Assembly (NCBI RefSeq): GCF_018861145.1
Contig: NZ_JAHKQT010000023.1
Span: forward strand, 124,001 to 188,000
DNA: 64,000 bases
DNA from: Poseidonibacter lekithochrous
GTDB lineage: Bacteria; Campylobacterota; Campylobacteria; Campylobacterales; Arcobacteraceae
Direction of reading: 5' to 3'
The notes below the pieces were generated by a model. The model saw nothing but the letters and a program-made list of their open reading frames with translations, had not been told where the DNA came from and did not search any database. Below are positions 1 to 64,000 of the stretch, piece by piece. Each line of letters begins with the position of its first letter. Position 1 is the first letter of the stretch. Position numbers and translations under genes: made by a program.

Positions 1-477
1 TATACTGCAAAAGTTGCAGGAACTGAAAGAGGTATTACTGAACCAGTTGCTACATTCTCTTCTTGTTTTGGAGAAGCATTTTTACCTTTAAATCCTACAG
101 TTTATGCTGAACTTTTAGGTCAAAAAATTGACAGACATAATGTAAATGTTTATTTTGTTAATACAGGATGGACAGGTGGAGCTTATGGTGTTGGAAAAAG
201 AATGAGTATTAAAAATACTAGAGCTTGTATTAATGGAATCCTTGATGGTTCAATAGAAAATTCTGAGTTCGAAACGTTACCAGTTTTTAATTTAAAAATT
301 CCAAAAACACTAGTTGGTGTTGAAACAGAAGTTTTAAATCCTAGAAATACATGGGCTGATAAATCTGAATATGATGAGACTACTAAGAAATTAGCTGGTA
401 TGTATATTGAAAACTTTAAAAAATACTTAACTTTAGAAAGTGAATATGATTTCACAGCTGCAGGACCAACTTTATAA
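1..477 (+). CDS. pckA: phosphoenolpyruvate carboxykinase (ATP), C-terminal part
   Basis: Open from the first base, so only the last 158 residues of a protein usually about 520-540 residues long are visible. They read as the C-terminal domain of ATP-dependent PEP carboxykinase, with the conserved stretches [23 protein letters not shown] and [16 protein letters not shown]. In this family the enzyme converts oxaloacetate plus ATP to PEP and CO2 in the cytoplasm, the entry step of gluconeogenesis. The gene ends in TAA and is followed by a clear terminator. Nothing unusual is seen in the visible part. Confidence 0.95.
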
Positions 478-510
478 GATACATTTTTTCTAATAAAGTT
501 TACTGTTGAG

Positions 511-541
511 AGGAGTGAATTAGATTTCACTCCTTTTTTTT
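511..541 (+). terminator. rho-independent terminator after pckA
   Basis: A perfect 9-bp stem (AGGAGTGAA at 511-519 with TTCACTCCT at 526-534), a 6-nt loop and a run of T to 541. It lies 33 bases after the pckA stop and faces the converging end of ribBA. Confidence 0.85.
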
Positions 542-568
542 TAACTTATAAATAGACAAATAGAGTTA

Positions 569-1600
569 TTAACACTCTATTTGTATTTCTTCAATTATTT
601 CTAAACCAAAGCCATTTAATCCAACAAATGAATGTTTTCCACCACTTGTCATAAGTTTGATTTGTTTGATATTTAATGAATTAAGTATTTGTGCACCTAT
701 TCCATAATCTTTTTGAGATTCTTTTGATTGCATATCATCACTTAAAAATATTAATATTCCACTTTTTGATTGAAGGAAATTAATAGTTTTTAACATTGAA
801 TGAAGTTTCTCATCATTTAAAAACAGTTTTATATCAGGAATTGTTGTATGAAACTTAACATGTGTAACTTCACTTAACTCTCCAAATACAATTACAGTAT
901 GAATATTTCCAATATGATCTTCAAACTCTTTTTTTATAGCTTTAGATCCAAAGAATGTAATCTCTTCTCTAGAAATATTTTCTACAAGATTTTCATGTGA
1001 TAATCGATATTCAACTAAATCAGAAATATAAATTTGTTTCATAGTATGTTTTTTAGCAAAAATATCTAAATCATCACGTCTAGCCATTGTTCCATCTTCT
1101 TTCATGATTTCACAAATTACAGCTTCACCATTTAATCCTGCTAATTTACATAAATCAACACTTCCTTCAGTATGACCAGTTCTAACAAGTACTCCACCAT
1201 CTTTTGCAATTAATGGGAATATATGTCCAGGACGTACTAGTTCTTGTGCTTTTGAAATAGGATTAGCTAAAATTCTAATAGTGTCGTCTCTCTCCCCTGC
1301 ACTAATTCCAGTTAAAGCATTAACTGCATCAACAGATACCGTAAATGCAGTTTCATAAGATGATGTGTTTGAACTAACCATTGGATTTAAATCTAATTTA
1401 TTTGCAGTTTCTTTTGTAACTGATACACAAATTAAACCTTTGGCATGAGTTGCCATAAAATTTACTTTTTCAGGAGTACTTAATGCCGCCGCATAAACTA
1501 AATCACCCTCATTTTCTCTATCTTCATCATCAAGCATAATAACCATATTACCTTTTTGAATCTCTATAATTGCTTCTTTTACTCTTTGTATTGCATTCAT
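569..1600 (-). CDS. ribBA: DHBP synthase with degenerate GTP cyclohydrolase II-like C-terminal domain
   Basis: 343 residues. The N-terminal half (about 1-205) is 3,4-dihydroxy-2-butanone-4-phosphate synthase: DDEDRENEGDL near residue 24, a conserved GHTEGSVDL and ARRDDL. It converts ribulose 5-phosphate into the four-carbon riboflavin precursor. The C-terminal half aligns in place with GTP cyclohydrolase II but lacks the zinc cysteines (C-x10-C-x-C) and the GRNIGL stretch, so it is very unlikely to make the pyrimidine precursor. A complete stand-alone RibA lies at 18844-19419 and presumably supplies that activity. The gene is transcribed alone, away from the tRNA operon. Confidence 0.93.
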   Translation of the reverse strand: MNAIQRVKEAIIEIQKGNMVIMLDDEDRENEGDLVYAAALSTPEKVNFMATHAKGLICVSVTKETANKLDLNPMVSSNTSSYETAFTVSVDAVNALTGISAGERDDTIRILANPISKAQELVRPGHIFPLIAKDGGVLVRTGHTEGSVDLCKLAGLNGEAVICEIMKEDGTMARRDDLDIFAKKHTMKQIYISDLVEYRLSHENLVENISREEITFFGSKAIKKEFEDHIGNIHTVIVFGELSEVTHVKFHTTIPDIKLFLNDEKLHSMLKTINFLQSKSGILIFLSDDMQSKESQKDYGIGAQILNSLNIKQIKLMTSGGKHSFVGLNGFGLEIIEEIQIEC

Positions 1601-1673
1601 TTTTCTTCTTTTTCTATAGTATTTAATATTTTTATTATTATATCAAAAATATTGAAATTTAATCTAAAAGCTC

Positions 1674-1702
1674 TTGACAAAAATATGCTTTTTTACTATA
1701 AT
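1674..1702 (+). promoter_or_regulatory. consensus sigma-70 promoter of tRNA operon
   Basis: TTGACA at 1674-1679 and TATAAT at 1697-1702, separated by exactly 17 bp and starting 46 bp before the first tRNA. Both hexamers match consensus fully, which fits the high expression expected of a stable-RNA operon. Confidence 0.85.
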
Positions 1703-1719
1703 TTCGGCACTTAAACGAT

Positions 1720-1794
1720 TGGGGTATCGCCAAGTGGTAAGGCAACGGCTTTTGGTGCCGTCATTCGAAGGTTCGAATCCTTCTACCCCATCCA
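1720..1794 (+). tRNA. tRNA-Gln (TTG)
   Basis: Cloverleaf with a TGGGGTA/TACCCCA acceptor stem, anticodon stem ACGGC/GCCGT around the loop TTTTGGT (anticodon TTG), a T-arm with GGTTCGAATCC and an encoded CCA. First gene of a four-tRNA operon. Confidence 0.95.
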
Positions 1795-1811
1795 TAAGTA
1801 GATTTATTGAT

Positions 1812-1888
<77 letters not shown>

Positions 1889-1902
1889 ATTAAATGTGTT
1901 AA

Positions 1903-1979
1903 GTCAAGGTAGCTCAGCTGGCTAGAGCGCTGGTCTCATAAGCCGGAGGTCGAGGGTTCGAGTCCCTCTCTTGACACCA
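1903..1979 (+). tRNA. tRNA with CAT anticodon, probably elongator Met
   Basis: Cloverleaf with a GTCAAGG/(T)CTTGAC acceptor stem, a normally paired first base pair, D-arm TAGCTCAGCTGGCTAGAGC, anticodon loop CTCATAA and encoded CCA. Full pairing at position 1 rules out an initiator. An Ile2 tRNA, which is read after lysidine modification of CAT, cannot be excluded by eye. Confidence 0.88.
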
Positions 1980-2017
1980 CTTTATTTATACACTTAATTC
2001 TTATTTTTAGAATTTAT

Positions 2018-2095
2018 GCTGGTGTAGCTCAGCTTGGCTAGAGCAGCTGATTTGTAATCAGCAGGTCGGGGGTTCAAGTCCCTTCACCAGCTCCA
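2018..2095 (+). tRNA. tRNA-Thr (TGT)
   Basis: GCTGGTG/CACCAGC acceptor stem, anticodon stem GCTGA/TCAGC around TTTGTAA (anticodon TGT), T-arm GGTTCAAGTCC, discriminator T and encoded CCA. Last gene of the tRNA operon; it ends 13 bp from the converging lipoprotein gene. Confidence 0.94.
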
Positions 2096-2108
2096 CTAAT
2101 CAAAACTT

Positions 2109-2306
2109 TTATTTCATTAATTCATCAGTTGTTTCTTTTGTTCCATTATAAATGCTTGATGAAGTATCTTTTGTAGCTTCCCATGATTGTGAAGACAAGT
2201 CTTTAATAACTTCCCATGCTGTTGAAGTATCTTGCTTTATTCCTGTCCATGTAGCACATGATGAAAAAAACAATGAACATAAAATTAAAAATAAATATTT
2301 TTTCAT
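2109..2306 (-). CDS. small predicted lipoprotein (65 aa)
   Basis: A short positively charged start (MKKY), a hydrophobic stretch and the lipobox FFSSC at about residues 13-17 indicate a lipoprotein of about 49 mature residues. The mature part contains two similar segments of the type SxxWExxKD (about residues 29-36 and 41-47), rich in Ser, Thr and acidic residues, so likely a short repeated helix. It sits 9 bp downstream of another lipoprotein gene on the same strand, so the two are probably cotranscribed. I do not recognise the family; its function is unknown. Confidence 0.75.
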   Translation of the reverse strand: MKKYLFLILCSLFFSSCATWTGIKQDTSTAWEVIKDLSSQSWEATKDTSSSIYNGTKETTDELMK

Positions 2307-2315
2307 TTAATTAGC

Positions 2316-2657
2316 CTATTGATTTGGATTTTCAAAGAATACATATGTAGAATAATCAGAAACTTCAAAATAAACTTTTTTCTCATTTGCATCTTTTTTT
2401 GAGTTAAGATTTTCGTCTAAAATACCATAACCATATCTATATGCTCTTGATTCTGTTCCATCTGTTGAAAGAGCAGTTGAAAGTTTATCAATTTTTATAA
2501 ATCTTTTTATTAGTTTTTCGCCGGCATAAACTTCCATAACACCATTTACACCTGTCCAGTTTTGTAAGTATCTATTTATTTTGTTTTGTTTTTCTTCACA
2601 ACCATTTATAAATAATGCTGCAGCAACTAGTGATATAGTTAATAAGCTTTTTTTCAC
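2316..2657 (-). CDS. predicted lipoprotein (113 aa), unknown function
   Basis: Signal peptide MKKSLLTISLVAAALFINGC with the lipobox INGC at residues 17-20, then about 93 mature residues containing a charged central segment and a Tyr-rich tail (YRYGYG, YSTYVFF). First gene of a two-gene unit with the 65-residue lipoprotein. The second half could form a small beta-rich domain, but I recognise no family. Likely anchored in the cell envelope. Confidence 0.75.
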   Translation of the reverse strand: MKKSLLTISLVAAALFINGCEEKQNKINRYLQNWTGVNGVMEVYAGEKLIKRFIKIDKLSTALSTDGTESRAYRYGYGILDENLNSKKDANEKKVYFEVSDYSTYVFFENPNQ

Positions 2658-2764
2658 TCTACATTCCTTTTTATTATCAAAATCATAAAGTTAGTTTGAT
2701 TTCTTAGTTTTTTATGTATTAATATGAGGAATTATATCTTTATACTACTTATATATTACTATTC

Positions 2765-3745
2765 TTAATCTACTATTTTTACTAAATATCTACCTACTGC
2801 CTTTCCTTCAAGTAATTTGGCATAAGCTTCTTTAATTTCATTAAGCCCTATTTCATTTGTAAGGTTTTCTACTGTATCTACTTTAAAATCACTAGCAATT
2901 TTTTCCCACGCTGCAATTTTCTTTTCAATTTTAGCTTCAACTGAATCAATACCAATTAATCTTACTCCTCTTAAAATAAAAGGGAATACATTTGTATTTA
3001 ATTCATGAGATGAAGTTAATCCACAACAAGTTGCAACACCATCATATTTAATATATTTTAAAGCATTTGCTAATATCTCACCACCTACTGTATCAATTAC
3101 ACCAGCATATTTCTCACCCATCATTGGTTTTATAGATTGTTCATTAAAATCATTTCTTAAAATAACTTCATTAGCACCAATTTCTTTTAAGAAAGGAATT
3201 TTTTCTTCTTTTCCCGAAATAGCTATTACATTAAAACCTAATTTATTTAAAATTGAAACTGAAATTGATCCAACACCACCTGTAGCACCTGTAACTAGTA
3301 TATCCCCTGATGTAACACCATTAGAAAGTAATTCATTTATTGATAAAGCAGCTGTAAGACCTGCTGTTCCATACGTCATAATTTCTTTATCTGAAATACC
3401 TTTTGGCATTTTAGCAACCCATGATGCTGGAACTTTAACATATTCAGCATGTCCACCATTTGTATTCATACCCATATCATAACCTGTAACTAAAACTTTA
3501 TCACCTTTAGCAAAATTACTTGAATTTGATTCTTCAATTGAACCAGTTACATCAATACCAGTTACATGCGGAAAAACTCTTGTTACACCTGGATTTCCAA
3601 CTGAACTTAATGCATCTTTAAAATTTAAAGATGAGTAAGTTACTTTTATTAATACTTCATTATCTTCAATATTTGGAACTTCAATATCTTGAACACCTGA
3701 TTTGAATTTTCTATCTTCTAATTTCTCTACTATATATGCTTTCAT
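2765..3745 (-). CDS. YhdH/AcuI-type quinone oxidoreductase (MDR family)
   Basis: 326 residues, the usual length of the YhdH/YhfP/AcuI branch of medium-chain reductases, whose studied members reduce acryloyl-CoA with NADPH. Visible marks: an N-terminal GroES-like domain (YSSLNFKDAL, HVTGIDVTGSI), the nucleotide-binding motif VTGATGGVGS, then RGVRLIGIDS and a terminal GKAVGRYLVK. No zinc-binding cysteines are seen, as expected for this branch. It diverges from an HxlR regulator with an operator-like repeat between them, and an enoyl-CoA hydratase follows the regulator. This suggests inducible short-chain acyl-CoA or electrophile metabolism; substrate unproven. Confidence 0.85.
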   Translation of the reverse strand: MKAYIVEKLEDRKFKSGVQDIEVPNIEDNEVLIKVTYSSLNFKDALSSVGNPGVTRVFPHVTGIDVTGSIEESNSSNFAKGDKVLVTGYDMGMNTNGGHAEYVKVPASWVAKMPKGISDKEIMTYGTAGLTAALSINELLSNGVTSGDILVTGATGGVGSISVSILNKLGFNVIAISGKEEKIPFLKEIGANEVILRNDFNEQSIKPMMGEKYAGVIDTVGGEILANALKYIKYDGVATCCGLTSSHELNTNVFPFILRGVRLIGIDSVEAKIEKKIAAWEKIASDFKVDTVENLTNEIGLNEIKEAYAKLLEGKAVGRYLVKIVD

Positions 3746-3818
3746 TTTATCTCCAATAATTTTATAATTTTATTTACTTATGCTGAAATTTTAGCTAAAA
3801 TATAACTAATGAGCAAGA

Positions 3819-3854
3819 ACTTACTAATAAGATACATACTTACTAAAAAGATAC
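3819..3854 (+). repeat. 17-bp tandem repeat, candidate HxlR operator
   Basis: ACTTACTAATAAGATAC at 3819-3835 is repeated as ACTTACTAAAAAGATAC at 3838-3854, with one mismatch and a 19-bp period. The repeats end just upstream of the regulator start and lie in the divergent promoter region shared with the AcuI-like gene, where an autoregulatory binding site would be expected. Confidence 0.55.
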
Positions 3855-3867
3855 TATGGAGTTTAAA

Positions 3868-4212
3868 ATGACAAAAAAGATTAATCAAAATATTGAAGAA
3901 AAAATAGAAAAATGTCCTGTAGAAACAGCACTTGATGTATTAGCAGGTAAGTGGAAAATACTTATTTTATGGTATTTAAGAGCTGAAACTAAAAGATTTA
4001 ATGAATTACAAAAATCACTTCCAAGAACAACTCAAAAGATGTTAATACAAAAATTAAGAGAGTTAGAAAAAGATGGAATTGTTCATCGTGAAGTTTATCC
4101 TGTAGTACCACCAAAGGTTGAATATTCTTTAACCAAATATGGTGAAACTTTAAAACCTATAATAAAACAACTTTATTTATGGGGTGAAATTCATAAAAAT
4201 GAACACACATAA
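3868..4212 (+). CDS. HxlR-family winged-helix transcriptional regulator
   Basis: 114 residues from the ATG at 3868, chosen because GGAG (3858-3861) lies 6 nt upstream; an in-frame ATG at 3856 would add four residues but has no good ribosome site. Hallmarks of HxlR/MarR-like regulators: [15 protein letters not shown] with its Cys near the N-terminus (possible redox or electrophile sensor), then LWYLR, a recognition helix with [15 protein letters not shown] and the wing [10 protein letters not shown]. It diverges from the reductase and precedes an enoyl-CoA hydratase by 24 bp, so it probably controls both. Confidence 0.9.
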
Positions 4213-4236
4213 ATATTATTTAAGAAAGGAAAACAA

Positions 4237-5016
4237 ATGAAATATAAAAATATCCTTGTTGAAAAGAAAAATACTAGTGTTGGATTAATTACTTTAAATA
4301 GACCTAAGGCTTATAATGCATTATCATCTGCTTTAATAAGTGAAGTTTCAGATGCAGTTAAGAAATTTGAAGAAGATAATAATATTGGTGCAATTGTATT
4401 AACAGGTGGAGATAAAGTTTTTGCAGCAGGTGCAGATATAAAAGAATTATCTGAATTAGATTTTGTAACTGCTTATACTAGTGAATATATAACAAAAAAT
4501 TGGCAGGCTTTGGAAAAACATAAAAAACCAATAATTGCTGCTGTCTCAGGTGTAGCACTTGGTGGTGGCTGTGAATTAGCTTTAATGTGTGACATAATTA
4601 TTTGTGATACAAGTGCAAAGTTTGGACAACCTGAAATAAAATTGGGTACTATGCCAGGAATTGGAGGAACTCAAAGACTTGTTCGTATAATTGGAAAATC
4701 TAAAGCTATGCAAATGTGTTTAACTGGTGATATGATAAATGCTCAGGAAGCAAAAAATTATAATTTGGTTGCCGATGTTTTTAAAGAAGGAACAGTTTTA
4801 GAAGAAGCTATATTAATGGCTGAAAAGATTTCTAGAATGTCTCAACCTATAGTAAGATTAATAAAAGAATCTATTAATAATGCATATGAAACAACACTTC
4901 AAGCTGGATTAGAAAGTGAAAGAAAGTATTTTTATACAACATTTAATTTAGAAGATAAAACAGAAGGAATGAATGCATTTATTGAAAAGAGAAAAGCAAA
5001 GTTTATAAATAAATAA
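4237..5016 (+). CDS. enoyl-CoA hydratase/isomerase (crotonase family)
   Basis: 259 residues, typical of a single-domain crotonase. LNRPKAYNALS lies near the start; the oxyanion-hole segment AAGADIKEL, then ALGGGCELALMCD and FGQPEIKLG provide the two catalytic Glu residues of hydratases. The tail EGMNAFIEKRKAKF is the usual end. It hydrates 2-enoyl-CoA to 3-hydroxyacyl-CoA in fatty-acid or short-chain acid breakdown. It follows the HxlR regulator by 24 bp with AGGAAA as ribosome site, probably as one transcript. Confidence 0.93.
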   Translation: MKYKNILVEKKNTSVGLITLNRPKAYNALSSALISEVSDAVKKFEEDNNIGAIVLTGGDKVFAAGADIKELSELDFVTAYTSEYITKNWQALEKHKKPIIAAVSGVALGGGCELALMCDIIICDTSAKFGQPEIKLGTMPGIGGTQRLVRIIGKSKAMQMCLTGDMINAQEAKNYNLVADVFKEGTVLEEAILMAEKISRMSQPIVRLIKESINNAYETTLQAGLESERKYFYTTFNLEDKTEGMNAFIEKRKAKFINK

Positions 5017-5060
5017 TATAAATAATAGCTATTTAATAATTGTTATTAAATAAAATAATT

Positions 5061-5085
5061 ATATAGGATAACTCTTATCCTATAT
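5061..5085. other. 10-bp stem-loop after enoyl-CoA hydratase
   Basis: ATATAGGATA (5061-5070) pairs perfectly with TATCCTATAT (5076-5085) around a 5-nt loop. There is no T-run after it, so it could be a weak terminator for the upstream operon or part of the leader architecture of the next gene. Confidence 0.5.
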
Positions 5086-5098
5086 TGATTCGAATCAA
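5085..5098. promoter_or_regulatory. perfect FNR-type box upstream of chemotaxis receptor
   Basis: TTGATTCGAATCAA is a perfect 14-bp palindrome and matches the FNR consensus TTGAT-N4-ATCAA at all ten defined positions. It lies 56 bp before the receptor start codon, with AT-rich -10-like hexamers about 20-30 bp downstream. Regulation by a Crp/Fnr-family protein is inferred from the match alone. Confidence 0.6.
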
Positions 5099-5124
5099 GT
5101 TAAATTCTTCCTTATTTAAATAAA

Positions 5125-5147
5125 CTCCTATTTCTAAATAATAGGAG
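5125..5147 (+). promoter_or_regulatory. hairpin sequestering the Shine-Dalgarno site of the receptor gene
   Basis: CTCCTAT (5125-5131) pairs with ATAGGAG (5141-5147). The 3' arm contains the GGAG ribosome site (5144-5147), which sits 6 nt before the ATG at 5154. If it forms in the mRNA, translation initiation would be reduced, allowing control by a trans factor, small RNA or temperature. Confidence 0.5.
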
Positions 5148-5153
5148 CTACAT

Positions 5154-6572
5154 ATGTTTAAATTAAAATCATTATATTTAAGAATGACCATAGTACATTT
5201 AATTGGAATAATTCTTCTTCCCATAAATGCAATTTTTTTTACAGAAAATTCAATTTCCCAATTGATTCAAATAATAATAGCATTAGCATTAATTGTCCAT
5301 GAATTAGATGAAAGAAAAAATGGAAATCACTTATCAAAAGAATTAATCAAATTTTTAAAAAATATGGATAATAAAGATGTAACATTAGAAATTAATACAT
5401 CAATGTCAAGTGAGTATTGCGAAATTAAAGATGTTATAGATAAAAGAGAAAAACAACTTCTTGCTAAGGAAAAAGAAGAATCACTTTTAATTCAAGAGGC
5501 AAAATTAGTTATGAGTAAAGTTAAGCATGGTAAATACACTGATATTATTAAATCTAAAACATCAAATCCATCATTAGAAGAGTTTAAAGAAAGTGTAAAT
5601 GATATGATTATTGAAACAAAACAACACTTTTCTTCAATAAATAATATATTAGATAAATATACAAATTATAAGTATATAGAGGAGTTATCTCTTAATGGAA
5701 TAACTCAAGATAGTGAATTAAAGCTTTTAGTAAGTGCTATAAATAAGTTAAAAGAAGCAATTACGCAAATGTTATTAGAGAATAAAACTAATGGAGTAAC
5801 ACTACAAGATTCATCTGAAATATTATTAGGTAATGTAGATAAATTAAATAAATCTTCAAATGCTGCAGCAATTAGTTTAAAAAATACAGCAATTGTATTA
5901 AATGAAATTACACAAAATGTAACTAAAACATCAATGCAGACAACAGAAATGTCAGGACTTGCAACTGCGGTTATTAACTCTGCAAAAGAAGGACAAGAAT
6001 TGGCATTTAAAACAAACTATGCAATGGATGAAATAAATGAACAAGTTAGTGCTATTAAAGACTCAATCTCTGTTATTGATCAAATTGCTTTTCAAACAAA
6101 TATACTTTCACTTAATGCTGCTGTTGAGGCCGCAACTGCTGGTGAAGCTGGTAAAGGATTTGCCGTTGTAGCTCAAGAGGTAAGAAATCTTGCAAATAAA
6201 AGTACTGAAGCAGCAAAAGAAATCAAACATCTTGTTGCGTCAGCAAATCTAAAAACAAATGAAGGTAAAACAATAGCAAATGATATGATAGAAGGATACA
6301 GCTGTTTAAATACAGATATAGATAAAACGATTGATATTATAAATGATGTGGCAAATACTTCAAAAGAACAGCAAATAGGTATTGTTAAGATTAATGATGC
6401 AGTGAGAATTTTAGAAGAACAAATTCAAGCTAATACTGAAGTTTCATCTCAAGCAAATAGTATCGCAGAGAAAACTTCACTTATTGCCAATACTATTGTT
6501 GATACTGCAAACGAGAAAGATTTTGAGGGAAAAGATAGTATTTCTTGTAACAGATGTGTTCAGGTAAAATAG
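5154..6572 (+). CDS. methyl-accepting chemotaxis protein without large periplasmic domain
   Basis: 472 residues. Two hydrophobic segments near the start (about residues 11-27 and 33-49) with almost no loop between them, then a cytoplasmic linker (50-215) containing a long charged helix, and a C-terminal signalling domain whose conserved hairpin tip reads [20 protein letters not shown] followed by [15 protein letters not shown]. There is no canonical HAMP and no C-terminal pentapeptide for CheR; the protein ends SCNRCVQVK. The layout suggests detection of an internal or membrane cue, such as redox or energy state, rather than an external ligand. The upstream FNR-type box fits that idea but does not prove it. 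Confidence 0.9.
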
Positions 6573-6575
6573 AAA

Positions 6576-7205
6576 ATGGATTTAAAGTCGAAAAGTATTA
6601 AAGCACTATAAATTTAATGACAGCGATGCAAAAGTATTAAATGATATAAAATATATCACTTCTAAATATACAGAAGAATTACTAAAAGGATTTTATGAGT
6701 TTATTTTTGAGTTTGATCATGCAAAAATGTTTCTACACAATAATGAAATTTTAAAAAGACATGAAATAGGGATTAAAGATTGGTATTTGAGTCTTTTTTT
6801 TAGATATATTAACTATTGCATATAGAGAAGAAGAACAAAGTAAATTAGTTGATGAGATTCTATTTTTGAAGAATGATGCATTTAATTTGCATAAAAGAGT
6901 TTTCTATTGTAGAAGAGTTAGCTTCAACAGTAAGAGAATATGGATGTAAAATTGCAATTATGGAAAATATATTGAAATTAAAACCAGAGATTATTAAAAT
7001 TGATGGCTCTTTAATAAAAGACATTGATACCTCTGTAGAATCTAAAATGATAGTAAAAAGTATAATAAGTATGTCTAAAGAGTTAAAGGCAAAAACAGTA
7101 GCTGAATATGTTCATTCAGAAGAAGTTTTTAAAACTGTTAAAAATTTAGGTGTAGATTTTTTACAAGGTTTATATTTAAGAAAACTACAGAGATTTATTA
7201 ACTAG
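6576..7205 (+). pseudogene. decayed globin-sensor / EAL-domain protein
   Basis: Starts with MDLKSKSIK, then a one-base frameshift leads into a clear sensor-globin segment (6601-6801; KFNDSDAKVL, YEFIFEFDHAKMFL, HEIGIKDWYLSLFF). Further shifts lead into the C-terminal half of an EAL phosphodiesterase (about 6900-7190: KPEIIKIDGSLIKDI, KTVAEYVHSEE, GVDFLQGLYL). The DDFGSGYSN active-site segment, the middle of the protein and the EAL motif itself are deleted. The original was presumably a globin-coupled oxygen or NO sensor that degraded c-di-GMP. A 110-residue open frame (6873-7205) remains but is not a functional enzyme. Confidence 0.75.
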
Positions 7206-7229
7206 CCTCTTTATTCGCTCTAAAGGATA

Positions 7230-7418
7230 TATGTCGATGAGATAGGATTAGATTATTCAGGTATTACAAAAAGAACTATTTCTAAAATTGAAAATGGTTT
7301 TATAGATGAAGTTGGTATAAAAAAAGTTGAAGTAGTTTTAGATTTACTAGGACAAGAGTTTTTATTGCGTTTAAAAGGAAGGCCTAAAACATTAGAGGAG
7401 CTTCAAGATGAACAATGA
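7230..7418 (+). pseudogene. truncated hipB-like antitoxin
   Basis: A frame of 62 codons with no start, encoding the second half of a HipB/Xre helix-turn-helix protein: TKRTISKIENG, a recognition-helix region, and then KGRPKTLEELQDE, the usual tail of HipB proteins encoded before HipA. The N-terminal part of the helix-turn-helix is lost. It overlaps the start of the hipA remnant by 11 nt, preserving the ancestral operon structure. Confidence 0.65.
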
Positions 7419-7785
7419 TTTAAAAGTATTTATTAATAAAACCCATAGTGGAACTTTATCTTTTGAAAATGAACAATATGTTTTTAACTATAAAGAATCA
7501 GCAAATGATGTTGTAAGTCCTACTATGCCAATTAGAAGTGCTAGTTGGAATAGTAAAAAGCTTCACCCTATTTTTCAAATGATAATGACTTTGAGAATTC
7601 ATCTCTTGCTCCAATTTATGATGTAATTACTACTACTATTTATCTAAAAAACGACATCCCTACCCTAAGACTTAGTGATGGTAAAAACTTATAAAACCTT
7701 TCCTAAACAAAGTTGTGCACTATCAAATAGTGAATACAATTTAATACTTGAAGAATGCAAAGAAACTATTATTAAAACTAAATAA
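7408..7785 (+). pseudogene. hipA-like toxin kinase remnant with large internal deletion
   Basis: Begins with the HipA N-terminal domain (LKVFINKTHSGTLSFEN, SPTMPIRSASW) up to about residue 56. It then jumps, out of frame, to the C-terminal part (SSLAPIYDVITTTIYLK, DIPTLRLSDGK), followed after another stop by a last helix up to a TAA at 7783-7785. The kinase core with the catalytic Asp is missing, probably some 250 residues compared with full-length HipA proteins. The remnant cannot phosphorylate its usual target, glutamyl-tRNA synthetase. Confidence 0.7.
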
Positions 7786-7797
7786 GAAATCAAGTAA

Positions 7798-7965
7798 TTT
7801 CAACAAGAACAGCCAGATGTACAAGAATTTTTAGAAGCTGAAATTGAATTAGACAGAATTGAAGAAAAGTTGGAATCAAAATATCCAGAAGATATACTCA
7901 GAGTTATTTACACAACAAATAATATAGAATCAGTTTATTGACAGTTTAGAAAACTCATAACTTAA
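7798..7965 (+). pseudogene. IS256-family transposase fragment
   Basis: A conceptual frame with one internal stop contains FLEAEIELDRIEEKLESKYP, then ILRVIYTTNNIES and QFRKLIT. The IYTTN-IES/RQFRK block is the signature near the C-terminus of IS256 (mutator-like) transposases. The segment between KYP and the RxIYTTN block is shortened, so this copy too carries an internal deletion. It marks a former insertion site beside the hipBA remnant. Confidence 0.65.
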
Positions 7966-8587
7966 AACGAATACAGAGTGTGAGAAAATAAAAGGTGCTT
8001 CTGTTAAAACTACTCTATATGGGTATCAAAAATATAACTATTTGTTCCAAAATTCTTTATAGTTTATGGAATTTTGTAGTTTTTACTTTTTGAACACTTT
8101 GTGGAACACGAAAATTTGCTTGAGTACTTCGTATTCCATATATAAGAGGTTGAGGAAGAAGCTGTTCTGAATTTTGTGTCCTATTTTCTGTTAACAGATT
8201 ATTAAATCAAAAGTCATTCTAACTTTGATTAAAATTGTTGTAGTTATTTTATAATTCAACATATTTGGAGAATAAAAAAAGTAGCAGTTTTATATATATT
8301 TTTTAATTAGTACTAAATTTTCCATAGATATTTTTTATAATTCAGCAAAGTTATCCATTATTGATTTTACAAATAGGTTTAACACCTTATGATTATCTTT
8401 TAAAAATAGTTTTCAGACCTTTTAATAGTAGAGTTTTCTAATCAACTTGGGAATATTTTAAATTATCTATTCTATAACAGATAAAGATATTATATTATTT
8501 TAAATAAGTTTTAACTTCATATTGGAAAATAATTGAGTTTACTGAAAGGCTTTTTTTACTATAATAATTTTTTTATAGGAGATTAGA
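7966..8587. other. gene-free 620-bp stretch, decayed DNA
   Basis: No credible open frame on either strand. Around 8161-8196 the sequence AGCTGTTCTGAATTTTGTGTCC resembles the non-coding end of IS elements (reverse strand GGACACAAAATTCAGAACAG), which would fit the right end of the IS256-like remnant; this is a weak call. An imperfect inverted pair CAAAATTC/GAATTTTG lies near 8050-8080. The last 100 bp must hold the IclR promoter, but no clear -35/-10 pair stands out. Confidence 0.4.
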
Positions 8588-9364
8588 TTGGAAGAAAAAA
8601 TTAATAAAGATATCGCGACTTCATTTTTAAAAGGATTGAGCGTTATTGAGGCATTTGACCATGAGAATCCTAACATGACGTTAACAGAAGTTGCAAAAAA
8701 AGTTAATATCACACGTTCAGCTGCTAGAAGGTTTTTATTATCTCTTGAATCATTAGGGTATGCATCTCAAAATGGAAAAGTTTTTTCTCTTACTCCTAGA
8801 ATTATAAATTTAGGTTATAGTTATTTTTCTTCATTATTTTGGACTGATATTGCAAATAAATATGTTAGAATAATTGTAAATGAATGTAAATTATCATGTG
8901 CAATTTCTATTTTAGATGGAGAAAATATCACTTGTATCATGCGTGTAAATTCTTCTACTATACTAAGAGGTGGTGTTGATGTTGGTGGTAAATTACCAGC
9001 AGCTTATACAGCAACTGGCAGATTATTCATGGCTGAAATGAATGACAAAGAACTATATGAATATATATCAAAAACACCTTTAAAGAAATACACTTCTAAA
9101 ACAATTATAGATCCTAAAAAACTCTTTGAAAAAATTAAATCTGAACGTAATCAATCCTATCAAGTTGTGGAAGAAGAATTAGAAAATGGTCTTTTATCAA
9201 TTGCTGTTCCAATCTATAATTCACAGCATAGAATTTTAGGCTGTATGTCTATTGGTACATTTATGAGTGAAGATAATGCTAAATATTTAAAAGAATATGT
9301 ATTGCCTCTACTGATAGAAAAAGCAAATTTAGCCACAGAAGCGATAGTCCTTTTAAAAAACTAA
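8588..9364 (+). CDS. IclR-family transcriptional regulator (PcaR/PobR-like)
   Basis: 258 residues from a TTG start, supported by AGGAGA about 6 nt upstream. N-terminal winged helix (about 12-75: GLSVIEAFD, LTEVAKKVNITRSAARRFLLSLESLGY), then the IclR effector domain (about 80-255) with LPAAYTATGRLFMAE, VVEEELENGLLSIAVPIYN and RILGCMSIGT. The PcaR/PobR branch usually controls catabolic genes in response to a small organic acid. The genes that follow, an aminotransferase-fold enzyme and a TRAP transporter, are the likely targets. Confidence 0.92.
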   Translation: MEEKINKDIATSFLKGLSVIEAFDHENPNMTLTEVAKKVNITRSAARRFLLSLESLGYASQNGKVFSLTPRIINLGYSYFSSLFWTDIANKYVRIIVNECKLSCAISILDGENITCIMRVNSSTILRGGVDVGGKLPAAYTATGRLFMAEMNDKELYEYISKTPLKKYTSKTIIDPKKLFEKIKSERNQSYQVVEEELENGLLSIAVPIYNSQHRILGCMSIGTFMSEDNAKYLKEYVLPLLIEKANLATEAIVLLKN

Positions 9365-9409
9365 TTCTTAAAAATATCCTTTTTTAATACTTTAATCTAG
9401 TGAATAAAG

Positions 9410-9424
9410 ATTAATCGAATTAAT
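9410..9424. promoter_or_regulatory. palindrome, candidate IclR operator
   Basis: ATTAAT-CGA-ATTAAT is a 15-bp inverted repeat 46 bp after the regulator stop and about 245 bp before the aminotransferase gene. It has the size of IclR-family half-site pairs, but AT-rich palindromes are common here. Confidence 0.3.
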
Positions 9425-9480
9425 TAAAATTAAATCTATATATAACTCTCTTTTACCATTTAACTATCTTTTGGATAAAA

Positions 9481-9581
9481 ATTATACAACAAAAAAAATC
9501 AATATTTTAAGTCAATTCATTATTTAATAAAATAGAAAGACCCTCTTTATCGGATATAGAAGTAATATTTCGTTGTATAAT
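9481..9581. repeat. 10-bp inverted repeat pair before the aminotransferase gene
   Basis: ATTATACAAC (9481-9490) and its exact reverse complement GTTGTATAAT (9572-9581) are 81 bp apart inside the 304-bp gene-free region 9365-9668. A related TTGTATATT lies about 20 bp further on. This could be a pair of operator half-sites or chance in AT-rich DNA; nothing else is seen in this gap. Confidence 0.35.
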
Positions 9582-9668
9582 GTTCATATAATAAACTATT
9601 GTATATTAAGCAAACTTTTATTTTTCCAATGCTATAGTTTTTAACAACAGTTTGAGGAGTGAATAAGA

Positions 9669-10991
9669 ATGAAAGATAATTTACAAAAAGGAAAATTATT
9701 TGATAACGCATTATTGAAGAATATAAGAAGTAAGTTTTTAAACGTAAGTATGGATCCTAAGTCAAAAAAGAAACGAATATTTTTTGATAATTCAGGTGGT
9801 GCATTTAGATTGAAAGCTGCTAGTAATGTGTTTAAAAAAATAGATGGATATCCAGATTGTCCAGAACATGGGAATAAAACAGCTAAATGGCTTATGAAGA
9901 CGCAAGAAAAAGGTTATGAATCAATTAAAACAATGTTAAATTTTGATTCAGGAAGTATTGTTACATCGTATACTGCTTCTATAGTTATGTTTAATATGGT
10001 TAGAACAGTAATTGAAAATATTCCTGGAAAAAATATAGTAACAACATTACTAGAACATCCTTCTTCTTATGATGCTGTTACAAGTTATGCAAATAAAAAT
10101 AAAAAAGAAATAAGACTTGCTAAGACAAACCCTAACACAGGTGGGGTAGATGTGAAAGAAATAGTAAAACTTATTGATAAAGATACTGCTCTTTTAGTTT
10201 TTATGTATGCTTCAAATACTTCAGGGGCATTATTAGATGCAAAAAGAATAGTTAAAGAATGTAGAAAGATAAAACCTGACTTATATATAATAGCTGATGC
10301 TGTACAACACGCTCCTCATGGAGTTATTGATATAAAAGAAGTGCCTGTAGATGGATTAAACTTTGCACCATATAAGTTTTTCGGCCCACGTGGTTTTGGA
10401 GTTGGATATGTATCTCCTCGACTTTCAAAATTACCTCATGACAAATTATTAGCTAAACCTGAATCTTATTGGCAACTAGGAAGTCCTGCTCCTGCTCATT
10501 TTGCTGCTCTTACAGAAGTAGTTAAATATGTTTGCACAATAGGTAAATATTATTTAAAAAGTAAAGATAAAAGAGAATTGTTTGTAGAGGGAATGACTCG
10601 TATAAAGTTACATGAAAGAGCATTGATGCATACAATGTTAGAGGGAACATCTAGTGTACAAGGATTAAGAAGTTTAGATGGTATTAATGTGTATTTAGAC
10701 TGTAAAGATTTACGTAAAAAAGATTTTATTATGGCAATAGGATTCAAAAAACTAGGATATAAGGAAGCAGTAATAGAGTATGAAAGATATGGAATAATTA
10801 CTTTTGAGAGAGTTATTTCTAGTCCATATTCTGCACGTATGCTTGAATCATTTGGATTAGATGGCAGTATAAGAGTTTCTCCTCTTCACTGTCATAGTCT
10901 AGAAGATATAGAAAAGTTTTTGAAAGTTACTAAAAAGATATGTAAGAAATTAAAAAAACAGGAGGCTAATTTATTACTTGAAAAAATATAA
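9669..10991 (+). CDS. class V aminotransferase-fold PLP enzyme (cysteine desulfurase-like)
   Basis: 440 residues; GAGGAG precedes the ATG. Fold-type I PLP signs: FDNSGGAFRL near residue 40, TTLLEHPSSYDAV, the PLP-ring Asp in IIADAVQHAPHG and the Schiff-base Lys in FAPYKFFGPRGFG, then a C-terminal domain with SIRVSPLHCHSLEDIEKFL. The overall pattern matches the NifS/CsdB-like branch, but it is longer and I see no catalytic Cys in the usual loop, so sulfur mobilisation is unlikely. Placed between an IclR regulator and a TRAP transporter, it more likely acts on the imported compound as lyase or transaminase. The substrate cannot be told from sequence. Confidence 0.85.
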   Translation: MKDNLQKGKLFDNALLKNIRSKFLNVSMDPKSKKKRIFFDNSGGAFRLKAASNVFKKIDGYPDCPEHGNKTAKWLMKTQEKGYESIKTMLNFDSGSIVTSYTASIVMFNMVRTVIENIPGKNIVTTLLEHPSSYDAVTSYANKNKKEIRLAKTNPNTGGVDVKEIVKLIDKDTALLVFMYASNTSGALLDAKRIVKECRKIKPDLYIIADAVQHAPHGVIDIKEVPVDGLNFAPYKFFGPRGFGVGYVSPRLSKLPHDKLLAKPESYWQLGSPAPAHFAALTEVVKYVCTIGKYYLKSKDKRELFVEGMTRIKLHERALMHTMLEGTSSVQGLRSLDGINVYLDCKDLRKKDFIMAIGFKKLGYKEAVIEYERYGIITFERVISSPYSARMLESFGLDGSIRVSPLHCHSLEDIEKFLKVTKKICKKLKKQEANLLLEKI

Positions 10992-10996
10992 TTTTT

Positions 10997-11010
10997 ATGA
11001 TTTAAATCAA
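10997..11010. promoter_or_regulatory. FNR/Crp-type box upstream of TAXI binding protein
   Basis: ATGATTTAAATCAA matches TTGAT-N4-ATCAA at nine of ten positions. TATTAT at 11032-11037 would place a start near 11044 and the box centre close to -41, the class II activator position. It lies 111 bp before the start codon. Confidence 0.45.
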
Positions 11011-11120
11011 ATAAATAGGTTATGTATAGAATATTATTCATTACATGAGATTAGTTGTACTTAAGCTTATTTTTAAATAAGCAAGAGTTCCATTATCCAT
11101 ACAATTTTAAGGAGTATAGT

Positions 11121-12077
11121 ATGTTAAAGAAAAATTTATTAAGTATATCATTATTAGGTGCGCTAGTAGTTCCAGCAATGGCAACAGAATACATTACAAT
11201 AGGTACAGGTGGGGTTACAGGTGTTTATTATCCAACAGGTGGATCTATTTGTAGACTTGTAAATAAAGATAAAAAAATACATGGTGTAAGATGTGCTGTA
11301 GAATCAACTGGTGGTTCAGTATATAATATTAATACAATTAGAGCTGGTGAATTACAAATGGGTGTTGCTCAATCAGATTGGCAATATCATGCATACAATG
11401 GAACTAGTAAATTCGAGAAAAAAGGTCCATTTAAAGAATTGAGATCAATTTTTTCTGTTCATGGAGAGCCTTTTACATTATTAGCTCGTGCTGATTCTGG
11501 TATAAAGAATTTTGATGACTTAAAAGGTAAAAGAGTAAATATTGGAAATCCAGGTTCAGGACAAAGAGGAACTATGGAAGCTGTAATGGATGCAAAAGGT
11601 TGGACTAAAGATTCATTTAAATTAGCATCAGAGTTAAAAGGTGCTGAACAATCAAAAGCACTTTGTGATAATAAAATTGATGCTATGGCTTATGTTGTTG
11701 GACATCCATCTGGATCTATTAAAGAAGCTACTACAACTTGTGATAGTAAACTAGTTACTGTTTCAGATTCTACAATTGATAAACTTGTTAAAGATAATGA
11801 CTACTATAAATATACAACAATACCAGGTGGTATGTATAAAGGAAATCCTGAAGATATTAAAACATTCGGTGTTGCTGCTACATTTGTAACTTCTTCAAAA
11901 GTATCTGAAAAAGTTATCTATACTGTTGTAAAATCAATATTTGAAAACTTTGATACATTTAAAAAACTTCATCCTGCATTTGCTACTCTTACAAAAAAAG
12001 ACATGATACATAATGGTAATTCTGCACCATTACATAGAGGTGCAATTAAATATTATAAAGAAGCTGGACTTTTATAA
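11121..12077 (+). CDS. TAXI-family TRAP transporter solute-binding protein
   Basis: 318 residues from the ATG at 11121, chosen because AAGGAG lies just upstream and a clean signal peptide begins there (MLKKNLLSISLLGALVVPAMA); an ORF open from 11055 would prepend 22 non-signal residues. The mature protein shows the TAXI pattern: ITIGTGGVTGVYYPTGGSICRLVN, CAVESTGGSVYNINTIRAGE, GVAQSDW and later RVNIGNPGSGQRGT. Two Cys pairs could form disulfides in the periplasm. Studied TAXI proteins bind acidic or amide amino acids and related acids; the ligand here is unknown. The fused permease follows. Confidence 0.93.
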   Translation: MLKKNLLSISLLGALVVPAMATEYITIGTGGVTGVYYPTGGSICRLVNKDKKIHGVRCAVESTGGSVYNINTIRAGELQMGVAQSDWQYHAYNGTSKFEKKGPFKELRSIFSVHGEPFTLLARADSGIKNFDDLKGKRVNIGNPGSGQRGTMEAVMDAKGWTKDSFKLASELKGAEQSKALCDNKIDAMAYVVGHPSGSIKEATTTCDSKLVTVSDSTIDKLVKDNDYYKYTTIPGGMYKGNPEDIKTFGVAATFVTSSKVSEKVIYTVVKSIFENFDTFKKLHPAFATLTKKDMIHNGNSAPLHRGAIKYYKEAGLL

Positions 12078-12097
12078 AAAATTTGTTTTAAATATTT

Positions 12098-12170
12098 TAC
12101 TCTCATTGAATATTGATGGGAGTAAATATTAAAATTTATTTTTAAATTTCTAGATATAGAAATTTAAAAA
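12098..12170 (+). other. two stem-loops between binding protein and permease genes
   Basis: Stem 1: TACTCTCAT (12098-12106) with ATGGGAGTA (12116-12124), one G-T pair. Stem 2: a perfect 14-bp stem, TTTTTAAATTTCTA (12139-12152) with TAGAAATTTAAAAA (12157-12170), loop GATA, flanked by A/T runs. They sit just before the permease ribosome site (AAGGAAA). In binding-protein operons such structures commonly protect the first mRNA segment and attenuate the permease gene; that role is inferred here. Confidence 0.6.
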
Positions 12171-12188
12171 ATAATTTAAGGAAATATT

Positions 12189-14756
12189 ATGGAAAATAAA
12201 ACCGAAGATACTACGGCCCAAGATATAGTTCTTGAAGCTGAGACAGGAGGACGAGATCCTTCAAATCCCTATATGGCTAAGTTTATAATTTATTTAGCCC
12301 TTACTTGGTCTATATTCCAACTATATGTATCATCACCTTTGGTATTAGAGTTTACTCCATGGATGAATGCTGATGTCGTTAAAAGAATACATCTTATGTT
12401 TGCTGGATTTTTAGCTTATTTAAGTTATTTACCTTGTAAAACAAGTCCTAAAGAATATGTTCCAATTACTGATTGGATAATGGGTATTTTACTTATTTTA
12501 TCTGTAGCATACTTGGTATATGGTCAAGTATGGGATAGTGATAATTTTGAGATGAGACTAGGAGTACCTAATCAACTTGATGTAATTTTATCAGTTATAG
12601 GAATAGGTTTATTACTTGAAGCTACAAGAAGAGCTCTTGGGCCACCACTTGCTGTAGTTGCTGTTCTCGCTTTAACTTACGCTTATTTTGGTGGTGGAGA
12701 TTATAATGGAGCTTCTATAGGTAAAATTGTTTCTCATATGTGGATAACAACAGAAGGTGCTTTTGGTATTGCTATTGGAGTGTCTGCTACTATGGTATTT
12801 TTATTTGTTCTTTTTGGTTCATTACTTGAACGTGCTGGTGCAGGAAATTACTTTATACGAGTAGCTTTTTCTTTAATGGGTCACTTTCGTGGAGGTCCTG
12901 CCAAAGCAGCGGTTGTTTCTAGTGCAATGACAGGTATGATTTCTGGAAGTTCTATTGCTAATGTTGTAACAACAGGAACTTTTACAATCCCTTTGATGAA
13001 AAAAGTTGGATTCTCTGCTGAAAAAGCAGGAGCTATTGAAGTGGCTTCCTCAACTAATGGACAATTAACTCCACCAATAATGGGGGCAGCAGCCTTTCTT
13101 ATGGTTGAATATGTTGGTATACCATTTGTTGAGATTATAAAACATGCATTTTTACCTGCTCTTATTTCCTATATTGCTTTAGTTTATATTGTTCATTTAG
13201 AAGCCTTAAAAATGAATATGAAAGGTATGGTGAAAAAAGATATTGACAAAATGGATAGAAGAGGAAAGATGATTGGAATACTTAGTGTTGTAATTGTTTT
13301 AGGTTTTCTATCATGGGTATTAGGACCTGTAATTGATGTTGTTAAAAATATATCAGGTGAATATACATTTAGTGCTATTTTAGCTTTAATTACTGTTTCT
13401 TATGTAGTTCTTATATATTTTTCTTCAAAAGTGCCAGATTTACCAGAAGATGATATTGTTGACTTACCAAGAGTTGGCGAGACAGTAAAATCTGGATTAC
13501 ACTATTTATTACCAATTGTAGTTTTAGTTTGGTTACTTACAGTTGAGAGATTATCTCCAGATTTATCGGCATTTTGGGCATGTTTATTTATGATATTTAT
13601 TGTTCTTACTCAAAAACCACTTATGGACTTTTTTAGAGGAAGTGAAAATATATGGGGCAGAGTAAAAGATAGTTTATTGGATTTAGAAATAGGTCTTATA
13701 AATGGCGGTAAAAATATGATTGGTATTGGAGTTGCCACTGCTGTAGCTGGAATTATTGTAGGTACAGTAACTTTAACAGGGCTTGGTCAAGTTGTAATTG
13801 GACTAGTTGAAACAGTAAGTGGTGGAAATATATTTTTGATTTTATTATTAACTGCAATAATAAGTTTAATTCTTGGAATGGGACTACCTACTACTGCAAA
13901 TTATATTGTTGTATCTTCACTAATGGCTCCAGTTATTGTGAGTTTAGGAGCTGCAAATGATATTGCTATTCCTTTAATTGCAGCACATATGTTTGTATTT
14001 TATTTCGGTATTTTAGCAGATGATACTCCCCCAGTTGGTCTTGCCGCCTTTGCAGCTGCCGCCATTAGTAAAGGTGATCCAATAAAGACAGGTATTCAAG
14101 GTTTTACTTATGATATTAGAACTGCATTATTACCTTTTATGTTTATTTTTAATACTCAACTACTAATGATCGGTATTGATAATGCATTTGAATTTATTGC
14201 TGTTGTAGTTTCTGCTGTTGTTGGTATGCTACTTTTTGCAGCTGCTACTCAAGGATTTTGGTTTGTTAAAAATAGATGGTGGGAAACTATTTTACTTTTA
14301 GCCCTTACTTTTATGATTTTTAGACCAGGATATATTTGGGATAAAATTCAAGCACCATATGATAATTTGCCAGGAAGTGAAATATTTAAAGTTGCTGATA
14401 ATATGAAAGCAGGAGAAAGACTACACTTTGTTGTAAGTGGAGAAACAATTGAAGGAACACAAAGAGAGTATACATTTGCTATACCTTTAGCTGAAGGTAA
14501 AACGGGGCAAGAAAGAATCAATGAAACAGGATTAAGACTTGATAATTTATTTGGTCCAATGGAAGTTGCTGCAATAACACCAATAAACAAACAAATAGAA
14601 GCTATAAAAAATGCGGGAGTTGATAGTGGTTGGGTAATAGAATCTGTAAGAGTTGAAACAAATAGACTACCAAAACAAATAGTCTTAATACCAGCATTCT
14701 TAATAATGTTTTTAATGGGCTGGTCTCAAATTAAAAGAAGAAAGGTTTTATCATGA
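12189..14756 (+). CDS. TRAP transporter fused permease (4TM/12TM, TAXI type)
   Basis: 855 residues, a multi-span inner-membrane protein. The first part corresponds to the small DctQ-like subunit, the rest to the large DctM-like subunit with SSAMTGMISGSSIANVVTTGTFTIPLMKK (conserved hairpin, about residues 245-275) and GMGLPTTANYIVVSSLMAPV in the second repeat. Residues about 700-830 form a soluble segment between two terminal hydrophobic helices, as in the DUF3394 extension of TAXI permeases. It uses an ion gradient to import the ligand delivered by the binding protein. It overlaps the next gene by 4 nt (ATGA). Confidence 0.93.
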   Translation: MENKTEDTTAQDIVLEAETGGRDPSNPYMAKFIIYLALTWSIFQLYVSSPLVLEFTPWMNADVVKRIHLMFAGFLAYLSYLPCKTSPKEYVPITDWIMGILLILSVAYLVYGQVWDSDNFEMRLGVPNQLDVILSVIGIGLLLEATRRALGPPLAVVAVLALTYAYFGGGDYNGASIGKIVSHMWITTEGAFGIAIGVSATMVFLFVLFGSLLERAGAGNYFIRVAFSLMGHFRGGPAKAAVVSSAMTGMISGSSIANVVTTGTFTIPLMKKVGFSAEKAGAIEVASSTNGQLTPPIMGAAAFLMVEYVGIPFVEIIKHAFLPALISYIALVYIVHLEALKMNMKGMVKKDIDKMDRRGKMIGILSVVIVLGFLSWVLGPVIDVVKNISGEYTFSAILALITVSYVVLIYFSSKVPDLPEDDIVDLPRVGETVKSGLHYLLPIVVLVWLLTVERLSPDLSAFWACLFMIFIVLTQKPLMDFFRGSENIWGRVKDSLLDLEIGLINGGKNMIGIGVATAVAGIIVGTVTLTGLGQVVIGLVETVSGGNIFLILLLTAIISLILGMGLPTTANYIVVSSLMAPVIVSLGAANDIAIPLIAAHMFVFYFGILADDTPPVGLAAFAAAAISKGDPIKTGIQGFTYDIRTALLPFMFIFNTQLLMIGIDNAFEFIAVVVSAVVGMLLFAAATQGFWFVKNRWWETILLLALTFMIFRPGYIWDKIQAPYDNLPGSEIFKVADNMKAGERLHFVVSGETIEGTQREYTFAIPLAEGKTGQERINETGLRLDNLFGPMEVAAITPINKQIEAIKNAGVDSGWVIESVRVETNRLPKQIVLIPAFLIMFLMGWSQIKRRKVLS

Positions 14757-15019
14757 TAGAGTGGATTATAATTATTGCAATCGTAGTTGCAATGTATATT
14801 ATTATATATAAGTATGAAAAGAAAATGGATGCACTTCATAAACTAGTGCAAGAGAATAAAGAGAAGATTGATAGTCATCATGAGAAGATTACTAAGAATC
14901 GTAAACATATAGATGATAATAATGACAGAATCAATAGTAATCATTCAAGACTTGAAAAACATTACAGCCATATTGAAAGGATGTGGGTAACTATTCCAGA
15001 TAGTAAAAAGAAACCTTAA
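14753..15019 (+). CDS. small membrane-anchored coiled-coil protein of the TRAP operon
   Basis: 88 residues: an N-terminal transmembrane helix (about 2-20, IIAIVVAMYIIIYK), then a hydrophilic helix built of near-repeats about 10-11 residues apart (VQENKEKIDSHHEKI, KNRKHIDDNNDRINSNHSRLEKHYSHIERMW). The pattern predicts a coiled coil on the cytoplasmic side. The 4-nt ATGA overlap with the permease shows translational coupling, so it may be an accessory subunit. I know no named family. Confidence 0.75.
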   Translation: MIEWIIIIAIVVAMYIIIYKYEKKMDALHKLVQENKEKIDSHHEKITKNRKHIDDNNDRINSNHSRLEKHYSHIERMWVTIPDSKKKP

Positions 15020-15415
15020 TTAATAGTAAGTTTTCTAATATTTTCTATTGAGAGACTTATAGTTATAAGAAATCTTTAAAGTCTCTCTTTATAATATTTA
15101 TTTTCCGACACCTAGGAATAAATACATGATTATAGATTCTCATTAGAAGTGAAGTGGCAATATAAATTCATACTTTAAATTTAAAAGTATCTAAGTTAAA
15201 ATAGCAAGTACCACAACCTGTACCTTTTGCAACATTATCTAAGTTTCAAACTTATGATATGATTTAATGACTTTTGGCTAGTGACACAAAATACGGAATG
15301 TTATTATTCTACTTTGCATTTTAACACCATATAGTAGATATTAAGTTCTTTCATAGTTTTTTTGATAAGGCTACAAAACCCTTTAATAAAGGGTTTGTAT
15401 ATGTTTATAGTTAGG
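15020..15415. other. 395-bp gap between converging TRAP operon and glyS
   Basis: No gene is recognised. A perfect 9-bp stem, AAACCCTTT (15376-15384) with AAAGGGTTT (15388-15396), loop of 3, lies 20 bp beyond the glyS stop and probably terminates glyS, although no strong T-run follows. Another imperfect inverted pair (GAGACTTATAG near 15050 with AAAGTCTCTC near 15078) follows the TRAP operon and may terminate it. The rest looks like non-coding or decayed DNA. Confidence 0.5.
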
Positions 15416-17431
15416 TTATATCGTGATCTCTTTAATATCAGCAATTTTTCTAAATGCTTGATATACAAGTCCGATTGTATTTTTTCTATTTACTTTGATT
15501 TTTTCATCTTCATGATTTACAAAAACTTTTTCAAAGAAATTATCTAATTGTGGTTTCATTGCAAATAACGCATCTAATTCTTCATCATATGTTACATATG
15601 TTAATGCTGTAACTTCTTTATATTTTGAAACTAGTTCTTTTTCTGCATCTTCTTCTAATAAAGATTCATCAATAGTTAAAGTTGAATTAAGATCTAAATC
15701 TTTGATAATATTTGCAACTCTTTTAAATGTAGCAGCAGATTCTTTAAAATTATCACTTTGAACTATTGGATTTAAAGCACAAAGTTTTTGAGATATTTTA
15801 TAGATATCAGTTTCACCACTTCCTAAAACTGCTTTTAATACAGATGGATTAACATCAAAAATTTTGAACAATCTTTCATTAAAGAATTCGATTAGTTGCT
15901 TCTTATCTAAACCTTTATAATTTGATTCTAAAGCATCAATTATTTGTGGTAAGTCTAGAGCTAATTTATGTTCCATTGCAATTTTCACAATTCCAGCAGC
16001 AGCTCGTCTTAAACCAAATGGATCTTTTGAACCTGTTGGAATTTTACCTACAGAGAATAGTCCCATTAAGTTATCAAGTTTATAAGATAATGCAATTATA
16101 GATGAAAATGTATTTGATGGTAATTCAGAATCTTCACCATCTGGTAAGTATTGCTCTTTAAGTGCTGTATAAACTAGTTCGTCTTCTCCTGCTAGTTTTG
16201 CATAGTAATATCCCATTAGACCTTGTAGTTCTGTAAATTCAAATACCATTTCAGACATTAAATCAGCTTTTGAAAGCATTACAGTTTTTTCAATTAATTC
16301 TTTTTTAGGTGGGTTGAATATATCTGCTAAGTAAGTTGCAATTTTTGCTTCTCTTTGCGATTTTTCATACATTGAACCTAAACCTTCTACGAAAGTAAGT
16401 TTCTTTAAGCCCTCGTTGCTAAGTCCATTTGCAATATCATTTTTATAAAAGAACATACCATCTGCAAGTCTTGGTCTTAATACTTTTTCATTTCCTGAAA
16501 TAATAAATCCAAAATCATCAGTTTTAGAGTTTGATACAACTATAAAGTTATTTGTTAAAATACCATCTTTATATACTGCAAAGTATCTTTGGTGCTCTTT
16601 CATAGATGTAACAATAACTTCTTCTGGTAATTCTAAGAACTCAACATCAAATTGGCCTATTAAGGCTGTTGGATATTCAGTGATTGCAACTACTTCATCA
16701 AGTAATTCTATATCAATATCAATTTTTACATTATGTCTTTGCTCAATATCTTTCATTTGAGAAAGGATTCTTTCTCTTCTTTCATCTGGATATAAAATTA
16801 CACCATTGTTATCTAATTTTGCAAAATAATCTCCTGCAAAGTTATATGTAAATGGCTCATAAGAAACCATTCTATGTGCAAATGAATGATTAGATGATTT
16901 TACGCCAAATAATTCACCCTCAACTACTTGTTCACCTAAAATAATAGATAAAGATCTAATTGGTCTAATAAAACTATCAGTTCTATTTCCCCATCTCATT
17001 GATTTACCAAAATTAAGTGAATTCATAAATTCATTAACCATATCATTTAATAGTACAGCTGAGTCACTTCCTTTAACTTCTTCTTTAAAGTAAAGAACTT
17101 CACCTCTCCCTTGATCAATTTTATCAAGTTCTGTTACATCAACACCACATTTTTTAGCAAAACCTAATGCAGCACCTGTTGGAACACCGTCTTTAAATGC
17201 TATTTTAACAGGAGCTCCAAATTGCTCTACTATTGAGTCTTCTTGTGAAACTTGGAACTCTTTGTGCCATAATACTAATCTTCTTGGTGTATAATAAAAT
17301 TCAAAATCACATAATAATCTATTCTTCTCTAAAATATCTACCCATTTTTTTTCAATATTTGGTAATTCTTTTAAAAATGGAATTGCTGGTAATTCTTCAA
17401 CACCTATTTCAATTAATAATGGTTTATTCAT
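15416..17431 (-). CDS. glyS: glycine--tRNA ligase beta subunit
   Basis: 671 residues from the ATG at 17431, where the protein starts MNKPLLIEIGVEELPA as in the family; an ORF open to 17476 adds 15 residues in frame, but this region encodes another small gene. Conserved blocks: FYTPRRLVL, MRWGNRTDSFIRPIRSL, ALIGQFDVEFLELPEEVI, DPFGLRRAAAGI. With the alpha subunit GlyQ (not in this window) it charges tRNA-Gly in the cytoplasm. Its start overlaps by 8 nt the end of an upstream 55-residue membrane-protein gene, so expression is probably coupled. Confidence 0.95.
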   Translation of the reverse strand: MNKPLLIEIGVEELPAIPFLKELPNIEKKWVDILEKNRLLCDFEFYYTPRRLVLWHKEFQVSQEDSIVEQFGAPVKIAFKDGVPTGAALGFAKKCGVDVTELDKIDQGRGEVLYFKEEVKGSDSAVLLNDMVNEFMNSLNFGKSMRWGNRTDSFIRPIRSLSIILGEQVVEGELFGVKSSNHSFAHRMVSYEPFTYNFAGDYFAKLDNNGVILYPDERRERILSQMKDIEQRHNVKIDIDIELLDEVVAITEYPTALIGQFDVEFLELPEEVIVTSMKEHQRYFAVYKDGILTNNFIVVSNSKTDDFGFIISGNEKVLRPRLADGMFFYKNDIANGLSNEGLKKLTFVEGLGSMYEKSQREAKIATYLADIFNPPKKELIEKTVMLSKADLMSEMVFEFTELQGLMGYYYAKLAGEDELVYTALKEQYLPDGEDSELPSNTFSSIIALSYKLDNLMGLFSVGKIPTGSKDPFGLRRAAAGIVKIAMEHKLALDLPQIIDALESNYKGLDKKQLIEFFNERLFKIFDVNPSVLKAVLGSGETDIYKISQKLCALNPIVQSDNFKESAATFKRVANIIKDLDLNSTLTIDESLLEEDAEKELVSKYKEVTALTYVTYDEELDALFAMKPQLDNFFEKVFVNHEDEKIKVNRKNTIGLVYQAFRKIADIKEITI

Positions 17432-17591
17432 CTCTTGTTTCCTTATCTTCGTTATTAGCTTTATTTTTTTCTTCATTATTTGCTATTTTATCTGTATGTT
17501 TTTTTATTTGCTGTCTATTAAAATTAATAATAAACATTGCTACCATAATTACGAACATTATTACTATTACTGTATCTAATATATCTTTCAC
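17424..17591 (-). CDS. small membrane protein overlapping glyS start (55 aa)
   Basis: Too short for ordinary gene callers. It uses a GTG start at 17591 preceded by AGGA. A single hydrophobic helix (about residues 7-23: VIVIMFVIMVAMFIINF) is followed by a charged, Asn/Lys/Glu-rich tail (QIKKHTDKIANNEEKNKANNE). The stop TAA lies inside the first codons of glyS (shared ATGAATAA), an arrangement typical of coupled translation. The family is not recognised; it belongs to the run of minus-strand genes from ribA down to glyS. Confidence 0.65.
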   Translation of the reverse strand: MKDILDTVIVIMFVIMVAMFIINFNRQQIKKHTDKIANNEEKNKANNEDKETRDE

Positions 17592-17657
17592 ATTTATCCT
17601 AATATTTTCTTATATAAAGTATTTATAATATCTAAAAATCTCTTATTATTACGTAAA

Positions 17658-18029
17658 CTACGTAAGTAGATTTTTATATATTATGCCATCTATTTCATTT
17701 AATGCTATTTCTTCTATTTCATCATCTGTTGAAATAAGTGCCAAGATTTTTGAATCAAACATATAATTATCAGCAATTTTTTGAATATCTTTTGCTAAGT
17801 TTTTTTGACAAGCTATATATTTTGCATTTAAACTATTTGCGTAAATCGCTTCTTTAATTGAACTTATTACTACTACATAATCTAAGTCATTTTTATATGA
17901 ATAAGTTAATATGTTTTCGTTGTAACGAAATGAAATAAGTGCATTTGCTTTTGTATTTTTAATCTCATCTATTGATGAAATATTAAAAATATCTGTAAAT
18001 GGTATTAGTTTATCCCCAATAAGTAACAT
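17658..18029 (-). CDS. conserved-looking hypothetical protein (123 aa)
   Basis: A small soluble protein without signal peptide, alternating short beta strands and helices (ALISFRYNENILTYSY, DYVVVISSIKEAIYANSL, ILALISTDDEIEEIAL, DGIIYKNL). It could be a small alpha/beta domain that senses or scaffolds, but no motif identifies an activity. It lies 10 bp downstream of the zinc-ribbon membrane protein in the ribA-rsmG run, which suggests cotranscription. Confidence 0.65.
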   Translation of the reverse strand: MLLIGDKLIPFTDIFNISSIDEIKNTKANALISFRYNENILTYSYKNDLDYVVVISSIKEAIYANSLNAKYIACQKNLAKDIQKIADNYMFDSKILALISTDDEIEEIALNEIDGIIYKNLLT

Positions 18030-18038
18030 ACAAAACTC

Positions 18039-18257
18039 CTATTTGTTTTTTAAACACTCTTCTGAACAATAATACTTACCATTGCTTAGAATTGATTCTT
18101 TTGTTGAAATATAAGTTTTACATGTTGGACATTCAAGCATCTCATCTTCATATTTAATATCTTTCTTTTTTACAATAGTTTTTTCTCTATTCTTTTTAAA
18201 AAAAATTATATATACAATAAATAAAACAAGTGCAAATGCTAAAATTTTTAAAATCAT
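18039..18257 (-). CDS. membrane-anchored zinc-ribbon protein (PP0621-like)
   Basis: 72 residues: an N-terminal transmembrane helix (about 2-20), a basic linker, then CPTCKT and YYCSEECLKN, a four-Cys zinc-binding knuckle pair (CxxC-x19-CxxxC). This matches the small PP0621-type family of unknown function. It directly follows rsmG (the boundary is shared at 18257) and precedes a hypothetical gene. Confidence 0.75.
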   Translation of the reverse strand: MILKILAFALVLFIVYIIFFKKNREKTIVKKKDIKYEDEMLECPTCKTYISTKESILSNGKYYCSEECLKNK

Positions 18258-18844
18258 TATTTACCTTTTATATATAAATAGTTTCTATCATTTCTATTTA
18301 CTATTTTATAGTTTTTATTTACACTTGCAACTTCTAATTCATCATTTAACATACTACCTTTATAGAATAAGTAAGATGCACTTTCATTAACTATATCTTT
18401 AGTTATATCTAAAAGTAATGATGTATTTGTAACAGCTCTTGAAGTTACTAAATCAACTTTTAAATCTTTTACTTTTTCAACTCTATCACAAATTATAGTT
18501 AAATTATCAAGTTTTAAAGATGCTTTTACAAAGTTTAAAAAAGCAACCCTTTTAATTCGTGGTTCTATTAAATATGCTTTCATATCTTTTCTTGCAATTG
18601 CAAGTAAAAGTCCAGGATAACCTGCCCCTGTTCCTATATCTGCAAAACTATCATAAGAGTCAATAAAGTTTAATGGATAAATAGAATCTAAGATATTTTC
18701 ATTGATATCTTCTAATCCTAATCTTCCTGTTAAATTATGAATTTTACCCCATTGTTGTAATAGTTTAGTAAAAACAGTACAATCTTTATAAAAGTCTTTA
18801 TCAAATTGGAAATCATTTTCTTCTAAAAGTTCTTGTAAATTCAT
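18257..18844 (-). CDS. rsmG: 16S rRNA (guanine527-N7)-methyltransferase
   Basis: 195 residues, slightly shorter than the 207 of E. coli RsmG. The SAM site FADIGTGAGYPGLLLAIA is clear, followed by LIEPRIKRVAFL and VTSRAVT. It methylates G527 in the 530 loop of 16S rRNA, and loss in other bacteria gives low-level streptomycin resistance. Its ATG overlaps the ribA stop by one base (TAATG), so the two are translationally coupled. Confidence 0.95.
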   Translation of the reverse strand: MNLQELLEENDFQFDKDFYKDCTVFTKLLQQWGKIHNLTGRLGLEDINENILDSIYPLNFIDSYDSFADIGTGAGYPGLLLAIARKDMKAYLIEPRIKRVAFLNFVKASLKLDNLTIICDRVEKVKDLKVDLVTSRAVTNTSLLLDITKDIVNESASYLFYKGSMLNDELEVASVNKNYKIVNRNDRNYLYIKGK

Positions 18845-19419
18845 TACAGCATATGCCCCATTTGATCTTTTTTTGTATTTAAATAATGTTCATTATACTT
18901 ATTTATTTTAGTAATTGCTGGAATTCGTTCAACAATTTCAACTCCAATACTTTTTACATATTCTATTTTATTTGGATTATTTGTAATTAATTTTACTTTA
19001 TTTATATTTAAATCATTAAAAACGTGTTTAACTATTCTATAATCTCTTTCATCTTCTTTGAATCCTAATTCAACATTAGCTTCAATTGTATTTCTACCTT
19101 GATCTTGTAAACAATAGGCATTTACTTTGTTAAGTAAACCTATATTTCGGCCTTCCTGTCTATGATAAATAACTAAACCGCCCTCTTTTGCGATAAAGTC
19201 TAATGATAAATTTAATTGGTTCTGGCAATCACACTTTAAACTTCCTAGTGCATCTCCTGTTAAACATTCAGAATGTACTCTAACATAAGGAATTTTGATA
19301 TTTTCAAAATCCTCACTCATGATTGCTAAATGTTCTTGGTTGTCGTCTTTATAAGCTTTTATTTTAAATTTTCCATGTTTTGTAGGTAGGTTTGCAATAT
19401 TTGATTGTATTATATTCAT
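18844..19419 (-). CDS. ribA: GTP cyclohydrolase II
   Basis: 191 residues, full length for stand-alone RibA. Zinc ligands C52, C63 and C65 stand in SECLTGDALGSLKCDC; the catalytic region RQEGRNIGLLNKV and ITNNPNKIEYV are intact. It opens GTP to the pyrimidine precursor of riboflavin. This explains how the cell tolerates the degenerate RibA half of the ribBA gene at 569-1600. Head of a run with rsmG, the zinc-ribbon protein and downstream genes; it diverges from hemB. Confidence 0.96.
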   Translation of the reverse strand: MNIIQSNIANLPTKHGKFKIKAYKDDNQEHLAIMSEDFENIKIPYVRVHSECLTGDALGSLKCDCQNQLNLSLDFIAKEGGLVIYHRQEGRNIGLLNKVNAYCLQDQGRNTIEANVELGFKEDERDYRIVKHVFNDLNINKVKLITNNPNKIEYVKSIGVEIVERIPAITKINKYNEHYLNTKKDQMGHML

Positions 19420-19478
19420 TGTCTTTAAACCTTATTATTGTTATAATTCGCAGATTATAACCAAAAGAGGTAAATAGA

Positions 19479-20453
19479 ATGTTTAAACGATTTAGAAGAT
19501 TAAGAATAAATGAGACTTTAAGAAATTTAGTTCAAGAAACTACAATAACACCTGATGATTTTATATATCCATTATTTGTAAGAGAAGGAAAAGGTATTAA
19601 AACTGAAGTATCTTCAATGCCTGGTGTATTCCAAATGAGTCTGGATGAGATATTAAAAGAGTGTGAATATTTAATAAGTATTGATTTAAAATCAATTATT
19701 CTTTTTGCAATACCTGATGTAAAAGATTCAGTTGGTAGTGAATGCTTATGTGATGAAAGTATTATCTCTAGAACTATTAGAGCAATTAAAGAGAAGTTTC
19801 CACAAATGTTTGTCGTAACTGATTTATGTTTTTGTGAATATACAGATCATGGACATTGTGGTATTTTAGATCCTAAAACACAAACTGTTGATAATGATAA
19901 AACATTAGAGATTTCGGCACAACAAGCTATTGTTCATGCCAAAGCAGGTGCTGATATGATTGCACCTTCTGGAATGATGGATGGAATTATCACAACATTA
20001 CGAACTGCTTTAGATGAAAATGGATATGAAAACTTACCAATTATGGCATACTCGACTAAATTTGCAAGTGGATATTATGGACCATTTAGAGATGTTGCTG
20101 AATCAACACCATCTTTTGGAGATAGAAGGACATATCAAATGAATCCAGCTAATAGACTTGAAGCAATAGAAGAATCTTTACAAGATGAAAAAGAAGGCGC
20201 AGATATCTTAATGGTTAAACCAGCTCTTGCTTTCTTAGATGTTGTAAGAGATATTAGAAATGAAACAAAATTACCTTTATGTGTTTACAATGTAAGTGGT
20301 GAATATGCAATGCTTAAAAATGCAGGAGCAGCAGGACTTATTGATTATGAAAGAGTAATGATGGAAACACTAATGGGCTTTAAGCGAGCTGGTGCAAATA
20401 TTATTATTACATATCATGCAAAAGAAGCTTGTGAATTAATGAGAAAAGCATAG
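19479..20453 (+). CDS. hemB: delta-aminolevulinic acid dehydratase (porphobilinogen synthase)
   Basis: 324 residues. The metal-site segment reads TDLCFCEYTDHGHCGI (Cys-rich, zinc type), with active-site lysines in MAYSTKFASGYYGPFRDVA and ILMVKPALAFLDV. It condenses two 5-aminolevulinate molecules to porphobilinogen in heme synthesis. AGAGGT precedes the ATG. A histidine kinase gene starts 9 bp after the stop, so the three genes may share a transcript. Confidence 0.97.
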   Translation: MFKRFRRLRINETLRNLVQETTITPDDFIYPLFVREGKGIKTEVSSMPGVFQMSLDEILKECEYLISIDLKSIILFAIPDVKDSVGSECLCDESIISRTIRAIKEKFPQMFVVTDLCFCEYTDHGHCGILDPKTQTVDNDKTLEISAQQAIVHAKAGADMIAPSGMMDGIITTLRTALDENGYENLPIMAYSTKFASGYYGPFRDVAESTPSFGDRRTYQMNPANRLEAIEESLQDEKEGADILMVKPALAFLDVVRDIRNETKLPLCVYNVSGEYAMLKNAGAAGLIDYERVMMETLMGFKRAGANIIITYHAKEACELMRKA

Positions 20454-20461
20454 TAAAATAA

Positions 20462-21568
20462 ATGAGCAATACTTATCAAGAAGCAATAGAAAACTCTAAT
20501 ATAGTATCTAAAACAGATATTAATGGAATAATTACTTTTGTAAATGATGAGTTTTGCAAAATATCTGGATACTCTCGAGATGAACTTATGGGACAAAATC
20601 ATAATATCGTAAGACATCCAGATGCTTTATCTTCTAATTTTAAAACTCTATGGGAAACAATTCTTTCTAAAAAGTCTTATAAAGCTACTGTAAAAAATCT
20701 TAGTAAAAATGGCCATACTGTTTATCTTAATACTACTATTACTCCTATATTAGAGGATAATGGGGATATTAAAGAATTTATAGCTATTCGTTATGATGTT
20801 ACAAAAGAGTTTGAACTTCAAAAAAAACTTGAAGAAAAACAAAAACTTCTTTTTTGGCAATCTAGAATGGCATCATTGGGTCAAATGCTTGGAAATATTG
20901 CACATCAATGGCGACAACCACTTACTGAGCTTAATTTAACACTATTTAATATAAAAAAAGCACATAAAAATAATGACTCTGAAAAAATCAATGAATTATA
21001 TATAGAGAGTAAAGAGATAATATTAAATATGTCTAATACTATTGAGGATTTTACAAACTTCTTTAATCCACAAAAAGACAAAAAACTATTTTTTATAAAA
21101 GATGCAATAGATGAGTCTCTTGCAATTTTAAAAAAAGTTCTTGAAAAAGAAAATATTAAATTAAGTCTTGTAATTAATAGTAATAAAGAAGTATTAGGTG
21201 TTTCAAATGAATTATCACAAGTTATTATCAACTTAGTACAAAACTCAAAAGATGCTTTTACTATTAAGGATATAAAGAATAGAAATATTGATATTATTTT
21301 ACAAGATGAAATAATTGAACAAAAAAATTACGTATGTATTTATATAAAAGATAATGCCTTAGGTGTAAATAGTGATTGTATAGATAAGATATTTGAGCCT
21401 TATTTTACAACTAAACATAAATCACAAGGAACCGGATTAGGATTGTTTATGTCAAAAATGATTATAGAAAAGAGTCTTAATGGAACTATAAAACATGAAA
21501 ATACTGAAGATGGTTCAATATTTACTATATGCATACCGTTAACTCTGGCTTTAGAGGATAATGAATAA
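20462..21568 (+). CDS. PAS-domain sensor histidine kinase
   Basis: 368 residues, no membrane segment, so a cytoplasmic sensor. PAS domain at about 1-120 (FVNDEFCKISGYSRDEL, GQNHNIVRHPD, an Aer-like PAS), H-box at about 148 (IAHQWRQPLTELNLTL, His phosphorylated), N-box IINLVQNSKDAF and G-boxes DNALGVN and GTGLGLFMSK. The stop codon directly abuts the start of the response regulator. The Aer-like PAS suggests redox or metabolite sensing; the ligand is unknown. Confidence 0.93.
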   Translation: MSNTYQEAIENSNIVSKTDINGIITFVNDEFCKISGYSRDELMGQNHNIVRHPDALSSNFKTLWETILSKKSYKATVKNLSKNGHTVYLNTTITPILEDNGDIKEFIAIRYDVTKEFELQKKLEEKQKLLFWQSRMASLGQMLGNIAHQWRQPLTELNLTLFNIKKAHKNNDSEKINELYIESKEIILNMSNTIEDFTNFFNPQKDKKLFFIKDAIDESLAILKKVLEKENIKLSLVINSNKEVLGVSNELSQVIINLVQNSKDAFTIKDIKNRNIDIILQDEIIEQKNYVCIYIKDNALGVNSDCIDKIFEPYFTTKHKSQGTGLGLFMSKMIIEKSLNGTIKHENTEDGSIFTICIPLTLALEDNE

Positions 21569-22249
21569 ATGAATTTAAATTTATTAAAAACTTTAAAAAT
21601 ATTAATAGTTGAAGATGAATCAAGATTAGCCTCTTTACTTAAAGAAGCAATAAATGAATATTTTCACTCAGTAATAATTGCTAAAGACGGAGAAGAAGGT
21701 TTAAAACGATTTAAAGTAAATAAGCCTGACATTATAATAACTGATATTATGATGCCTAAAACAAATGGTTTAGAAATGACTATAAAAATAAAAGAGCTTG
21801 ATGAACTAATTCCTATTATAGTATTAAGTGCCCATTCTGATAAAGAAAAACTATTAAGTGCTATTGATCTAGGAATAAGTAAGTATTTTATAAAACCTTT
21901 TGATCCTGATGAGGTACTTGAACATATAAATAAAATTGCTCCAACATTAAATAAAAGAAAAAAAATTAAATTAAAAGATGGATTTGTTTTTGATAATAAT
22001 TCAACATCGCTATACAAGGATGGTATTTTGTTAAAACTTACAAAAAGAGAGAAAGAGTTTTTCTATTTACTTCTAAAACACCAAAATAAAGTTGTAGAGA
22101 CTTTACTTATAAAAGAGACTATTTGGGATGAGGAAGTAAATGATGAAAGATTAAGAACGTTTATAAAGCGATTACGTCTTAAAACATCTAAAGATTTAAT
22201 AGAAAATGCCTCAGGACAAGGGTATATGATTTCACCAACTTATATTTAG
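21569..22249 (+). CDS. OmpR-type response regulator
   Basis: 226 residues. Receiver at 1-120 with the acidic pair EDE, phosphoacceptor Asp in IIITDIMMPKTNGL, then VLSAHSD and FIKPFDPDEV. A winged-helix DNA-binding domain follows (about 130-225: LTKREKEFFYLLL, RLRTFIKRLRLKT, GQGYMIS). It begins at the base after the kinase stop, so it is the cognate partner. Target genes are unknown. Confidence 0.95.
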   Translation: MNLNLLKTLKILIVEDESRLASLLKEAINEYFHSVIIAKDGEEGLKRFKVNKPDIIITDIMMPKTNGLEMTIKIKELDELIPIIVLSAHSDKEKLLSAIDLGISKYFIKPFDPDEVLEHINKIAPTLNKRKKIKLKDGFVFDNNSTSLYKDGILLKLTKREKEFFYLLLKHQNKVVETLLIKETIWDEEVNDERLRTFIKRLRLKTSKDLIENASGQGYMISPTYI

Positions 22250-22268
22250 TAGTTTTAAAAACTTGCAA

Positions 22269-22291
22269 AGTAGTAGTTTAAAACTACTACT
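22269..22291. terminator. bidirectional terminator between response regulator and PepSY gene
   Basis: AGTAGTAGT (22269-22277) pairs with ACTACTACT (22283-22291) around a 5-nt loop; a T-rich stretch follows on the plus side. It sits between two converging stop codons and touches the PepSY stop. Confidence 0.65.
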
Positions 22292-23415
22292 TATTTAGCT
22301 TTTTTCTTATTACGTTTAAAATATAACATAAATCCAGTTATAGTAAATAGTGCCATAAGTACACTTGCTATAAACATACCAACTTGACCAAATCTACCAA
22401 AATATTCACCTGAATGAAGAGGAAGCATACTTTGCATAATTTTTTCGCCTAAGCGTTTATCTTCATATTTTTCATGATTTAATATTTCGCCTGTATTAAT
22501 ATCAAGAGTCAAATTATTTCTAGCTCTATAGTGATCAGGATTAATATCTAAATAAGAAAAAGTATAACTAGATCCATTTTTAGGAAGTCTTAGTGTTGCA
22601 CTTGAATACTTTTTTTGTATAGAATCATCAAACAGTTCTATAGCTTTTTGGTGTGAATTAAAAGTTAGTATATTCTTAACATCAACTTTTGTTTTTTTAC
22701 CTTTATTTCTTTGTGGTTTCTCTACATCTGTAATTGCATAAAGTGCATTTCTATACCATTCATAAGACCAATAAAGTCCTGTAAGAGAAGCTAATAAGTA
22801 AAAAGGTAATACCCACATACCAATTGTACTATGTAAACTCGCTAAAAATGGGCGTCCTGAAGACTGTGTATTAATTAATAAACTTTTGAAAAAACCTTTT
22901 TTTATTCTAACCCAATAAACAATAACACCACTTATAGATAAAATAATTAATGCTACGGTAGAAATGGCAACAACTTGCTTTCCGATCTCTCTGTTATCTC
23001 CTGTTAATGTTAACCATCTATGTAATCTTAGATTAAAAAAGAAAAACTCTTTACCTTTAATATCAGGTAAGATTTCAGCAGTATAAGGATTAACAAAATA
23101 ATTCATTCCTCTTCTAGCTGTTTTACCTTTTCCTTCCACATTAATAATTACAGATTCATTAGCATTACTCGAAAAGGTAATTCTATTTATCTTTCTATCT
23201 GGAATTTTTTCTTGAAATTTTGTTAATAAAACTTCTGTTTCAAGCTTTTTATGATTCTCTTTTGGAATAGAAACTATATAACTATCCTTATTTATTATTT
23301 TTAAAATCTCTTTTTCAAAAGATAATACAGCGCCTGATACTCCGATTATTAATAAAATTATACCTGCTGCAAGACCTAGAATAAGGTGTATTTTAAACCA
23401 TATTTTTTTATACAT
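22291..23415 (-). CDS. PepSY-associated transmembrane protein, iron-block member
   Basis: 374 residues with hydrophobic segments at about 10-34, 145-166, 200-220 and 340-362. The start pattern IWFKIHLILGLAAGIILLIIGVSGAVLSF, LRLHRWLTLTGDNREIGK and LHSTIGMWVLPFYLLASLTGLYWSYEW are typical of PepSY-TM proteins found beside siderophore and heme receptors, where they probably assist inner-membrane iron reduction or transport. Conserved His residues (LHRWL, LHSTIG, LHSGEYFG) could bind heme. It is downstream of hemP on the same strand and faces Fur-type sites. Confidence 0.88.
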   Translation of the reverse strand: MYKKIWFKIHLILGLAAGIILLIIGVSGAVLSFEKEILKIINKDSYIVSIPKENHKKLETEVLLTKFQEKIPDRKINRITFSSNANESVIINVEGKGKTARRGMNYFVNPYTAEILPDIKGKEFFFFNLRLHRWLTLTGDNREIGKQVVAISTVALIILSISGVIVYWVRIKKGFFKSLLINTQSSGRPFLASLHSTIGMWVLPFYLLASLTGLYWSYEWYRNALYAITDVEKPQRNKGKKTKVDVKNILTFNSHQKAIELFDDSIQKKYSSATLRLPKNGSSYTFSYLDINPDHYRARNNLTLDINTGEILNHEKYEDKRLGEKIMQSMLPLHSGEYFGRFGQVGMFIASVLMALFTITGFMLYFKRNKKKAK

Positions 23416-23531
23416 TTATTTTCCTTTTTTATGTTAATTGATAGGGGTTTGTGTTTTATTTTAAGTATACGAATATTTGGCTGGCTATTTATTTAGGAGA
23501 GAACAATGATTGTTGCTAGCTATATTATTTG

Positions 23532-23663
23532 TTATTTTGTTAAAATTAATTTGTTCGCTTTTGTAATTCTTAGTTGATATTCTTGTCCTTGGTGAACAAT
23601 TGTTATCGTGTTTGACTGATTAAAGATTTCTTTTGTGTCGATTTTATTTTCTTTTTTTTCCAT
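23532..23663 (-). CDS. hemP: hemin uptake protein HemP (43 aa)
   Basis: A short gene easily missed. The C-terminal half IVHQGQEYQLRITKANKLILTK matches the HemP signature (HxGxxYxLRxTxxxKLILTK), and the whole protein has the usual tiny size. GGAAG lies about 5 nt before the ATG at 23663. HemP is known as a small regulator or activator of heme-uptake genes and is iron-repressed; two Fur-like palindromes lie 87-148 bp upstream. The PepSY gene follows 117 bp downstream on the same strand. Confidence 0.88.
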   Translation of the reverse strand: MEKKENKIDTKEIFNQSNTITIVHQGQEYQLRITKANKLILTK

Positions 23664-23749
23664 TTAAACTTCCATTTGATTTTTTTAACTAATGATTAAC
23701 AAAATATAAATGGGATATTAACAAATAGAATCTTAATCTTTAATAAAAC

Positions 23750-23764
23750 TGATAATTGTTATCA
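23750..23764. promoter_or_regulatory. Fur-box-like palindrome 1
   Basis: TGATAATTGTTATCA is a perfect TGATAA-N3-TTATCA inverted repeat, close to the Fur consensus. It lies in the hemP upstream region, 87 bp from its start. A second copy with the complementary centre lies 47 bp away. Confidence 0.7.
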
Positions 23765-23796
23765 TTACTAAGTAAACATTAAGACTATATCTATTA

Positions 23797-23811
23797 TGAT
23801 AACAATTATCA
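23797..23811. promoter_or_regulatory. Fur-box-like palindrome 2
   Basis: TGATAACAATTATCA, again TGATAA-N3-TTATCA, ends 15 bp before the ankyrin-protein start and abuts its ribosome site (AAGGAA). TATGAT overlapping the left arm may serve as a -10 element, so bound Fur would block this promoter. Confidence 0.7.
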
Positions 23812-23826
23812 TTATAAGGAAATAAG

Positions 23827-24348
23827 ATGTCAAATAATAATCTTCTAAATTCAAACTTAAATAAACATGTGTATAAAACACTTTTTGTTTCATTAGTAAA
23901 TGAAAATAAATGGGAAACTCTTATCGAAATGTTTACTCATGGTGTTTTAGATATAAATATCAAAGATGAGAGAGGTCGAAACTGCTTATATTGGGCAATT
24001 AAAAAAAATAAAATAGAGATTATAAAAGTATTAATCAAATTAAATATTAATACAAAGGAAGTTTCTTCAAACTTATCAGCAATAAATTATGCAGTTTGTC
24101 AGGACAATGTTAAAGTATTAAAATGTCTAAAGAACTGTGGTCTTGATATAAATGAAGTTGATAATGTAAATTCAACTCCCCTAATCTACGCAGTTTTATA
24201 TAATAAAATTAATAGCACAAACTATTTTATACAAAATGGATCAAATATTCATCATGAAGATTTTTTAGGAAATAGCCCTTTTAATATAGCTCATAATTTA
24301 AAAATTACTTACTTAATTAATAAATTTGAAGAAAATTCTTCTCTTTAA
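23827..24348 (+). CDS. ankyrin-repeat protein under Fur-type control
   Basis: 173 residues, no signal peptide. About four ankyrin repeats are visible: INIKDERGRNCLYWAIKKN, a middle repeat with SAINYAVCQDNVKVLKCL, DINEVDNVNSTPLIYAVLYNK and NIHHEDFLGNSPFNIAHN. Such proteins bind other proteins; the partner is unknown. Its position between Fur-like sites and tonB, 46 bp before the tonB start, places it in the iron-starvation set. The role is inferred from context only. Confidence 0.85.
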   Translation: MSNNNLLNSNLNKHVYKTLFVSLVNENKWETLIEMFTHGVLDINIKDERGRNCLYWAIKKNKIEIIKVLIKLNINTKEVSSNLSAINYAVCQDNVKVLKCLKNCGLDINEVDNVNSTPLIYAVLYNKINSTNYFIQNGSNIHHEDFLGNSPFNIAHNLKITYLINKFEENSSL

Positions 24349-24359
24349 TAATCAATTAA

Positions 24360-24372
24360 GATAATTATTATC
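24360..24372. promoter_or_regulatory. Fur-box-like palindrome 3 before tonB
   Basis: GATAATTATTATC is a perfect GATAAT-T-ATTATC inverted repeat 23 bp before the tonB start. TATTATATTAAG, just after it, gives plausible -10 sequence, although the spacing to the ATG would be short. Confidence 0.6.
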
Positions 24373-24394
24373 AATATTATATTAAGATTGCGCC

Positions 24395-25111
24395 ATGGAA
24401 AATAAAAAAAGCTTACTAATCATATTTATGTTAATTACTACTGTGCATATAGTTTTATTTGCACAATTAAAGGTTGAAGAAAAGGTTGCGTCTATTCAAA
24501 ATAAACCAACACCAAATATTTCAAAGATCAATCTTAAAAATGTTGTAATTAAAAAACCTGAACCAAAACCAGAACCTGTTGTTGAAAAAGTTGTTGAGAC
24601 ACCTGTAGAGATAAAACCTTTACCTAAGACAAAAAGTAAAAACATAATAAAACATAAGAAGAAAAAGAAGAAAAAAATTGTAAAAAAAGTTGAGAAACCT
24701 ACTAAAAAAATTGAAACTCCTAAGAAAGTAGAAGTAGCTGAAACTCCAGTTTTAGAGCAATCTTCTCAAAAAAGTATTCAAAAAAAAGTAGTTTTAGATT
24801 CAAGTAAAATTAAAGCATTAGAAAATGAATACCTAGCAAAACTTAGACATTTAATTGAAAAAAATAAAATATATCCAAAAAGTGCAAAAAGGTTAAGACA
24901 AATGGGGAAAGTTCATATTTCATTTGTAATTACGAAAGATGGACATATTAAAGATGCAAAAATATTACGAAATTCAAAATATAAAAGACTTAACAAAGCA
25001 GCTATTGCTATTTTAAGTAATATAAATAAATTTGAACCAATACCAAAAAAATTAAATAGAAACTCTTGGGAAATTACAGTACCAATTGTTTATGAAATTA
25101 TAAGGAGTTAA
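24395..25111 (+). CDS. tonB: TonB energy-transducing protein
   Basis: 238 residues. An N-terminal anchor helix (about 6-25), a Pro/Lys-rich periplasmic spacer with KKPEPKPEPVVEK and a very basic KHKKKKKKKIVKK stretch, then the TonB C-terminal domain (about 145-238) with YPKSAKRLRQMGKVHISFVI, and the usual ending WEITVPIVYEI. It transmits proton-motive force from ExbB/ExbD to outer-membrane receptors. Four bases separate its stop from exbB. A Fur-like box upstream suggests iron repression. Confidence 0.95.
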   Translation: MENKKSLLIIFMLITTVHIVLFAQLKVEEKVASIQNKPTPNISKINLKNVVIKKPEPKPEPVVEKVVETPVEIKPLPKTKSKNIIKHKKKKKKKIVKKVEKPTKKIETPKKVEVAETPVLEQSSQKSIQKKVVLDSSKIKALENEYLAKLRHLIEKNKIYPKSAKRLRQMGKVHISFVITKDGHIKDAKILRNSKYKRLNKAAIAILSNINKFEPIPKKLNRNSWEITVPIVYEIIRS

Positions 25112-25115
25112 AAGT

Positions 25116-25625
25116 ATGGAAATTGATTTAATCAATTATATTCAAAGAGGTGGAATAATAGTATATATACTAATTTTCTTAAATGTTATAGGTTTTACAA
25201 TTATGTTTTGGAAATTAGTAGTAATTTCATTATCAAGAAATAGAAGAGGATATTTAGTAAATGAAATAATTACATTTGCAAAAGAAAATTCTGAGGAATT
25301 TAAAAAAGATTCAATTGAAAACTTTATTAATAGAAAAATTAGAAAATTAGAATTTGGATTAAATACTGTTAAAATTATTGCATCAATTGCACCATTACTT
25401 GGACTTTTAGGGACTGTTGTTGGAGTTTTAAACTCTTTTGATTCTATTACAAAAAGTGGTTTAGGTGATCCAGCAGTGTTTTCAAGTGGTATTTCTGTTG
25501 CTTTAATTACTACAGTTGCAGGATTAATAGTAGCGATTCCTCATTATGTAGGTTATAACTATATTGTTGGAATATTAGATGATATTGAGCTAAAAATCCA
25601 AAAAGAGGTTCTTAAAAAGATATGA
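25116..25625 (+). CDS. exbB: ExbB/TolQ-type proton channel subunit
   Basis: 169 residues, short for ExbB but with three membrane segments: about 12-33, then the pair at about 86-108 (IASIAPLLGLLGTVVGVLNSF) and 123-145 (ISVALITTVAGLIVAIPHYVGYN) containing the conserved motifs. It forms the pentameric proton channel of the TonB motor in the inner membrane. It overlaps exbD by 4 nt (ATGA). Confidence 0.95.
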   Translation: MEIDLINYIQRGGIIVYILIFLNVIGFTIMFWKLVVISLSRNRRGYLVNEIITFAKENSEEFKKDSIENFINRKIRKLEFGLNTVKIIASIAPLLGLLGTVVGVLNSFDSITKSGLGDPAVFSSGISVALITTVAGLIVAIPHYVGYNYIVGILDDIELKIQKEVLKKI

Positions 25626-26008
25626 AAAAAAGAGAGATAATAACTCCTGATATTACACCACTTATTGATGTTGTTTTTATTCTTTTGATATTTTTTATAG
25701 TATCTTCTGTTTTTAAAAAAGATGAGTTAGCACTTGTGTTAAATCTTCCTACATCAAGTGCACAGGAAATAGAATTAAAACAAAAAGAAATAATCATAGA
25801 GCTAAATGATGAAAAACTTGCAATATATGGAAATGAAACATCATATGAAGTTTTAGAAGAAGAGATTATAAAAATAGAAGATAAAGAAAGAAATATAATA
25901 TTTAGAATTGATAAGAATGTAAAATATGAAAAAGTTGTTAAAGTTTTAGAAGTACTTCAAAGACATAAACTTTTCAATATTTCTTTAATAACTGATAAAA
26001 AAGAATAA
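25622..26008 (+). CDS. exbD: ExbD/TolR-type channel subunit
   Basis: 128 residues. A single N-terminal membrane helix with the proton-relay Asp in ITPLIDVVFILLIFFIV (D17 region), then a periplasmic ExbD domain with FRIDKNVKYEKVVKVLEVLQ. It works with ExbB inside the channel and couples to TonB. Last gene of tonB-exbB-exbD; it converges on nrdG with only 6 bp between stops and no hairpin. Confidence 0.95.
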   Translation: MKKREIITPDITPLIDVVFILLIFFIVSSVFKKDELALVLNLPTSSAQEIELKQKEIIIELNDEKLAIYGNETSYEVLEEEIIKIEDKERNIIFRIDKNVKYEKVVKVLEVLQRHKLFNISLITDKKE

Positions 26009-26014
26009 ATAGAA

Positions 26015-26698
26015 TTAAAAATTTCTCCATTGAAGGTCAAGGTCTTTTGAATAAATATCTTTTTTATTTAAATTACTTTGTTCTTTAATATCTCCAATAT
26101 TACTAGGTGTTTGCAGATAGTTTTGTAAATAATATGTTTTTTTATACCCTAAACTCTCTAGAACTTTAATCATTTCATTTATATCATTTTCATTTAGAAG
26201 ACTAGAATGAATAGTAGTTCTTAATTCAAAATCAAAATCTATATCAATTAAGTATTTAATTGTTTCTAAAAACTGTTCATACGTATAGGTTTTAGTTATT
26301 TTATAAAACTTATTTTTTGGTGCTTTAAAATCAATAGCCATATAATCTATAAGATTTAAATCTATTAATTCTTTGATTTGTTTTGTATTTGTAGCATTTG
26401 TATCTAGTTTGATTTTAAAACCAAGTCTTTTAATCTCCTTACAAAAAGGTATTAAATTATGAACAGTAGCTTCTCCACCTGATAATACAACAGAATCTAA
26501 TAACCCTACTCTAGTTTTTAAAAACTCTAAGCACTCATATAATGAATAATTACCCTCTTTTGAGTAAACTAATTCATCGTTGTAACAATAAAGACATCTA
26601 AAGTTACATTTTATAAACCAAACTACGCAAGACAAGTGTCCTACGTAATCTGTTGTTGTAAATTTTGTAAGATTATAAACAATTCTTTGATTCAACAA
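26015..26698 (-). CDS. nrdG: anaerobic ribonucleotide reductase activating protein (radical SAM)
   Basis: 227 residues from a TTG start. The radical-SAM cysteines lie in CNFRCLYCYNDELV (CxxxCxxC), with VVLSGGEATVH as the GGE motif binding SAM. It belongs to the longer NrdG2-like activases (about 220-230 residues). It generates the glycyl radical on NrdD during anaerobic growth. Its start overlaps by 26 nt the end of the small gene carrying that glycine, so reductase and activase are tightly coupled. Confidence 0.9.
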   Translation of the reverse strand: MLNQRIVYNLTKFTTTDYVGHLSCVVWFIKCNFRCLYCYNDELVYSKEGNYSLYECLEFLKTRVGLLDSVVLSGGEATVHNLIPFCKEIKRLGFKIKLDTNATNTKQIKELIDLNLIDYMAIDFKAPKNKFYKITKTYTYEQFLETIKYLIDIDFDFELRTTIHSSLLNENDINEMIKVLESLGYKKTYYLQNYLQTPSNIGDIKEQSNLNKKDIYSKDLDLQWRNF

Positions 26699-26837
26699 AT
26701 TTTACTCTTTGATTATGCTCAGCTTTTTTACCAATATTAAAACTTTCAACAGGTCTATGATATCCCATAACTCTAGTATAAACTATACATCTTGTTCTTC
26801 TATCTTGATTTTTTTCAAGCAATTCTTGTTTGTTCAT
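26673..26837 (-). CDS. glycyl-radical C-terminal domain of class III RNR, separate small gene (54 aa)
   Basis: Too short for usual gene callers. The protein has CIVYTRVMGYHRPVESFNIGKK (residues 17-38), the RVxGY glycyl-radical segment that normally ends NrdD; the radical Gly is residue 25. AGGAG lies 7 nt before its ATG (26837). The gene overlaps the large nrdD frame by 23 nt, which itself stops before any RVxGY motif, and overlaps nrdG by 26 nt. So the radical domain appears to be made as a separate peptide that must join the large subunit. A one-base error or programmed frameshift joining both frames is the alternative. Confidence 0.78.
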   Translation of the reverse strand: MNKQELLEKNQDRRTRCIVYTRVMGYHRPVESFNIGKKAEHNQRVKFVESKNCL

Positions 26838-28881
26838 TTTTTAACTCCTTTTCTAAAATTTCCTCATCACACTTTGGACAAAACTCATGTTCTCCATTTA
26901 AATATCCATGAACTTCACAAACTGAAAATAGTGGTGTTACAGTTATATATGGCAATTTAAAGTTTGTAATACTATTTTTTACAAACTTTCTACAAGCGTC
27001 AATAGATGATATTTTCTCACTCATATATAAATGTAAAACTGTTCCACCTGTATATTTACACTGTAGTTCATCTTGAAGAGCTAAGGCTTCAAAGGGATCA
27101 TTAGTAAAGTCAACTGGTAATTGAGATGAGTTTGTATAATAGATATTATCCGCATAACCAGCTTGAATAATATCTTTATATCTTTTCTTATCTTCTTTAG
27201 CAAATCTATATGTAGTACCTTCTGCTGGAGTTGCTTCAAGATTATAAAGGTTTCCTGTTTCTTCTTGAAATTCAAGCATTTTTTCTCTCATAAAATCAAG
27301 TATTTCATTACAAAAAGTATTTCCAAGTTCACTTGATAAATCAATATTTTCTCCAAAATAATTTTTAATCATTTCATTCATTCCATTTACACCAATAGTT
27401 GAAAAATGATTGTTAAATCCTGGTAAATATCTTTGTGTATAAGGGAAGAGTCCTCTATCATACATATCTTGGACAAATACTCTTTTTTTCTCTAATGTAG
27501 ACTTTGCTAGGTTCATTAATTCTTCTAATCTTTCTAATAAGGCTCTACTGTCATTTTTATAAAGGTAACCAAGTCTTGCCATATTTATAGTAACAACACC
27601 TATACTTCCTGTCATTTCTGCACTTCCAAAAAGGCCACCACCTCGTTTTAGTAACTCTCTTAAATCTAGTTGTAATCTACAACACATAGATCTTACATGA
27701 CCTGGTTTATAAGCCTTCTCATTTTGTATTAGTTTTCCATTTTCATCTTTTATATATTGACTTCCTATAAAATTTTGAAAATAGGAGCTTCCAATTTTTG
27801 CTGTATTTTCAAATAAAATATCAGTATTTTTACCATACCAATCAAAATCTTCAGTAATATTTACAGTTGGAATTGGAAATGTAAAAGGTTGACCTGTTTT
27901 ATCGCCTTCTGTCATAACCTCATAATAAGCACGATTAATTAAATTCATTTCTTTTTGGAAATCTTTATAAGTAAGTGTTTGATCTATATCTTTTAATAAA
28001 TGTTCCTGATTTCTTGTTGGGATTTGATCTTTCAAGTCATCTGGAACTGTCCAATCAATAGTAATATTTGTAAAAGGACTCTGACCCCAACGTGCTGGTA
28101 CATTTAAATTATAAATAAAAGATCTAACCGCTTTTTTAATCTCACTATATGATAATTTGTCCTTGAAAACATAAGGTGCCAAATATGTATCAAAAGAAGA
28201 GAAGGCTTGTGCTCCTGCCCATTCACTTTGAAGTATCCCTAAAAAGTTTGCCATTTGACCTAAGGCTTCTCTAAAATGATTAGGAGCAACACTTTCAACT
28301 CGTCCACGAACTCCATTAAATCCTTCATCTAAAAGAACTCTTAAACTCCAACCTGCACAATATCCACTTAAACAATCTAAATCATGAATATGATAATCTG
28401 CATTTCTGTGAGCATATCCTTCTTCTTTTGAGTAAACTTTATCAAGCCAATAGTTTGCTATTACTTTTCCTGCTGTATTATTTATAAGTCCAGCGTGAGA
28501 ATATCCTGTATTTGAATTTGCTTTAATACGCCAATCACTACCATTTATATACTCTTGTATTGTTTGAGTAGAATTTATATATGTTGTATCAGAATCAATT
28601 TGAAGTATTTGTTCTCTTTGAATTTTATGTAAATGTCTATACATCATAAAAGATTTCATTACTTCGAAATATCTTGCTTTATATAATACTCTCTCTATTA
28701 CATCTTGTATATCTTCAACAGCTACTATTCGCTTTTGTTCTAAAATATCAAGTACATTAAAGAATACAACTTGAGAATAAATTACATTTACACTTTTAAA
28801 AGCTTTTTTTATAACATCTTCTATTTTATATGCTTCAAACTTTTGTTTAATACCATCTCTTTTTAATATTTCTTCAATCAT
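26815..28881 (-). CDS. nrdD: anaerobic ribonucleoside-triphosphate reductase, large part
   Basis: 688 residues. N-terminal ATP-cone (about 1-90, IEEILKRDGIKQKFEAYKIEDVI), then the barrel catalytic domain: NADYHIHDLDCLSGYCAGW, GSIGVVTINMARLGYL, STIGVNGMNEMIKNYFG and a C-terminal zinc knuckle CEVHG...CPKCDEE. It reduces ribonucleoside triphosphates to deoxy forms without oxygen. It ends about 14 residues after the zinc knuckle, where the contiguous enzymes continue to the glycyl-radical motif; that motif lies in the next overlapping gene. Confidence 0.92.
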   Translation of the reverse strand: MIEEILKRDGIKQKFEAYKIEDVIKKAFKSVNVIYSQVVFFNVLDILEQKRIVAVEDIQDVIERVLYKARYFEVMKSFMMYRHLHKIQREQILQIDSDTTYINSTQTIQEYINGSDWRIKANSNTGYSHAGLINNTAGKVIANYWLDKVYSKEEGYAHRNADYHIHDLDCLSGYCAGWSLRVLLDEGFNGVRGRVESVAPNHFREALGQMANFLGILQSEWAGAQAFSSFDTYLAPYVFKDKLSYSEIKKAVRSFIYNLNVPARWGQSPFTNITIDWTVPDDLKDQIPTRNQEHLLKDIDQTLTYKDFQKEMNLINRAYYEVMTEGDKTGQPFTFPIPTVNITEDFDWYGKNTDILFENTAKIGSSYFQNFIGSQYIKDENGKLIQNEKAYKPGHVRSMCCRLQLDLRELLKRGGGLFGSAEMTGSIGVVTINMARLGYLYKNDSRALLERLEELMNLAKSTLEKKRVFVQDMYDRGLFPYTQRYLPGFNNHFSTIGVNGMNEMIKNYFGENIDLSSELGNTFCNEILDFMREKMLEFQEETGNLYNLEATPAEGTTYRFAKEDKKRYKDIIQAGYADNIYYTNSSQLPVDFTNDPFEALALQDELQCKYTGGTVLHLYMSEKISSIDACRKFVKNSITNFKLPYITVTPLFSVCEVHGYLNGEHEFCPKCDEEILEKELKNEQTRIA

Positions 28882-29092
28882 TTATTATCCTTAAAAATAT
28901 TCGTAAGTATAAGTTAGATTTTCTTAATACTAAATAACAAAAAATGTCACAAAAGTGTCATTTTTAGGGCTCTTAGAGTAATAATAAGAATATTTAATTT
29001 TTAAATATTCTTATAAATAAAGTCAAATTTAAGTTAGTAATAATAGTAAATCCTATAGAATATCAGCTTTTATTAATTACAGAGGAATCATT

Positions 29093-30019
29093 ATGAGACA
29101 TTTCTTAACATTAGCAGACTATACAAAAGAAGAAATTCTTGAAATATTAGAACTTGCAAAACAAATCAAAACTGAAACTAAAAACAAAGTTTTTAAAGAG
29201 TATATGCCTAAACAAACATTAGGAATGATTTTTGAAAAGAGTTCAACAAGAACTAGAGTTTCTTTTGAAACAGGTATTTACCAACTAGGTGGAGTAGGAT
29301 TATTCCTTTCTTCAAATGATATTCAACTTGGACGAGGTGAACCTTTAAGTGACACATCAAGAGTAATATCTAGAATGGTAGATATGGTAATGATTAGAAC
29401 TTTTGGACATGAAAAAATTGAAGAGTTTGCAAAGTATTCAAAAGTTCCTGTAATAAATGGTTTAACAACTGAATATCATCCTGTTCAACTAATGGCTGAT
29501 TATCTTACAATTCAAGAAGCAGGACTTGATAAAGATTTAGTTGTTGCATATATTGGTGATGGTAATAACATGGCTCATTCATGGCTAAATATGGCTGCAA
29601 AATTAGGCTTTGAGCTTAGAATTGCAACACCAAAAGGTTATGAAGTAAATGCAGATATTTTAGCACATGCTTTAGAAATGGCTAAAGTTTCAGGCGCTAA
29701 AATTACTATTACAAATGATCCTAAAGAGGCTGTTAAAGATACAACTGTAGTTACTACTGATACATGGGTTTCTATGGGACAAGAAGATGAAAAAGAACAA
29801 AGAATAAAAGACTTTGATGGATATATTGTAGATTCTTCTATGATGAAAATAGCTCAAGAAAAAGCTATTTTCTTACATTGCCTTCCAGCTTATAGAGGAT
29901 ATGAAGTAAGTGAAGAAGTTTTAGAAAGTACTCAAAGTTTAATCTTTGATGAAGCAGAAAATAGACTTCATGCACAAAAAGGTGTAATGGTTTGGTTAGA
30001 TAAAAAGAGAAATTCATAA
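29093..30019 (+). CDS. argF: ornithine carbamoyltransferase
   Basis: 308 residues. The carbamoyl-phosphate motif [13 protein letters not shown] near residue 50, [14 protein letters not shown] and the ornithine-site [11 protein letters not shown] are all present. It makes citrulline from ornithine in arginine synthesis. hemN begins 1 bp after the stop, so the two are cotranscribed although unrelated. argG lies 14 kb away. Confidence 0.96.
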
Positions 30020-30020
30020 T

Positions 30021-31388
30021 ATGATTGATTTTAAAAAATTTGAAAAATATTCAAGACCAGGGCCACGATATACTTCTTATCCAACAGCACCTGAGTTTAG
30101 TGAAGAATTTACTCAAGATGATTTAAAAGCTTACTATAAAAATCAAAGTGACGATAGATCAATTTCTATTTATATTCATATGCCTTTTTGTAGAAGTGCT
30201 TGTTACTTTTGTGGATGTAATACAATTTTTACTTCAAAAGAAGAAAAAAAAGTTGGATATATTACATATTTAAAAAAAGAATTAAATATATTAAAAAATC
30301 ATCTAAATACAAATAGAGAAGTTACTCAAATGCATTTTGGAGGAGGAACACCAACATTTTTCTCTCCTGAACAACTTGAAGATGTTATTAACTCAGTAAA
30401 AGAAGTATTTCCTAACTTTGCATTAGATGCCGAAGTTTCATGTGAAGTAGATCCTAGATTCTTTAAAAAAGAGCATATGGACGTTCTTAAAGCAGGCGGT
30501 TGTAATAGATTAAGTTTTGGTGTACAAGATTTAGATGAGCAAGTTCAAAAAACGATTCATAGAATTCAGCCTTTTGAATTAACTCAAAACGTAATTAAAA
30601 TAGCACGTGATGCTGGTATTCATTCTGTTAACACGGATTTAATTTATGGACTTCCTCATCAAACTAAAAAGAGTTTTAGAAAAACACTAGAAAAGATGAT
30701 TACATTAGATACTGATAGATTTGCTGTATTTAATTATGCTCATGTTCCATGGCTTATGAAAACTATGAGAAAATTTGATGAAACAACTTTTCCAAAACCA
30801 GAAGAAAAATTAGAAATGCTTAAAGATACAATTGATTTCTTTACATCTAATGGTTATAAAATGGTTGGAATGGATCACTTTGCAAAACCTGAAGATGAAT
30901 TATTTAAAGCTATTGAAAAAGGTGAACTCCATAGAAACTTCCAAGGTTATACTACAAAAGGTGGAGCTGATTTAATAGGAATTGGTTTAACTTCTATTGG
31001 AAATGGTGTAGATTATTACGCACAAAACTTCAAAGATATTCCAACTTATGAAGCTGCTTTAGATAATGGAGATTTACCTGTATTTAAAGGTTATAGATTA
31101 AGTGATGATGATCAGTTAAGACAATTTGTTATTATGGAATTAATGTCTAACTTTGCTTTAAATATTACAAGAGTAGAAGAACAATTTAATGTAAACTTTA
31201 AAGAGTATTTTGCAGATTCACTTGAAGCTCTGAGAGAATTTGTAGAAGCTGATTTAGTAGAAATAACTGATTCTAATATCCAAGTATCACAAACTGGTGC
31301 TATGTTAATTAGAAATATATGTATGCCATTTGATGCATATTTAAATAAAATACCTGAAGATAAAAGAAGATTTTCTAAGACTATATAG
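30021..31388 (+). CDS. hemN: oxygen-independent coproporphyrinogen III oxidase
   Basis: 455 residues, full HemN length (rather than the shorter HemW). N-terminal FEKYSRPGPRYTSYPTAPEF, radical-SAM cysteines HMPFCRSACYFCGCN with the fourth HemN Cys, HFGGGTPTFFSPEQL, SFGVQDLDEQVQ and the C-terminal domain DQLRQFVIMELM. It decarboxylates coproporphyrinogen III anaerobically in heme synthesis; hemB lies 10 kb upstream. Confidence 0.96.
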   Translation: MIDFKKFEKYSRPGPRYTSYPTAPEFSEEFTQDDLKAYYKNQSDDRSISIYIHMPFCRSACYFCGCNTIFTSKEEKKVGYITYLKKELNILKNHLNTNREVTQMHFGGGTPTFFSPEQLEDVINSVKEVFPNFALDAEVSCEVDPRFFKKEHMDVLKAGGCNRLSFGVQDLDEQVQKTIHRIQPFELTQNVIKIARDAGIHSVNTDLIYGLPHQTKKSFRKTLEKMITLDTDRFAVFNYAHVPWLMKTMRKFDETTFPKPEEKLEMLKDTIDFFTSNGYKMVGMDHFAKPEDELFKAIEKGELHRNFQGYTTKGGADLIGIGLTSIGNGVDYYAQNFKDIPTYEAALDNGDLPVFKGYRLSDDDQLRQFVIMELMSNFALNITRVEEQFNVNFKEYFADSLEALREFVEADLVEITDSNIQVSQTGAMLIRNICMPFDAYLNKIPEDKRRFSKTI

Positions 31389-31522
31389 TCTTAGTTTCTT
31401 TTATTAAACGTCCCTGCTTCTCGAAATATAAGCTCCTTTTTATCAACTATTAACCAACTTTTGAGTATATTTTCTTTTAATTATAAATATTAAAATTTTT
31501 TAAACAAAAAGGTTATATAAAA

Positions 31523-32818
31523 GTGTCAATAAATAAATTTAATTACACAGCTGTATCTGATGCCTGTGTTAAATGTGGAAAATGTAAACCTGTATGTACA
31601 ATCTTTAATATAAACCAAGATGAAACAACAAGTCCAAGAGGATTTATTGATTTATTAGGGGCTTATGAAAGAGATGAATTAGAGCTAGATCAAAACGCAA
31701 AAGATATTTTTGAATCATGCTTCTTATGTACAAATTGTGTTGAAGAGTGCCCTATTGATTTACCAACTGATATGGTAATTGAACAAGTTAGAGCTGATAT
31801 TGCAAAGAAATTTGGAATTACATGGTATAAAAGATTATTCTTCTGGTTATTAAGACATAGAAAAACTATGGATATGTTATCAAGAATGGGGTGGATGTTT
31901 CAAACATGTGCATTAAAACTTGATAGTAATAAACAATCAGCAGAACCTCGATTTTCATTACCTATTGTAAAAAAAGATAGAGTTTTACCCTTTGCTGATA
32001 TGAGAAGTTTTTTAAATAAATATCCTCAAAATATTTTTGCAAAAAATAAAAAAGTTGAAGATAACAAGAAAAATAAAGTTGCAATCTTTATTGGATGTAT
32101 GAGTAATTACACATATACAAATACTGGAGATGCATTAGTTAAAATTCTAAAAAAATTAGAACTTGATATTATGATTCCTAAAAAACAATTATGTTGTGGA
32201 GCACCTGCATACTTTACTGGTGCGTTTGATACGGTTGATTACTTAACTAAGAAAAATATTGAATACTTTGAAACATGGATTGATGATGTAGATGCTGTTA
32301 TAATCCCAGAAGCTACATGTTCAGCAATGATTAATAAAGATTGGGAACATTTCTTACACGATCAGCCAGAGTGGCAAGCACGTGCTGTGAAATTATCTAA
32401 AAAAATATTTATGGCTACAAAATGGCTTGATGATAATACTCAATTAAGAGAATTATTAGCACAAAGTAAGAAAAAAATAGATACAACAGTTACATATCAT
32501 GATCCATGTCATGCTAAAAAAATGCAAGGTGTTTGGGAAGAGCCACGAAACTTATTAAAACAAAACTATGTTTTAACTGAAATGAGTGATTCAAATAGAT
32601 GTTGTGGATTTGGTGGAGTTACTATGCAAACTGAAAAATATGATTTTGCAAAAGCTGCAGGACTTCCAAAAGCTGCAATGATTAAAGAAACGAAAGCACA
32701 AGTTGTAAGTGCTGAGTGTTCAGCTTGTAGAATGCAAATAACTAACTCTTTATATTTATCAGATGTAGATGTTCAGTTTAAAAATCCAATTGAACTAATA
32801 GCTGAGGCATTAGATTAA
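31523..32818 (+). CDS. two-cluster Fe-S protein with CCG domains (GlpC/heterodisulfide-reductase-like)
   Basis: 431 residues from a GTG start. Two [4Fe-4S] ferredoxin motifs at the start (CVKCGKCKPVC and CFLCTNCVEECP) are followed by two CCG domains: about 190-290 with FIGCMSNYTY and LCCGAPAYFTG, and about 320-430 with YHDPCHAKKMQG, RCCGFGGVT and SAECSACRMQ. Such proteins (GlpC, GlcF, HdrD-like) pass electrons from a flavoprotein dehydrogenase to quinones. No dehydrogenase partner is adjacent: hemN is upstream and lgt follows by 1 bp. The electron donor is unknown. Confidence 0.85.
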   Translation: MSINKFNYTAVSDACVKCGKCKPVCTIFNINQDETTSPRGFIDLLGAYERDELELDQNAKDIFESCFLCTNCVEECPIDLPTDMVIEQVRADIAKKFGITWYKRLFFWLLRHRKTMDMLSRMGWMFQTCALKLDSNKQSAEPRFSLPIVKKDRVLPFADMRSFLNKYPQNIFAKNKKVEDNKKNKVAIFIGCMSNYTYTNTGDALVKILKKLELDIMIPKKQLCCGAPAYFTGAFDTVDYLTKKNIEYFETWIDDVDAVIIPEATCSAMINKDWEHFLHDQPEWQARAVKLSKKIFMATKWLDDNTQLRELLAQSKKKIDTTVTYHDPCHAKKMQGVWEEPRNLLKQNYVLTEMSDSNRCCGFGGVTMQTEKYDFAKAAGLPKAAMIKETKAQVVSAECSACRMQITNSLYLSDVDVQFKNPIELIAEALD

Positions 32819-32819
32819 A

Positions 32820-33656
32820 ATGCAGGAATATTGGCAAAATATATATTCAAATTTTGAACCAGTTGCATTTAATTTAGGTCCCGTATCAGTTCACTGGTAT
32901 GGGATAATGTATGCTCTTGCTTTAATCTCTGCTATTTTTATAGCTAAATGGTTTATTAAACATGACAAATTAAATATTTCTAATGATTTATTTGATTCAT
33001 ATATTTGGTGGGCTGAGATTGGTGTTATTTTAGGTGCAAGATTAGGATACATTATTTTCTATGATACTAATGCAGTGTATTATCTTACAAAACCTTGGCA
33101 AATATTTAATCCATATGTAGATGGAGTTTATACTGGAATTTCTGGAATGAGTTATCATGGGGCATTAATTGGTTTTTTAATTGCTTCTATTTTATTTTGT
33201 AGAAAGAATAAGATTTCTTTTTGGTTCATAACTGATATTGCAGTACTTGGAATTTCTGCAGCATATGTATTTGGTAGAATTGGTAACTTCTTTAATCAAG
33301 AGCTAGTTGGACGTGTGACTGATGTTCCTTGGGGAATTTATGTAGGTGAAAGTTTAAGACATCCTTCTCAGCTTTATGAAGCAATCCTTGAAGGATTAGT
33401 AGTATTTGCTATTTTAATATATTTTAGAAAAAGTAAAACTTTTGATGGACAATTAGCATTAATGTATGGAGTTTTATACTCTGCAATGAGAATAATAGCT
33501 GAGTTCTTTAGACAACCTGATATTCAATTAGGATTTATTTATAGTGATTGGTTAACTATGGGTATATTACAATCTTCAGTAGTTTTATTAGTAAGTTTAG
33601 TAGTTTATATAAGTTTAAAAAGAAAAGAATCGAAAGTAAAAATAAAAAATAGTTAA
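32820..33656 (+). CDS. lgt: prolipoprotein diacylglyceryl transferase
   Basis: 278 residues, polytopic inner-membrane protein. Motifs: SVHWYGIMYALAL, GISGMSYHGALIGF and the Lgt signature GRIGNFFNQELVGR. It transfers diacylglycerol from phosphatidylglycerol to the lipobox Cys of lipoproteins such as the two at 2.1-2.7 kb. Its last two codons and stop lie inside a 28-bp palindrome shared with the converging gene. Confidence 0.96.
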   Translation: MQEYWQNIYSNFEPVAFNLGPVSVHWYGIMYALALISAIFIAKWFIKHDKLNISNDLFDSYIWWAEIGVILGARLGYIIFYDTNAVYYLTKPWQIFNPYVDGVYTGISGMSYHGALIGFLIASILFCRKNKISFWFITDIAVLGISAAYVFGRIGNFFNQELVGRVTDVPWGIYVGESLRHPSQLYEAILEGLVVFAILIYFRKSKTFDGQLALMYGVLYSAMRIIAEFFRQPDIQLGFIYSDWLTMGILQSSVVLLVSLVVYISLKRKESKVKIKNS

Positions 33657-33673
33657 CCTAGGTTAACTATTTT
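33646..33673. terminator. 28-bp perfect palindrome, shared bidirectional terminator
   Basis: 14-base arms, AAAATAGTTAACCT at 33646-33659 and its exact complement at 33660-33673. It spans both converging stop codons, so each gene ends with the same Asn-Ser-stop (AAT AGT TAA). A-tract and T-tract at its ends give an intrinsic terminator in both directions. Confidence 0.75.
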
Positions 33674-33926
33674 CCTCAATAAAACCAGCGCCTATAGCTA
33701 ATTCATTAATCTTATTTTTTAGTAAATCTAATCTCCAACCATGTCTATTAGCAAAGTTTTCAATTTCTACTTCTCTTTGTTCTGGTGTACAAAACACAAA
33801 AATTCTTTTTAAGAATGGTTTTGGCACTTGAATTGCAATTAATTGGAAATAGTTTTCTTTACAACTTCTAGAGCAAAAAGCTTTACTCATGGCTATCTTT
33901 TTTTTACAAAAAGGACAATGGGACAT
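33663..33926 (-). CDS. small zinc-knuckle protein (87 aa), unknown function
   Basis: Starts MSHCPFCKKK and continues AFCSRSCKENYFQL, four Cys arranged CxxC-x10-CxxxC as a treble-clef-like zinc site. A basic middle and a helical end (FANRHGWRLDLLKNKINELA) follow. No signal peptide. Its start overlaps by one base the stop of the 64-residue gene upstream (33926), so they form an operon. It may bind nucleic acid or protein; no family is recognised. Confidence 0.72.
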   Translation of the reverse strand: MSHCPFCKKKIAMSKAFCSRSCKENYFQLIAIQVPKPFLKRIFVFCTPEQREVEIENFANRHGWRLDLLKNKINELAIGAGFIEENS

Positions 33927-34120
33927 TATTTATAACCTTTGGATATTAATTTATAGAATTTAGCATTTGTGATATCTTGAAGAAATTTAGGGTCTACATC
34001 ATGTAGAGCTATAATATCTATCTCTTTATCATCTAGAAGCCAAACTTTTCCAGTGTCTTTTAACTTTTCAGTATCAAACATCTGAATAAGTTCATCTTTC
34101 GTAACGATCAATTCTTCCAT
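33926..34120 (-). CDS. small hypothetical protein (64 aa)
   Basis: An acidic soluble protein (MEELIVTKDELIQMF, WLLDDKEIDIIALHDV, KFYKLISKGYK) without Cys or membrane segment. It shares one base with the start of the following zinc-knuckle gene. A strong hairpin separates it from the response regulator upstream. Function unknown. Confidence 0.65.
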   Translation of the reverse strand: MEELIVTKDELIQMFDTEKLKDTGKVWLLDDKEIDIIALHDVDPKFLQDITNAKFYKLISKGYK

Positions 34121-34149
34121 ATTATAACTTTTTTATTAATATTTTGCAA

Positions 34150-34183
34150 ATCGATAATTTTAAGTATTCTTAAAATTATCGAT
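34150..34183 (-). terminator. 15-bp hairpin terminating the response-regulator gene
   Basis: ATCGATAATTTTAAG (34150-34164) pairs perfectly with CTTAAAATTATCGAT (34169-34183), loop of 4. It contains the stop codon of the regulator (34160-34162), so the terminator is built into the end of the gene. The T-run behind it is weak. Confidence 0.6.
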
Positions 34184-34864
34184 AGTATACCCTTTATTAG
34201 AATGGTTTCTAATAATTTCATAATAAGTTTTTTGTCTAATTTTATTAACAATGTTTCTCATTGTATAAATTGACATATCCTTACCTTTCCAAACCACTTC
34301 TTTTATTGTATCATAATCAGTGATTTCACTTCTTTTAGAAATAAGTAATTTTAAGAAAGCTTTTTCTAATCTTGTAAAGTCAACTAATTGACCACCAGTT
34401 TTAAAGAACTGATCTCTATATTCATCAAAGTAGATTCCACCTTGGAATTCTATTTTATCACCTCTTTTAGTTTGATTAAGGCACATAATAACTGCTAATT
34501 TAATATCTTTTGCTCTTAATGGCTTAGAAAGAAAAGTATAAGCACTATAATTAATTGCTGTAACTATATCTTCATTATCATCAGAATCAGAAATAATAAT
34601 TTTTGGTAATGTTGGAGTTAATTGAGCTAACTCTGCACATAGTTCAGAAAAAGTTACTTCTTTAATATTTGTATCAATTATTACCATATCATATGTATTT
34701 GAACATGCTAATTCTATTGCATCTTTTATATTAGTTACTATTTTTAATTCTTTAAAATAATCATCAAACTCATTTTCTATTGTATCATGTATTGTTTCGT
34801 CACTACTAATAAAAAGTAGTTTCGCATTATATAATTTTCTTATATTTCTTACTGTTTTTAACAT
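34160..34864 (-). CDS. response regulator with winged-helix output domain
   Basis: 234 residues. A receiver at about 12-130: the phosphoacceptor Asp in MVIIDTNI, SDSDDNEDI and the Lys in FLSKPLRAKDI are present, though the N-terminal acidic pair is less clear (ISSDE). A DNA-binding domain at about 140-230 (FTRLEKAFLKLLISKRSEI, TMRNIVNKIRQKT, SNKGYTI) resembles the OmpR winged helix. No kinase gene is adjacent, so it is an orphan regulator here. Confidence 0.85.
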   Translation of the reverse strand: MLKTVRNIRKLYNAKLLFISSDETIHDTIENEFDDYFKELKIVTNIKDAIELACSNTYDMVIIDTNIKEVTFSELCAELAQLTPTLPKIIISDSDDNEDIVTAINYSAYTFLSKPLRAKDIKLAVIMCLNQTKRGDKIEFQGGIYFDEYRDQFFKTGGQLVDFTRLEKAFLKLLISKRSEITDYDTIKEVVWKGKDMSIYTMRNIVNKIRQKTYYEIIRNHSNKGYTIDNFKNT

Positions 34865-34967
34865 TTTTTTACTCTTTAAATATTGATTTAAGACATAATA
34901 ATAACAAAAAAAACTTAATATGTCAAAGTAATTGTAGATATTTTACAATATTAAGTTAGTTTTAATA

Positions 34968-37646
34968 CTATTTTAAATCCTGCCAAGAATTTCCAATCGT
35001 GCTGGATACCTTTAATGGCACGTTTAGAGTAAAAATGTTTTCCATTATTTTAATTAAGTCACTAGTTATTATTTCTACTTCATTTTCTTCAATTTCAAAG
35101 ATAAGTTCATCATGAATTTGCAATAACATACTCACTTTATCATTATTTTTATATTTTTTATAAATTTCAATCATTGAAAGTTTTATCAAATCAGCTGCAC
35201 TTCCTTGAAATAATGTATTTACTGATTCTCTTAAATAAGCTGCTTTTTGCATTCCATTTGCTGCATCAAAATCAAATAATCTTTTTCTCTTTAATAAAGT
35301 TTCAACATATCCATGTTCAAAAGCATATTCTTCTATAGACTTTAAATAATCTTTAACACTTACAAATGCTTCAAAATATGATTCTATATATGTTTTTGCT
35401 TCTTTTGTAGTAATTCCTAATGTATCTGCAAGTTTTTTACTACCCATTCCATACAATAAACCAAAGTTAATAGATTTAGCTACAGATCTCTTCTCTTTAG
35501 CCTGTTCCTCTCCAAATATCTTTACAGAAGTTTGATAGTGAATATCTTCACCTGAATTAAAAGCTTCAACTAAGGCTTTATCTTCACTAAAGTGTGCAAG
35601 CAATCTTAATTCAATTTGCGAATAATCAATTCCTACAAGTTTGTAACCCTCTTTTGGAATAAATGCTGATCTAATTTCAGCTCCAGCTTGTGTTCTTACT
35701 GGAATATTTTGTAAATTTGGATTTTTAGAGCTAAGTCTACCTGTTGCTGTTCCTGTTTGTAAGAATGATGTATATATACGATTCTCTGGATTTTTAAGCC
35801 CTAGGTCTAATAAGGGTTCAATATATGTAGATTGTAGCTTAAAGGCTTCTCTATACTTTAATAATAAAGGAATAACCTCATGAGTGTCAAACAATTTGTG
35901 TAAGACTACTTCATTTGTACTATATCCTGTTTTTGTTTTCTTTGAAGGAGGTAATTTTAATTGTTCAAATAAAACAACACCTAATTGTTTAGGTGAGTTA
36001 ATATTAAATTCAGTTCCTGCTGCTTCATATATTTTTGATATTAGCTCTTGAATTGTTTTATTATTTGATTCTTTAAGTTCTTCAAGTTTTTTAACATCAA
36101 CTTTTATACCTTTTTCAAACATATTTGCTAATACATATATAAAGTCAAATTCTACATCTTTTGCTAGTTTTAGTAAAACTTTATTATCTTCATCTTCAAA
36201 CTCTTCTAAAAGCTTGTTATATAGTTTTAAAGTCATTAAAGCATCTTCAGCAGCATATTCGCAAGCCTTTGATACTTCAACATTTGAAAAGTTTTCGCCT
36301 TTTTTAACTACATCTTTAAATGCAATCATTTTATGGTCAAAATATTTTTCAACTTGAAAATCTAAACCAACTCTTTGACTTGTATTTAAAAGCCATGCTA
36401 AAATCATTGTATCAGCGTATAATTTTAATTCAATACCTAAATTAAATTTTACAATTTCATAATCATATTTAAAGTTTTGAAGAACTAATTTAAAAGTATT
36501 TAAAATATTTATTGCTTTTTTAGCAGCATCTTCTGATATTTGCTCAGGTGCTCCTAAATAAAAGTGAGATATTGGAGCATAATATGCTTTTGTTTCTTCA
36601 TAAGAGAAAGAGAAACCTACAATTTGTGCATTTATAGTATCAACACTTGTTGTTTCTGTATCAAAGGCTACAATTGAGTCTTTTGGAATTTGGTTTAAAA
36701 TTTTAAATAACTCTTTTTCATCATTTAATAAGATATATTCAGTTTTTAATTCCTCTTTTGGTTTAGGTAATTGTGTTTTGTAGTTTAACCCTTCTTTATT
36801 CACTCTTTCAACTACTCTATTTAATCCATATTCCAATAAAGTATCAGAAATTCTTAATATTGGATTTTCAACAGGCAAATGAAACTCTTCTAAGTTATCA
36901 ATACAGTGACAATCTTTTGACAAAGTTACTAGTTCTTTGGAAATATAAGCTAATTCTTTCCCTTCTGTTAAAAGTGTTTGCCACCTTTTCTTTTCAATAT
37001 TTTCAATATTTGCGTAAATATTATCTAAGTCATTAAATTGCTCAATTAGAGCTTGGGCAGTTTTAGCTCCTACTCCTTTAACCCCTGGAACATTATCCGC
37101 ACTATCTCCTAATAAAGATTGGTAATCTGTAAATTGTTTTGGATAAACACCATATTTATCAAAACAAGTTTGTTCATTGATTACTGATCTTTTAATTGGA
37201 TCAAATAAATAAATACCCTCTTCTATTAATTGGTATAAATCTTTATCATGTGATACGACTCTAACTTCAAGACCTTTTTCTTTTGCATCTTTTGCAATTG
37301 ATGCAATAATATCATCTGCTTCAAATCCGATTTTAATAGCTGTTTTAAAATCCATTTTCTCAATCCACTCAATAGCAATTGGAAGTTGTTTTAATAAATC
37401 TTCTGGAACATCAGGTCTATGTGATTTATATTCAGTATAAATATCACTTCTAAAAGTAGGTCCTTTTGCATCTAATGCAAATACAATATAGTCAGTTTCA
37501 AAATCTTTTCCTACATTTGATATAAAATTCATAAATCCAGTTAAAAGTCCAGTAGGAAAGCCATCTTTTGATTTTAACGGTGGTAAGGCATAAAAACTTC
37601 TAAATAAGAAGCCAAAGGTATCAATAACAGTAATAGTTTTTTTCAT
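34968..37646 (-). CDS. polA: DNA polymerase I
   Basis: 892 residues, all three domains. The 5' nuclease (about 1-270) has FRSFYALPP and GVKGVGAKTAQALI. The 3'-5' exonuclease (about 305-480) looks intact: DTETTS (Exo I), NFKYDYE (Exo II) and YAAEDALM (Exo III), unlike family members that have lost proofreading. The polymerase (about 510-892) has TGRLSSKNPNLQNIPVR, LVGIDYSQIELRLLAHFS (motif A), KRSVAKSINFGLLYGMG (motif B) and LLQIHDELIFEI (motif C). It fills gaps and removes RNA primers. Confidence 0.97.
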   Translation of the reverse strand: MKKTITVIDTFGFLFRSFYALPPLKSKDGFPTGLLTGFMNFISNVGKDFETDYIVFALDAKGPTFRSDIYTEYKSHRPDVPEDLLKQLPIAIEWIEKMDFKTAIKIGFEADDIIASIAKDAKEKGLEVRVVSHDKDLYQLIEEGIYLFDPIKRSVINEQTCFDKYGVYPKQFTDYQSLLGDSADNVPGVKGVGAKTAQALIEQFNDLDNIYANIENIEKKRWQTLLTEGKELAYISKELVTLSKDCHCIDNLEEFHLPVENPILRISDTLLEYGLNRVVERVNKEGLNYKTQLPKPKEELKTEYILLNDEKELFKILNQIPKDSIVAFDTETTSVDTINAQIVGFSFSYEETKAYYAPISHFYLGAPEQISEDAAKKAINILNTFKLVLQNFKYDYEIVKFNLGIELKLYADTMILAWLLNTSQRVGLDFQVEKYFDHKMIAFKDVVKKGENFSNVEVSKACEYAAEDALMTLKLYNKLLEEFEDEDNKVLLKLAKDVEFDFIYVLANMFEKGIKVDVKKLEELKESNNKTIQELISKIYEAAGTEFNINSPKQLGVVLFEQLKLPPSKKTKTGYSTNEVVLHKLFDTHEVIPLLLKYREAFKLQSTYIEPLLDLGLKNPENRIYTSFLQTGTATGRLSSKNPNLQNIPVRTQAGAEIRSAFIPKEGYKLVGIDYSQIELRLLAHFSEDKALVEAFNSGEDIHYQTSVKIFGEEQAKEKRSVAKSINFGLLYGMGSKKLADTLGITTKEAKTYIESYFEAFVSVKDYLKSIEEYAFEHGYVETLLKRKRLFDFDAANGMQKAAYLRESVNTLFQGSAADLIKLSMIEIYKKYKNNDKVSMLLQIHDELIFEIEENEVEIITSDLIKIMENIFTLNVPLKVSSTIGNSWQDLK

Positions 37647-37734
37647 AAAATTCTTCTTTCATATTCTTCTTTAAAGATTTTATAATATAATAATATCACT
37701 AAAAACAAGGTTTGATAACCTAAGGAATAAAGAA

Positions 37735-38457
37735 ATGATTATTATCCCAGCAAGATTAAATTCAAGTAGATTTGCAAATAAAATATTAGTTGATATTTTA
37801 GGTTTACCAATGGTAATAAAAACTGCAAAACAAGTAAGCTCTTTAGATAAGGTTGTAATAGCAACAGATTCTCAAGAAGTAATAGATTTAGCCCAAGAGT
37901 ATGGTTTTGATGCTGTTATGACATCAAGTGAGCACAATAGTGGAACTGATAGAATAAATGAAGCTGTAAATAAATTAAACTTGGATGAGAATGAAATAAT
38001 TGTAAATGTTCAAGCAGATGAACCTTTTATTGAAAAAGAAGTAGTCCAAGCTGTAATTGATCGTGTTTCTAAAGTAAAAGAAAATAATGAAGATATAATG
38101 ATTGTCTCTTGTCATAAAGAAATTTCTTCAGAATTAGCAGATGATCCAAATCATGTAAAAGTAATACTTGATGAAAATTCAAACGCAATATATTTTTCAC
38201 GAGCAAAGGTCCCATATCATAGAGATCACTATGAAAATTCTTTGTATAATGGACATTTAGGTATATATGGATTTACTAAGAAATCATTAAATAAATTTTG
38301 CTCGTTAAAAGAATCAAAATTAGAAAATATTGAAAAACTTGAACAACTAAGAGCGATTGACAATGGCTATGAAATTGCAATGGTAAAAGTTCAATCTAAA
38401 TCTTTTGGAATTGATACACAAGAAGATTTAAATAATGCTTTGAGAATTTTTAACTAA
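37735..38457 (+). CDS. kdsB: 3-deoxy-manno-octulosonate cytidylyltransferase
   Basis: 240 residues. Starts IIPARLNSSRFANKIL, the CTP-binding motif of the CMP-Kdo synthetases; VNVQADEPFI and HLGIYGFTKKSLNKF are conserved. It activates Kdo for lipid A core assembly, in line with the LPS-export gene lptB nearby. AAGGAA precedes its ATG; it diverges from polA. Confidence 0.96.
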   Translation: MIIIPARLNSSRFANKILVDILGLPMVIKTAKQVSSLDKVVIATDSQEVIDLAQEYGFDAVMTSSEHNSGTDRINEAVNKLNLDENEIIVNVQADEPFIEKEVVQAVIDRVSKVKENNEDIMIVSCHKEISSELADDPNHVKVILDENSNAIYFSRAKVPYHRDHYENSLYNGHLGIYGFTKKSLNKFCSLKESKLENIEKLEQLRAIDNGYEIAMVKVQSKSFGIDTQEDLNNALRIFN

Positions 38458-38546
38458 TAATTTTATTGATTTAGTGTTACACATGCGGTAAGTAAGTTAT
38501 TTTAAGCTAATTTAAGTAAAATATATAAAAAGAAATAAGGAAATAA

Positions 38547-40526
38547 ATGCGTTTTGATGTCTTAATAGCGGATAAAGAATTAAATTCTTTAGAAAAATTT
38601 GAAAATTATTCAAATGAAAAGCTAAAAAACATAACAATAAATTTTTCTATTGATAGTAATAAAATAATAAATGATATAGAGAATTTAGACTTAATAATTT
38701 TAAGTACGCAAGTGGCTAATTACATTGATATAATAAATACTTCTGTACAAAATTATACGTATGTAATTTTATTAACAGACTCTAGTATTGATATAGATGA
38801 ATCTTCAAAATATATTGATTATTTAAATACACCAGTAAATACAGATATGTTAATGATAAAAATAGAAGAATATACAAATATATTAAAACAACGTATATTT
38901 AATAATCAAGAAAATGAGATTTCAAACTCTATTATAAAAAATATTACTAATCCTATCTTTTTAACTGATGGTAAAAAAGTTTTATTTGCAAATGATTACT
39001 TTTACAAACTAACAAATTCCACTTCATTAGAAATGATAAATAATAAATATCCAGAAATTGGGGATATATACACTCAACATGAAGAGTGCTTTAATAATAA
39101 AAATAATGATTGGATGGATAAATGTTCAAAAGAAACTATTAATGTTTGTATTTTAACAAATGATGGTGAGGAGAAATTTTATGCTTTACAAAAGATTTCA
39201 TTATCGCATAATGGTACACATATAATCATATTAAATGATATTAGTCATGAGTTTCATCATAAAAAAGAGTTATATAAGCTCTTATATACAGATAGATTAA
39301 CTAATTTAGATAATAGATCAATGCTTATTACAAAATTGCAAAGTGAAAAAAACTTAACATTATCTTCACTTTGTATTTTAGATATAAACTCTTTTAAAGA
39401 AATAAATGACTTTTATGGACATAAAGCAGGAGATTCAGTTTTAATTGAACTTGGTAATTTAATAAAAGATAGCATAAAAGAGTATACAAATCTAAAATTA
39501 TATAAATTTCCTTCTGATACTTATTGTATTACAAATATTAAAAATGATAGAGAAGAATTTATTAAAATAATTAAAAAAATACTAGAAAAATCTGATAAAA
39601 TTGTATTCAATTTTGACCAATTTGAAATCGATGTAAAATTAACAGCAGGGTTGTCATTTTCACATAAAAACAATAAATTGATTACTGCTGATATTGCACT
39701 ACAAACAGCAAAAAAAGATCATAAAGATTATATGGTTTTTTATGATGAATTAGATAAACTACAAGAATATGAAAATAATATGTTTTGGACAAAACAACTA
39801 AAGTCTGCTTTTATAAGAGATAATATTGAAGTTTATTTTCAACCTTTGATTAATAATAAAACTTTAAAAGTTGACAAATATGAATGTCTAGTACGACTAA
39901 TAGATGATGAAGGTAAAGTTGTAGCACCTTTTTTCTTTTTAGATATATCCAAAAAATCAAATCAATATACAAAATTAACAAAAGTTGTAATTGAAAAATC
40001 TTTTAAAAAGTTCGAACATCTAGATTTTGAATTTTCAGTAAATATTTCTTATGAAGATATTGAAGATCCTAGTTTTTTAGATTTTATAAAAAATATGCTT
40101 CAAAAATATAATGTATCAAACAAAGTAGTTTTTGAAATACTTGAAGATGAAAATGTTAAAGACTATAGTCATTTAATCTTGTTTGTTGACCAAATAAAGG
40201 ATTTAGGTTGTAAAGTAGCAATTGATGATTTTGGTTCAGGATATTCAAACTTTGAACATATCTTAAAAATGAATATTGATTATTTAAAAATTGATGCTTC
40301 ACTAATTAAAAATATTGCAACTGATGAAAATTCATATCAAATCACTAAAACAATAGTTGAGTTTGCTAAAAATTTAAACCTACAAACAATTGCTGAATAT
40401 GTTGAAAATAAAGAAATATTTGAGTTAACAAAAGAATTAGGAGTAGATTATTCACAAGGATACTATTTTTCCCCGCCAATAGCAGATCCTAAATTAACTG
40501 ATTTTAATAATGGAAATAAAAAATGA
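38547..40526 (+). CDS. receiver-like / PAS / degenerate GGDEF / EAL protein
   Basis: 659 residues. The N-terminal 110 residues resemble a receiver fold without a clear phosphoacceptor; then a PAS-like region (about 125-230) with two Cys, a GGDEF domain (about 250-410) whose signature is replaced by FPSDTYCI, so cyclase-inactive, and an EAL domain (about 420-655). The EAL site reads ECLVRL with its Glu kept; FSVNIS, FEILED, IDDFGSGYS, LKIDASLI and the final Gln of YSQGYYFSPP are present, so it is likely an active c-di-GMP phosphodiesterase. It overlaps the next gene by 4 nt (ATGA), a diguanylate cyclase with opposite activity. Confidence 0.9.
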   Translation: MRFDVLIADKELNSLEKFENYSNEKLKNITINFSIDSNKIINDIENLDLIILSTQVANYIDIINTSVQNYTYVILLTDSSIDIDESSKYIDYLNTPVNTDMLMIKIEEYTNILKQRIFNNQENEISNSIIKNITNPIFLTDGKKVLFANDYFYKLTNSTSLEMINNKYPEIGDIYTQHEECFNNKNNDWMDKCSKETINVCILTNDGEEKFYALQKISLSHNGTHIIILNDISHEFHHKKELYKLLYTDRLTNLDNRSMLITKLQSEKNLTLSSLCILDINSFKEINDFYGHKAGDSVLIELGNLIKDSIKEYTNLKLYKFPSDTYCITNIKNDREEFIKIIKKILEKSDKIVFNFDQFEIDVKLTAGLSFSHKNNKLITADIALQTAKKDHKDYMVFYDELDKLQEYENNMFWTKQLKSAFIRDNIEVYFQPLINNKTLKVDKYECLVRLIDDEGKVVAPFFFLDISKKSNQYTKLTKVVIEKSFKKFEHLDFEFSVNISYEDIEDPSFLDFIKNMLQKYNVSNKVVFEILEDENVKDYSHLILFVDQIKDLGCKVAIDDFGSGYSNFEHILKMNIDYLKIDASLIKNIATDENSYQITKTIVEFAKNLNLQTIAEYVENKEIFELTKELGVDYSQGYYFSPPIADPKLTDFNNGNKK

Positions 40527-41845
40527 ATAAAGAAATATTAGAAAATATCTCTGTACTATATGTAGAAGATGAAAAAGATGTTAGAGAATTTACAACAAAA
40601 CTATTAGGCTCACTTGTTAAAAAAGTATATTCAGCAGAAGACGGTTTAGATGGTTTAGAACAATTTAAAGAGAATAAAGATAGTATTGATTTAATTGTAT
40701 CAGATATTAATATGCCTAAAATGGATGGGCTTGAGATGTGTACACAAATCAAAGAAATTAATAAAGAAATACCAATAGTAATTACAAGTGCTCATAACGA
40801 TCCTAGTTTTTTAAAAAAAGCAATAAATGTAGGTGTTAGTACTTATGCCATGAAACCAATAGATTTATATCAATTAGTTGAAAGTATGATAAAAGCGATT
40901 GAACCAATATATTTAAAAGAAAAACTAGAAAATTTAAATATCTCATTAGAAACTAGAGTTGACAACGAAATTCAAAAAATAAAATCTATTCTTGATGCCC
41001 AAGATAATATTATACTTTTATCAAATAGTACTACTATTAAGAATGTGAATAAAAGATTTTTAGAGTTTTTTAAAGTAAATTCAGTTGAAGAATTCAAGAA
41101 ATTATCTGATAATATATTTGATTGTTTTATTGATGATTATGGTTTTATTTCAAAAGAATCTCTTAAAAACCAAAAATGTTATTATGAATATATAAAAAGT
41201 CTAAAAGAAGTAGATAGGGTTGTAAAAATAAAAAATTCTCAAGATGAAATAAGAATATTTACAATAAATGTCGATAATTATGATGATAAAAATGAATTTT
41301 ACGTAATATCTTTAACTGATATTACTGAATTAAAAGAAAAATCAAATCTATTAGAATATCAGGCATCTCATGATAATTTAACTGGCTTGTTTAATAGAAA
41401 TAAGTTTAATAGTCTATTTGGAAAAGAAATTAGAAGAGGACATAGATATAAAAATGATTTATCTCTTGTTATATTAGACATAGATTTTTTCAAAGTTGTT
41501 AATGATAAATATGGACACCAAATAGGTGATCAAGTATTAAAAGAAATTTCTTCAATCATTTTACAAAATGTGAGAGAACATGATACAGTAGTTAGATGGG
41601 GAGGAGAAGAATTTCTAATTTTACTTCCTGAAACGGATATTGAAGGTGCTGTTATTGTTGCTGAAAAAATTAGAAGTACAATTTGTAATAGACCTCTATC
41701 AAAAGAAAATATTAATATAACTGCAAGTTTTGGTATTACTCTTATGAATGAGAAAGATACAGAAGAAAGTTTTATTAGTAGAAGTGATGAAGCACTATAT
41801 GAGGCCAAAGAAAATGGAAGAAATAAAGTAGTGACTAAAATATAA
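40523..41845 (+). CDS. response-regulator diguanylate cyclase
   Basis: 440 residues. Receiver (about 5-125) with VEDEKD, the phosphoacceptor in LIVSDINMPKMDGL, ITSAHNDP and YAMKPIDL; a coiled linker and PAS-like middle (about 150-275); a GGDEF domain (about 280-440) with an intact RWGGEEFLILLPE and REHD, the RxxD inhibitory site, five residues upstream. It should make c-di-GMP when phosphorylated and be product-inhibited. Translation is coupled to the EAL protein before it, giving a make/break pair. Confidence 0.95.
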   Translation: MNKEILENISVLYVEDEKDVREFTTKLLGSLVKKVYSAEDGLDGLEQFKENKDSIDLIVSDINMPKMDGLEMCTQIKEINKEIPIVITSAHNDPSFLKKAINVGVSTYAMKPIDLYQLVESMIKAIEPIYLKEKLENLNISLETRVDNEIQKIKSILDAQDNIILLSNSTTIKNVNKRFLEFFKVNSVEEFKKLSDNIFDCFIDDYGFISKESLKNQKCYYEYIKSLKEVDRVVKIKNSQDEIRIFTINVDNYDDKNEFYVISLTDITELKEKSNLLEYQASHDNLTGLFNRNKFNSLFGKEIRRGHRYKNDLSLVILDIDFFKVVNDKYGHQIGDQVLKEISSIILQNVREHDTVVRWGGEEFLILLPETDIEGAVIVAEKIRSTICNRPLSKENINITASFGITLMNEKDTEESFISRSDEALYEAKENGRNKVVTKI

Positions 41846-41864
41846 TTACTACTTTTTTACTCTA

Positions 41865-42587
41865 TTAGAAGTTGAAATCTTCTCCTAAGTAATGCTCTCT
41901 TACTTTTTTATCTTGTCTAATTTCTTCACTTGTTCCACTTGCAAGTAAAGCCCCTGCTTTCATAACATAAGCTCTATCACAAATCTCTAAAGTTTCTCTT
42001 ACATTATGATCTGTAATTAAAACTCCAATATTAATTTTTGTTAATTGTGCAATAATTTCTTGAATATCTTTTACTGCAATTGGGTCAACACCAGCAAAGG
42101 GTTCATCAAGTAATAAAAACTTAGGATGAGATACTAAAGCTCTAGCTATTTCAGTTCTTCTTCTCTCCCCTCCTGATAAAGAAACACCTTTTCGCTGACG
42201 TATTGGCTCAATATTAAATACTTCAAGCAATTCTTCTACACGCTTGTGTTGTTCAGCTTTATCATCAGTTACAATTTGAGCTGCTAACATTAAGTTATCT
42301 TCTACTGATAAATCTTTAAAAATAGAAGATTCTTGGGGCAAGTATCCTATTCCTCTTAAAGCTCTTTTATGTAAAGGAAGACTTGTAATATCTTTGTCAT
42401 CAAAATAAACTTCACCGGATGTTGGTTTTACTAAACCACAAACTGTATAAAATGTTGTAGTTTTTCCAGCACCATTTGGTCCAAGTAAACCAACTATTTC
42501 ACCTGAGTTTACTTCTAATGAAATGCCATGTAAAATTTGTGTTTTTTTTATTGCTTTTGTTATATCTGTTATTCTTAGTTTATGCAT
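41865..42587 (-). CDS. lptB: LPS export ABC transporter ATPase
   Basis: 240 residues, cytoplasmic. Walker A GLLGPNGAGKTTTFYT, Q-loop LPQESSIFKDLSV, signature VSLSGGERRRTEIARAL, Walker B FLLLDEPFAGVDPIAV and the H-loop in LITDHNVRETL are the LptB pattern. It powers LPS extraction from the inner membrane with LptFGC. Its start overlaps the end of tsaE by 8 nt. Confidence 0.96.
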   Translation of the reverse strand: MHKLRITDITKAIKKTQILHGISLEVNSGEIVGLLGPNGAGKTTTFYTVCGLVKPTSGEVYFDDKDITSLPLHKRALRGIGYLPQESSIFKDLSVEDNLMLAAQIVTDDKAEQHKRVEELLEVFNIEPIRQRKGVSLSGGERRRTEIARALVSHPKFLLLDEPFAGVDPIAVKDIQEIIAQLTKINIGVLITDHNVRETLEICDRAYVMKAGALLASGTSEEIRQDKKVREHYLGEDFNF

Positions 42588-42993
42588 TTATCTTATATAA
42601 CCTTCTATTATCACTTTTTTCTATTTCTACTAAAATTACATTATATCCATACTCTATTAATAGATTTTGTAATTTTTCATCACCCCACTCTACAAAGTGA
42701 GTCCCACTATGTTCAAACTCTTCAAGCATACCTAAAGCTATGAATTCATCCAAAGTTTTATTATAAATATCATAGTGATAAATATTGTCTGAATAAATAG
42801 ATTGTAATGAAAATGTAGGTGAAGTAACTAAATCATCTAGACCTAAGGCTTTTACATAATTTTTAACAAGTGTAGTTTTACCACTTGCTAAATCTCCTCT
42901 TAAAATTACAATAGTGTCTCCATTTATAATATCTCTTAATTCATTAACTATAATATTTATATTTTCTAAATCTAAATTAAACTCTTTTTTCAA
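42580..42993 (-). CDS. tsaE: tRNA threonylcarbamoyladenosine biosynthesis ATPase
   Basis: 137 residues. The P-loop GDLASGKTTLVKNYV, switch-like VTSPTFSLQSIY and HYDIYN...FVEWGDEKLQNLL are the TsaE pattern. It supports the TsaB/TsaD complex in making t6A37 of ANN-decoding tRNAs. It overlaps lptB by 8 nt and lies 8 bp after trpD, in a run of minus-strand genes. Confidence 0.94.
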   Translation of the reverse strand: MKKEFNLDLENINIIVNELRDIINGDTIVILRGDLASGKTTLVKNYVKALGLDDLVTSPTFSLQSIYSDNIYHYDIYNKTLDEFIALGMLEEFEHSGTHFVEWGDEKLQNLLIEYGYNVILVEIEKSDNRRLYKINA

Positions 42994-43001
42994 AACAAAG
43001 C

Positions 43002-43982
43002 CTATAACTGATTTGAAACTTTGATAATTTGTTCAAGTTTTTCTTTTGCTTTACCATTTAGAATAGCTTCTTTTGCTATTGCAATTCCATCTTGAAAATC
43101 TCTAGCTTTTTCATCTACTATTAATGCTGCTGCTGTATTTATTAAAACAATATCAAGCTTTGCACCCTTAATATTATTTGAAAAAATTTCTTTAGTAATA
43201 TTTGCATTAAAAGCAGCATCTCCTCCAATAATTTCTTCTTTAGGAGCTAATTTTAATCCATAATTTTCTGGACTAATCTCAAAATCTTCAATTTTTCCAT
43301 TAAATAATGATGATCCAAAAGATATATCTGATATAGAAATTTCATCCATACCATCATTTGATGAAACAATTATTGATCGTTTTGTTTCTAACATATCTAA
43401 AGCATATGCAATTTTATTTATATATGACTTATCAAATACACCAATTAACTGTTTAGAAACAGTTGCAGGATTGGATAAGGGTCCAAGAATATTAAAAATA
43501 GTTCTATGCGGTATGCTTTTTCTAATTGGCATAATATATTTCATTGCAGGATGATGATTTTGAGCGAACATAAATGTAAAGCCAGTTTCTTCTAACATTT
43601 TCGCAGAATTCTCTAAAGATAAATTAAGATTAATATTTAAAGCTTCTAACATATCAGCACTACCAGATTTACTAGTAATACTTCTATTTCCATGTTTAGC
43701 TACATATGAACCACATGCAGATAAAAGAATTGAAACTGTTGTTGAAATATTAAAAGAGTTTGATTTATCTCCTCCTGTTCCACAATTGTCAATGATTTTT
43801 TCTTTTAAATCATAATGAATTGGTAAAGGAGTAAGATGATCCCTCATAGCACTTGCAGCTCCAGCAATTTCTGCAGCTGTTTCACCTCTTTCATATAACT
43901 CAATTAAGTATTCTTTTACTTCATCTTGTGGTAATCTATTTTCAAAGATATCATCAAATTTCATTTTTGCTGTGTTAAACAT
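43002..43982 (-). CDS. trpD: anthranilate phosphoribosyltransferase
   Basis: 326 residues. DNCGTGGDKSNSFNISTT binds PRPP; KHGNRSITSKSGSADMLEAL and HHPAMKYIMPIRKSIPHRTIFNILGPLSNPA are standard. It joins anthranilate to PRPP in tryptophan synthesis. It stands apart from trpB (59.3 kb), so the pathway is dispersed. A four-base gap separates it from the S4-domain gene. Confidence 0.96.
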   Translation of the reverse strand: MFNTAKMKFDDIFENRLPQDEVKEYLIELYERGETAAEIAGAASAMRDHLTPLPIHYDLKEKIIDNCGTGGDKSNSFNISTTVSILLSACGSYVAKHGNRSITSKSGSADMLEALNINLNLSLENSAKMLEETGFTFMFAQNHHPAMKYIMPIRKSIPHRTIFNILGPLSNPATVSKQLIGVFDKSYINKIAYALDMLETKRSIIVSSNDGMDEISISDISFGSSLFNGKIEDFEISPENYGLKLAPKEEIIGGDAAFNANITKEIFSNNIKGAKLDIVLINTAAALIVDEKARDFQDGIAIAKEAILNGKAKEKLEQIIKVSNQL

Positions 43983-43986
43983 TTAA

Positions 43987-44238
43987 TTATCCTTCTATCT
44001 TTTCTACGTATTCAGCCATTTTAGATTTTGGTGTAGATTTTACGTTTGGTATTTGTAATACTTTAAATTTATCACTTCTTTCAAGATATCTTATTTCAAT
44101 AATATCTCCAAGTTTTACTTCTTTCGCTTTTTTAACTGCAAGATTGTTTATAAAAACTACTTTATGCTCTAACATATCTTCAGCAACTGCTCTTCTTTTT
44201 GTAATATTAACTGCGTTTAAAAATTTATCTATTCTCAT
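43987..44238 (-). CDS. S4-domain RNA-binding protein (HslR/RqcP-like)
   Basis: 83 residues consisting mainly of one S4 domain: MRIDKFLNAVNITKRRAVAEDMLEHKVVFINNLAVKKAKEVKLGDIIEI. Small stand-alone S4 proteins of this kind (RqcP, Hsp15) bind stalled 50S subunits with nascent chains. First gene of the run with trpD, tsaE and lptB; it diverges from argG. Confidence 0.88.
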   Translation of the reverse strand: MRIDKFLNAVNITKRRAVAEDMLEHKVVFINNLAVKKAKEVKLGDIIEIRYLERSDKFKVLQIPNVKSTPKSKMAEYVEKIEG

Positions 44239-44307
44239 AATTAAGATTATAGCTAATTTTAGATAAAATTGTAGCCTTAAAAATAATGATAATCATAGGA
44301 CAAATTT

Positions 44308-45555
44308 ATGAGTAAAAAAGATGTTAAAAAAGTAGTTCTAGCTTACAGTGGTGGGCTTGATACTTCTGTTATTTTAAAATGGCTTCAAGATGAATATAAT
44401 GCTGAAGTTATTACATTTACAGCTGATTTAGGTCAAGGTGAAGAAGTTGAACCTGCACGTGAGAAAGCACTTGCGATGGGTATTAAACCTGAAAATATTT
44501 TTATATTAGATATTCAAGAAGAATTCGTAAAAGATTACGTATTCCCAATGTTTAGAGCAAATGCAATTTATGAAGGTGAATATTTATTAGGAACTTCAAT
44601 TGCACGTCCTTTAATTTCAAAAAAACAAATTGAAATTGCTGAAAAGATGGGTGCGGATGCTGTATCTCATGGAGCGACTGGAAAAGGTAATGATCAAGTA
44701 AGATTCGAACTTGGATATTTAGGATTAAACCCTGATATTACTGTTATTGCTCCTTGGAGAGAATGGGATTTAAATTCTAGAGAAAAGTTACTTACTTATG
44801 CTGCTAATCATGGTATTACAATTGATAAGAAACATTTAGATGAAAATGGTAATCCAGCTGTTAGTCCGTATTCAATGGATGCTAACCTTTTACATATTTC
44901 TTATGAAGGTTTAAGCTTAGAAGATCCAAATTCAGAACCTGATGAATCAATGTGGTTATGGTCAGTTTCTCCTGAAAATGCTCCTGATAAAGCTGAATAC
45001 ATTACTATTGGTTATAAGAATGGTGATCCAATTTCAATTAATGGTGAAGAGATGTCACCTGCTACAATTCTAAGAACACTTAATGAGTATGGAAACAAAC
45101 ATGGTATTGGAAGAATTGACATTGTTGAGAATAGATATGTAGGTATGAAAGCACGTGGTTGTTATGAAACTCCAGGTGGAACTATCATGTTAAAAGCACA
45201 CAGAGCAATTGAATCTATTACATTAGATAGAGAAGCAACACATTTAAAAGATGAATTAATGCCTAAGTATGCAAAGTTAATCTATCAAGGTTACTGGTAC
45301 TCTCCTGAGAGAGAAATGCTTCAAGCCGCAATTGATAGTACACAAAAAGATGTTGAAGGTACAGTAAGACTTAAACTTTATAAAGGTAATGTAATTGTTG
45401 TAGGACGAGAATCTGAAAAATCTTTATTCTCTGAAGCACACTCTACTTTTGAAGAAGATGAAGTATATAATCAAAAAGATGCAGAAGGGTTTATTAGACT
45501 TAATGCCTTAAGATTTATTATCGCTGGACAAAATAAAAAATACTATCATTTATAA
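44308..45555 (+). CDS. argG: argininosuccinate synthase
   Basis: 415 residues. [18 protein letters not shown] is the PP-loop, followed by [23 protein letters not shown] and YETPGGTIM. It joins citrulline and aspartate with ATP. AGGACAAATTT precedes the ATG. A strong terminator follows. Confidence 0.97.
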
Positions 45556-45569
45556 AATATAAAACTTAA

Positions 45570-45598
45570 CAAAAAAGACTATTTTATAGTCTTTTTTG
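45570..45598. terminator. bidirectional terminator between argG and TonB receptor
   Basis: A 13-bp perfect stem, CAAAAAAGACTAT (45570-45582) with ATAGTCTTTTTTG (45586-45598), loop TTT. A-run and T-run on both sides make it work in both directions for the two converging genes. Confidence 0.85.
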
Positions 45599-45621
45599 TA
45601 TTCCTACAAATAACTTAATTT

Positions 45622-47733
45622 CTAGAAATCATAAGATAGTGTTATACCAATTGTTCGAGGTGCTCCTGATTGTGTATAAAGTTCTGTTTCCCATCCATTA
45701 GCTGGGTTATTTCCAAAACTTCCAAATCCTCTTACTTCAGTTTTTTCATCAGTAATATTTCTTATCCAAAATGAAGTACTTAATCCTTTGTAAATATATT
45801 CTAAACTTGCATTTCCAATAGTTGATGACTTAGCTTTTTCATTATGTCTGTTTGAAAAGTAATAAGATGCTTTTCCTTCCATGTTTGCTTTAAATGTCCA
45901 ATCATCATTAATAAAGTAATTAAGACCAATATTATGTTGATATTCTGGTGATTGCGCTGGTGCTCTACCATTTACATCTGTAGCGTCTGGATTTGGATCT
46001 GTATATTCATCAAACTTAGATTTAAGTAAACCTAAAGAACCATAAACATATAAACTTTCTGTCATGTGATAAGATAACTGTGCTTCAAGCCCATAGTATG
46101 TACCTTTAGCAGCATTAGTGAAATATTCATCAAAGCTAGTATCTGGATCATTTGGATTTTGAACATATGAGCTTTTTACTTGTTGATCTTTTCTTTTTCC
46201 ATAAAAAAGATTTAAACGACTAAGAAGTGTATTATCAAGATAACTATTATTTGCACCAATATCAATATTCCAAAGTGTTTCTGTTTTAAACTCTCTTGCT
46301 GCATCAGGTATTTCACTACTTGAGTTTACACCACCTGGTTTATATCCTCGTGAAATACTCATATAATATAAATCAGTATTATTTATGGCATAATTTAATC
46401 CTATTCTTGCACCAAGAAGTGTTTCATCAGTAGAAATATCTGTTGCATTAGAATCTGTATAATCAGATTCAACATTTTCAACTCTTAAACCTGTAATAAA
46501 TGTAACTTTTTCATTTAAATGTGTATCCAGCTGTCCATAAATAGCTTTATTTTCTGTTTTATAATCACCATCATACTCAGTATTATATACTGTATTATTA
46601 TCATAAAGATCTACATAAAGTCTATTTCGTTCTAAAGATTCTTGATAGTTTTTATAATATGTACCAATAGTCCAATCTGTTGCACCGTTAAAAATACGAT
46701 TTGATTCATTTGATATAAGTCTTAAATCAAAATCAACGTACTCTTTATTTCTAATATACTCATCAGAACCTTTCCAGTTTTCCCCTGGATAATAATCTTC
46801 ATTAGCCCAATCTTCATCAAAACTGTAAGTCATATCACTATTTGAATAACTAAGTTTTGTTATAGCTTGAAATTTATTAAAATCATTAGTAGATTTAATT
46901 GCAAATGCATTTGTTTTTTGTGTATCTTTTCCTGGTTCATCAGCAAGTGATACTCTTGAATTATCAAAAGTAAATGCATCATAACCATTATCTACATTAG
47001 TATGGGAATAATTAAAATCAATTGTATGTTCATCAGATACAAGCCAACGAAGTTGTTGTTTTATAGAAAGTTCATCTATATTTTGTGTATCCTTACGATC
47101 CAAATATGAATTTTTCATATATCCATCACTTGTATTTTTATAAATAGAAAATCTTCCAAGTAGTTTATCTTCAAGTAGTGTCCCCCCAACTGCTACACCA
47201 ACTGCTTTAGTATTATAATCACCAACAGTTGCTTCAATATGGCCTTGTGTTTTTTTACTTGGTTCATTACTTTCTACAACAACCATTCCAGCCATTGCAT
47301 TTGCACCAAAAGTTGTACCTTGAGGACCTTTTAATACTTCTATTTGTTTTACATCAAACATACTCATGCCTAAAGTAGTATTTGAAGAATCAATACCATC
47401 TACAATAATTCCTACTGAAGGATTTACAGGTGTTTCAAATTGACTTCTCTCTCCTATTCCACGGATTTGTATATATTTTGCTTTTGATGCACCTGATGAA
47501 AAGTTTACGTTTGGTGTAGATGCTAAAGTTTCAACAAAAGATTTTGATGCTTTATCGTAAATTTCACCTTCACTTATTAGTGTTACACTATTACTTGTTT
47601 GTGATAGCTTTTTTTCTCTAAAATCAGCTCCAATAACAATAGGATCAAGTGTAATAGTTTCATCTGCAATCGCAGTTGTATTTAGTGTTGCATATGATGT
47701 AATCATCAATGCACTTAAAATGTTAGATTTCAT
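45622..47733 (-). CDS. TonB-dependent outer-membrane receptor under TPP riboswitch
   Basis: 703 residues. Signal peptide MKSNILSALMITSYATLNTTAIA, a TonB box near ETITLDPIVIG, a plug domain (about 40-160: YIQIRGIGERSQF, VDGIDSSNTT, IEVLKGPQGTTFGANAMAGMV) and a beta barrel ending in aromatic LSYDF. The TPP riboswitch in its leader means expression falls when thiamine pyrophosphate is plentiful, so the substrate is probably thiamine or a precursor. This resembles the predicted thiamine-regulated receptors known from comparative genomics. Energy would come from TonB/ExbBD at 24.4-26 kb. Confidence 0.9.
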   Translation of the reverse strand: MKSNILSALMITSYATLNTTAIADETITLDPIVIGADFREKKLSQTSNSVTLISEGEIYDKASKSFVETLASTPNVNFSSGASKAKYIQIRGIGERSQFETPVNPSVGIIVDGIDSSNTTLGMSMFDVKQIEVLKGPQGTTFGANAMAGMVVVESNEPSKKTQGHIEATVGDYNTKAVGVAVGGTLLEDKLLGRFSIYKNTSDGYMKNSYLDRKDTQNIDELSIKQQLRWLVSDEHTIDFNYSHTNVDNGYDAFTFDNSRVSLADEPGKDTQKTNAFAIKSTNDFNKFQAITKLSYSNSDMTYSFDEDWANEDYYPGENWKGSDEYIRNKEYVDFDLRLISNESNRIFNGATDWTIGTYYKNYQESLERNRLYVDLYDNNTVYNTEYDGDYKTENKAIYGQLDTHLNEKVTFITGLRVENVESDYTDSNATDISTDETLLGARIGLNYAINNTDLYYMSISRGYKPGGVNSSSEIPDAAREFKTETLWNIDIGANNSYLDNTLLSRLNLFYGKRKDQQVKSSYVQNPNDPDTSFDEYFTNAAKGTYYGLEAQLSYHMTESLYVYGSLGLLKSKFDEYTDPNPDATDVNGRAPAQSPEYQHNIGLNYFINDDWTFKANMEGKASYYFSNRHNEKAKSSTIGNASLEYIYKGLSTSFWIRNITDEKTEVRGFGSFGNNPANGWETELYTQSGAPRTIGITLSYDF

Positions 47734-47739
47734 TATATA

Positions 47740-47764
47740 TTTCCTTAAAATATTAATAAGGAAA
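47740..47764 (-). promoter_or_regulatory. SD-sequestering hairpin, expression platform of the TPP riboswitch
   Basis: On the minus strand TTTCCTTA (47764-47757) pairs with TAAGGAAA (47747-47740), an 8-bp stem with 9-nt loop. The 3' arm contains the AAGGAAA ribosome site of the receptor gene (ATG at 47733). Together with the aptamer 50 nt upstream this suggests control of translation start rather than termination. Confidence 0.55.
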
Positions 47765-47813
47765 GAGGATAGAATTAAAATAAAAAATTAATACTCATTT
47801 AAATTAAAACATT

Positions 47814-47911
47814 ACTCTTCCCTACGCTGGTATTATCCAGTTCAAGTTCAACGGGTTAAGTAAATAGTTACTATTCTCAGCTAAATCTAAAAGATATAGC
47901 ACCCCGAGAGT
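47814..47911 (-). promoter_or_regulatory. TPP riboswitch (THI element)
   Basis: On the minus strand the conserved cores are present in order: closing stem ACTCT, CGGGGTGCT, GCTGAGAATA, an extra variable arm, ACCCGTTGAAC, CTGGATAATACCAGCGTAGGGAA and the closing AGAGT. This is the full THI-box consensus. It lies 80 bp before the start codon of the TonB receptor. Confidence 0.95.
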
Positions 47912-48139
47912 TTGGGAATTCTAGTATAAATGGTATAAAATCAACCTTAGGTTAATATAAGCTATATATAATTTATATATAGTTTAATAAATTAGGTTAT
48001 TTTTTAGCCATGTTTCTATTTTTTTAAGAAATATTTTAGATAAAATATAATTATAAATTTTATGTAAATATAAATTGCTTGTGTATTGCTACTATTCTTA
48101 TGTAAAATTTCATTACAAATATATCTATATATGGATTAA

Positions 48140-49234
48140 ATGATGAAATACTTAAAAGATCTAGAAAAAATCATAAATATCAACTCTTATACTAAAAATA
48201 AAGAAGGCGTTGATAATGTTGGCCAAATTATGTCCACTTGGCTTAAAGAGTTAGGTTTTAATGAAACTACTTATAAAAGAGAAGAAATTGGAAATCATCA
48301 ATTATTTACTACAAAAAGAAAAGATAATCAAAAAAATATTTTGCTTTTAGGTCATAATGATACAGTATTTCCTGCTGGTACATTTGAAGGATTTACAGAA
48401 GATGAAACCTGGGTTTATGGACCTGGTGTTTGTGATATGAAAGGTGGAAATATTGTAGCATTACAATCACTAAGAAACATCTACAAGAATAATAATGAGA
48501 TAACAAATATTGATTTTTTATTAGTTTCAGATGAAGAAAGTGGAAGTGATGATTCAAAACATGTAACTTTAGATATAGCAAAAAATTACGATTATTGTTT
48601 TGTTTTTGAAGCAGCTGGAGCAAATTTAGAAGTTGTAACAGGAAGAAAAGGTGTTGGAACTTTTACTATAGCAATCCAAGGTGTTCCAGCACATGCTGGA
48701 ACTTCATATTTAAAGGGAATTGATGCGAATTTAGAAGCTTCATATAAGTTACAAGAACTATCAAAACTAACAAATTTAGATCTAGGGACAACTGTAAATG
48801 TTGGAAAAATTGAAGGTGGTATTGGTGCAAATACTATTTCTCCAAAATGTGAAATGTTATTAGAAATTAGATATACAACAAATAAGGAAAGAGATAGGCT
48901 ACTATCATCTTTAAATGAAATAACAAATACTTCTTATATCAAAGGTACTACCTCTAAACTTAGTGGTTTGATTCAAAGAGATGTAATGGAATCAAATGAG
49001 AGTCAAGCCATTCTTATAAAACAAATTGAAGAAATTACAGGAACTACAATTATTACTGAAAAAAGGGGTGGAGTTAGTGATGCTAATCATGTTTCTAGTT
49101 GTGGAGTAACAACAATTGATGGATTTGGTCCATTTGGTGATGGTGATCATACTAAAAAAGAAAGAGCTTCCAAGGAAAGCTTTGAGCTTAGAATTAATAT
49201 GATGACTAATATTTTAAGTTTTTTTCAAAAGTAA
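48140..49234 (+). CDS. M20-family metallopeptidase (glutamate carboxypeptidase-like)
   Basis: 364 residues starting MMK (ATG 48140 or 48143); no good ribosome site. Metal ligands of M20A/CPG2 enzymes are present: GHNDTVFP (His), YGPGVCDMKGG (bridging Asp), SDEESGS (Glu pair), GADAN-like GVSDANHVSS and DGDHTKKE (His). The dimerisation domain lies at about 170-280 (VPAHAGTSYLKGIDAN). No signal peptide, so cytoplasmic. Family members cleave C-terminal Glu or dipeptides. First gene of an operon with two ATP-grasp proteins and a second carboxypeptidase, where it may trim or recycle the product. Confidence 0.9.
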   Translation: MMKYLKDLEKIININSYTKNKEGVDNVGQIMSTWLKELGFNETTYKREEIGNHQLFTTKRKDNQKNILLLGHNDTVFPAGTFEGFTEDETWVYGPGVCDMKGGNIVALQSLRNIYKNNNEITNIDFLLVSDEESGSDDSKHVTLDIAKNYDYCFVFEAAGANLEVVTGRKGVGTFTIAIQGVPAHAGTSYLKGIDANLEASYKLQELSKLTNLDLGTTVNVGKIEGGIGANTISPKCEMLLEIRYTTNKERDRLLSSLNEITNTSYIKGTTSKLSGLIQRDVMESNESQAILIKQIEEITGTTIITEKRGGVSDANHVSSCGVTTIDGFGPFGDGDHTKKERASKESFELRINMMTNILSFFQK

Positions 49235-49257
49235 CATAAATTTTTAAGGAGCATTTA

Positions 49258-50160
49258 ATGAGTAAAAGAAAAATTGGTATGTGGTTATATCAAAATGGTG
49301 GCGGAGATGAAATCGAAAAAAAGATTATCACTAAATTAAATGAAAGAGATATTCAAGTAACTCCTGGTATTAATTTAAGAGATGCTGTTGCAAAAAATAA
49401 ACATATTATTTGGGAAGATAAAAAAATTGATAAACTAGATTTATTTTTCTCATATAATGCAGGTGAACAAACACAATATCAAGTTTATTTAGCTAAAGCA
49501 TTAAATCGTGTAATTCCTATGATAAATTCTTTTGATGCCTTTGAATTATCTGAAGATAAATTTCAAACTTCTTATTTATTAAGGCAAAATGATATTCAAA
49601 CTGCTGATTATAAATTGTGTCATAGAGATGATACACACCATTTGAAAACAATAATGAATAAATGGAATAAGATGGTATATAAACCAACTGATGGTTGGGG
49701 TGGTGTTGGACTTACAAAAATAGAGAATCAAGAAACACTTGATATGTTAATGCCATTTTTAAATCAAATGGATTTAAGATATTTTTATGTAGAGAAATTT
49801 ATTGATTATGATAATACAGATTATAGAGTTGATATAGTTGATGGTAAATTTGTAGGTTGTTATGGAAGAAAAGCTTCAGGAAGTGACTGGAGAACTAATG
49901 TTACTAGTGGTGGAAGTGTGTTTATGAGAGAACCTAATGATGAAGTAATCAATTTGGCACTAAAAGCAACTAAAGTAACAGGGTTAGATATATCTGGTGT
50001 TGATATTATCTATGATAGAAAAAAAGAAGAGTATGTTGTTCTTGAAGTCAATGGAATTCCAGCATTTGCTACACCAGAACAAGAGAAGATGGGATTAAAT
50101 TTTAATGATAAAAAAATTGATTTAATTGTAGAGTTAATAGATAGAAAAACAAAAAAATAA
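49258..50160 (+). CDS. RimK-like ATP-grasp ligase
   Basis: 300 residues; AAGGAG precedes the ATG. ATP-grasp fold: an N-terminal domain (about 1-95), the ATP-binding Lys in MVYKPTDGWGGVG (K142), VEKFID, R190 in DYRVDIVDG, RTNVTSGGSV, and the metal-binding D249 with E263-x-N265 in VVLEVNGIPAF. All catalytic positions look intact. Enzymes of this branch join a carboxylate to an amine via an acyl-phosphate, often adding Glu or other amino acids. The acceptor is unknown. It lies between the M20 peptidase (23 bp) and a second ATP-grasp gene (21 bp). Confidence 0.88.
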   Translation: MSKRKIGMWLYQNGGGDEIEKKIITKLNERDIQVTPGINLRDAVAKNKHIIWEDKKIDKLDLFFSYNAGEQTQYQVYLAKALNRVIPMINSFDAFELSEDKFQTSYLLRQNDIQTADYKLCHRDDTHHLKTIMNKWNKMVYKPTDGWGGVGLTKIENQETLDMLMPFLNQMDLRYFYVEKFIDYDNTDYRVDIVDGKFVGCYGRKASGSDWRTNVTSGGSVFMREPNDEVINLALKATKVTGLDISGVDIIYDRKKEEYVVLEVNGIPAFATPEQEKMGLNFNDKKIDLIVELIDRKTKK

Positions 50161-50181
50161 ATTATAAGAAAAGGGAAGAAC

Positions 50182-51696
50182 ATGAGTAAATTACCAAAAT
50201 TAGGCTTTTTATATATGGATTACGTTTTAAGGTTTTTTGATTATTCAAATTTCAAAGGATGGCCAAACAAAATAGAAACGGTTACATATCATTGGGGAAA
50301 AGATAAACAAAGATTTATCAATGAAGTTAGAGCTAAGAAGATTGATGTATTAATTGGAAATATTCCAGCAACTGCTTATGAAACATTTAGAGAAATTTCA
50401 AACGAACTTCCTCATGTAAGATTTGTTCCATCACTAGAAACTCAGTTCCCTAATAAATCAAAAGAGAATGTTACTTTATTTTGTGAAAAACATAATATTG
50501 CAATTCCTAAAACAAAGATTTTTCATCAAAATAAAGAAAAAGCTTATGATTATTTAAAAAATGAAGCAACATATCCTCAAATTATTAAAAAGTCTTATGG
50601 TCCATCTAATTATGGTGGATATTATGTTCATAAAGCTGATAATTTTAAAGAAGCTCATGCTTTATTAGAAAAAGAAAAATATGATCCTATTTATACTCAA
50701 AATGGAATTGATTTAAAATACTCTGGAGATTTAAGAGTAATGTTAATTGGGCATAAACCAGTTTGTGCCTTTTGGCGTTTCTCAGGTGAAGGAGAATGGA
50801 TTACAAACACTTCTCAAGGTGGAACAATGTCTTATGAAAATGTTCCTATGAATGCACTTGAACTTGCAGTAAAAGCTTCTAAAGCTGCAAAAGCTGAGTA
50901 TTGGGCTTGTGATATTGCAATAGATTCAAATGATGATAAACCATATATTTTAGAATGTGCAACTGCATTTGCTGCTTTCCCTTATATTAGAGATTGGATT
51001 TGTCAATATTTAATGTGGGACTTCTCAAATGGTAAGTTTAAAATGCCTCATGTTCCTTTATATTCATGGGTAGAATTAGGTAAAATTGATCCATCATTAT
51101 TAAGAACTATGAGACATATTGGATTTAGTAAATATAGTCCATCTTGTGATGGAGCATATTTTATAAATGAAAAAGAGAGTTCTTTCGATATGGAAAAAAC
51201 ACTATTAAATGATCCTAGTGATTATCCTGAAGAGTATTCTTATGATAAATTGCCTACATATGTACAACTTGAAGATATTCAAACAAAAGATATTCAAGAT
51301 GATGCATTAATAAATAAAATAAATTTCAATCTAGCATCGTTAACAGATTTAATGACACTTCATGGAATGGAAGATGAGTTAGCTATTGAGATTATGGACT
51401 TTAAAGAAAATAATACAATTACAGATGCAAGTGATTTATTAGAATTAGAATCAATAGATGAGCAAATGATTAAAACTTGGGATCAGAATGTTGCTGATAT
51501 GAGAGTTAACATTAATAATGCTGATGAAAATACTTTAAAGAAAATAAAAGGTATTGGTGCTAAACTAGCAAAAATCATTTTAGATTTTAAAGAAAAAATT
51601 GAGGAATTTAAAGATTTAGACCAATTAAAAGATATTGAAGGAATTGGTAAAAGTAAATTTACTCAACTAAAATCTAGACTAAAAATAGGAGATTAA
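50182..51696 (+). CDS. ATP-grasp protein fused to helix-hairpin-helix repeats
   Basis: 504 residues. ATP-grasp part (about 1-290): IIKKSYGPSNYGGYYV (K136/137), DLRVMLIGHKP (R185), ITNTSQGGTM and D244. The metal-binding E-x-N is replaced by E258-C-A260 in ILECATAFAAF, so the usual Asn is missing and activity may be reduced or need the partner ligase. After a linker come two helix-hairpin-helix units, one divergent (about 378-435) and one ComEA-like (about 442-502; VNINNADENTLKKIKGIGAK, LKDIEGIGKSKFTQL), normally DNA-binding or protein-binding. I know of no such fusion. It ends 3 bp before the M14 gene. Confidence 0.85.
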   Translation: MSKLPKLGFLYMDYVLRFFDYSNFKGWPNKIETVTYHWGKDKQRFINEVRAKKIDVLIGNIPATAYETFREISNELPHVRFVPSLETQFPNKSKENVTLFCEKHNIAIPKTKIFHQNKEKAYDYLKNEATYPQIIKKSYGPSNYGGYYVHKADNFKEAHALLEKEKYDPIYTQNGIDLKYSGDLRVMLIGHKPVCAFWRFSGEGEWITNTSQGGTMSYENVPMNALELAVKASKAAKAEYWACDIAIDSNDDKPYILECATAFAAFPYIRDWICQYLMWDFSNGKFKMPHVPLYSWVELGKIDPSLLRTMRHIGFSKYSPSCDGAYFINEKESSFDMEKTLLNDPSDYPEEYSYDKLPTYVQLEDIQTKDIQDDALINKINFNLASLTDLMTLHGMEDELAIEIMDFKENNTITDASDLLELESIDEQMIKTWDQNVADMRVNINNADENTLKKIKGIGAKLAKIILDFKEKIEEFKDLDQLKDIEGIGKSKFTQLKSRLKIGD

Positions 51697-51699
51697 TTT

Positions 51700-54285
51700 T
51701 TGAAACAACTTTATAGATCATATAATGAGTCTACTGATATTTTCAAAGATTTAGAAAATAGATACTCTAAGTATATTAAACTAGAGTCAATTGGGAAAAC
51801 TTGGGAAAAAAGAGATATTAATCTAATTACTATCTCTAAAGATATAAAAACGGCGCATACTAGACCTGCATTATTTTTTACAGGTACTATACATGCAAGA
51901 GAATGGGTAGGACATGAAGTAGCAATTGAATTTGCTAGATATGTATTAGAAAACTATGAAAATGATCCTATTATTCAATCATACTTAGAAAATACTACTA
52001 TTTATATGGTTCCTTGTGCTAATCCTGATGGATATGAATACTCAAAAAATCACTTTTCTTTTTGGAGAAAAAATAGACGTGTAAATGCAGATGGAACTTA
52101 TGGAGTTGATTTAAATAGAAACTTTCCAATAGGTTATGTGAAATCTTCAGTTCCTTCATCAAATGTATATGGAGGTCCAGAACCATTTTCGGAACCAGAA
52201 ACAAGAGCATTAAGAGATTTCGTTGAAGCTCATGATAATATTTCAATTGCTTTAGATTATCACTCACAAGGAAATGTATTTTTCCCTGCACATGATTTTA
52301 GGCATGAAGATACAATCGATACAACAGATATGAATACTTTATGTGCAAATATGGCAGAAGAAATAAAAAAAATATCAGGTAGAGAATATGGTATTCACCA
52401 AGGAAAGCCACCTACTAAACTTATTTCAGGTTCAGGTAGAGAGTTTTATCATTCAAGAGGAATTATTGCAAGTGTAGTTGAAGTTGGTACAAGAAATATT
52501 TCTGATTATATGGATGATATGGATGAGCACTTAAGGGAGCATATTCCTGCATTATTAGCAGCTGTAAAAGAAGTTCCAAATTATGATAAAAACAATAAGA
52601 TAAAAAGAGTTGATTCTTTTGAAATTACAGAAATTGGCTCAAATCATGCAAATTTAAAATGGGAATATTCAGGTGAAAAAGGTGTATTCTTTGAAATTTA
52701 TAGAAGCTTGAAAAACAAGTCATTTTGTAACAGCTCTAATTTAATTGGTAGCACACAAAATTTAGAATTTAGTGATATTAATTTACAAAGTAATAAAGAT
52801 TATTTCTATAATATTAGAGCAGTTAGCAAAAAAACTAATCAAAAATCACCATTTTATCCTCAAATTGCACTTAGAACTGATACAGAATATGATGAGTTCT
52901 CAAGAACATATTATGCAGCATCTAAAGAGACGGGATATGTAGCTGAAAATATAAATGACAATGCAAAACACTTTGGAATTAACTCTTTATTTGTTGGAGT
53001 TGATGAAAATAAGGGTATTTCATACGCAATTGTTACAATTAATGTAGCTTCTCTTCCAGAAGATGCAATTATTAAATCTGCAAGTGTAAATCTTTATCCT
53101 ATTAATAGAGTTTCTACAACTATTGAAAAATATGGTGAATGGAATGTAGGAATTGTTGATCAAGAAGCAATGGGTGATATTACAGATTTTGATGATGTTG
53201 ATAATATGAAAATATTACAATATATTGGAAGACCTACATCATCAGATAAACTTACACAAGGTATATGGAGAACATGGGAACTTTCTGGAATTGAATGTGA
53301 ATGTTTACAAGAAGTTGCTAAAAATGGAAAAGTTGTTTTAAGAGTAGAAGGCCCTAAAGAGTTAATTATTGGTAGAACAAGACAAATGATGCAATGGGAT
53401 ATTGGATATGGAAGATTTGGTTATGGATTACCTTATAGACCAAGACTTGAACTTACATACACAATAAAACCAACAGTTACTACTTTATATCCAAAATCAT
53501 TATGTACCTTGAGTAAAGATGGAATTAAACCAGATGAATTAATTTCGGGTTATGATGATGAAGGAAGTAAAATTTATTCTTCTTTTGAATTTAATATTTC
53601 ATCGCTACCACCATATAATGAAACTTTTATAACACGAGCTTACTTTGAATTAAATTCAACAAAAATCTATATTAAAGACGATATTAGATTCCATTTAGAA
53701 TTTGTTGATGAAAATATTGATAAAGATTATGAAGGGATTGTAAATAGAGAGATTATTCAAAATATTGGTTATGATGTAAGTGCAAATGAACTTAAAAATA
53801 ATCAAACACAATATTTTGCTTTTGACACTTTTTCAGAAATTACTTTAAATGAAAAGCTTAAAAATAAAAGTGATGTTGCATTTGTTTTAAGACCAACTTC
53901 CTCTAAAAAAGCTAATAGAAGTAAAACTGTATCTTGGGAAACAAAAAATCAATCATTAAGTCCTAAACTTATAATTGAGCATATTCCTAAAAGAAGAGAA
54001 GCATTGCCACAAGTTGAGAATGCACAATTAATTACAGAAAATGGAAAGATTAAAATCACTTGGACAAATCCTAAACATAGGGATTTAAAAGGTGTTAAAG
54101 TTATGAAGAATGCATATAGAGAACCCTACTCTACTCATGATGGTCAAAAACTTTTTGCTGGAATGGATGACTATACTTTTGATGATTTTGGTGCTTTAGA
54201 TATTGATAAGTATTATGCTATTTTTACTTATGATGAAGTTCCAAATTATTCTAAACCTGTAATATTAAAATATACAGCAAAATAG
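51700..54285 (+). CDS. M14 carboxypeptidase with Fn3-like and DNRLRE-like extensions
   Basis: 861 residues from a TTG start with AGGAG upstream. The M14 domain (1-290) is complete: zinc ligands H65 and E68 in GTIHAREW and H188 in LDYHSQG, substrate-binding N139-R140 in DLNRNF, Y250 in EFYHSRG and catalytic E261 in VVEVGTRN. It is followed by an Fn3-like domain (about 300-385), two beta-rich segments resembling DNRLRE repeats (about 390-585 and 586-755) and a last Fn3-like domain (about 760-861). These are usually extracellular, yet no signal peptide is visible. It removes C-terminal residues; the substrate may be the ligase product. Confidence 0.88.
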   Translation: MKQLYRSYNESTDIFKDLENRYSKYIKLESIGKTWEKRDINLITISKDIKTAHTRPALFFTGTIHAREWVGHEVAIEFARYVLENYENDPIIQSYLENTTIYMVPCANPDGYEYSKNHFSFWRKNRRVNADGTYGVDLNRNFPIGYVKSSVPSSNVYGGPEPFSEPETRALRDFVEAHDNISIALDYHSQGNVFFPAHDFRHEDTIDTTDMNTLCANMAEEIKKISGREYGIHQGKPPTKLISGSGREFYHSRGIIASVVEVGTRNISDYMDDMDEHLREHIPALLAAVKEVPNYDKNNKIKRVDSFEITEIGSNHANLKWEYSGEKGVFFEIYRSLKNKSFCNSSNLIGSTQNLEFSDINLQSNKDYFYNIRAVSKKTNQKSPFYPQIALRTDTEYDEFSRTYYAASKETGYVAENINDNAKHFGINSLFVGVDENKGISYAIVTINVASLPEDAIIKSASVNLYPINRVSTTIEKYGEWNVGIVDQEAMGDITDFDDVDNMKILQYIGRPTSSDKLTQGIWRTWELSGIECECLQEVAKNGKVVLRVEGPKELIIGRTRQMMQWDIGYGRFGYGLPYRPRLELTYTIKPTVTTLYPKSLCTLSKDGIKPDELISGYDDEGSKIYSSFEFNISSLPPYNETFITRAYFELNSTKIYIKDDIRFHLEFVDENIDKDYEGIVNREIIQNIGYDVSANELKNNQTQYFAFDTFSEITLNEKLKNKSDVAFVLRPTSSKKANRSKTVSWETKNQSLSPKLIIEHIPKRREALPQVENAQLITENGKIKITWTNPKHRDLKGVKVMKNAYREPYSTHDGQKLFAGMDDYTFDDFGALDIDKYYAIFTYDEVPNYSKPVILKYTAK

Positions 54286-54293
54286 GAAAATTT

Positions 54294-54794
54294 ATGATTT
54301 TAAAATTTAAAGAACATTATCCACAAATTAACCCAAGCGCTTGGATAGCTCCAAGTGCCGATGTTATTGGACAAGTTACTATAGGTGAGAATTCATCTGT
54401 ATGGTTCCAGTGTGTATTAAGATCTGATGTTAATAAAATTATAATTGGAAAAAATACTAATATACAAGATTTATCAATGATTCATACAGATGTGGATTCA
54501 CAGACAATTATTGGAGATAATGTAACAATTGGACATAAAGTTATGCTTCATGGCTGTAAAATTGAAGATAATTGCTTAATTGGTATGAGTGCAACAATTT
54601 TGGACAATGCAGTTATTGGGCAAGGTTCAATCGTAGGAGCTAATTCACTTGTAACTTCGGGAAAAGTATTTCCTCCTAATTCTTTGATTATGGGAAGTCC
54701 TGCAAAGGTTGTAAAACAACTAACGCATGAAGATGAGCAAGGCTTAATTAATCATGCTGCTCATTATGTGGATTATAAAAACGATTATTCTTAA
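54294..54794 (+). CDS. gamma-carbonic-anhydrase-like hexapeptide-repeat protein
   Basis: 166 residues of left-handed beta-helix repeats (VIGQVTIGENSSVWFQCVLRSD, IIGDNVTIGHKVMLHGCKIEDN). The zinc histidines of gamma-class carbonic anhydrases are in place (SMIHTD, then GHKVMLHG). Homologues such as YrdA/CaiE act as carbonic anhydrases or uncharacterised trimers. Nine bases from the M14 stop, with AGGAAA before its ATG, it is likely part of that operon. A strong terminator follows. Confidence 0.9.
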   Translation: MILKFKEHYPQINPSAWIAPSADVIGQVTIGENSSVWFQCVLRSDVNKIIIGKNTNIQDLSMIHTDVDSQTIIGDNVTIGHKVMLHGCKIEDNCLIGMSATILDNAVIGQGSIVGANSLVTSGKVFPPNSLIMGSPAKVVKQLTHEDEQGLINHAAHYVDYKNDYS

Positions 54795-54802
54795 AAAAAG
54801 TT

Positions 54803-54829
54803 TAGCTTAGTAAAATATTTACTAAGCTA
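54803..54829. terminator. bidirectional terminator after the ATP-grasp operon
   Basis: A 12-bp perfect stem, TAGCTTAGTAAA (54803-54814) with TTTACTAAGCTA (54818-54829), loop ATA. An A-run precedes and T-rich sequence follows, between converging genes. It marks the operon end. Confidence 0.8.
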
Positions 54830-54848
54830 TTATTTATTGTTTTATCTA

Positions 54849-55772
54849 TTATTTACACTTACTATATGCTTGAGTTAACTCTTCATATAAAATATCAAAA
54901 CTAACATTTTCCATAGTTTCAATAATTTCTACCATTACAACGTTATCTTCTCTACCATTCCATTCTTTTATATATGAGCCCTCTTTATATCCATTATCTT
55001 GTCTAAATTTATTCAAACAGTTTTTACCGATATAAAGTTTTTGTAACCAAGTAAAAGATAACCCAGAGATTTTACAACATCTAAAAAATTGATCTATAAA
55101 TCTTTCAATTCCAGAAAATGTTGGCATATTACCAGTTTCAATTGCTAGTGAAATATAAGATAATTTTTCTGCTTCTTTTACCATTGCTTTTGCATCCACA
55201 TTTTCAACTGCTTCATAAATACAGTGCGTATTTACTAAAGATACAGCTCTTGGAACATTTGTTTCTTGTAAAATATAAGACATTAAAAAATGCCAAATAT
55301 CAACAAGCTCTACATGAATATTATTCATATCAGGTTGGGCATTGATATTTTTCCAATGTTTCCATGGAGTTGATTCAATTAACTCTGCAACTTCCATATG
55401 AATACATCTAAGCCAATTTATATCTTTACCAAACCTATTAATACCTAGTTCCCAATTCTTTCCATTTGTAGAATCATTTAATTGTTTTTGTAATAAAAAC
55501 ATTTCTTCTAATTTATGAGGGAAAGATGAAGCTTCTTCTAAAAGTGAAGCTAATGGTAAACATTCTTCAATAACACTATCTAAAGCACTATCATTAGGAA
55601 TGTTTTTTTCACCTTTTAATAAATGTACTATTAATGAAACAGTATAAGGAACATCATCTTTTTCTTCCCATTCTAAAACATCTACTGATCTAACACCTAT
55701 ATATTTCATAAAATCTTCAATTGATAAAAACCCCAATGACTTAATACTAGTTTTAAAATCTTTATATAACAA
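54849..55772 (-). CDS. dut: all-alpha dimeric dUTPase with N-terminal extension
   Basis: 307 residues. The all-alpha NTP-pyrophosphatase core (about 85-300) has the Campylobacter-type dUTPase pattern: HMEVAELIESTPWKHWK (metal-binding Glu residues), HVELVDIWHFLMSY (E..D pair) and KLYIGKNCLNKFRQDNGY. It hydrolyses dUTP to dUMP. The first ~75 residues (GFLSIEDFMKYIGV, VLEWEEKDDVPYTVSLIVHLLKG) are an added segment resembling a small helix-turn-helix, not part of the roughly 230-residue Campylobacter enzyme as I know it. The histidine kinase gene lies 9 bp upstream. Confidence 0.85.
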   Translation of the reverse strand: MLYKDFKTSIKSLGFLSIEDFMKYIGVRSVDVLEWEEKDDVPYTVSLIVHLLKGEKNIPNDSALDSVIEECLPLASLLEEASSFPHKLEEMFLLQKQLNDSTNGKNWELGINRFGKDINWLRCIHMEVAELIESTPWKHWKNINAQPDMNNIHVELVDIWHFLMSYILQETNVPRAVSLVNTHCIYEAVENVDAKAMVKEAEKLSYISLAIETGNMPTFSGIERFIDQFFRCCKISGLSFTWLQKLYIGKNCLNKFRQDNGYKEGSYIKEWNGREDNVVMVEIIETMENVSFDILYEELTQAYSKCK

Positions 55773-55781
55773 ACTTATCTC

Positions 55782-57278
55782 CTATTCTACTGGTAATTTA
55801 ATGGTAAACATAGCACCTATATTTGTATTCTCAACACTTATAACACCATGACTATGTTGTTCAATTATTGTTTTACACATATATAAACCTAATCCTGTTC
55901 CATTTTTATTAGTTTTTGTAGAAAAATATGGTTCAAATATTTTTCCTATAACATTATTTGGTATTCCACCTGCATTATCTTCAATCATAATACAAATATA
56001 ACCATCTTCTTTTAAAGTTGAAATATTAATAACTTTTTCTTCAATCTTTTTTTCAGTTAATATATCACATGAATTTTTTATAATATTTATAATTGCTTGA
56101 ACTATTTCATTTACATATACAAAAACTTTTATTTGTGTATCATTTTTAATATTTAATTTAATCGAATTAGCTTTTAATAAATATCCTAAAAAATCTAAAG
56201 ACTTATTTATTATTATTGAAATATCTATAAGTTCTTTATTGCGATTTGGCTTAAAGAAATCTCTAAAATCATCAATAGTTTTTGACATATAATTAAGTTG
56301 TTTTCCAACATCATCAACAACACTATCAAGTAATTTATCCGTAATTTCACCATCAATCATCTTTGTAAGTGGAAGCTTTTGCACTAAAATTGAAACAGCT
56401 TGTAAAGGTTGTCTCCATTGATGAGCAATCATAGAAATCATTTCACCCATTGCTGCATGTTTTGATTGTTCAATTAATAAATTTTGTTGACTTTCTATAA
56501 CTTTTTTTGAAGTTATATTTTGACTAATGGCATCAAAACTTATTATATTCCCCATATTATCAAAGTTTGGATAAATTGTTGTTTCAACCCAATAAAAATC
56601 TCCATTCTTTTTAGTATTTTTTAGCTCACCTACCCAAATCTTTCCAGCACTAATAGTTTTCCATAAATCATCTATAATCTCTTTTGCTGTATCATTATGT
56701 TTTAAAATATTATGTGATTTTCCAACTAGTTCTGAGCTTTTATAACCATTTACTTTACAAAATGCAGATGATACTTTTATAATCTTTCCATTAATATCAG
56801 TTCTTGATAAAATAACTTGTTTATCAACTATATCAGCTGATTTATTTAATGCTTCTTCTATAGCTTTTGCTTTTTTATTATAAATTTTTAATGAGTTTGT
56901 AAAAACCTTTTCAAAAAGTATATTTAATTCATTTGTAATTTCAAGATTGTTTAAATTTAATTCAATTAAAAATTCAAGTAGTGCATTTTTAAGACCTGAA
57001 CAAAGAATAAAAAGTTCTTCAGGTTTTACATCTTGTTTATTTAAATAGCTAAGAAAATCATTTGTTGATGAACATTTCCCAATTATCATAGTTTCACTAA
57101 TTATATTGATATAATAATCTAATAAACCAAAAGCATATCTTTTTATAAATAATTCTTTATCAATTTTTCTAGTATTTAAAATAAGTATTATATTTTCTTT
57201 ATTAATCCAGTATCTAATAATAGCAAATTTATTTTTCTTAAAATTATCAATTTGTTCTTTTAATTGAAATTGCTTCAT
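55782..57278 (-). CDS. PAS-domain histidine kinase with helical N-terminal sensor
   Basis: 498 residues, no membrane helix. An all-helical N-terminal region (about 1-150) of unknown type that could be a globin-like or four-helix sensor; an Aer-like PAS (about 155-265: FCKVNGYKSSELVGKSHNILKH, YWVETTIYP); DHp with MIAHQWRQPLQAVS (His about 285); ATPase with AIINIIKNSCDIL, DNAGGIP and GTGLGLYMCK. No response regulator is adjacent. It is 6 bp downstream of the small Cys-rich gene. Confidence 0.9.
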   Translation of the reverse strand: MKQFQLKEQIDNFKKNKFAIIRYWINKENIILILNTRKIDKELFIKRYAFGLLDYYINIISETMIIGKCSSTNDFLSYLNKQDVKPEELFILCSGLKNALLEFLIELNLNNLEITNELNILFEKVFTNSLKIYNKKAKAIEEALNKSADIVDKQVILSRTDINGKIIKVSSAFCKVNGYKSSELVGKSHNILKHNDTAKEIIDDLWKTISAGKIWVGELKNTKKNGDFYWVETTIYPNFDNMGNIISFDAISQNITSKKVIESQQNLLIEQSKHAAMGEMISMIAHQWRQPLQAVSILVQKLPLTKMIDGEITDKLLDSVVDDVGKQLNYMSKTIDDFRDFFKPNRNKELIDISIIINKSLDFLGYLLKANSIKLNIKNDTQIKVFVYVNEIVQAIINIIKNSCDILTEKKIEEKVINISTLKEDGYICIMIEDNAGGIPNNVIGKIFEPYFSTKTNKNGTGLGLYMCKTIIEQHSHGVISVENTNIGAMFTIKLPVE

Positions 57279-57284
57279 TATCTA

Positions 57285-57458
57285 TTATCTTTGTTTTTCT
57301 TGGTAGAAATTACAATCCATTTTACTTGAATTTTTTACAACAATTGAGGGTAATTGTTGTGATTTAAATCCGTATGCATTACAACCATGAGGTTTGTTTT
57401 GTTCCCATGTTACATAATAATAAACACATCTTTGGCAGACTATTCTTTTTGTACTCAT
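57285..57458 (-). CDS. small Cys-rich protein next to recR (57 aa)
   Basis: Start taken at ATG 57458 (MSTKRIVCQRC), directly after the recR stop; an upstream in-frame start would lie inside recR. Four Cys: CQRC near the start, GCNAYG and DCNFY near the end, likely a metal site. This pattern is seen in short conserved proteins of the group, often loosely labelled as linked to uracil-DNA glycosylase. Probably cotranscribed with recR; role unknown. Confidence 0.75.
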   Translation of the reverse strand: MSTKRIVCQRCVYYYVTWEQNKPHGCNAYGFKSQQLPSIVVKNSSKMDCNFYQEKQR

Positions 57459-57459
57459 A

Positions 57460-58032
57460 TTAAATTTCAACTTTACTTTGTATTGCTTTAGATAAAGACA
57501 AGATATCAACATTTTCTAAGCTAACACCAGTAGGAACACCTTGAGCAATTTTTGTAAATTTTATATCTTTATTTTTTAATTTGTCTTCAATATAAAGTAT
57601 AAAAGCATCATTAGCAATTGATGGAGTGATTGCAAATAGAATTGTTTCTACATCATTATCATCAACAAAATTTATTAAACTATCAAGGGAGTGTTGTTCT
57701 AACTCTTCAATAACAAAATATTTACCATCAAATTGTTTAGAATCTTCAATTATAAATATATCTTTTGCACTTTGAACAATGCACATTTTTGTATTATCTC
57801 TTGAGTCATCTAAACACACTTCGCATATTTCATGCTCACTCATAGAACCACATTTAACACATTTAGTAATATTTTTTAAAGCATTTTCAATACTATGTGC
57901 AATCTTTATTCCACAATAATTATCATTCATAACAACATGGTAAGCTAACCTTAGTGCAGATTTCTTTCCTATTGTTGGTAATGATTCAAATGCTTCAACT
58001 AGTTCGTAAAATTTTTCTAGGCCTTTTTTCAT
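57460..58032 (-). CDS. recR: recombination protein RecR
   Basis: 190 residues. N-terminal helix-hairpin-helix (FESLPTIGKKSALRLAYHV), a four-Cys zinc finger (CVKCGSMSEHEICEVC), and a Toprim domain (MCIVQSAKDIFIIEDSKQFDGKYFVI, then IAQGVPTGVSLENVD). It loads RecA with RecFO at gaps. Head of the run with the small Cys-rich protein, the kinase and dut. Confidence 0.95.
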   Translation of the reverse strand: MKKGLEKFYELVEAFESLPTIGKKSALRLAYHVVMNDNYCGIKIAHSIENALKNITKCVKCGSMSEHEICEVCLDDSRDNTKMCIVQSAKDIFIIEDSKQFDGKYFVIEELEQHSLDSLINFVDDNDVETILFAITPSIANDAFILYIEDKLKNKDIKFTKIAQGVPTGVSLENVDILSLSKAIQSKVEI

Positions 58033-58114
58033 ATCGCGATTATATCAAATATTTATTTTTTTTTAGATAAAATCGCGGCTTAGATCAAATATAAATATTA
58101 TATAGGAGTTTACA

Positions 58115-59236
58115 TTGACTGAAATTGATTACTATGAACTATTAGAAGTAAGTAGAGATGCTGATAAAAGTGTTATAAAAAAAGCATATAGAAAAATGGC
58201 AATGAAGTATCATCCAGATAAAAATCCAGGTGATAGTGAAGCTGAAGAATCATTTAAAGCGGTAAATGAAGCATATCAAGTATTAAGCGATCAAGAAAAA
58301 AGAGCGATTTATGATAGACATGGAAAAGCTGGTCTAGAAGGACATGGACAACAAAGAGGTGGTTTCTCAGGTGGATTTGATGATTTAGGTTCAGTTTTTG
58401 AAGAAATGTTTGGATCATCTTTTGGTGGCGGAGGCTCTAGAAGACAGAGAAAATCGTATAACTATAATTTAGATGTTGCTGTTGAAGTAAGATTAGAATT
58501 TAATGAAGCAATCTTTGGATGTAAAAAAGATATAAAATATCATTATAAAACAGCTTGTAAATCTTGTAAAGGAACAGGTGCTAAAGATGGTAAATTATCT
58601 ACTTGTTCAACATGTGCAGGACAAGGTCAAGTTCATGCAAGACAAGGTTTTATGACTTTTGCACAAACTTGTCCAACATGTCAAGGTTCAGGACAAGCAG
58701 CTAGTGCATCTTGTAAAAAATGTAATGGTACAGGATATGATGAAGTTAAAGATAATTTTAAAGTTGATATTCCTGAAGGTGTAAATGATGGAATGAGAAT
58801 TAGAGTTTCTAATAAAGGGAATATTGCTCCTGATGGAACAAGAGGAGATTTATACCTTGAAGTTTCAGTTAAAGAAGATTCTCACTTTGTTAGACATGAT
58901 GATGATATATATTATGAAGCACCAATTTTCTTTACACAAGTTGCTCTTGGTGGAAAGATTACAATACCTGGATTAAGAGGTGAATTAGAACTTGAGATTC
59001 CAGCGGGTGCTAAAGATAAACAACAGTTTACATTTAAAAATGAAGGTGTAAAATCTGTTCAAGGTTATGGTAAGGGTAATTTAGTAGTACAAATTAAAAT
59101 TGAATATCCTAAAAAATTAGATAATGAACAAAAAGAACTTTTAGAAAAATTACAAGAAAGCTTTGGTGTTGAGAGTAAACCTCATGAAACAAGTTTTGAA
59201 GGTATGTTTGAAAAAGCAAAGAAATGGTTTTCATAA
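58115..59236 (+). CDS. dnaJ: chaperone protein DnaJ
   Basis: 373 residues from a TTG start (58115) with AGGAG upstream. J-domain (4-70) with HPDKNPG, a Gly/Phe-rich linker ([19 protein letters not shown]), four CxxCxGxG-type zinc repeats ([32 protein letters not shown]) and the C-terminal substrate-binding domain. It is the cochaperone of DnaK. Confidence 0.97.
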
Positions 59237-59271
59237 ATAATTAAAATTTAAAAATAATCTTAAGGAAAAAT

Positions 59272-60489
59272 ATGAAATCTAATTATTTAGAAAGTACGCC
59301 CAATAAAGATGGTTATTTCGGTAGATTTGGTGGTTCTTTTATCCCACCAATGCTTGAAAAACCATTTGCTGATATAGAAAAAGCATATGAACAACTTAAA
59401 AAATCTCCTGAATTTATTGATGAGCTTAAATATGTTAGAAAGCATTATCAAGGAAGACCAACGCCAATTTCTTTTGCTAAAAATTTAACAAAATATTGTG
59501 GTGGTGCAAAAATATATTTAAAAAGAGAGGATTTAAATCATACAGGTGCACATAAATTAAACCACTGTATGGCTGAAGTAATATTAGCAAAACATCTAGG
59601 GAAAACTAAAGTAATCGCAGAAACAGGAGCAGGACAACACGGAGTTGCACTTGCTACTGCTGCTGCTTATTTTGGATTAGAGTGTGAAATTCATATGGGT
59701 GAAGTTGATATTGCTAAAGAACATCCTAATGTTATTAGAATGAAAATTCTTGGTGCAAAAATTATACCTGCTACTCATGGTTTAAAAACATTGAAAGAAG
59801 CTGTTGATTCTGCATTTGAATCATATGTATCTCAAACTGAAGATGCAATATATTGTATTGGTTCAGTTGTAGGTCCTCATCCATTTCCAATGATGGTAAG
59901 AGATTTTCAAAGTATTATAGGTTTTGAAGCAAAAGAACAATTTAAAGAATTAGAAGATTCAAATCCTAATCATGTTGTTGCATGTGTTGGTGGCGGATCA
60001 AATGCAATGGGTATATTTGCAGGTTTTATTGACGATGTTGATGTAAATCTAATAGGTGTTGAACCTATGGGAATTGGTGAAAATCTAGGTGAGCATGCTG
60101 CTTCTTTAACTTATGGTGAAGAAGGTATCATGCATGGATTTAACTCTATTATGTTAAAAGATGAAAATGGTGAACCTGCACCCGTTTATTCAATTGGTTC
60201 AGGAATTGATTACCCATCTGTTGGACCTGAACATGCTCATTTAAAGGATATAGGTAGAACAAAAGTTGGTTTATGTGATGACAATGAAGCAGTAGATGCT
60301 TTTTATAAGCTTTCTCAATTAGAAGGTATTATTCCAGCTTTAGAATCAGCACATGCTATAGGCTTTGCTATGAAATTAGCTAAAACTTTAGCTGCTGATA
60401 AAACTATCTTAGTTAACTTATCAGGACGTGGAGATAAAGACATTGACTTTGTAGTTGAAAAGTACCCTATTCCAAATGCGAAGTTTTAA
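59272..60489 (+). CDS. trpB: tryptophan synthase beta subunit
   Basis: 405 residues, type 1 TrpB. The PLP Lys lies in [15 protein letters not shown], then [27 protein letters not shown] and the C-terminal NLSGRGDKD. It condenses indole and serine. No trpA is visible beside it; it follows dnaJ by 35 bp with AAGGAAA upstream. Confidence 0.97.
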
Positions 60490-60498
60490 ATCTTAAAT

Positions 60499-61179
60499 CT
60501 AAAATTGTTTTATTAGATTTTTATTAATATTTGTAAGCTCTTCATATTTGAATTTTAACTGTTCATATTGAAGAGCATAATCATTATATAAAAAAGAGTA
60601 ATCGTCATCTTCTTTATCTTTATATCTTCCATATTCATCTTTTGTAGTAGTTGATAAAGCATCCACAAAACTAAATGAATTTACAGAAGTTAATATTTCA
60701 TCTAATCTATCTTGAGATATTACATCTGTAGTTTTTTTATTATCATTATTTATTTTATTTGAAATTGTACTATGAAGTAAATCTGCTAAAGAGTTTGTAG
60801 AAGATGTATTTAAAAAACTATTTTTATCTTCATATCTATCATAAAGATATGAGTATCCCAAATCAAAAGGTTCTCCTAAGACAGTATTAAATAAAGCTTG
60901 TCCTAAGGTATCATCTTGAGTAAAGAGCGTTGCAAGTCTAAGATTTTTAGCCATTTGCTTTGACTCTTCATCCTTAAAGATAGTATTAATTTCTTCTAAA
61001 GTAATTCCTTTTATATTTTCATATGTTAAAGAATCATTTCTTTGAATATCTTTATTCTGAGCATCTGTTGTCTGTGAAGTTGAAATTAAAGAGTTTAAAA
61101 AATCATTTGATTTACTTATTTTTTCTGATTCTTTTATTTCATTTTTCAATAAAATTTCATTTATATTTGATGTAATCAT
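60499..61179 (-). CDS. hypothetical protein downstream of DUF455 gene (226 aa)
   Basis: ATG 61179 chosen because it overlaps the upstream stop as ATGA; a TTG two codons earlier is possible. A soluble, Asn/Ser/Asp-rich protein with no membrane segment or Cys. A more ordered centre (about 60-105: ITLEEINTIFKDEE, LRLATLFTQDDTLGQALF) and a helical, possibly coiled-coil end (YALQYEQLKFKYEELTNINKNL). Family not recognised; coupling to the DUF455 gene is the only clue. Confidence 0.7.
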   Translation of the reverse strand: MITSNINEILLKNEIKESEKISKSNDFLNSLISTSQTTDAQNKDIQRNDSLTYENIKGITLEEINTIFKDEESKQMAKNLRLATLFTQDDTLGQALFNTVLGEPFDLGYSYLYDRYEDKNSFLNTSSTNSLADLLHSTISNKINNDNKKTTDVISQDRLDEILTSVNSFSFVDALSTTTKDEYGRYKDKEDDDYSFLYNDYALQYEQLKFKYEELTNINKNLIKQF

Positions 61180-61994
61180 TTGCAATCACTTTTTTTAGAT
61201 AAGATTTTTAAAACATCACAAGAAAAACCTGCTTGTTTTCTTGCTTCAAAATTTAAGTCCATTTTTCTTTTAGTTGAACCTGGATAAACATCTTCTATAA
61301 TTTCTAAATAAGTAGAATCATAATCTAAGTTTTCTAAATCACAAGCATACTTATACCAAGTATCGCCCTTTCTAACATGATCAACTTCTTCTTCTAAAAT
61401 AGTTTGTAAAACAGCTAATATCTTCCTATTAAATGGGTCATTATTTGATTTAAGTTTTTCCATAATTTTTGGATTCTGATCTAAGCCATTTGCTTCAAGA
61501 TATCTAGGAACTGCCGCCATTCTTCTTAAAAAAGTTGGTGTATCTTGTAAAGCTTCAAATAAATTTTTATGTACAGGAAAGTCACCGTACTTACCACCTA
61601 ACTCATTTAATAATTTTTCTAACATTAAAAAATGTCTGATTTCATCACTAGCAACTTCAAGCCAATCTTGATAATATTTTCTGGGTAAATTCTTAAATCT
61701 TAACGCTGCATCTATAGCTAAATCAATTGCAGAATATTCAATGTGTAAAATTGTATGTATTAAATATCTTTTACCTTCATCTGTATTAAAATTCTTTATT
61801 TTTGGAAGTGCTGTAGGTTTAACAATTTCTAGAAAAGTACTATATCCTGGCTCTATTAACTCACAAGGTTCATATGAATCATTTAAGGTATACTCATTAT
61901 TTAAAAATTTTCTATAAAATTTATTAAACTTTTCAATCTTATTTTTTGGTTCACTTGTTAATAAAACTTCTTCAAGTGTATTAAAATAATCCAT
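61176..61994 (-). CDS. DUF455 ferritin-like protein
   Basis: 272 residues. Ferritin-like di-metal signs: LHIEYSAIDLAIDA, SDEIRHFLMLEKLL (E-x-x-H) and EEEVDHVRKGDTWY (E-x-x-H), with RRMAAVPRYLEANGLDQNP between. This is the DUF455 pattern, distantly related to diiron hydroxylases such as MiaE; a tRNA or small-molecule oxidation role is possible but unproven. The ATGA overlap couples it to the next gene. Confidence 0.9.
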   Translation of the reverse strand: MDYFNTLEEVLLTSEPKNKIEKFNKFYRKFLNNEYTLNDSYEPCELIEPGYSTFLEIVKPTALPKIKNFNTDEGKRYLIHTILHIEYSAIDLAIDAALRFKNLPRKYYQDWLEVASDEIRHFLMLEKLLNELGGKYGDFPVHKNLFEALQDTPTFLRRMAAVPRYLEANGLDQNPKIMEKLKSNNDPFNRKILAVLQTILEEEVDHVRKGDTWYKYACDLENLDYDSTYLEIIEDVYPGSTKRKMDLNFEARKQAGFSCDVLKILSKKSDCK

Positions 61995-62047
61995 TCATAA
62001 CCTCTTTCTTGATATAATATAACAATTTTAGCAAAGTAAGGTTTAAA

Positions 62048-62641
62048 ATGGATATAAAAGTTCAAGCAATGGGTGATTATCAAACAAATTGTTATATTTT
62101 AACAGTTGATGGTAAAGATTTAATAATTGATCCAGGTGTTGATTCACTTAGATGGATAAAAACGCAAGTTACAAATCCTATAGCAATATTAAATACTCAT
62201 GGACATTTTGATCATGTATGGTCAAATACTGAAGTACAAAAAGAGTATAACTTAAAAATTTATACTCCAAAAGATGATAACTTTATGTTAGAAAAAGATC
62301 CATATGGATTAGGGATGATACCATCAACTGCTGATGTATTAATCGAACCTAATGAAGAAATTGAACTTGAAGGAATTAAAATAAAATTCCACCATTTTCC
62401 AGGACATACTCCAGGATGTTCTGCTATTCAAGTAGGTGAGCACTTATTTACAGGTGATTTTATTTTTAAAGGAACAATTGGAAGATTTGATTTTCCATTT
62501 TCTAATGCTCTTCAAATGAAACAAAGTATTAATAAAGTATTAACATGGAATGATGATTTTCATATTTATCCAGGTCATGGAGATAAAACAACATTAAGAA
62601 GTGAAATACATACATTAAAACAATGGGAAGCTAGTATATAA
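62048..62641 (+). CDS. MBL-fold hydrolase (glyoxalase II-like, YcbL type)
   Basis: 197 residues. Metal motif NTHGHFDHVWSN (HxHxDH-like), FPGHTPGCSAIQ, FTGDFIFKGTIGR and YPGHGDKTT supply the binuclear zinc ligands. The short form without the C-terminal helical domain of GloB matches the YcbL branch, which hydrolyses thioesters such as S-lactoylglutathione analogues. The exact substrate is unknown. A GGDEF gene follows after 9 bp. Confidence 0.9.
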   Translation: MDIKVQAMGDYQTNCYILTVDGKDLIIDPGVDSLRWIKTQVTNPIAILNTHGHFDHVWSNTEVQKEYNLKIYTPKDDNFMLEKDPYGLGMIPSTADVLIEPNEEIELEGIKIKFHHFPGHTPGCSAIQVGEHLFTGDFIFKGTIGRFDFPFSNALQMKQSINKVLTWNDDFHIYPGHGDKTTLRSEIHTLKQWEASI

Positions 62642-62650
62642 AGGACTAAT

Positions 62651-63556
62651 TTGAATCCAACTTGTGAAAACATTATTAAAATAAATGAAGAATTAAAGCT
62701 GCTAAATAAATTAGAAGATATTTATTTAACAATATTTAAACGTTTAAAAGCAGAATATAATATTTCTGAATTGGAAATATTGTTAAAAACCATAGATAAA
62801 ACTGAATCCTTATTTAAATCATCAGAAATTATTTATGATGATTTTCTAAATAGCTTAAAATATATTGAGAATGAAAGTACTCAAATATATTTCTTAGTTT
62901 ATTCAAAAACAAAAGAAAACAACGATTTAATCATCAAAGAATTACCTAAATTAAAACTTGCTTTAGAATTTTATTCTTCATCTTTATATAATAAATATCT
63001 AGAAAATTCTATTCATGAACTTTCAATTGTAGATTCTATTACTGGTGCATTTAATAGATCTTATCTAGATGTTTATGTTGATAATATACTTAGCATATCA
63101 AATAGAGAACAGAAAAAAGTTGGTTTCTTAAAAGTTGGAGTAGATCAATTTAAAGCTGTGATTGATGAATTTGACTATACAATTGGTGATAAGGTATTAA
63201 TAGAACTTACATCTACATTAAAAGAGAGTGTTAGAATATCTGATATTGTTATTAAAATGTCAGAAGATGAATTCCTAGTAATATTATTAAATGTTATTAA
63301 TGAAAACAATGCTACAATAGTAACAGATAAATTGATTAATAACTTTTCACAAAGAAAAGTTTTAATTGATGAAGACACAAAGCAAACTCTAAAGAAAACT
63401 ATCTGTGTAGGTATGTCTATTTTTCCTGATGATGCGACTAACATAGATGATGCAATAAAAAAAGCAGATATTGCATTATATGAAGCAAGAAATATAGGAA
63501 GAAGTAAGTTATATAAGTATAGTGAAGAGAGTGTAAATGCAATTGATTTTTTTTAG
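62651..63556 (+). CDS. GGDEF-domain protein with altered signature (SEDEF)
   Basis: 301 residues from a TTG start with AGGA upstream. A helical N-terminal half (about 1-125) of unknown sensing type, then a GGDEF domain (about 130-295): DSITGAFNRSYLD, VGVDQFKAVIDEFDYTIGDKVL, KMSEDEFLVILL and ADIALYEARNIGRSKLY. The first two Gly of GGDEF are Ser-Glu, yet the following acidic residues and an RISD (RxxD) site are kept. Reduced activity or a c-di-GMP-binding role is likely. Another sensor gene follows after 9 bp. Confidence 0.85.
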   Translation: MNPTCENIIKINEELKLLNKLEDIYLTIFKRLKAEYNISELEILLKTIDKTESLFKSSEIIYDDFLNSLKYIENESTQIYFLVYSKTKENNDLIIKELPKLKLALEFYSSSLYNKYLENSIHELSIVDSITGAFNRSYLDVYVDNILSISNREQKKVGFLKVGVDQFKAVIDEFDYTIGDKVLIELTSTLKESVRISDIVIKMSEDEFLVILLNVINENNATIVTDKLINNFSQRKVLIDEDTKQTLKKTICVGMSIFPDDATNIDDAIKKADIALYEARNIGRSKLYKYSEESVNAIDFF

Positions 63557-63565
63557 GTGGTAATT

Positions 63566-64000
63566 TTGAAAAATAAAATTTTAGACTTAATTAAGTCATC
63601 AACAAATAATGAAAAAGATTTCATTGCTTTAAATAGTATATTTATTTTATATGAACAATTACAATATGCTACAAATATTAATCAAATGGCTGAAGATATT
63701 TATTCATGGCTAAATAAAGAGTTTAGTATTGATAATGTTGTTTTTGCACTATTTGATATTAATACAAATGCAAGAGAAGAAATTTTTGTAAAAGGAGAAG
63801 ATTTTTATCTAGATGATGAATATTCTTGTTTTTTTATTATAAATACTCATACAAATCTAAATGCAACAGTATCTTTCAATGCTACTTCAAATGTTCATTT
63901 TCAAGTAATACAATCTAAATATAATACAATTGAAGCTGCATTTTTTCAAATCTCACCAATAATTCAAAATGGAATTATGAAGAAAAACTTTATAGAATCA
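63566..64000 (+). CDS. sensor-like protein, N-terminal part (runs off window)
   Basis: A TTG start at 63566 with AGGTGG upstream opens a frame that stays open for 145 codons to the window end. The visible part (LNSIFILYEQLQYATNINQMAEDIYSWLNKEF, VVFALFDINTN) has the helix-strand pattern of a GAF-like domain at the head of signalling proteins. Coming 9 bp after a GGDEF gene, it is probably a further c-di-GMP or kinase protein, but the output domain is outside the window. Confidence 0.7.
   Translation, partial: MKNKILDLIKSSTNNEKDFIALNSIFILYEQLQYATNINQMAEDIYSWLNKEFSIDNVVFALFDINTNAREEIFVKGEDFYLDDEYSCFFIINTHTNLNATVSFNATSNVHFQVIQSKYNTIEAAFFQISPIIQNGIMKKNFIES

Follow-up and report, generated by a model that had tools for sequence, protein, structure and literature searches.

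This locus raises the question of whether an ATP-grasp protein that lacks one of its metal-binding residues and carries a docking-type tail can still work as an enzyme. The protein, here called AG2, is encoded on the forward strand at 50182..51696 (504 aa, ATG start) of the window, a stretch of 64,000 nucleotides from Poseidonibacter lekithochrous, and consists of a RimK-like ATP-grasp with a C-terminal helix-hairpin-helix (HhH) tail. Its upstream neighbour AG1 (49258..50160, +) is a 300-aa RimK/LysX/MptN-like ATP-grasp ligase (Pfam RimK 74 bits, with MptN and rimK_fam as the best NCBIfam matches) in which the E263-V-N265 motif is intact, E263 and N265 being conserved among homologues. An earlier note took the missing Asn and the tail of AG2 together as the marks of a scaffold that brings an acceptor to AG1. 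Judged from its sequence, AG2 looks like a working enzyme rather than a dead scaffold.

By sequence and modelled structure, AG2 can be classed as a RimK/LysX-type ATP-grasp. The Pfam RimK domain (PF08443) is matched with 57.5 bits (cut-off 21) which, together with the RimK fold, places the protein in the RimK-like ATP-grasp superfamily. In the AlphaFold model of full-length AG2 (mean pLDDT 76.5), residues 5-284 superpose on RimK (7qyr; Z 20.6, rmsd 3.2, 264 residues) and on ArgX (3vpb; Z 20.4, rmsd 3.2, 261 residues), and the N-terminal domain and ATP-grasp core (aa 1-290; 50182..51051, +) are delimited by this superposition and by a dN/dS of 0.03. The closest folds, RimK and ArgX/LysX, are those of glutamate or aminoadipate ligases; LysX/ArgX rank among the top structural matches and have a TN-x-x-x-GG motif similar to that of AG2. 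The protein stays below the cut-offs for RimK alpha-L-glutamate ligases (TIGR00768, 65.8 vs 143.4 bits; NF007764, 19.1 vs 331 bits), and the RimK metal triad of Asp, Glu and Asn is incomplete, with D244 and E258 kept and A260 in place of the Asn in all AG2 proteins.

The replacement of the Asn, as the earlier note had claimed, is borne out by a profile-profile alignment that sets E258-C-A260 (50953..50961, +), in which the metal-site Glu is retained, against E263-V-N265 of AG1. The claim that the other catalytic positions persist holds as well, with K136, D183, R185, R199, D244 and E258 unchanged across 68 aligned homologues. Every one of the 106 AG2 proteins carries E-C-A, and the nearest outside relatives have E-F-N, which implies that the Asn disappeared along the stem of AG2 and that the change is family-wide and fixed, not a local decay. 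Distant AG2-like proteins with E-F-N (L097-L101) have about 30% identity across the ATP-grasp region.

The loss of this Asn is compatible with catalysis because PurK, an active ATP-grasp enzyme, has E-x-A at the same place, though it is unusual within the RimK branch. PurK (N5-CAIR synthetase) of the same genome reads NEIAPRP, thus E-I-A, at the AG2 motif site, so that the two proteins agree at the second metal ligand, and PurK structures are among those which superpose on the AG2 model; PurK differs in its chemistry and is only distantly related in sequence. PurT has E-V-S. The ATP-grasp core (aa 1-290) is under the strongest purifying selection in the protein, with a dN/dS of 0.030-0.038, whereas the tail units reach 0.09-0.16 (each against three close relatives). 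The proposal of an inactive scaffold is weakened by the invariance of the remaining ATP, metal and acyl-phosphate residues, by this constraint on the core and by the E-I-A of PurK. The active site is not degenerate in the manner expected of a pseudoenzyme, as the Asn alone has changed, and the general caution is that one missing metal ligand is insufficient to call ATP-grasp proteins dead.

The tail was described in the earlier note as one divergent and one clear ComEA-like HhH unit, and the model agrees. Modelled alone (pLDDT 92.3), it forms two tandem ComEA-type units, which are preceded by an acidic linker of low confidence (aa 336-375, net charge -9; 51187..51306, +). The first, divergent and strongly acidic unit (aa ~376-436, net -11; 51307..51489, +) superposes on 2duy (Z 10.2, rmsd 1.6, 62 residues) and the second, canonical and weakly basic one (aa 437-504, net +3; 51490..51693, +) on ComEA (8dss; Z 11.2, rmsd 1.4, 64 residues); Pfam HHH_3 matches the protein in two stretches, at 85.6 bits where 27 are required. 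Both units thus qualify as ComEA-type HhH domains by superposition within 1.4-1.6 Å, while the whole protein is below the cut-off of the comE family (TIGR01259, 61.6 vs 152.35 bits) and differs from ComEA in having no membrane anchor, in the fusion to a ligase and in its acidic first unit. HhH folds of this kind are seen both in DNA-binding proteins and in the protein-docking PsbU and GspK/XcpX, and therefore the fold alone leaves the ligand undecided. On the basis of the modelled superposition the tail looks like a docking module, in line with the earlier proposal.

The absence of the Asn and the presence of the tail had been treated as parts of one adaptation, and this is contradicted by three gammaproteobacterial homologues of 322, 333 and 358 aa (L095, L094 and L093), which have E-C-A and no HhH unit and adjoin the M20 and AG1 genes of the operon described below, in two of three cases also the M14 gene (within the stretch covered). 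In a quick tree rooted on the E-F-N relatives this tail-less branch is the deepest; because its members already have E-C-A, the Asn was lost before the tail and independently of it. The earlier note had named tail-less homologues with full function as a refuting case: the tail-less homologues exist, and it is their operon context that suggests retained function. Other AG2 clades have the first unit only or a shorter, different tail, and AG2 of Cycloclasticus (L079:7986-9632) carries a DUF1643 domain (PF07799, E=1e-38) instead of the HhH units. As the locus search covered the best 80 matches to six peptide patterns, the proportions of the tail types are not unbiased. The HhH tail is a late, modular and clade-specific addition, and is neither the cause nor the consequence of the Asn change.

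AG1 and AG2 are the middle genes of a cassette in the order M20 - AG1 - AG2 - M14, arranged head to tail and separated by 23, 21 and 3 bases. A gamma-carbonic-anhydrase-like hexapeptide protein (54294..54794, +), which is a frequent downstream neighbour (in 19 related loci), is probably in the same transcript. Among the 90 related loci whose flanks extend far enough either way, at least 69 have all four genes together and 11 have AG2 alone; three of the remaining loci are miscounted, as raw ORFs overlap. The cassette is present mostly in Campylobacterota and also in Desulfuromonadales and Gammaproteobacteria, and the E. coli genomes searched gave no match. That AG2 is a dedicated partner of AG1, as the earlier note supposed, is upheld by 397 Campylobacterota genomes, where both genes occur in 51, AG2 only in 2 (in one of these as a relic with three stops), AG1 only in 2 and neither in 342, although shared ancestry inflates this co-occurrence. 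In the five genomes checked in which AG2 is detached, AG1 and M14 persist at other sites of the genome. A relic of AG2 with three stop codons (G037:C1:157161-157463) in a genome that gave no AG1 match suggests that the whole system was lost there. Nothing on this gene combination was found in the open-licence literature; the cassette is uncharacterised so far.

The two outer genes encode carboxypeptidases. The first (48140..49234, +; 364 aa) is an M20-family zinc carboxypeptidase with the Pfam domains M20 and M20_dimer and with catalytic residues that are invariant among homologues; its closest solved relative is carboxypeptidase G2 (1cg2; PDB phmmer E=9e-31), a glutamate carboxypeptidase, and it stays below the cut-off of the glutamate carboxypeptidase family PRK06133 of NCBIfam (182.6 vs 349 bits). 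The second (51700..54285, +; 861 aa, TTG start) is an M14 carboxypeptidase (Pfam M14 212 bits) with the catalytic residues H65, E68, H188 and E261 conserved in 89 aligned sequences and a sequence nearest to the CPA/CPB/CPO branch. Its catalytic domain is followed by FN3 and DNRLRE regions of the kind usual in exported proteins, yet the protein has no hydrophobic leader or obvious signal peptide. Its Arg247 (codon 52438..52440, +) corresponds in phmmer alignments to CPA4 and CPA1 to Ile255 of carboxypeptidase A, the S1' specificity residue, and 87 of the 88 homologues keep the Arg. Position 255 sets the specificity and Arg255 gives CPO its preference for acidic C-termini (PMC9925722). With the HxxE...H...E arrangement and an Arg at this position, the M14 protein has the hallmarks of a CPO-like enzyme, and its sequence predicts substrates with an acidic C-terminus. 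Arg247, the carboxypeptidase-G2-like M20 and the ligases of glutamate/aminoadipate type are three leads to glutamate, none of which is proof.

In known systems, S6 receives Glu from RimK and the deglutamylase RimB removes it again (PMC11957791, PMC12239564). The genome under study has a canonical RimK operon of its own at another site (L002:306-2699, contig C41), which encodes a retropepsin-like protease, RimK with EVN and an AstE/AspA-like M14 protein; the target of the cassette is therefore probably not S6. The RimK-RimB and rlo operons resemble the cassette in the ATP-grasp fold and in encoding a ligase with reversing peptidases. They differ in that the cassette has two ligases, one of which, AG2, has E-C-A instead of E-x-N as well as the HhH tail, and in that its candidate erasers are metallocarboxypeptidases (M14 and M20) and not a retropepsin.

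The best reading, to which we give slightly less than an even chance, is that the cassette is a second, non-ribosomal glutamyl writer/eraser system beside the canonical RimK operon. It would entail, and this is put just as tentatively, that AG2 is catalytically competent and works with AG1 as a two-enzyme writer, with M14 and M20 trimming the added residues. AG1 and AG2, with some division of labour, would use ATP to extend the end or a side chain of a candidate cytoplasmic acceptor with amino acids, glutamate being the likeliest; M14, with the Arg in its S1' pocket, and the carboxypeptidase-G2-like M20 might remove them, which would make the tagging reversible, and the HhH tail may act as a docking module that binds the acceptor or a partner. 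Against this, the Asn serves to bind metal in RimK and LysX, the nearest relatives, PurK being a more distant ATP-grasp, and the invariance of the other residues could also come from a binding-only role. The Arg at position 255 predicts Glu specificity without proving it; a bacterial M14 enzyme with a basic S1' residue had little deglutamylase activity in vitro, barely acting on a Glu test substrate (PMC3940198). Furthermore, none of the cassette genes encodes an acceptor protein.

A bolder form of the same reading, which we regard as doubtful and which is drawn by analogy, is a reversible protein tagging unrelated to S6, in which two non-redundant ligases would build an acidic amino-acid tail on a candidate cytoplasmic protein and two cytoplasmic carboxypeptidases would erase it, with exchangeable docking tails on AG2; it would be the equivalent in bacteria of the glutamylation code of tubulin. 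The proposed logic of an ATP-dependent glutamyl writer and an acidic-specific M14 eraser is that of the TTLL glutamylases and cytosolic carboxypeptidases; the analogy goes no further, as the ligases are RimK-like and not TTL-like, the M14 is nearest to CPA/CPB/CPO and there is no tubulin. Bacterial reversible C-terminal glutamylation is, to our knowledge, known mainly for ribosomal protein S6, and a cassette of two ligases and two carboxypeptidases in Campylobacterota and in some Pseudomonadota and Desulfuromonadales would offer a new place in which to search for the regulated tagging of proteins or peptides.

Rather than tagging a protein, AG1 and AG2 could assemble a free small peptide or osmolyte-like compound by making two peptide bonds in succession, similar to the two ligases of glutathione, and M20 and M14 would then mature or recycle the product. 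Two different ligases in one operon, the nearness of M20 to a folate-type glutamate carboxypeptidase and the many carriers in named marine genera (habitat being inferred) speak for this route. The nearest folds, however, target protein tails or carrier proteins, the tail is of a protein-docking type, and no transporter or further biosynthetic gene was found to be conserved in the cassette across the related loci compared, so that this explanation seems possible without being probable.

The scaffold proposal, in which AG2 is a pseudo-ligase whose HhH tail holds the acceptor and presents it to AG1 as the sole active ligase, we consider unlikely. It would fit the family-wide absence of the Asn, the near-obligate pairing with AG1 and the docking-type folds of the tail, but it has to contend with the invariance of every other catalytic residue in the most constrained part of the protein and with PurK, a working enzyme with E-x-A. 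In addition, the deep-branching members keep the operon without any tail, the first HhH unit is acidic, and one 99%-complete draft genome contains AG2 and M14 with no match to AG1.

Less likely still is a link to nucleic acids, in which the basic second HhH unit would bind DNA or RNA and AG2 would modify a protein bound there. ComEA is closest to this unit, and in Hydrogenimonas-type members it is strongly basic (net +8 to +12), but in Desulfuromusa it is near neutral, and the better conserved first unit, which has more invariant positions than the second, is acidic in nearly all members with both units. Given this acidity, and with several clades lacking the tail altogether, nucleic-acid binding was not adopted as the main function of the tail.

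Very improbable, finally, is a LysW-type pathway in which AG1 and AG2 would load an amino-group carrier protein, from which M20 would free the product: the closest folds include LysX/ArgX, and LysK, like the M20 partner here, is an M20 enzyme, but the cassette lacks the kinase, reductase and transaminase genes (LysZ, LysY and LysJ), and LysW was rejected as the acceptor since none scored above the curated cut-off in the genome under study (G000) and six other cassette-bearing genomes, in which controls were detected.

Several other candidates were set aside. EF-P as a target was suggested by its position upstream of AG2 in 10 of 12 detached loci, with dnaE downstream in 8; this adjacency is apparently limited to Sulfurimonas-type genomes and is thus explained by shared ancestry of gene order (the loci with AG2 directly after EF-P are L073, L075, L081, L083, L084, L111, L113, L115, L116 and L121). 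Clusters of the rpsP-rimM-trmD-rplS type lie near the cassette in L026, L027, L047 and 16 similar loci, and a ribosome link through these neighbours was rejected as confined to one lineage. The conserved C-terminal KIGE of AG2 was dismissed as a self-acceptor, being confined to an Arcobacteraceae-type clade. A phage origin had one weak phage match, and the single match in a plasmid collection, a Photobacterium replicon of 2.1 Mb, carries this cassette too. A TonB-dependent receptor lies upstream on the opposite strand (45622-47733 of the window), and a close relative of it was noticed beside the cassette in L006 and L007 only. Second copies of AG1 are found near the cassette at L012:12226-13592, L022:4800-5762 and L048:7692-8618, and the one in L012 is adjoined by a separate HhH protein of 145 aa.
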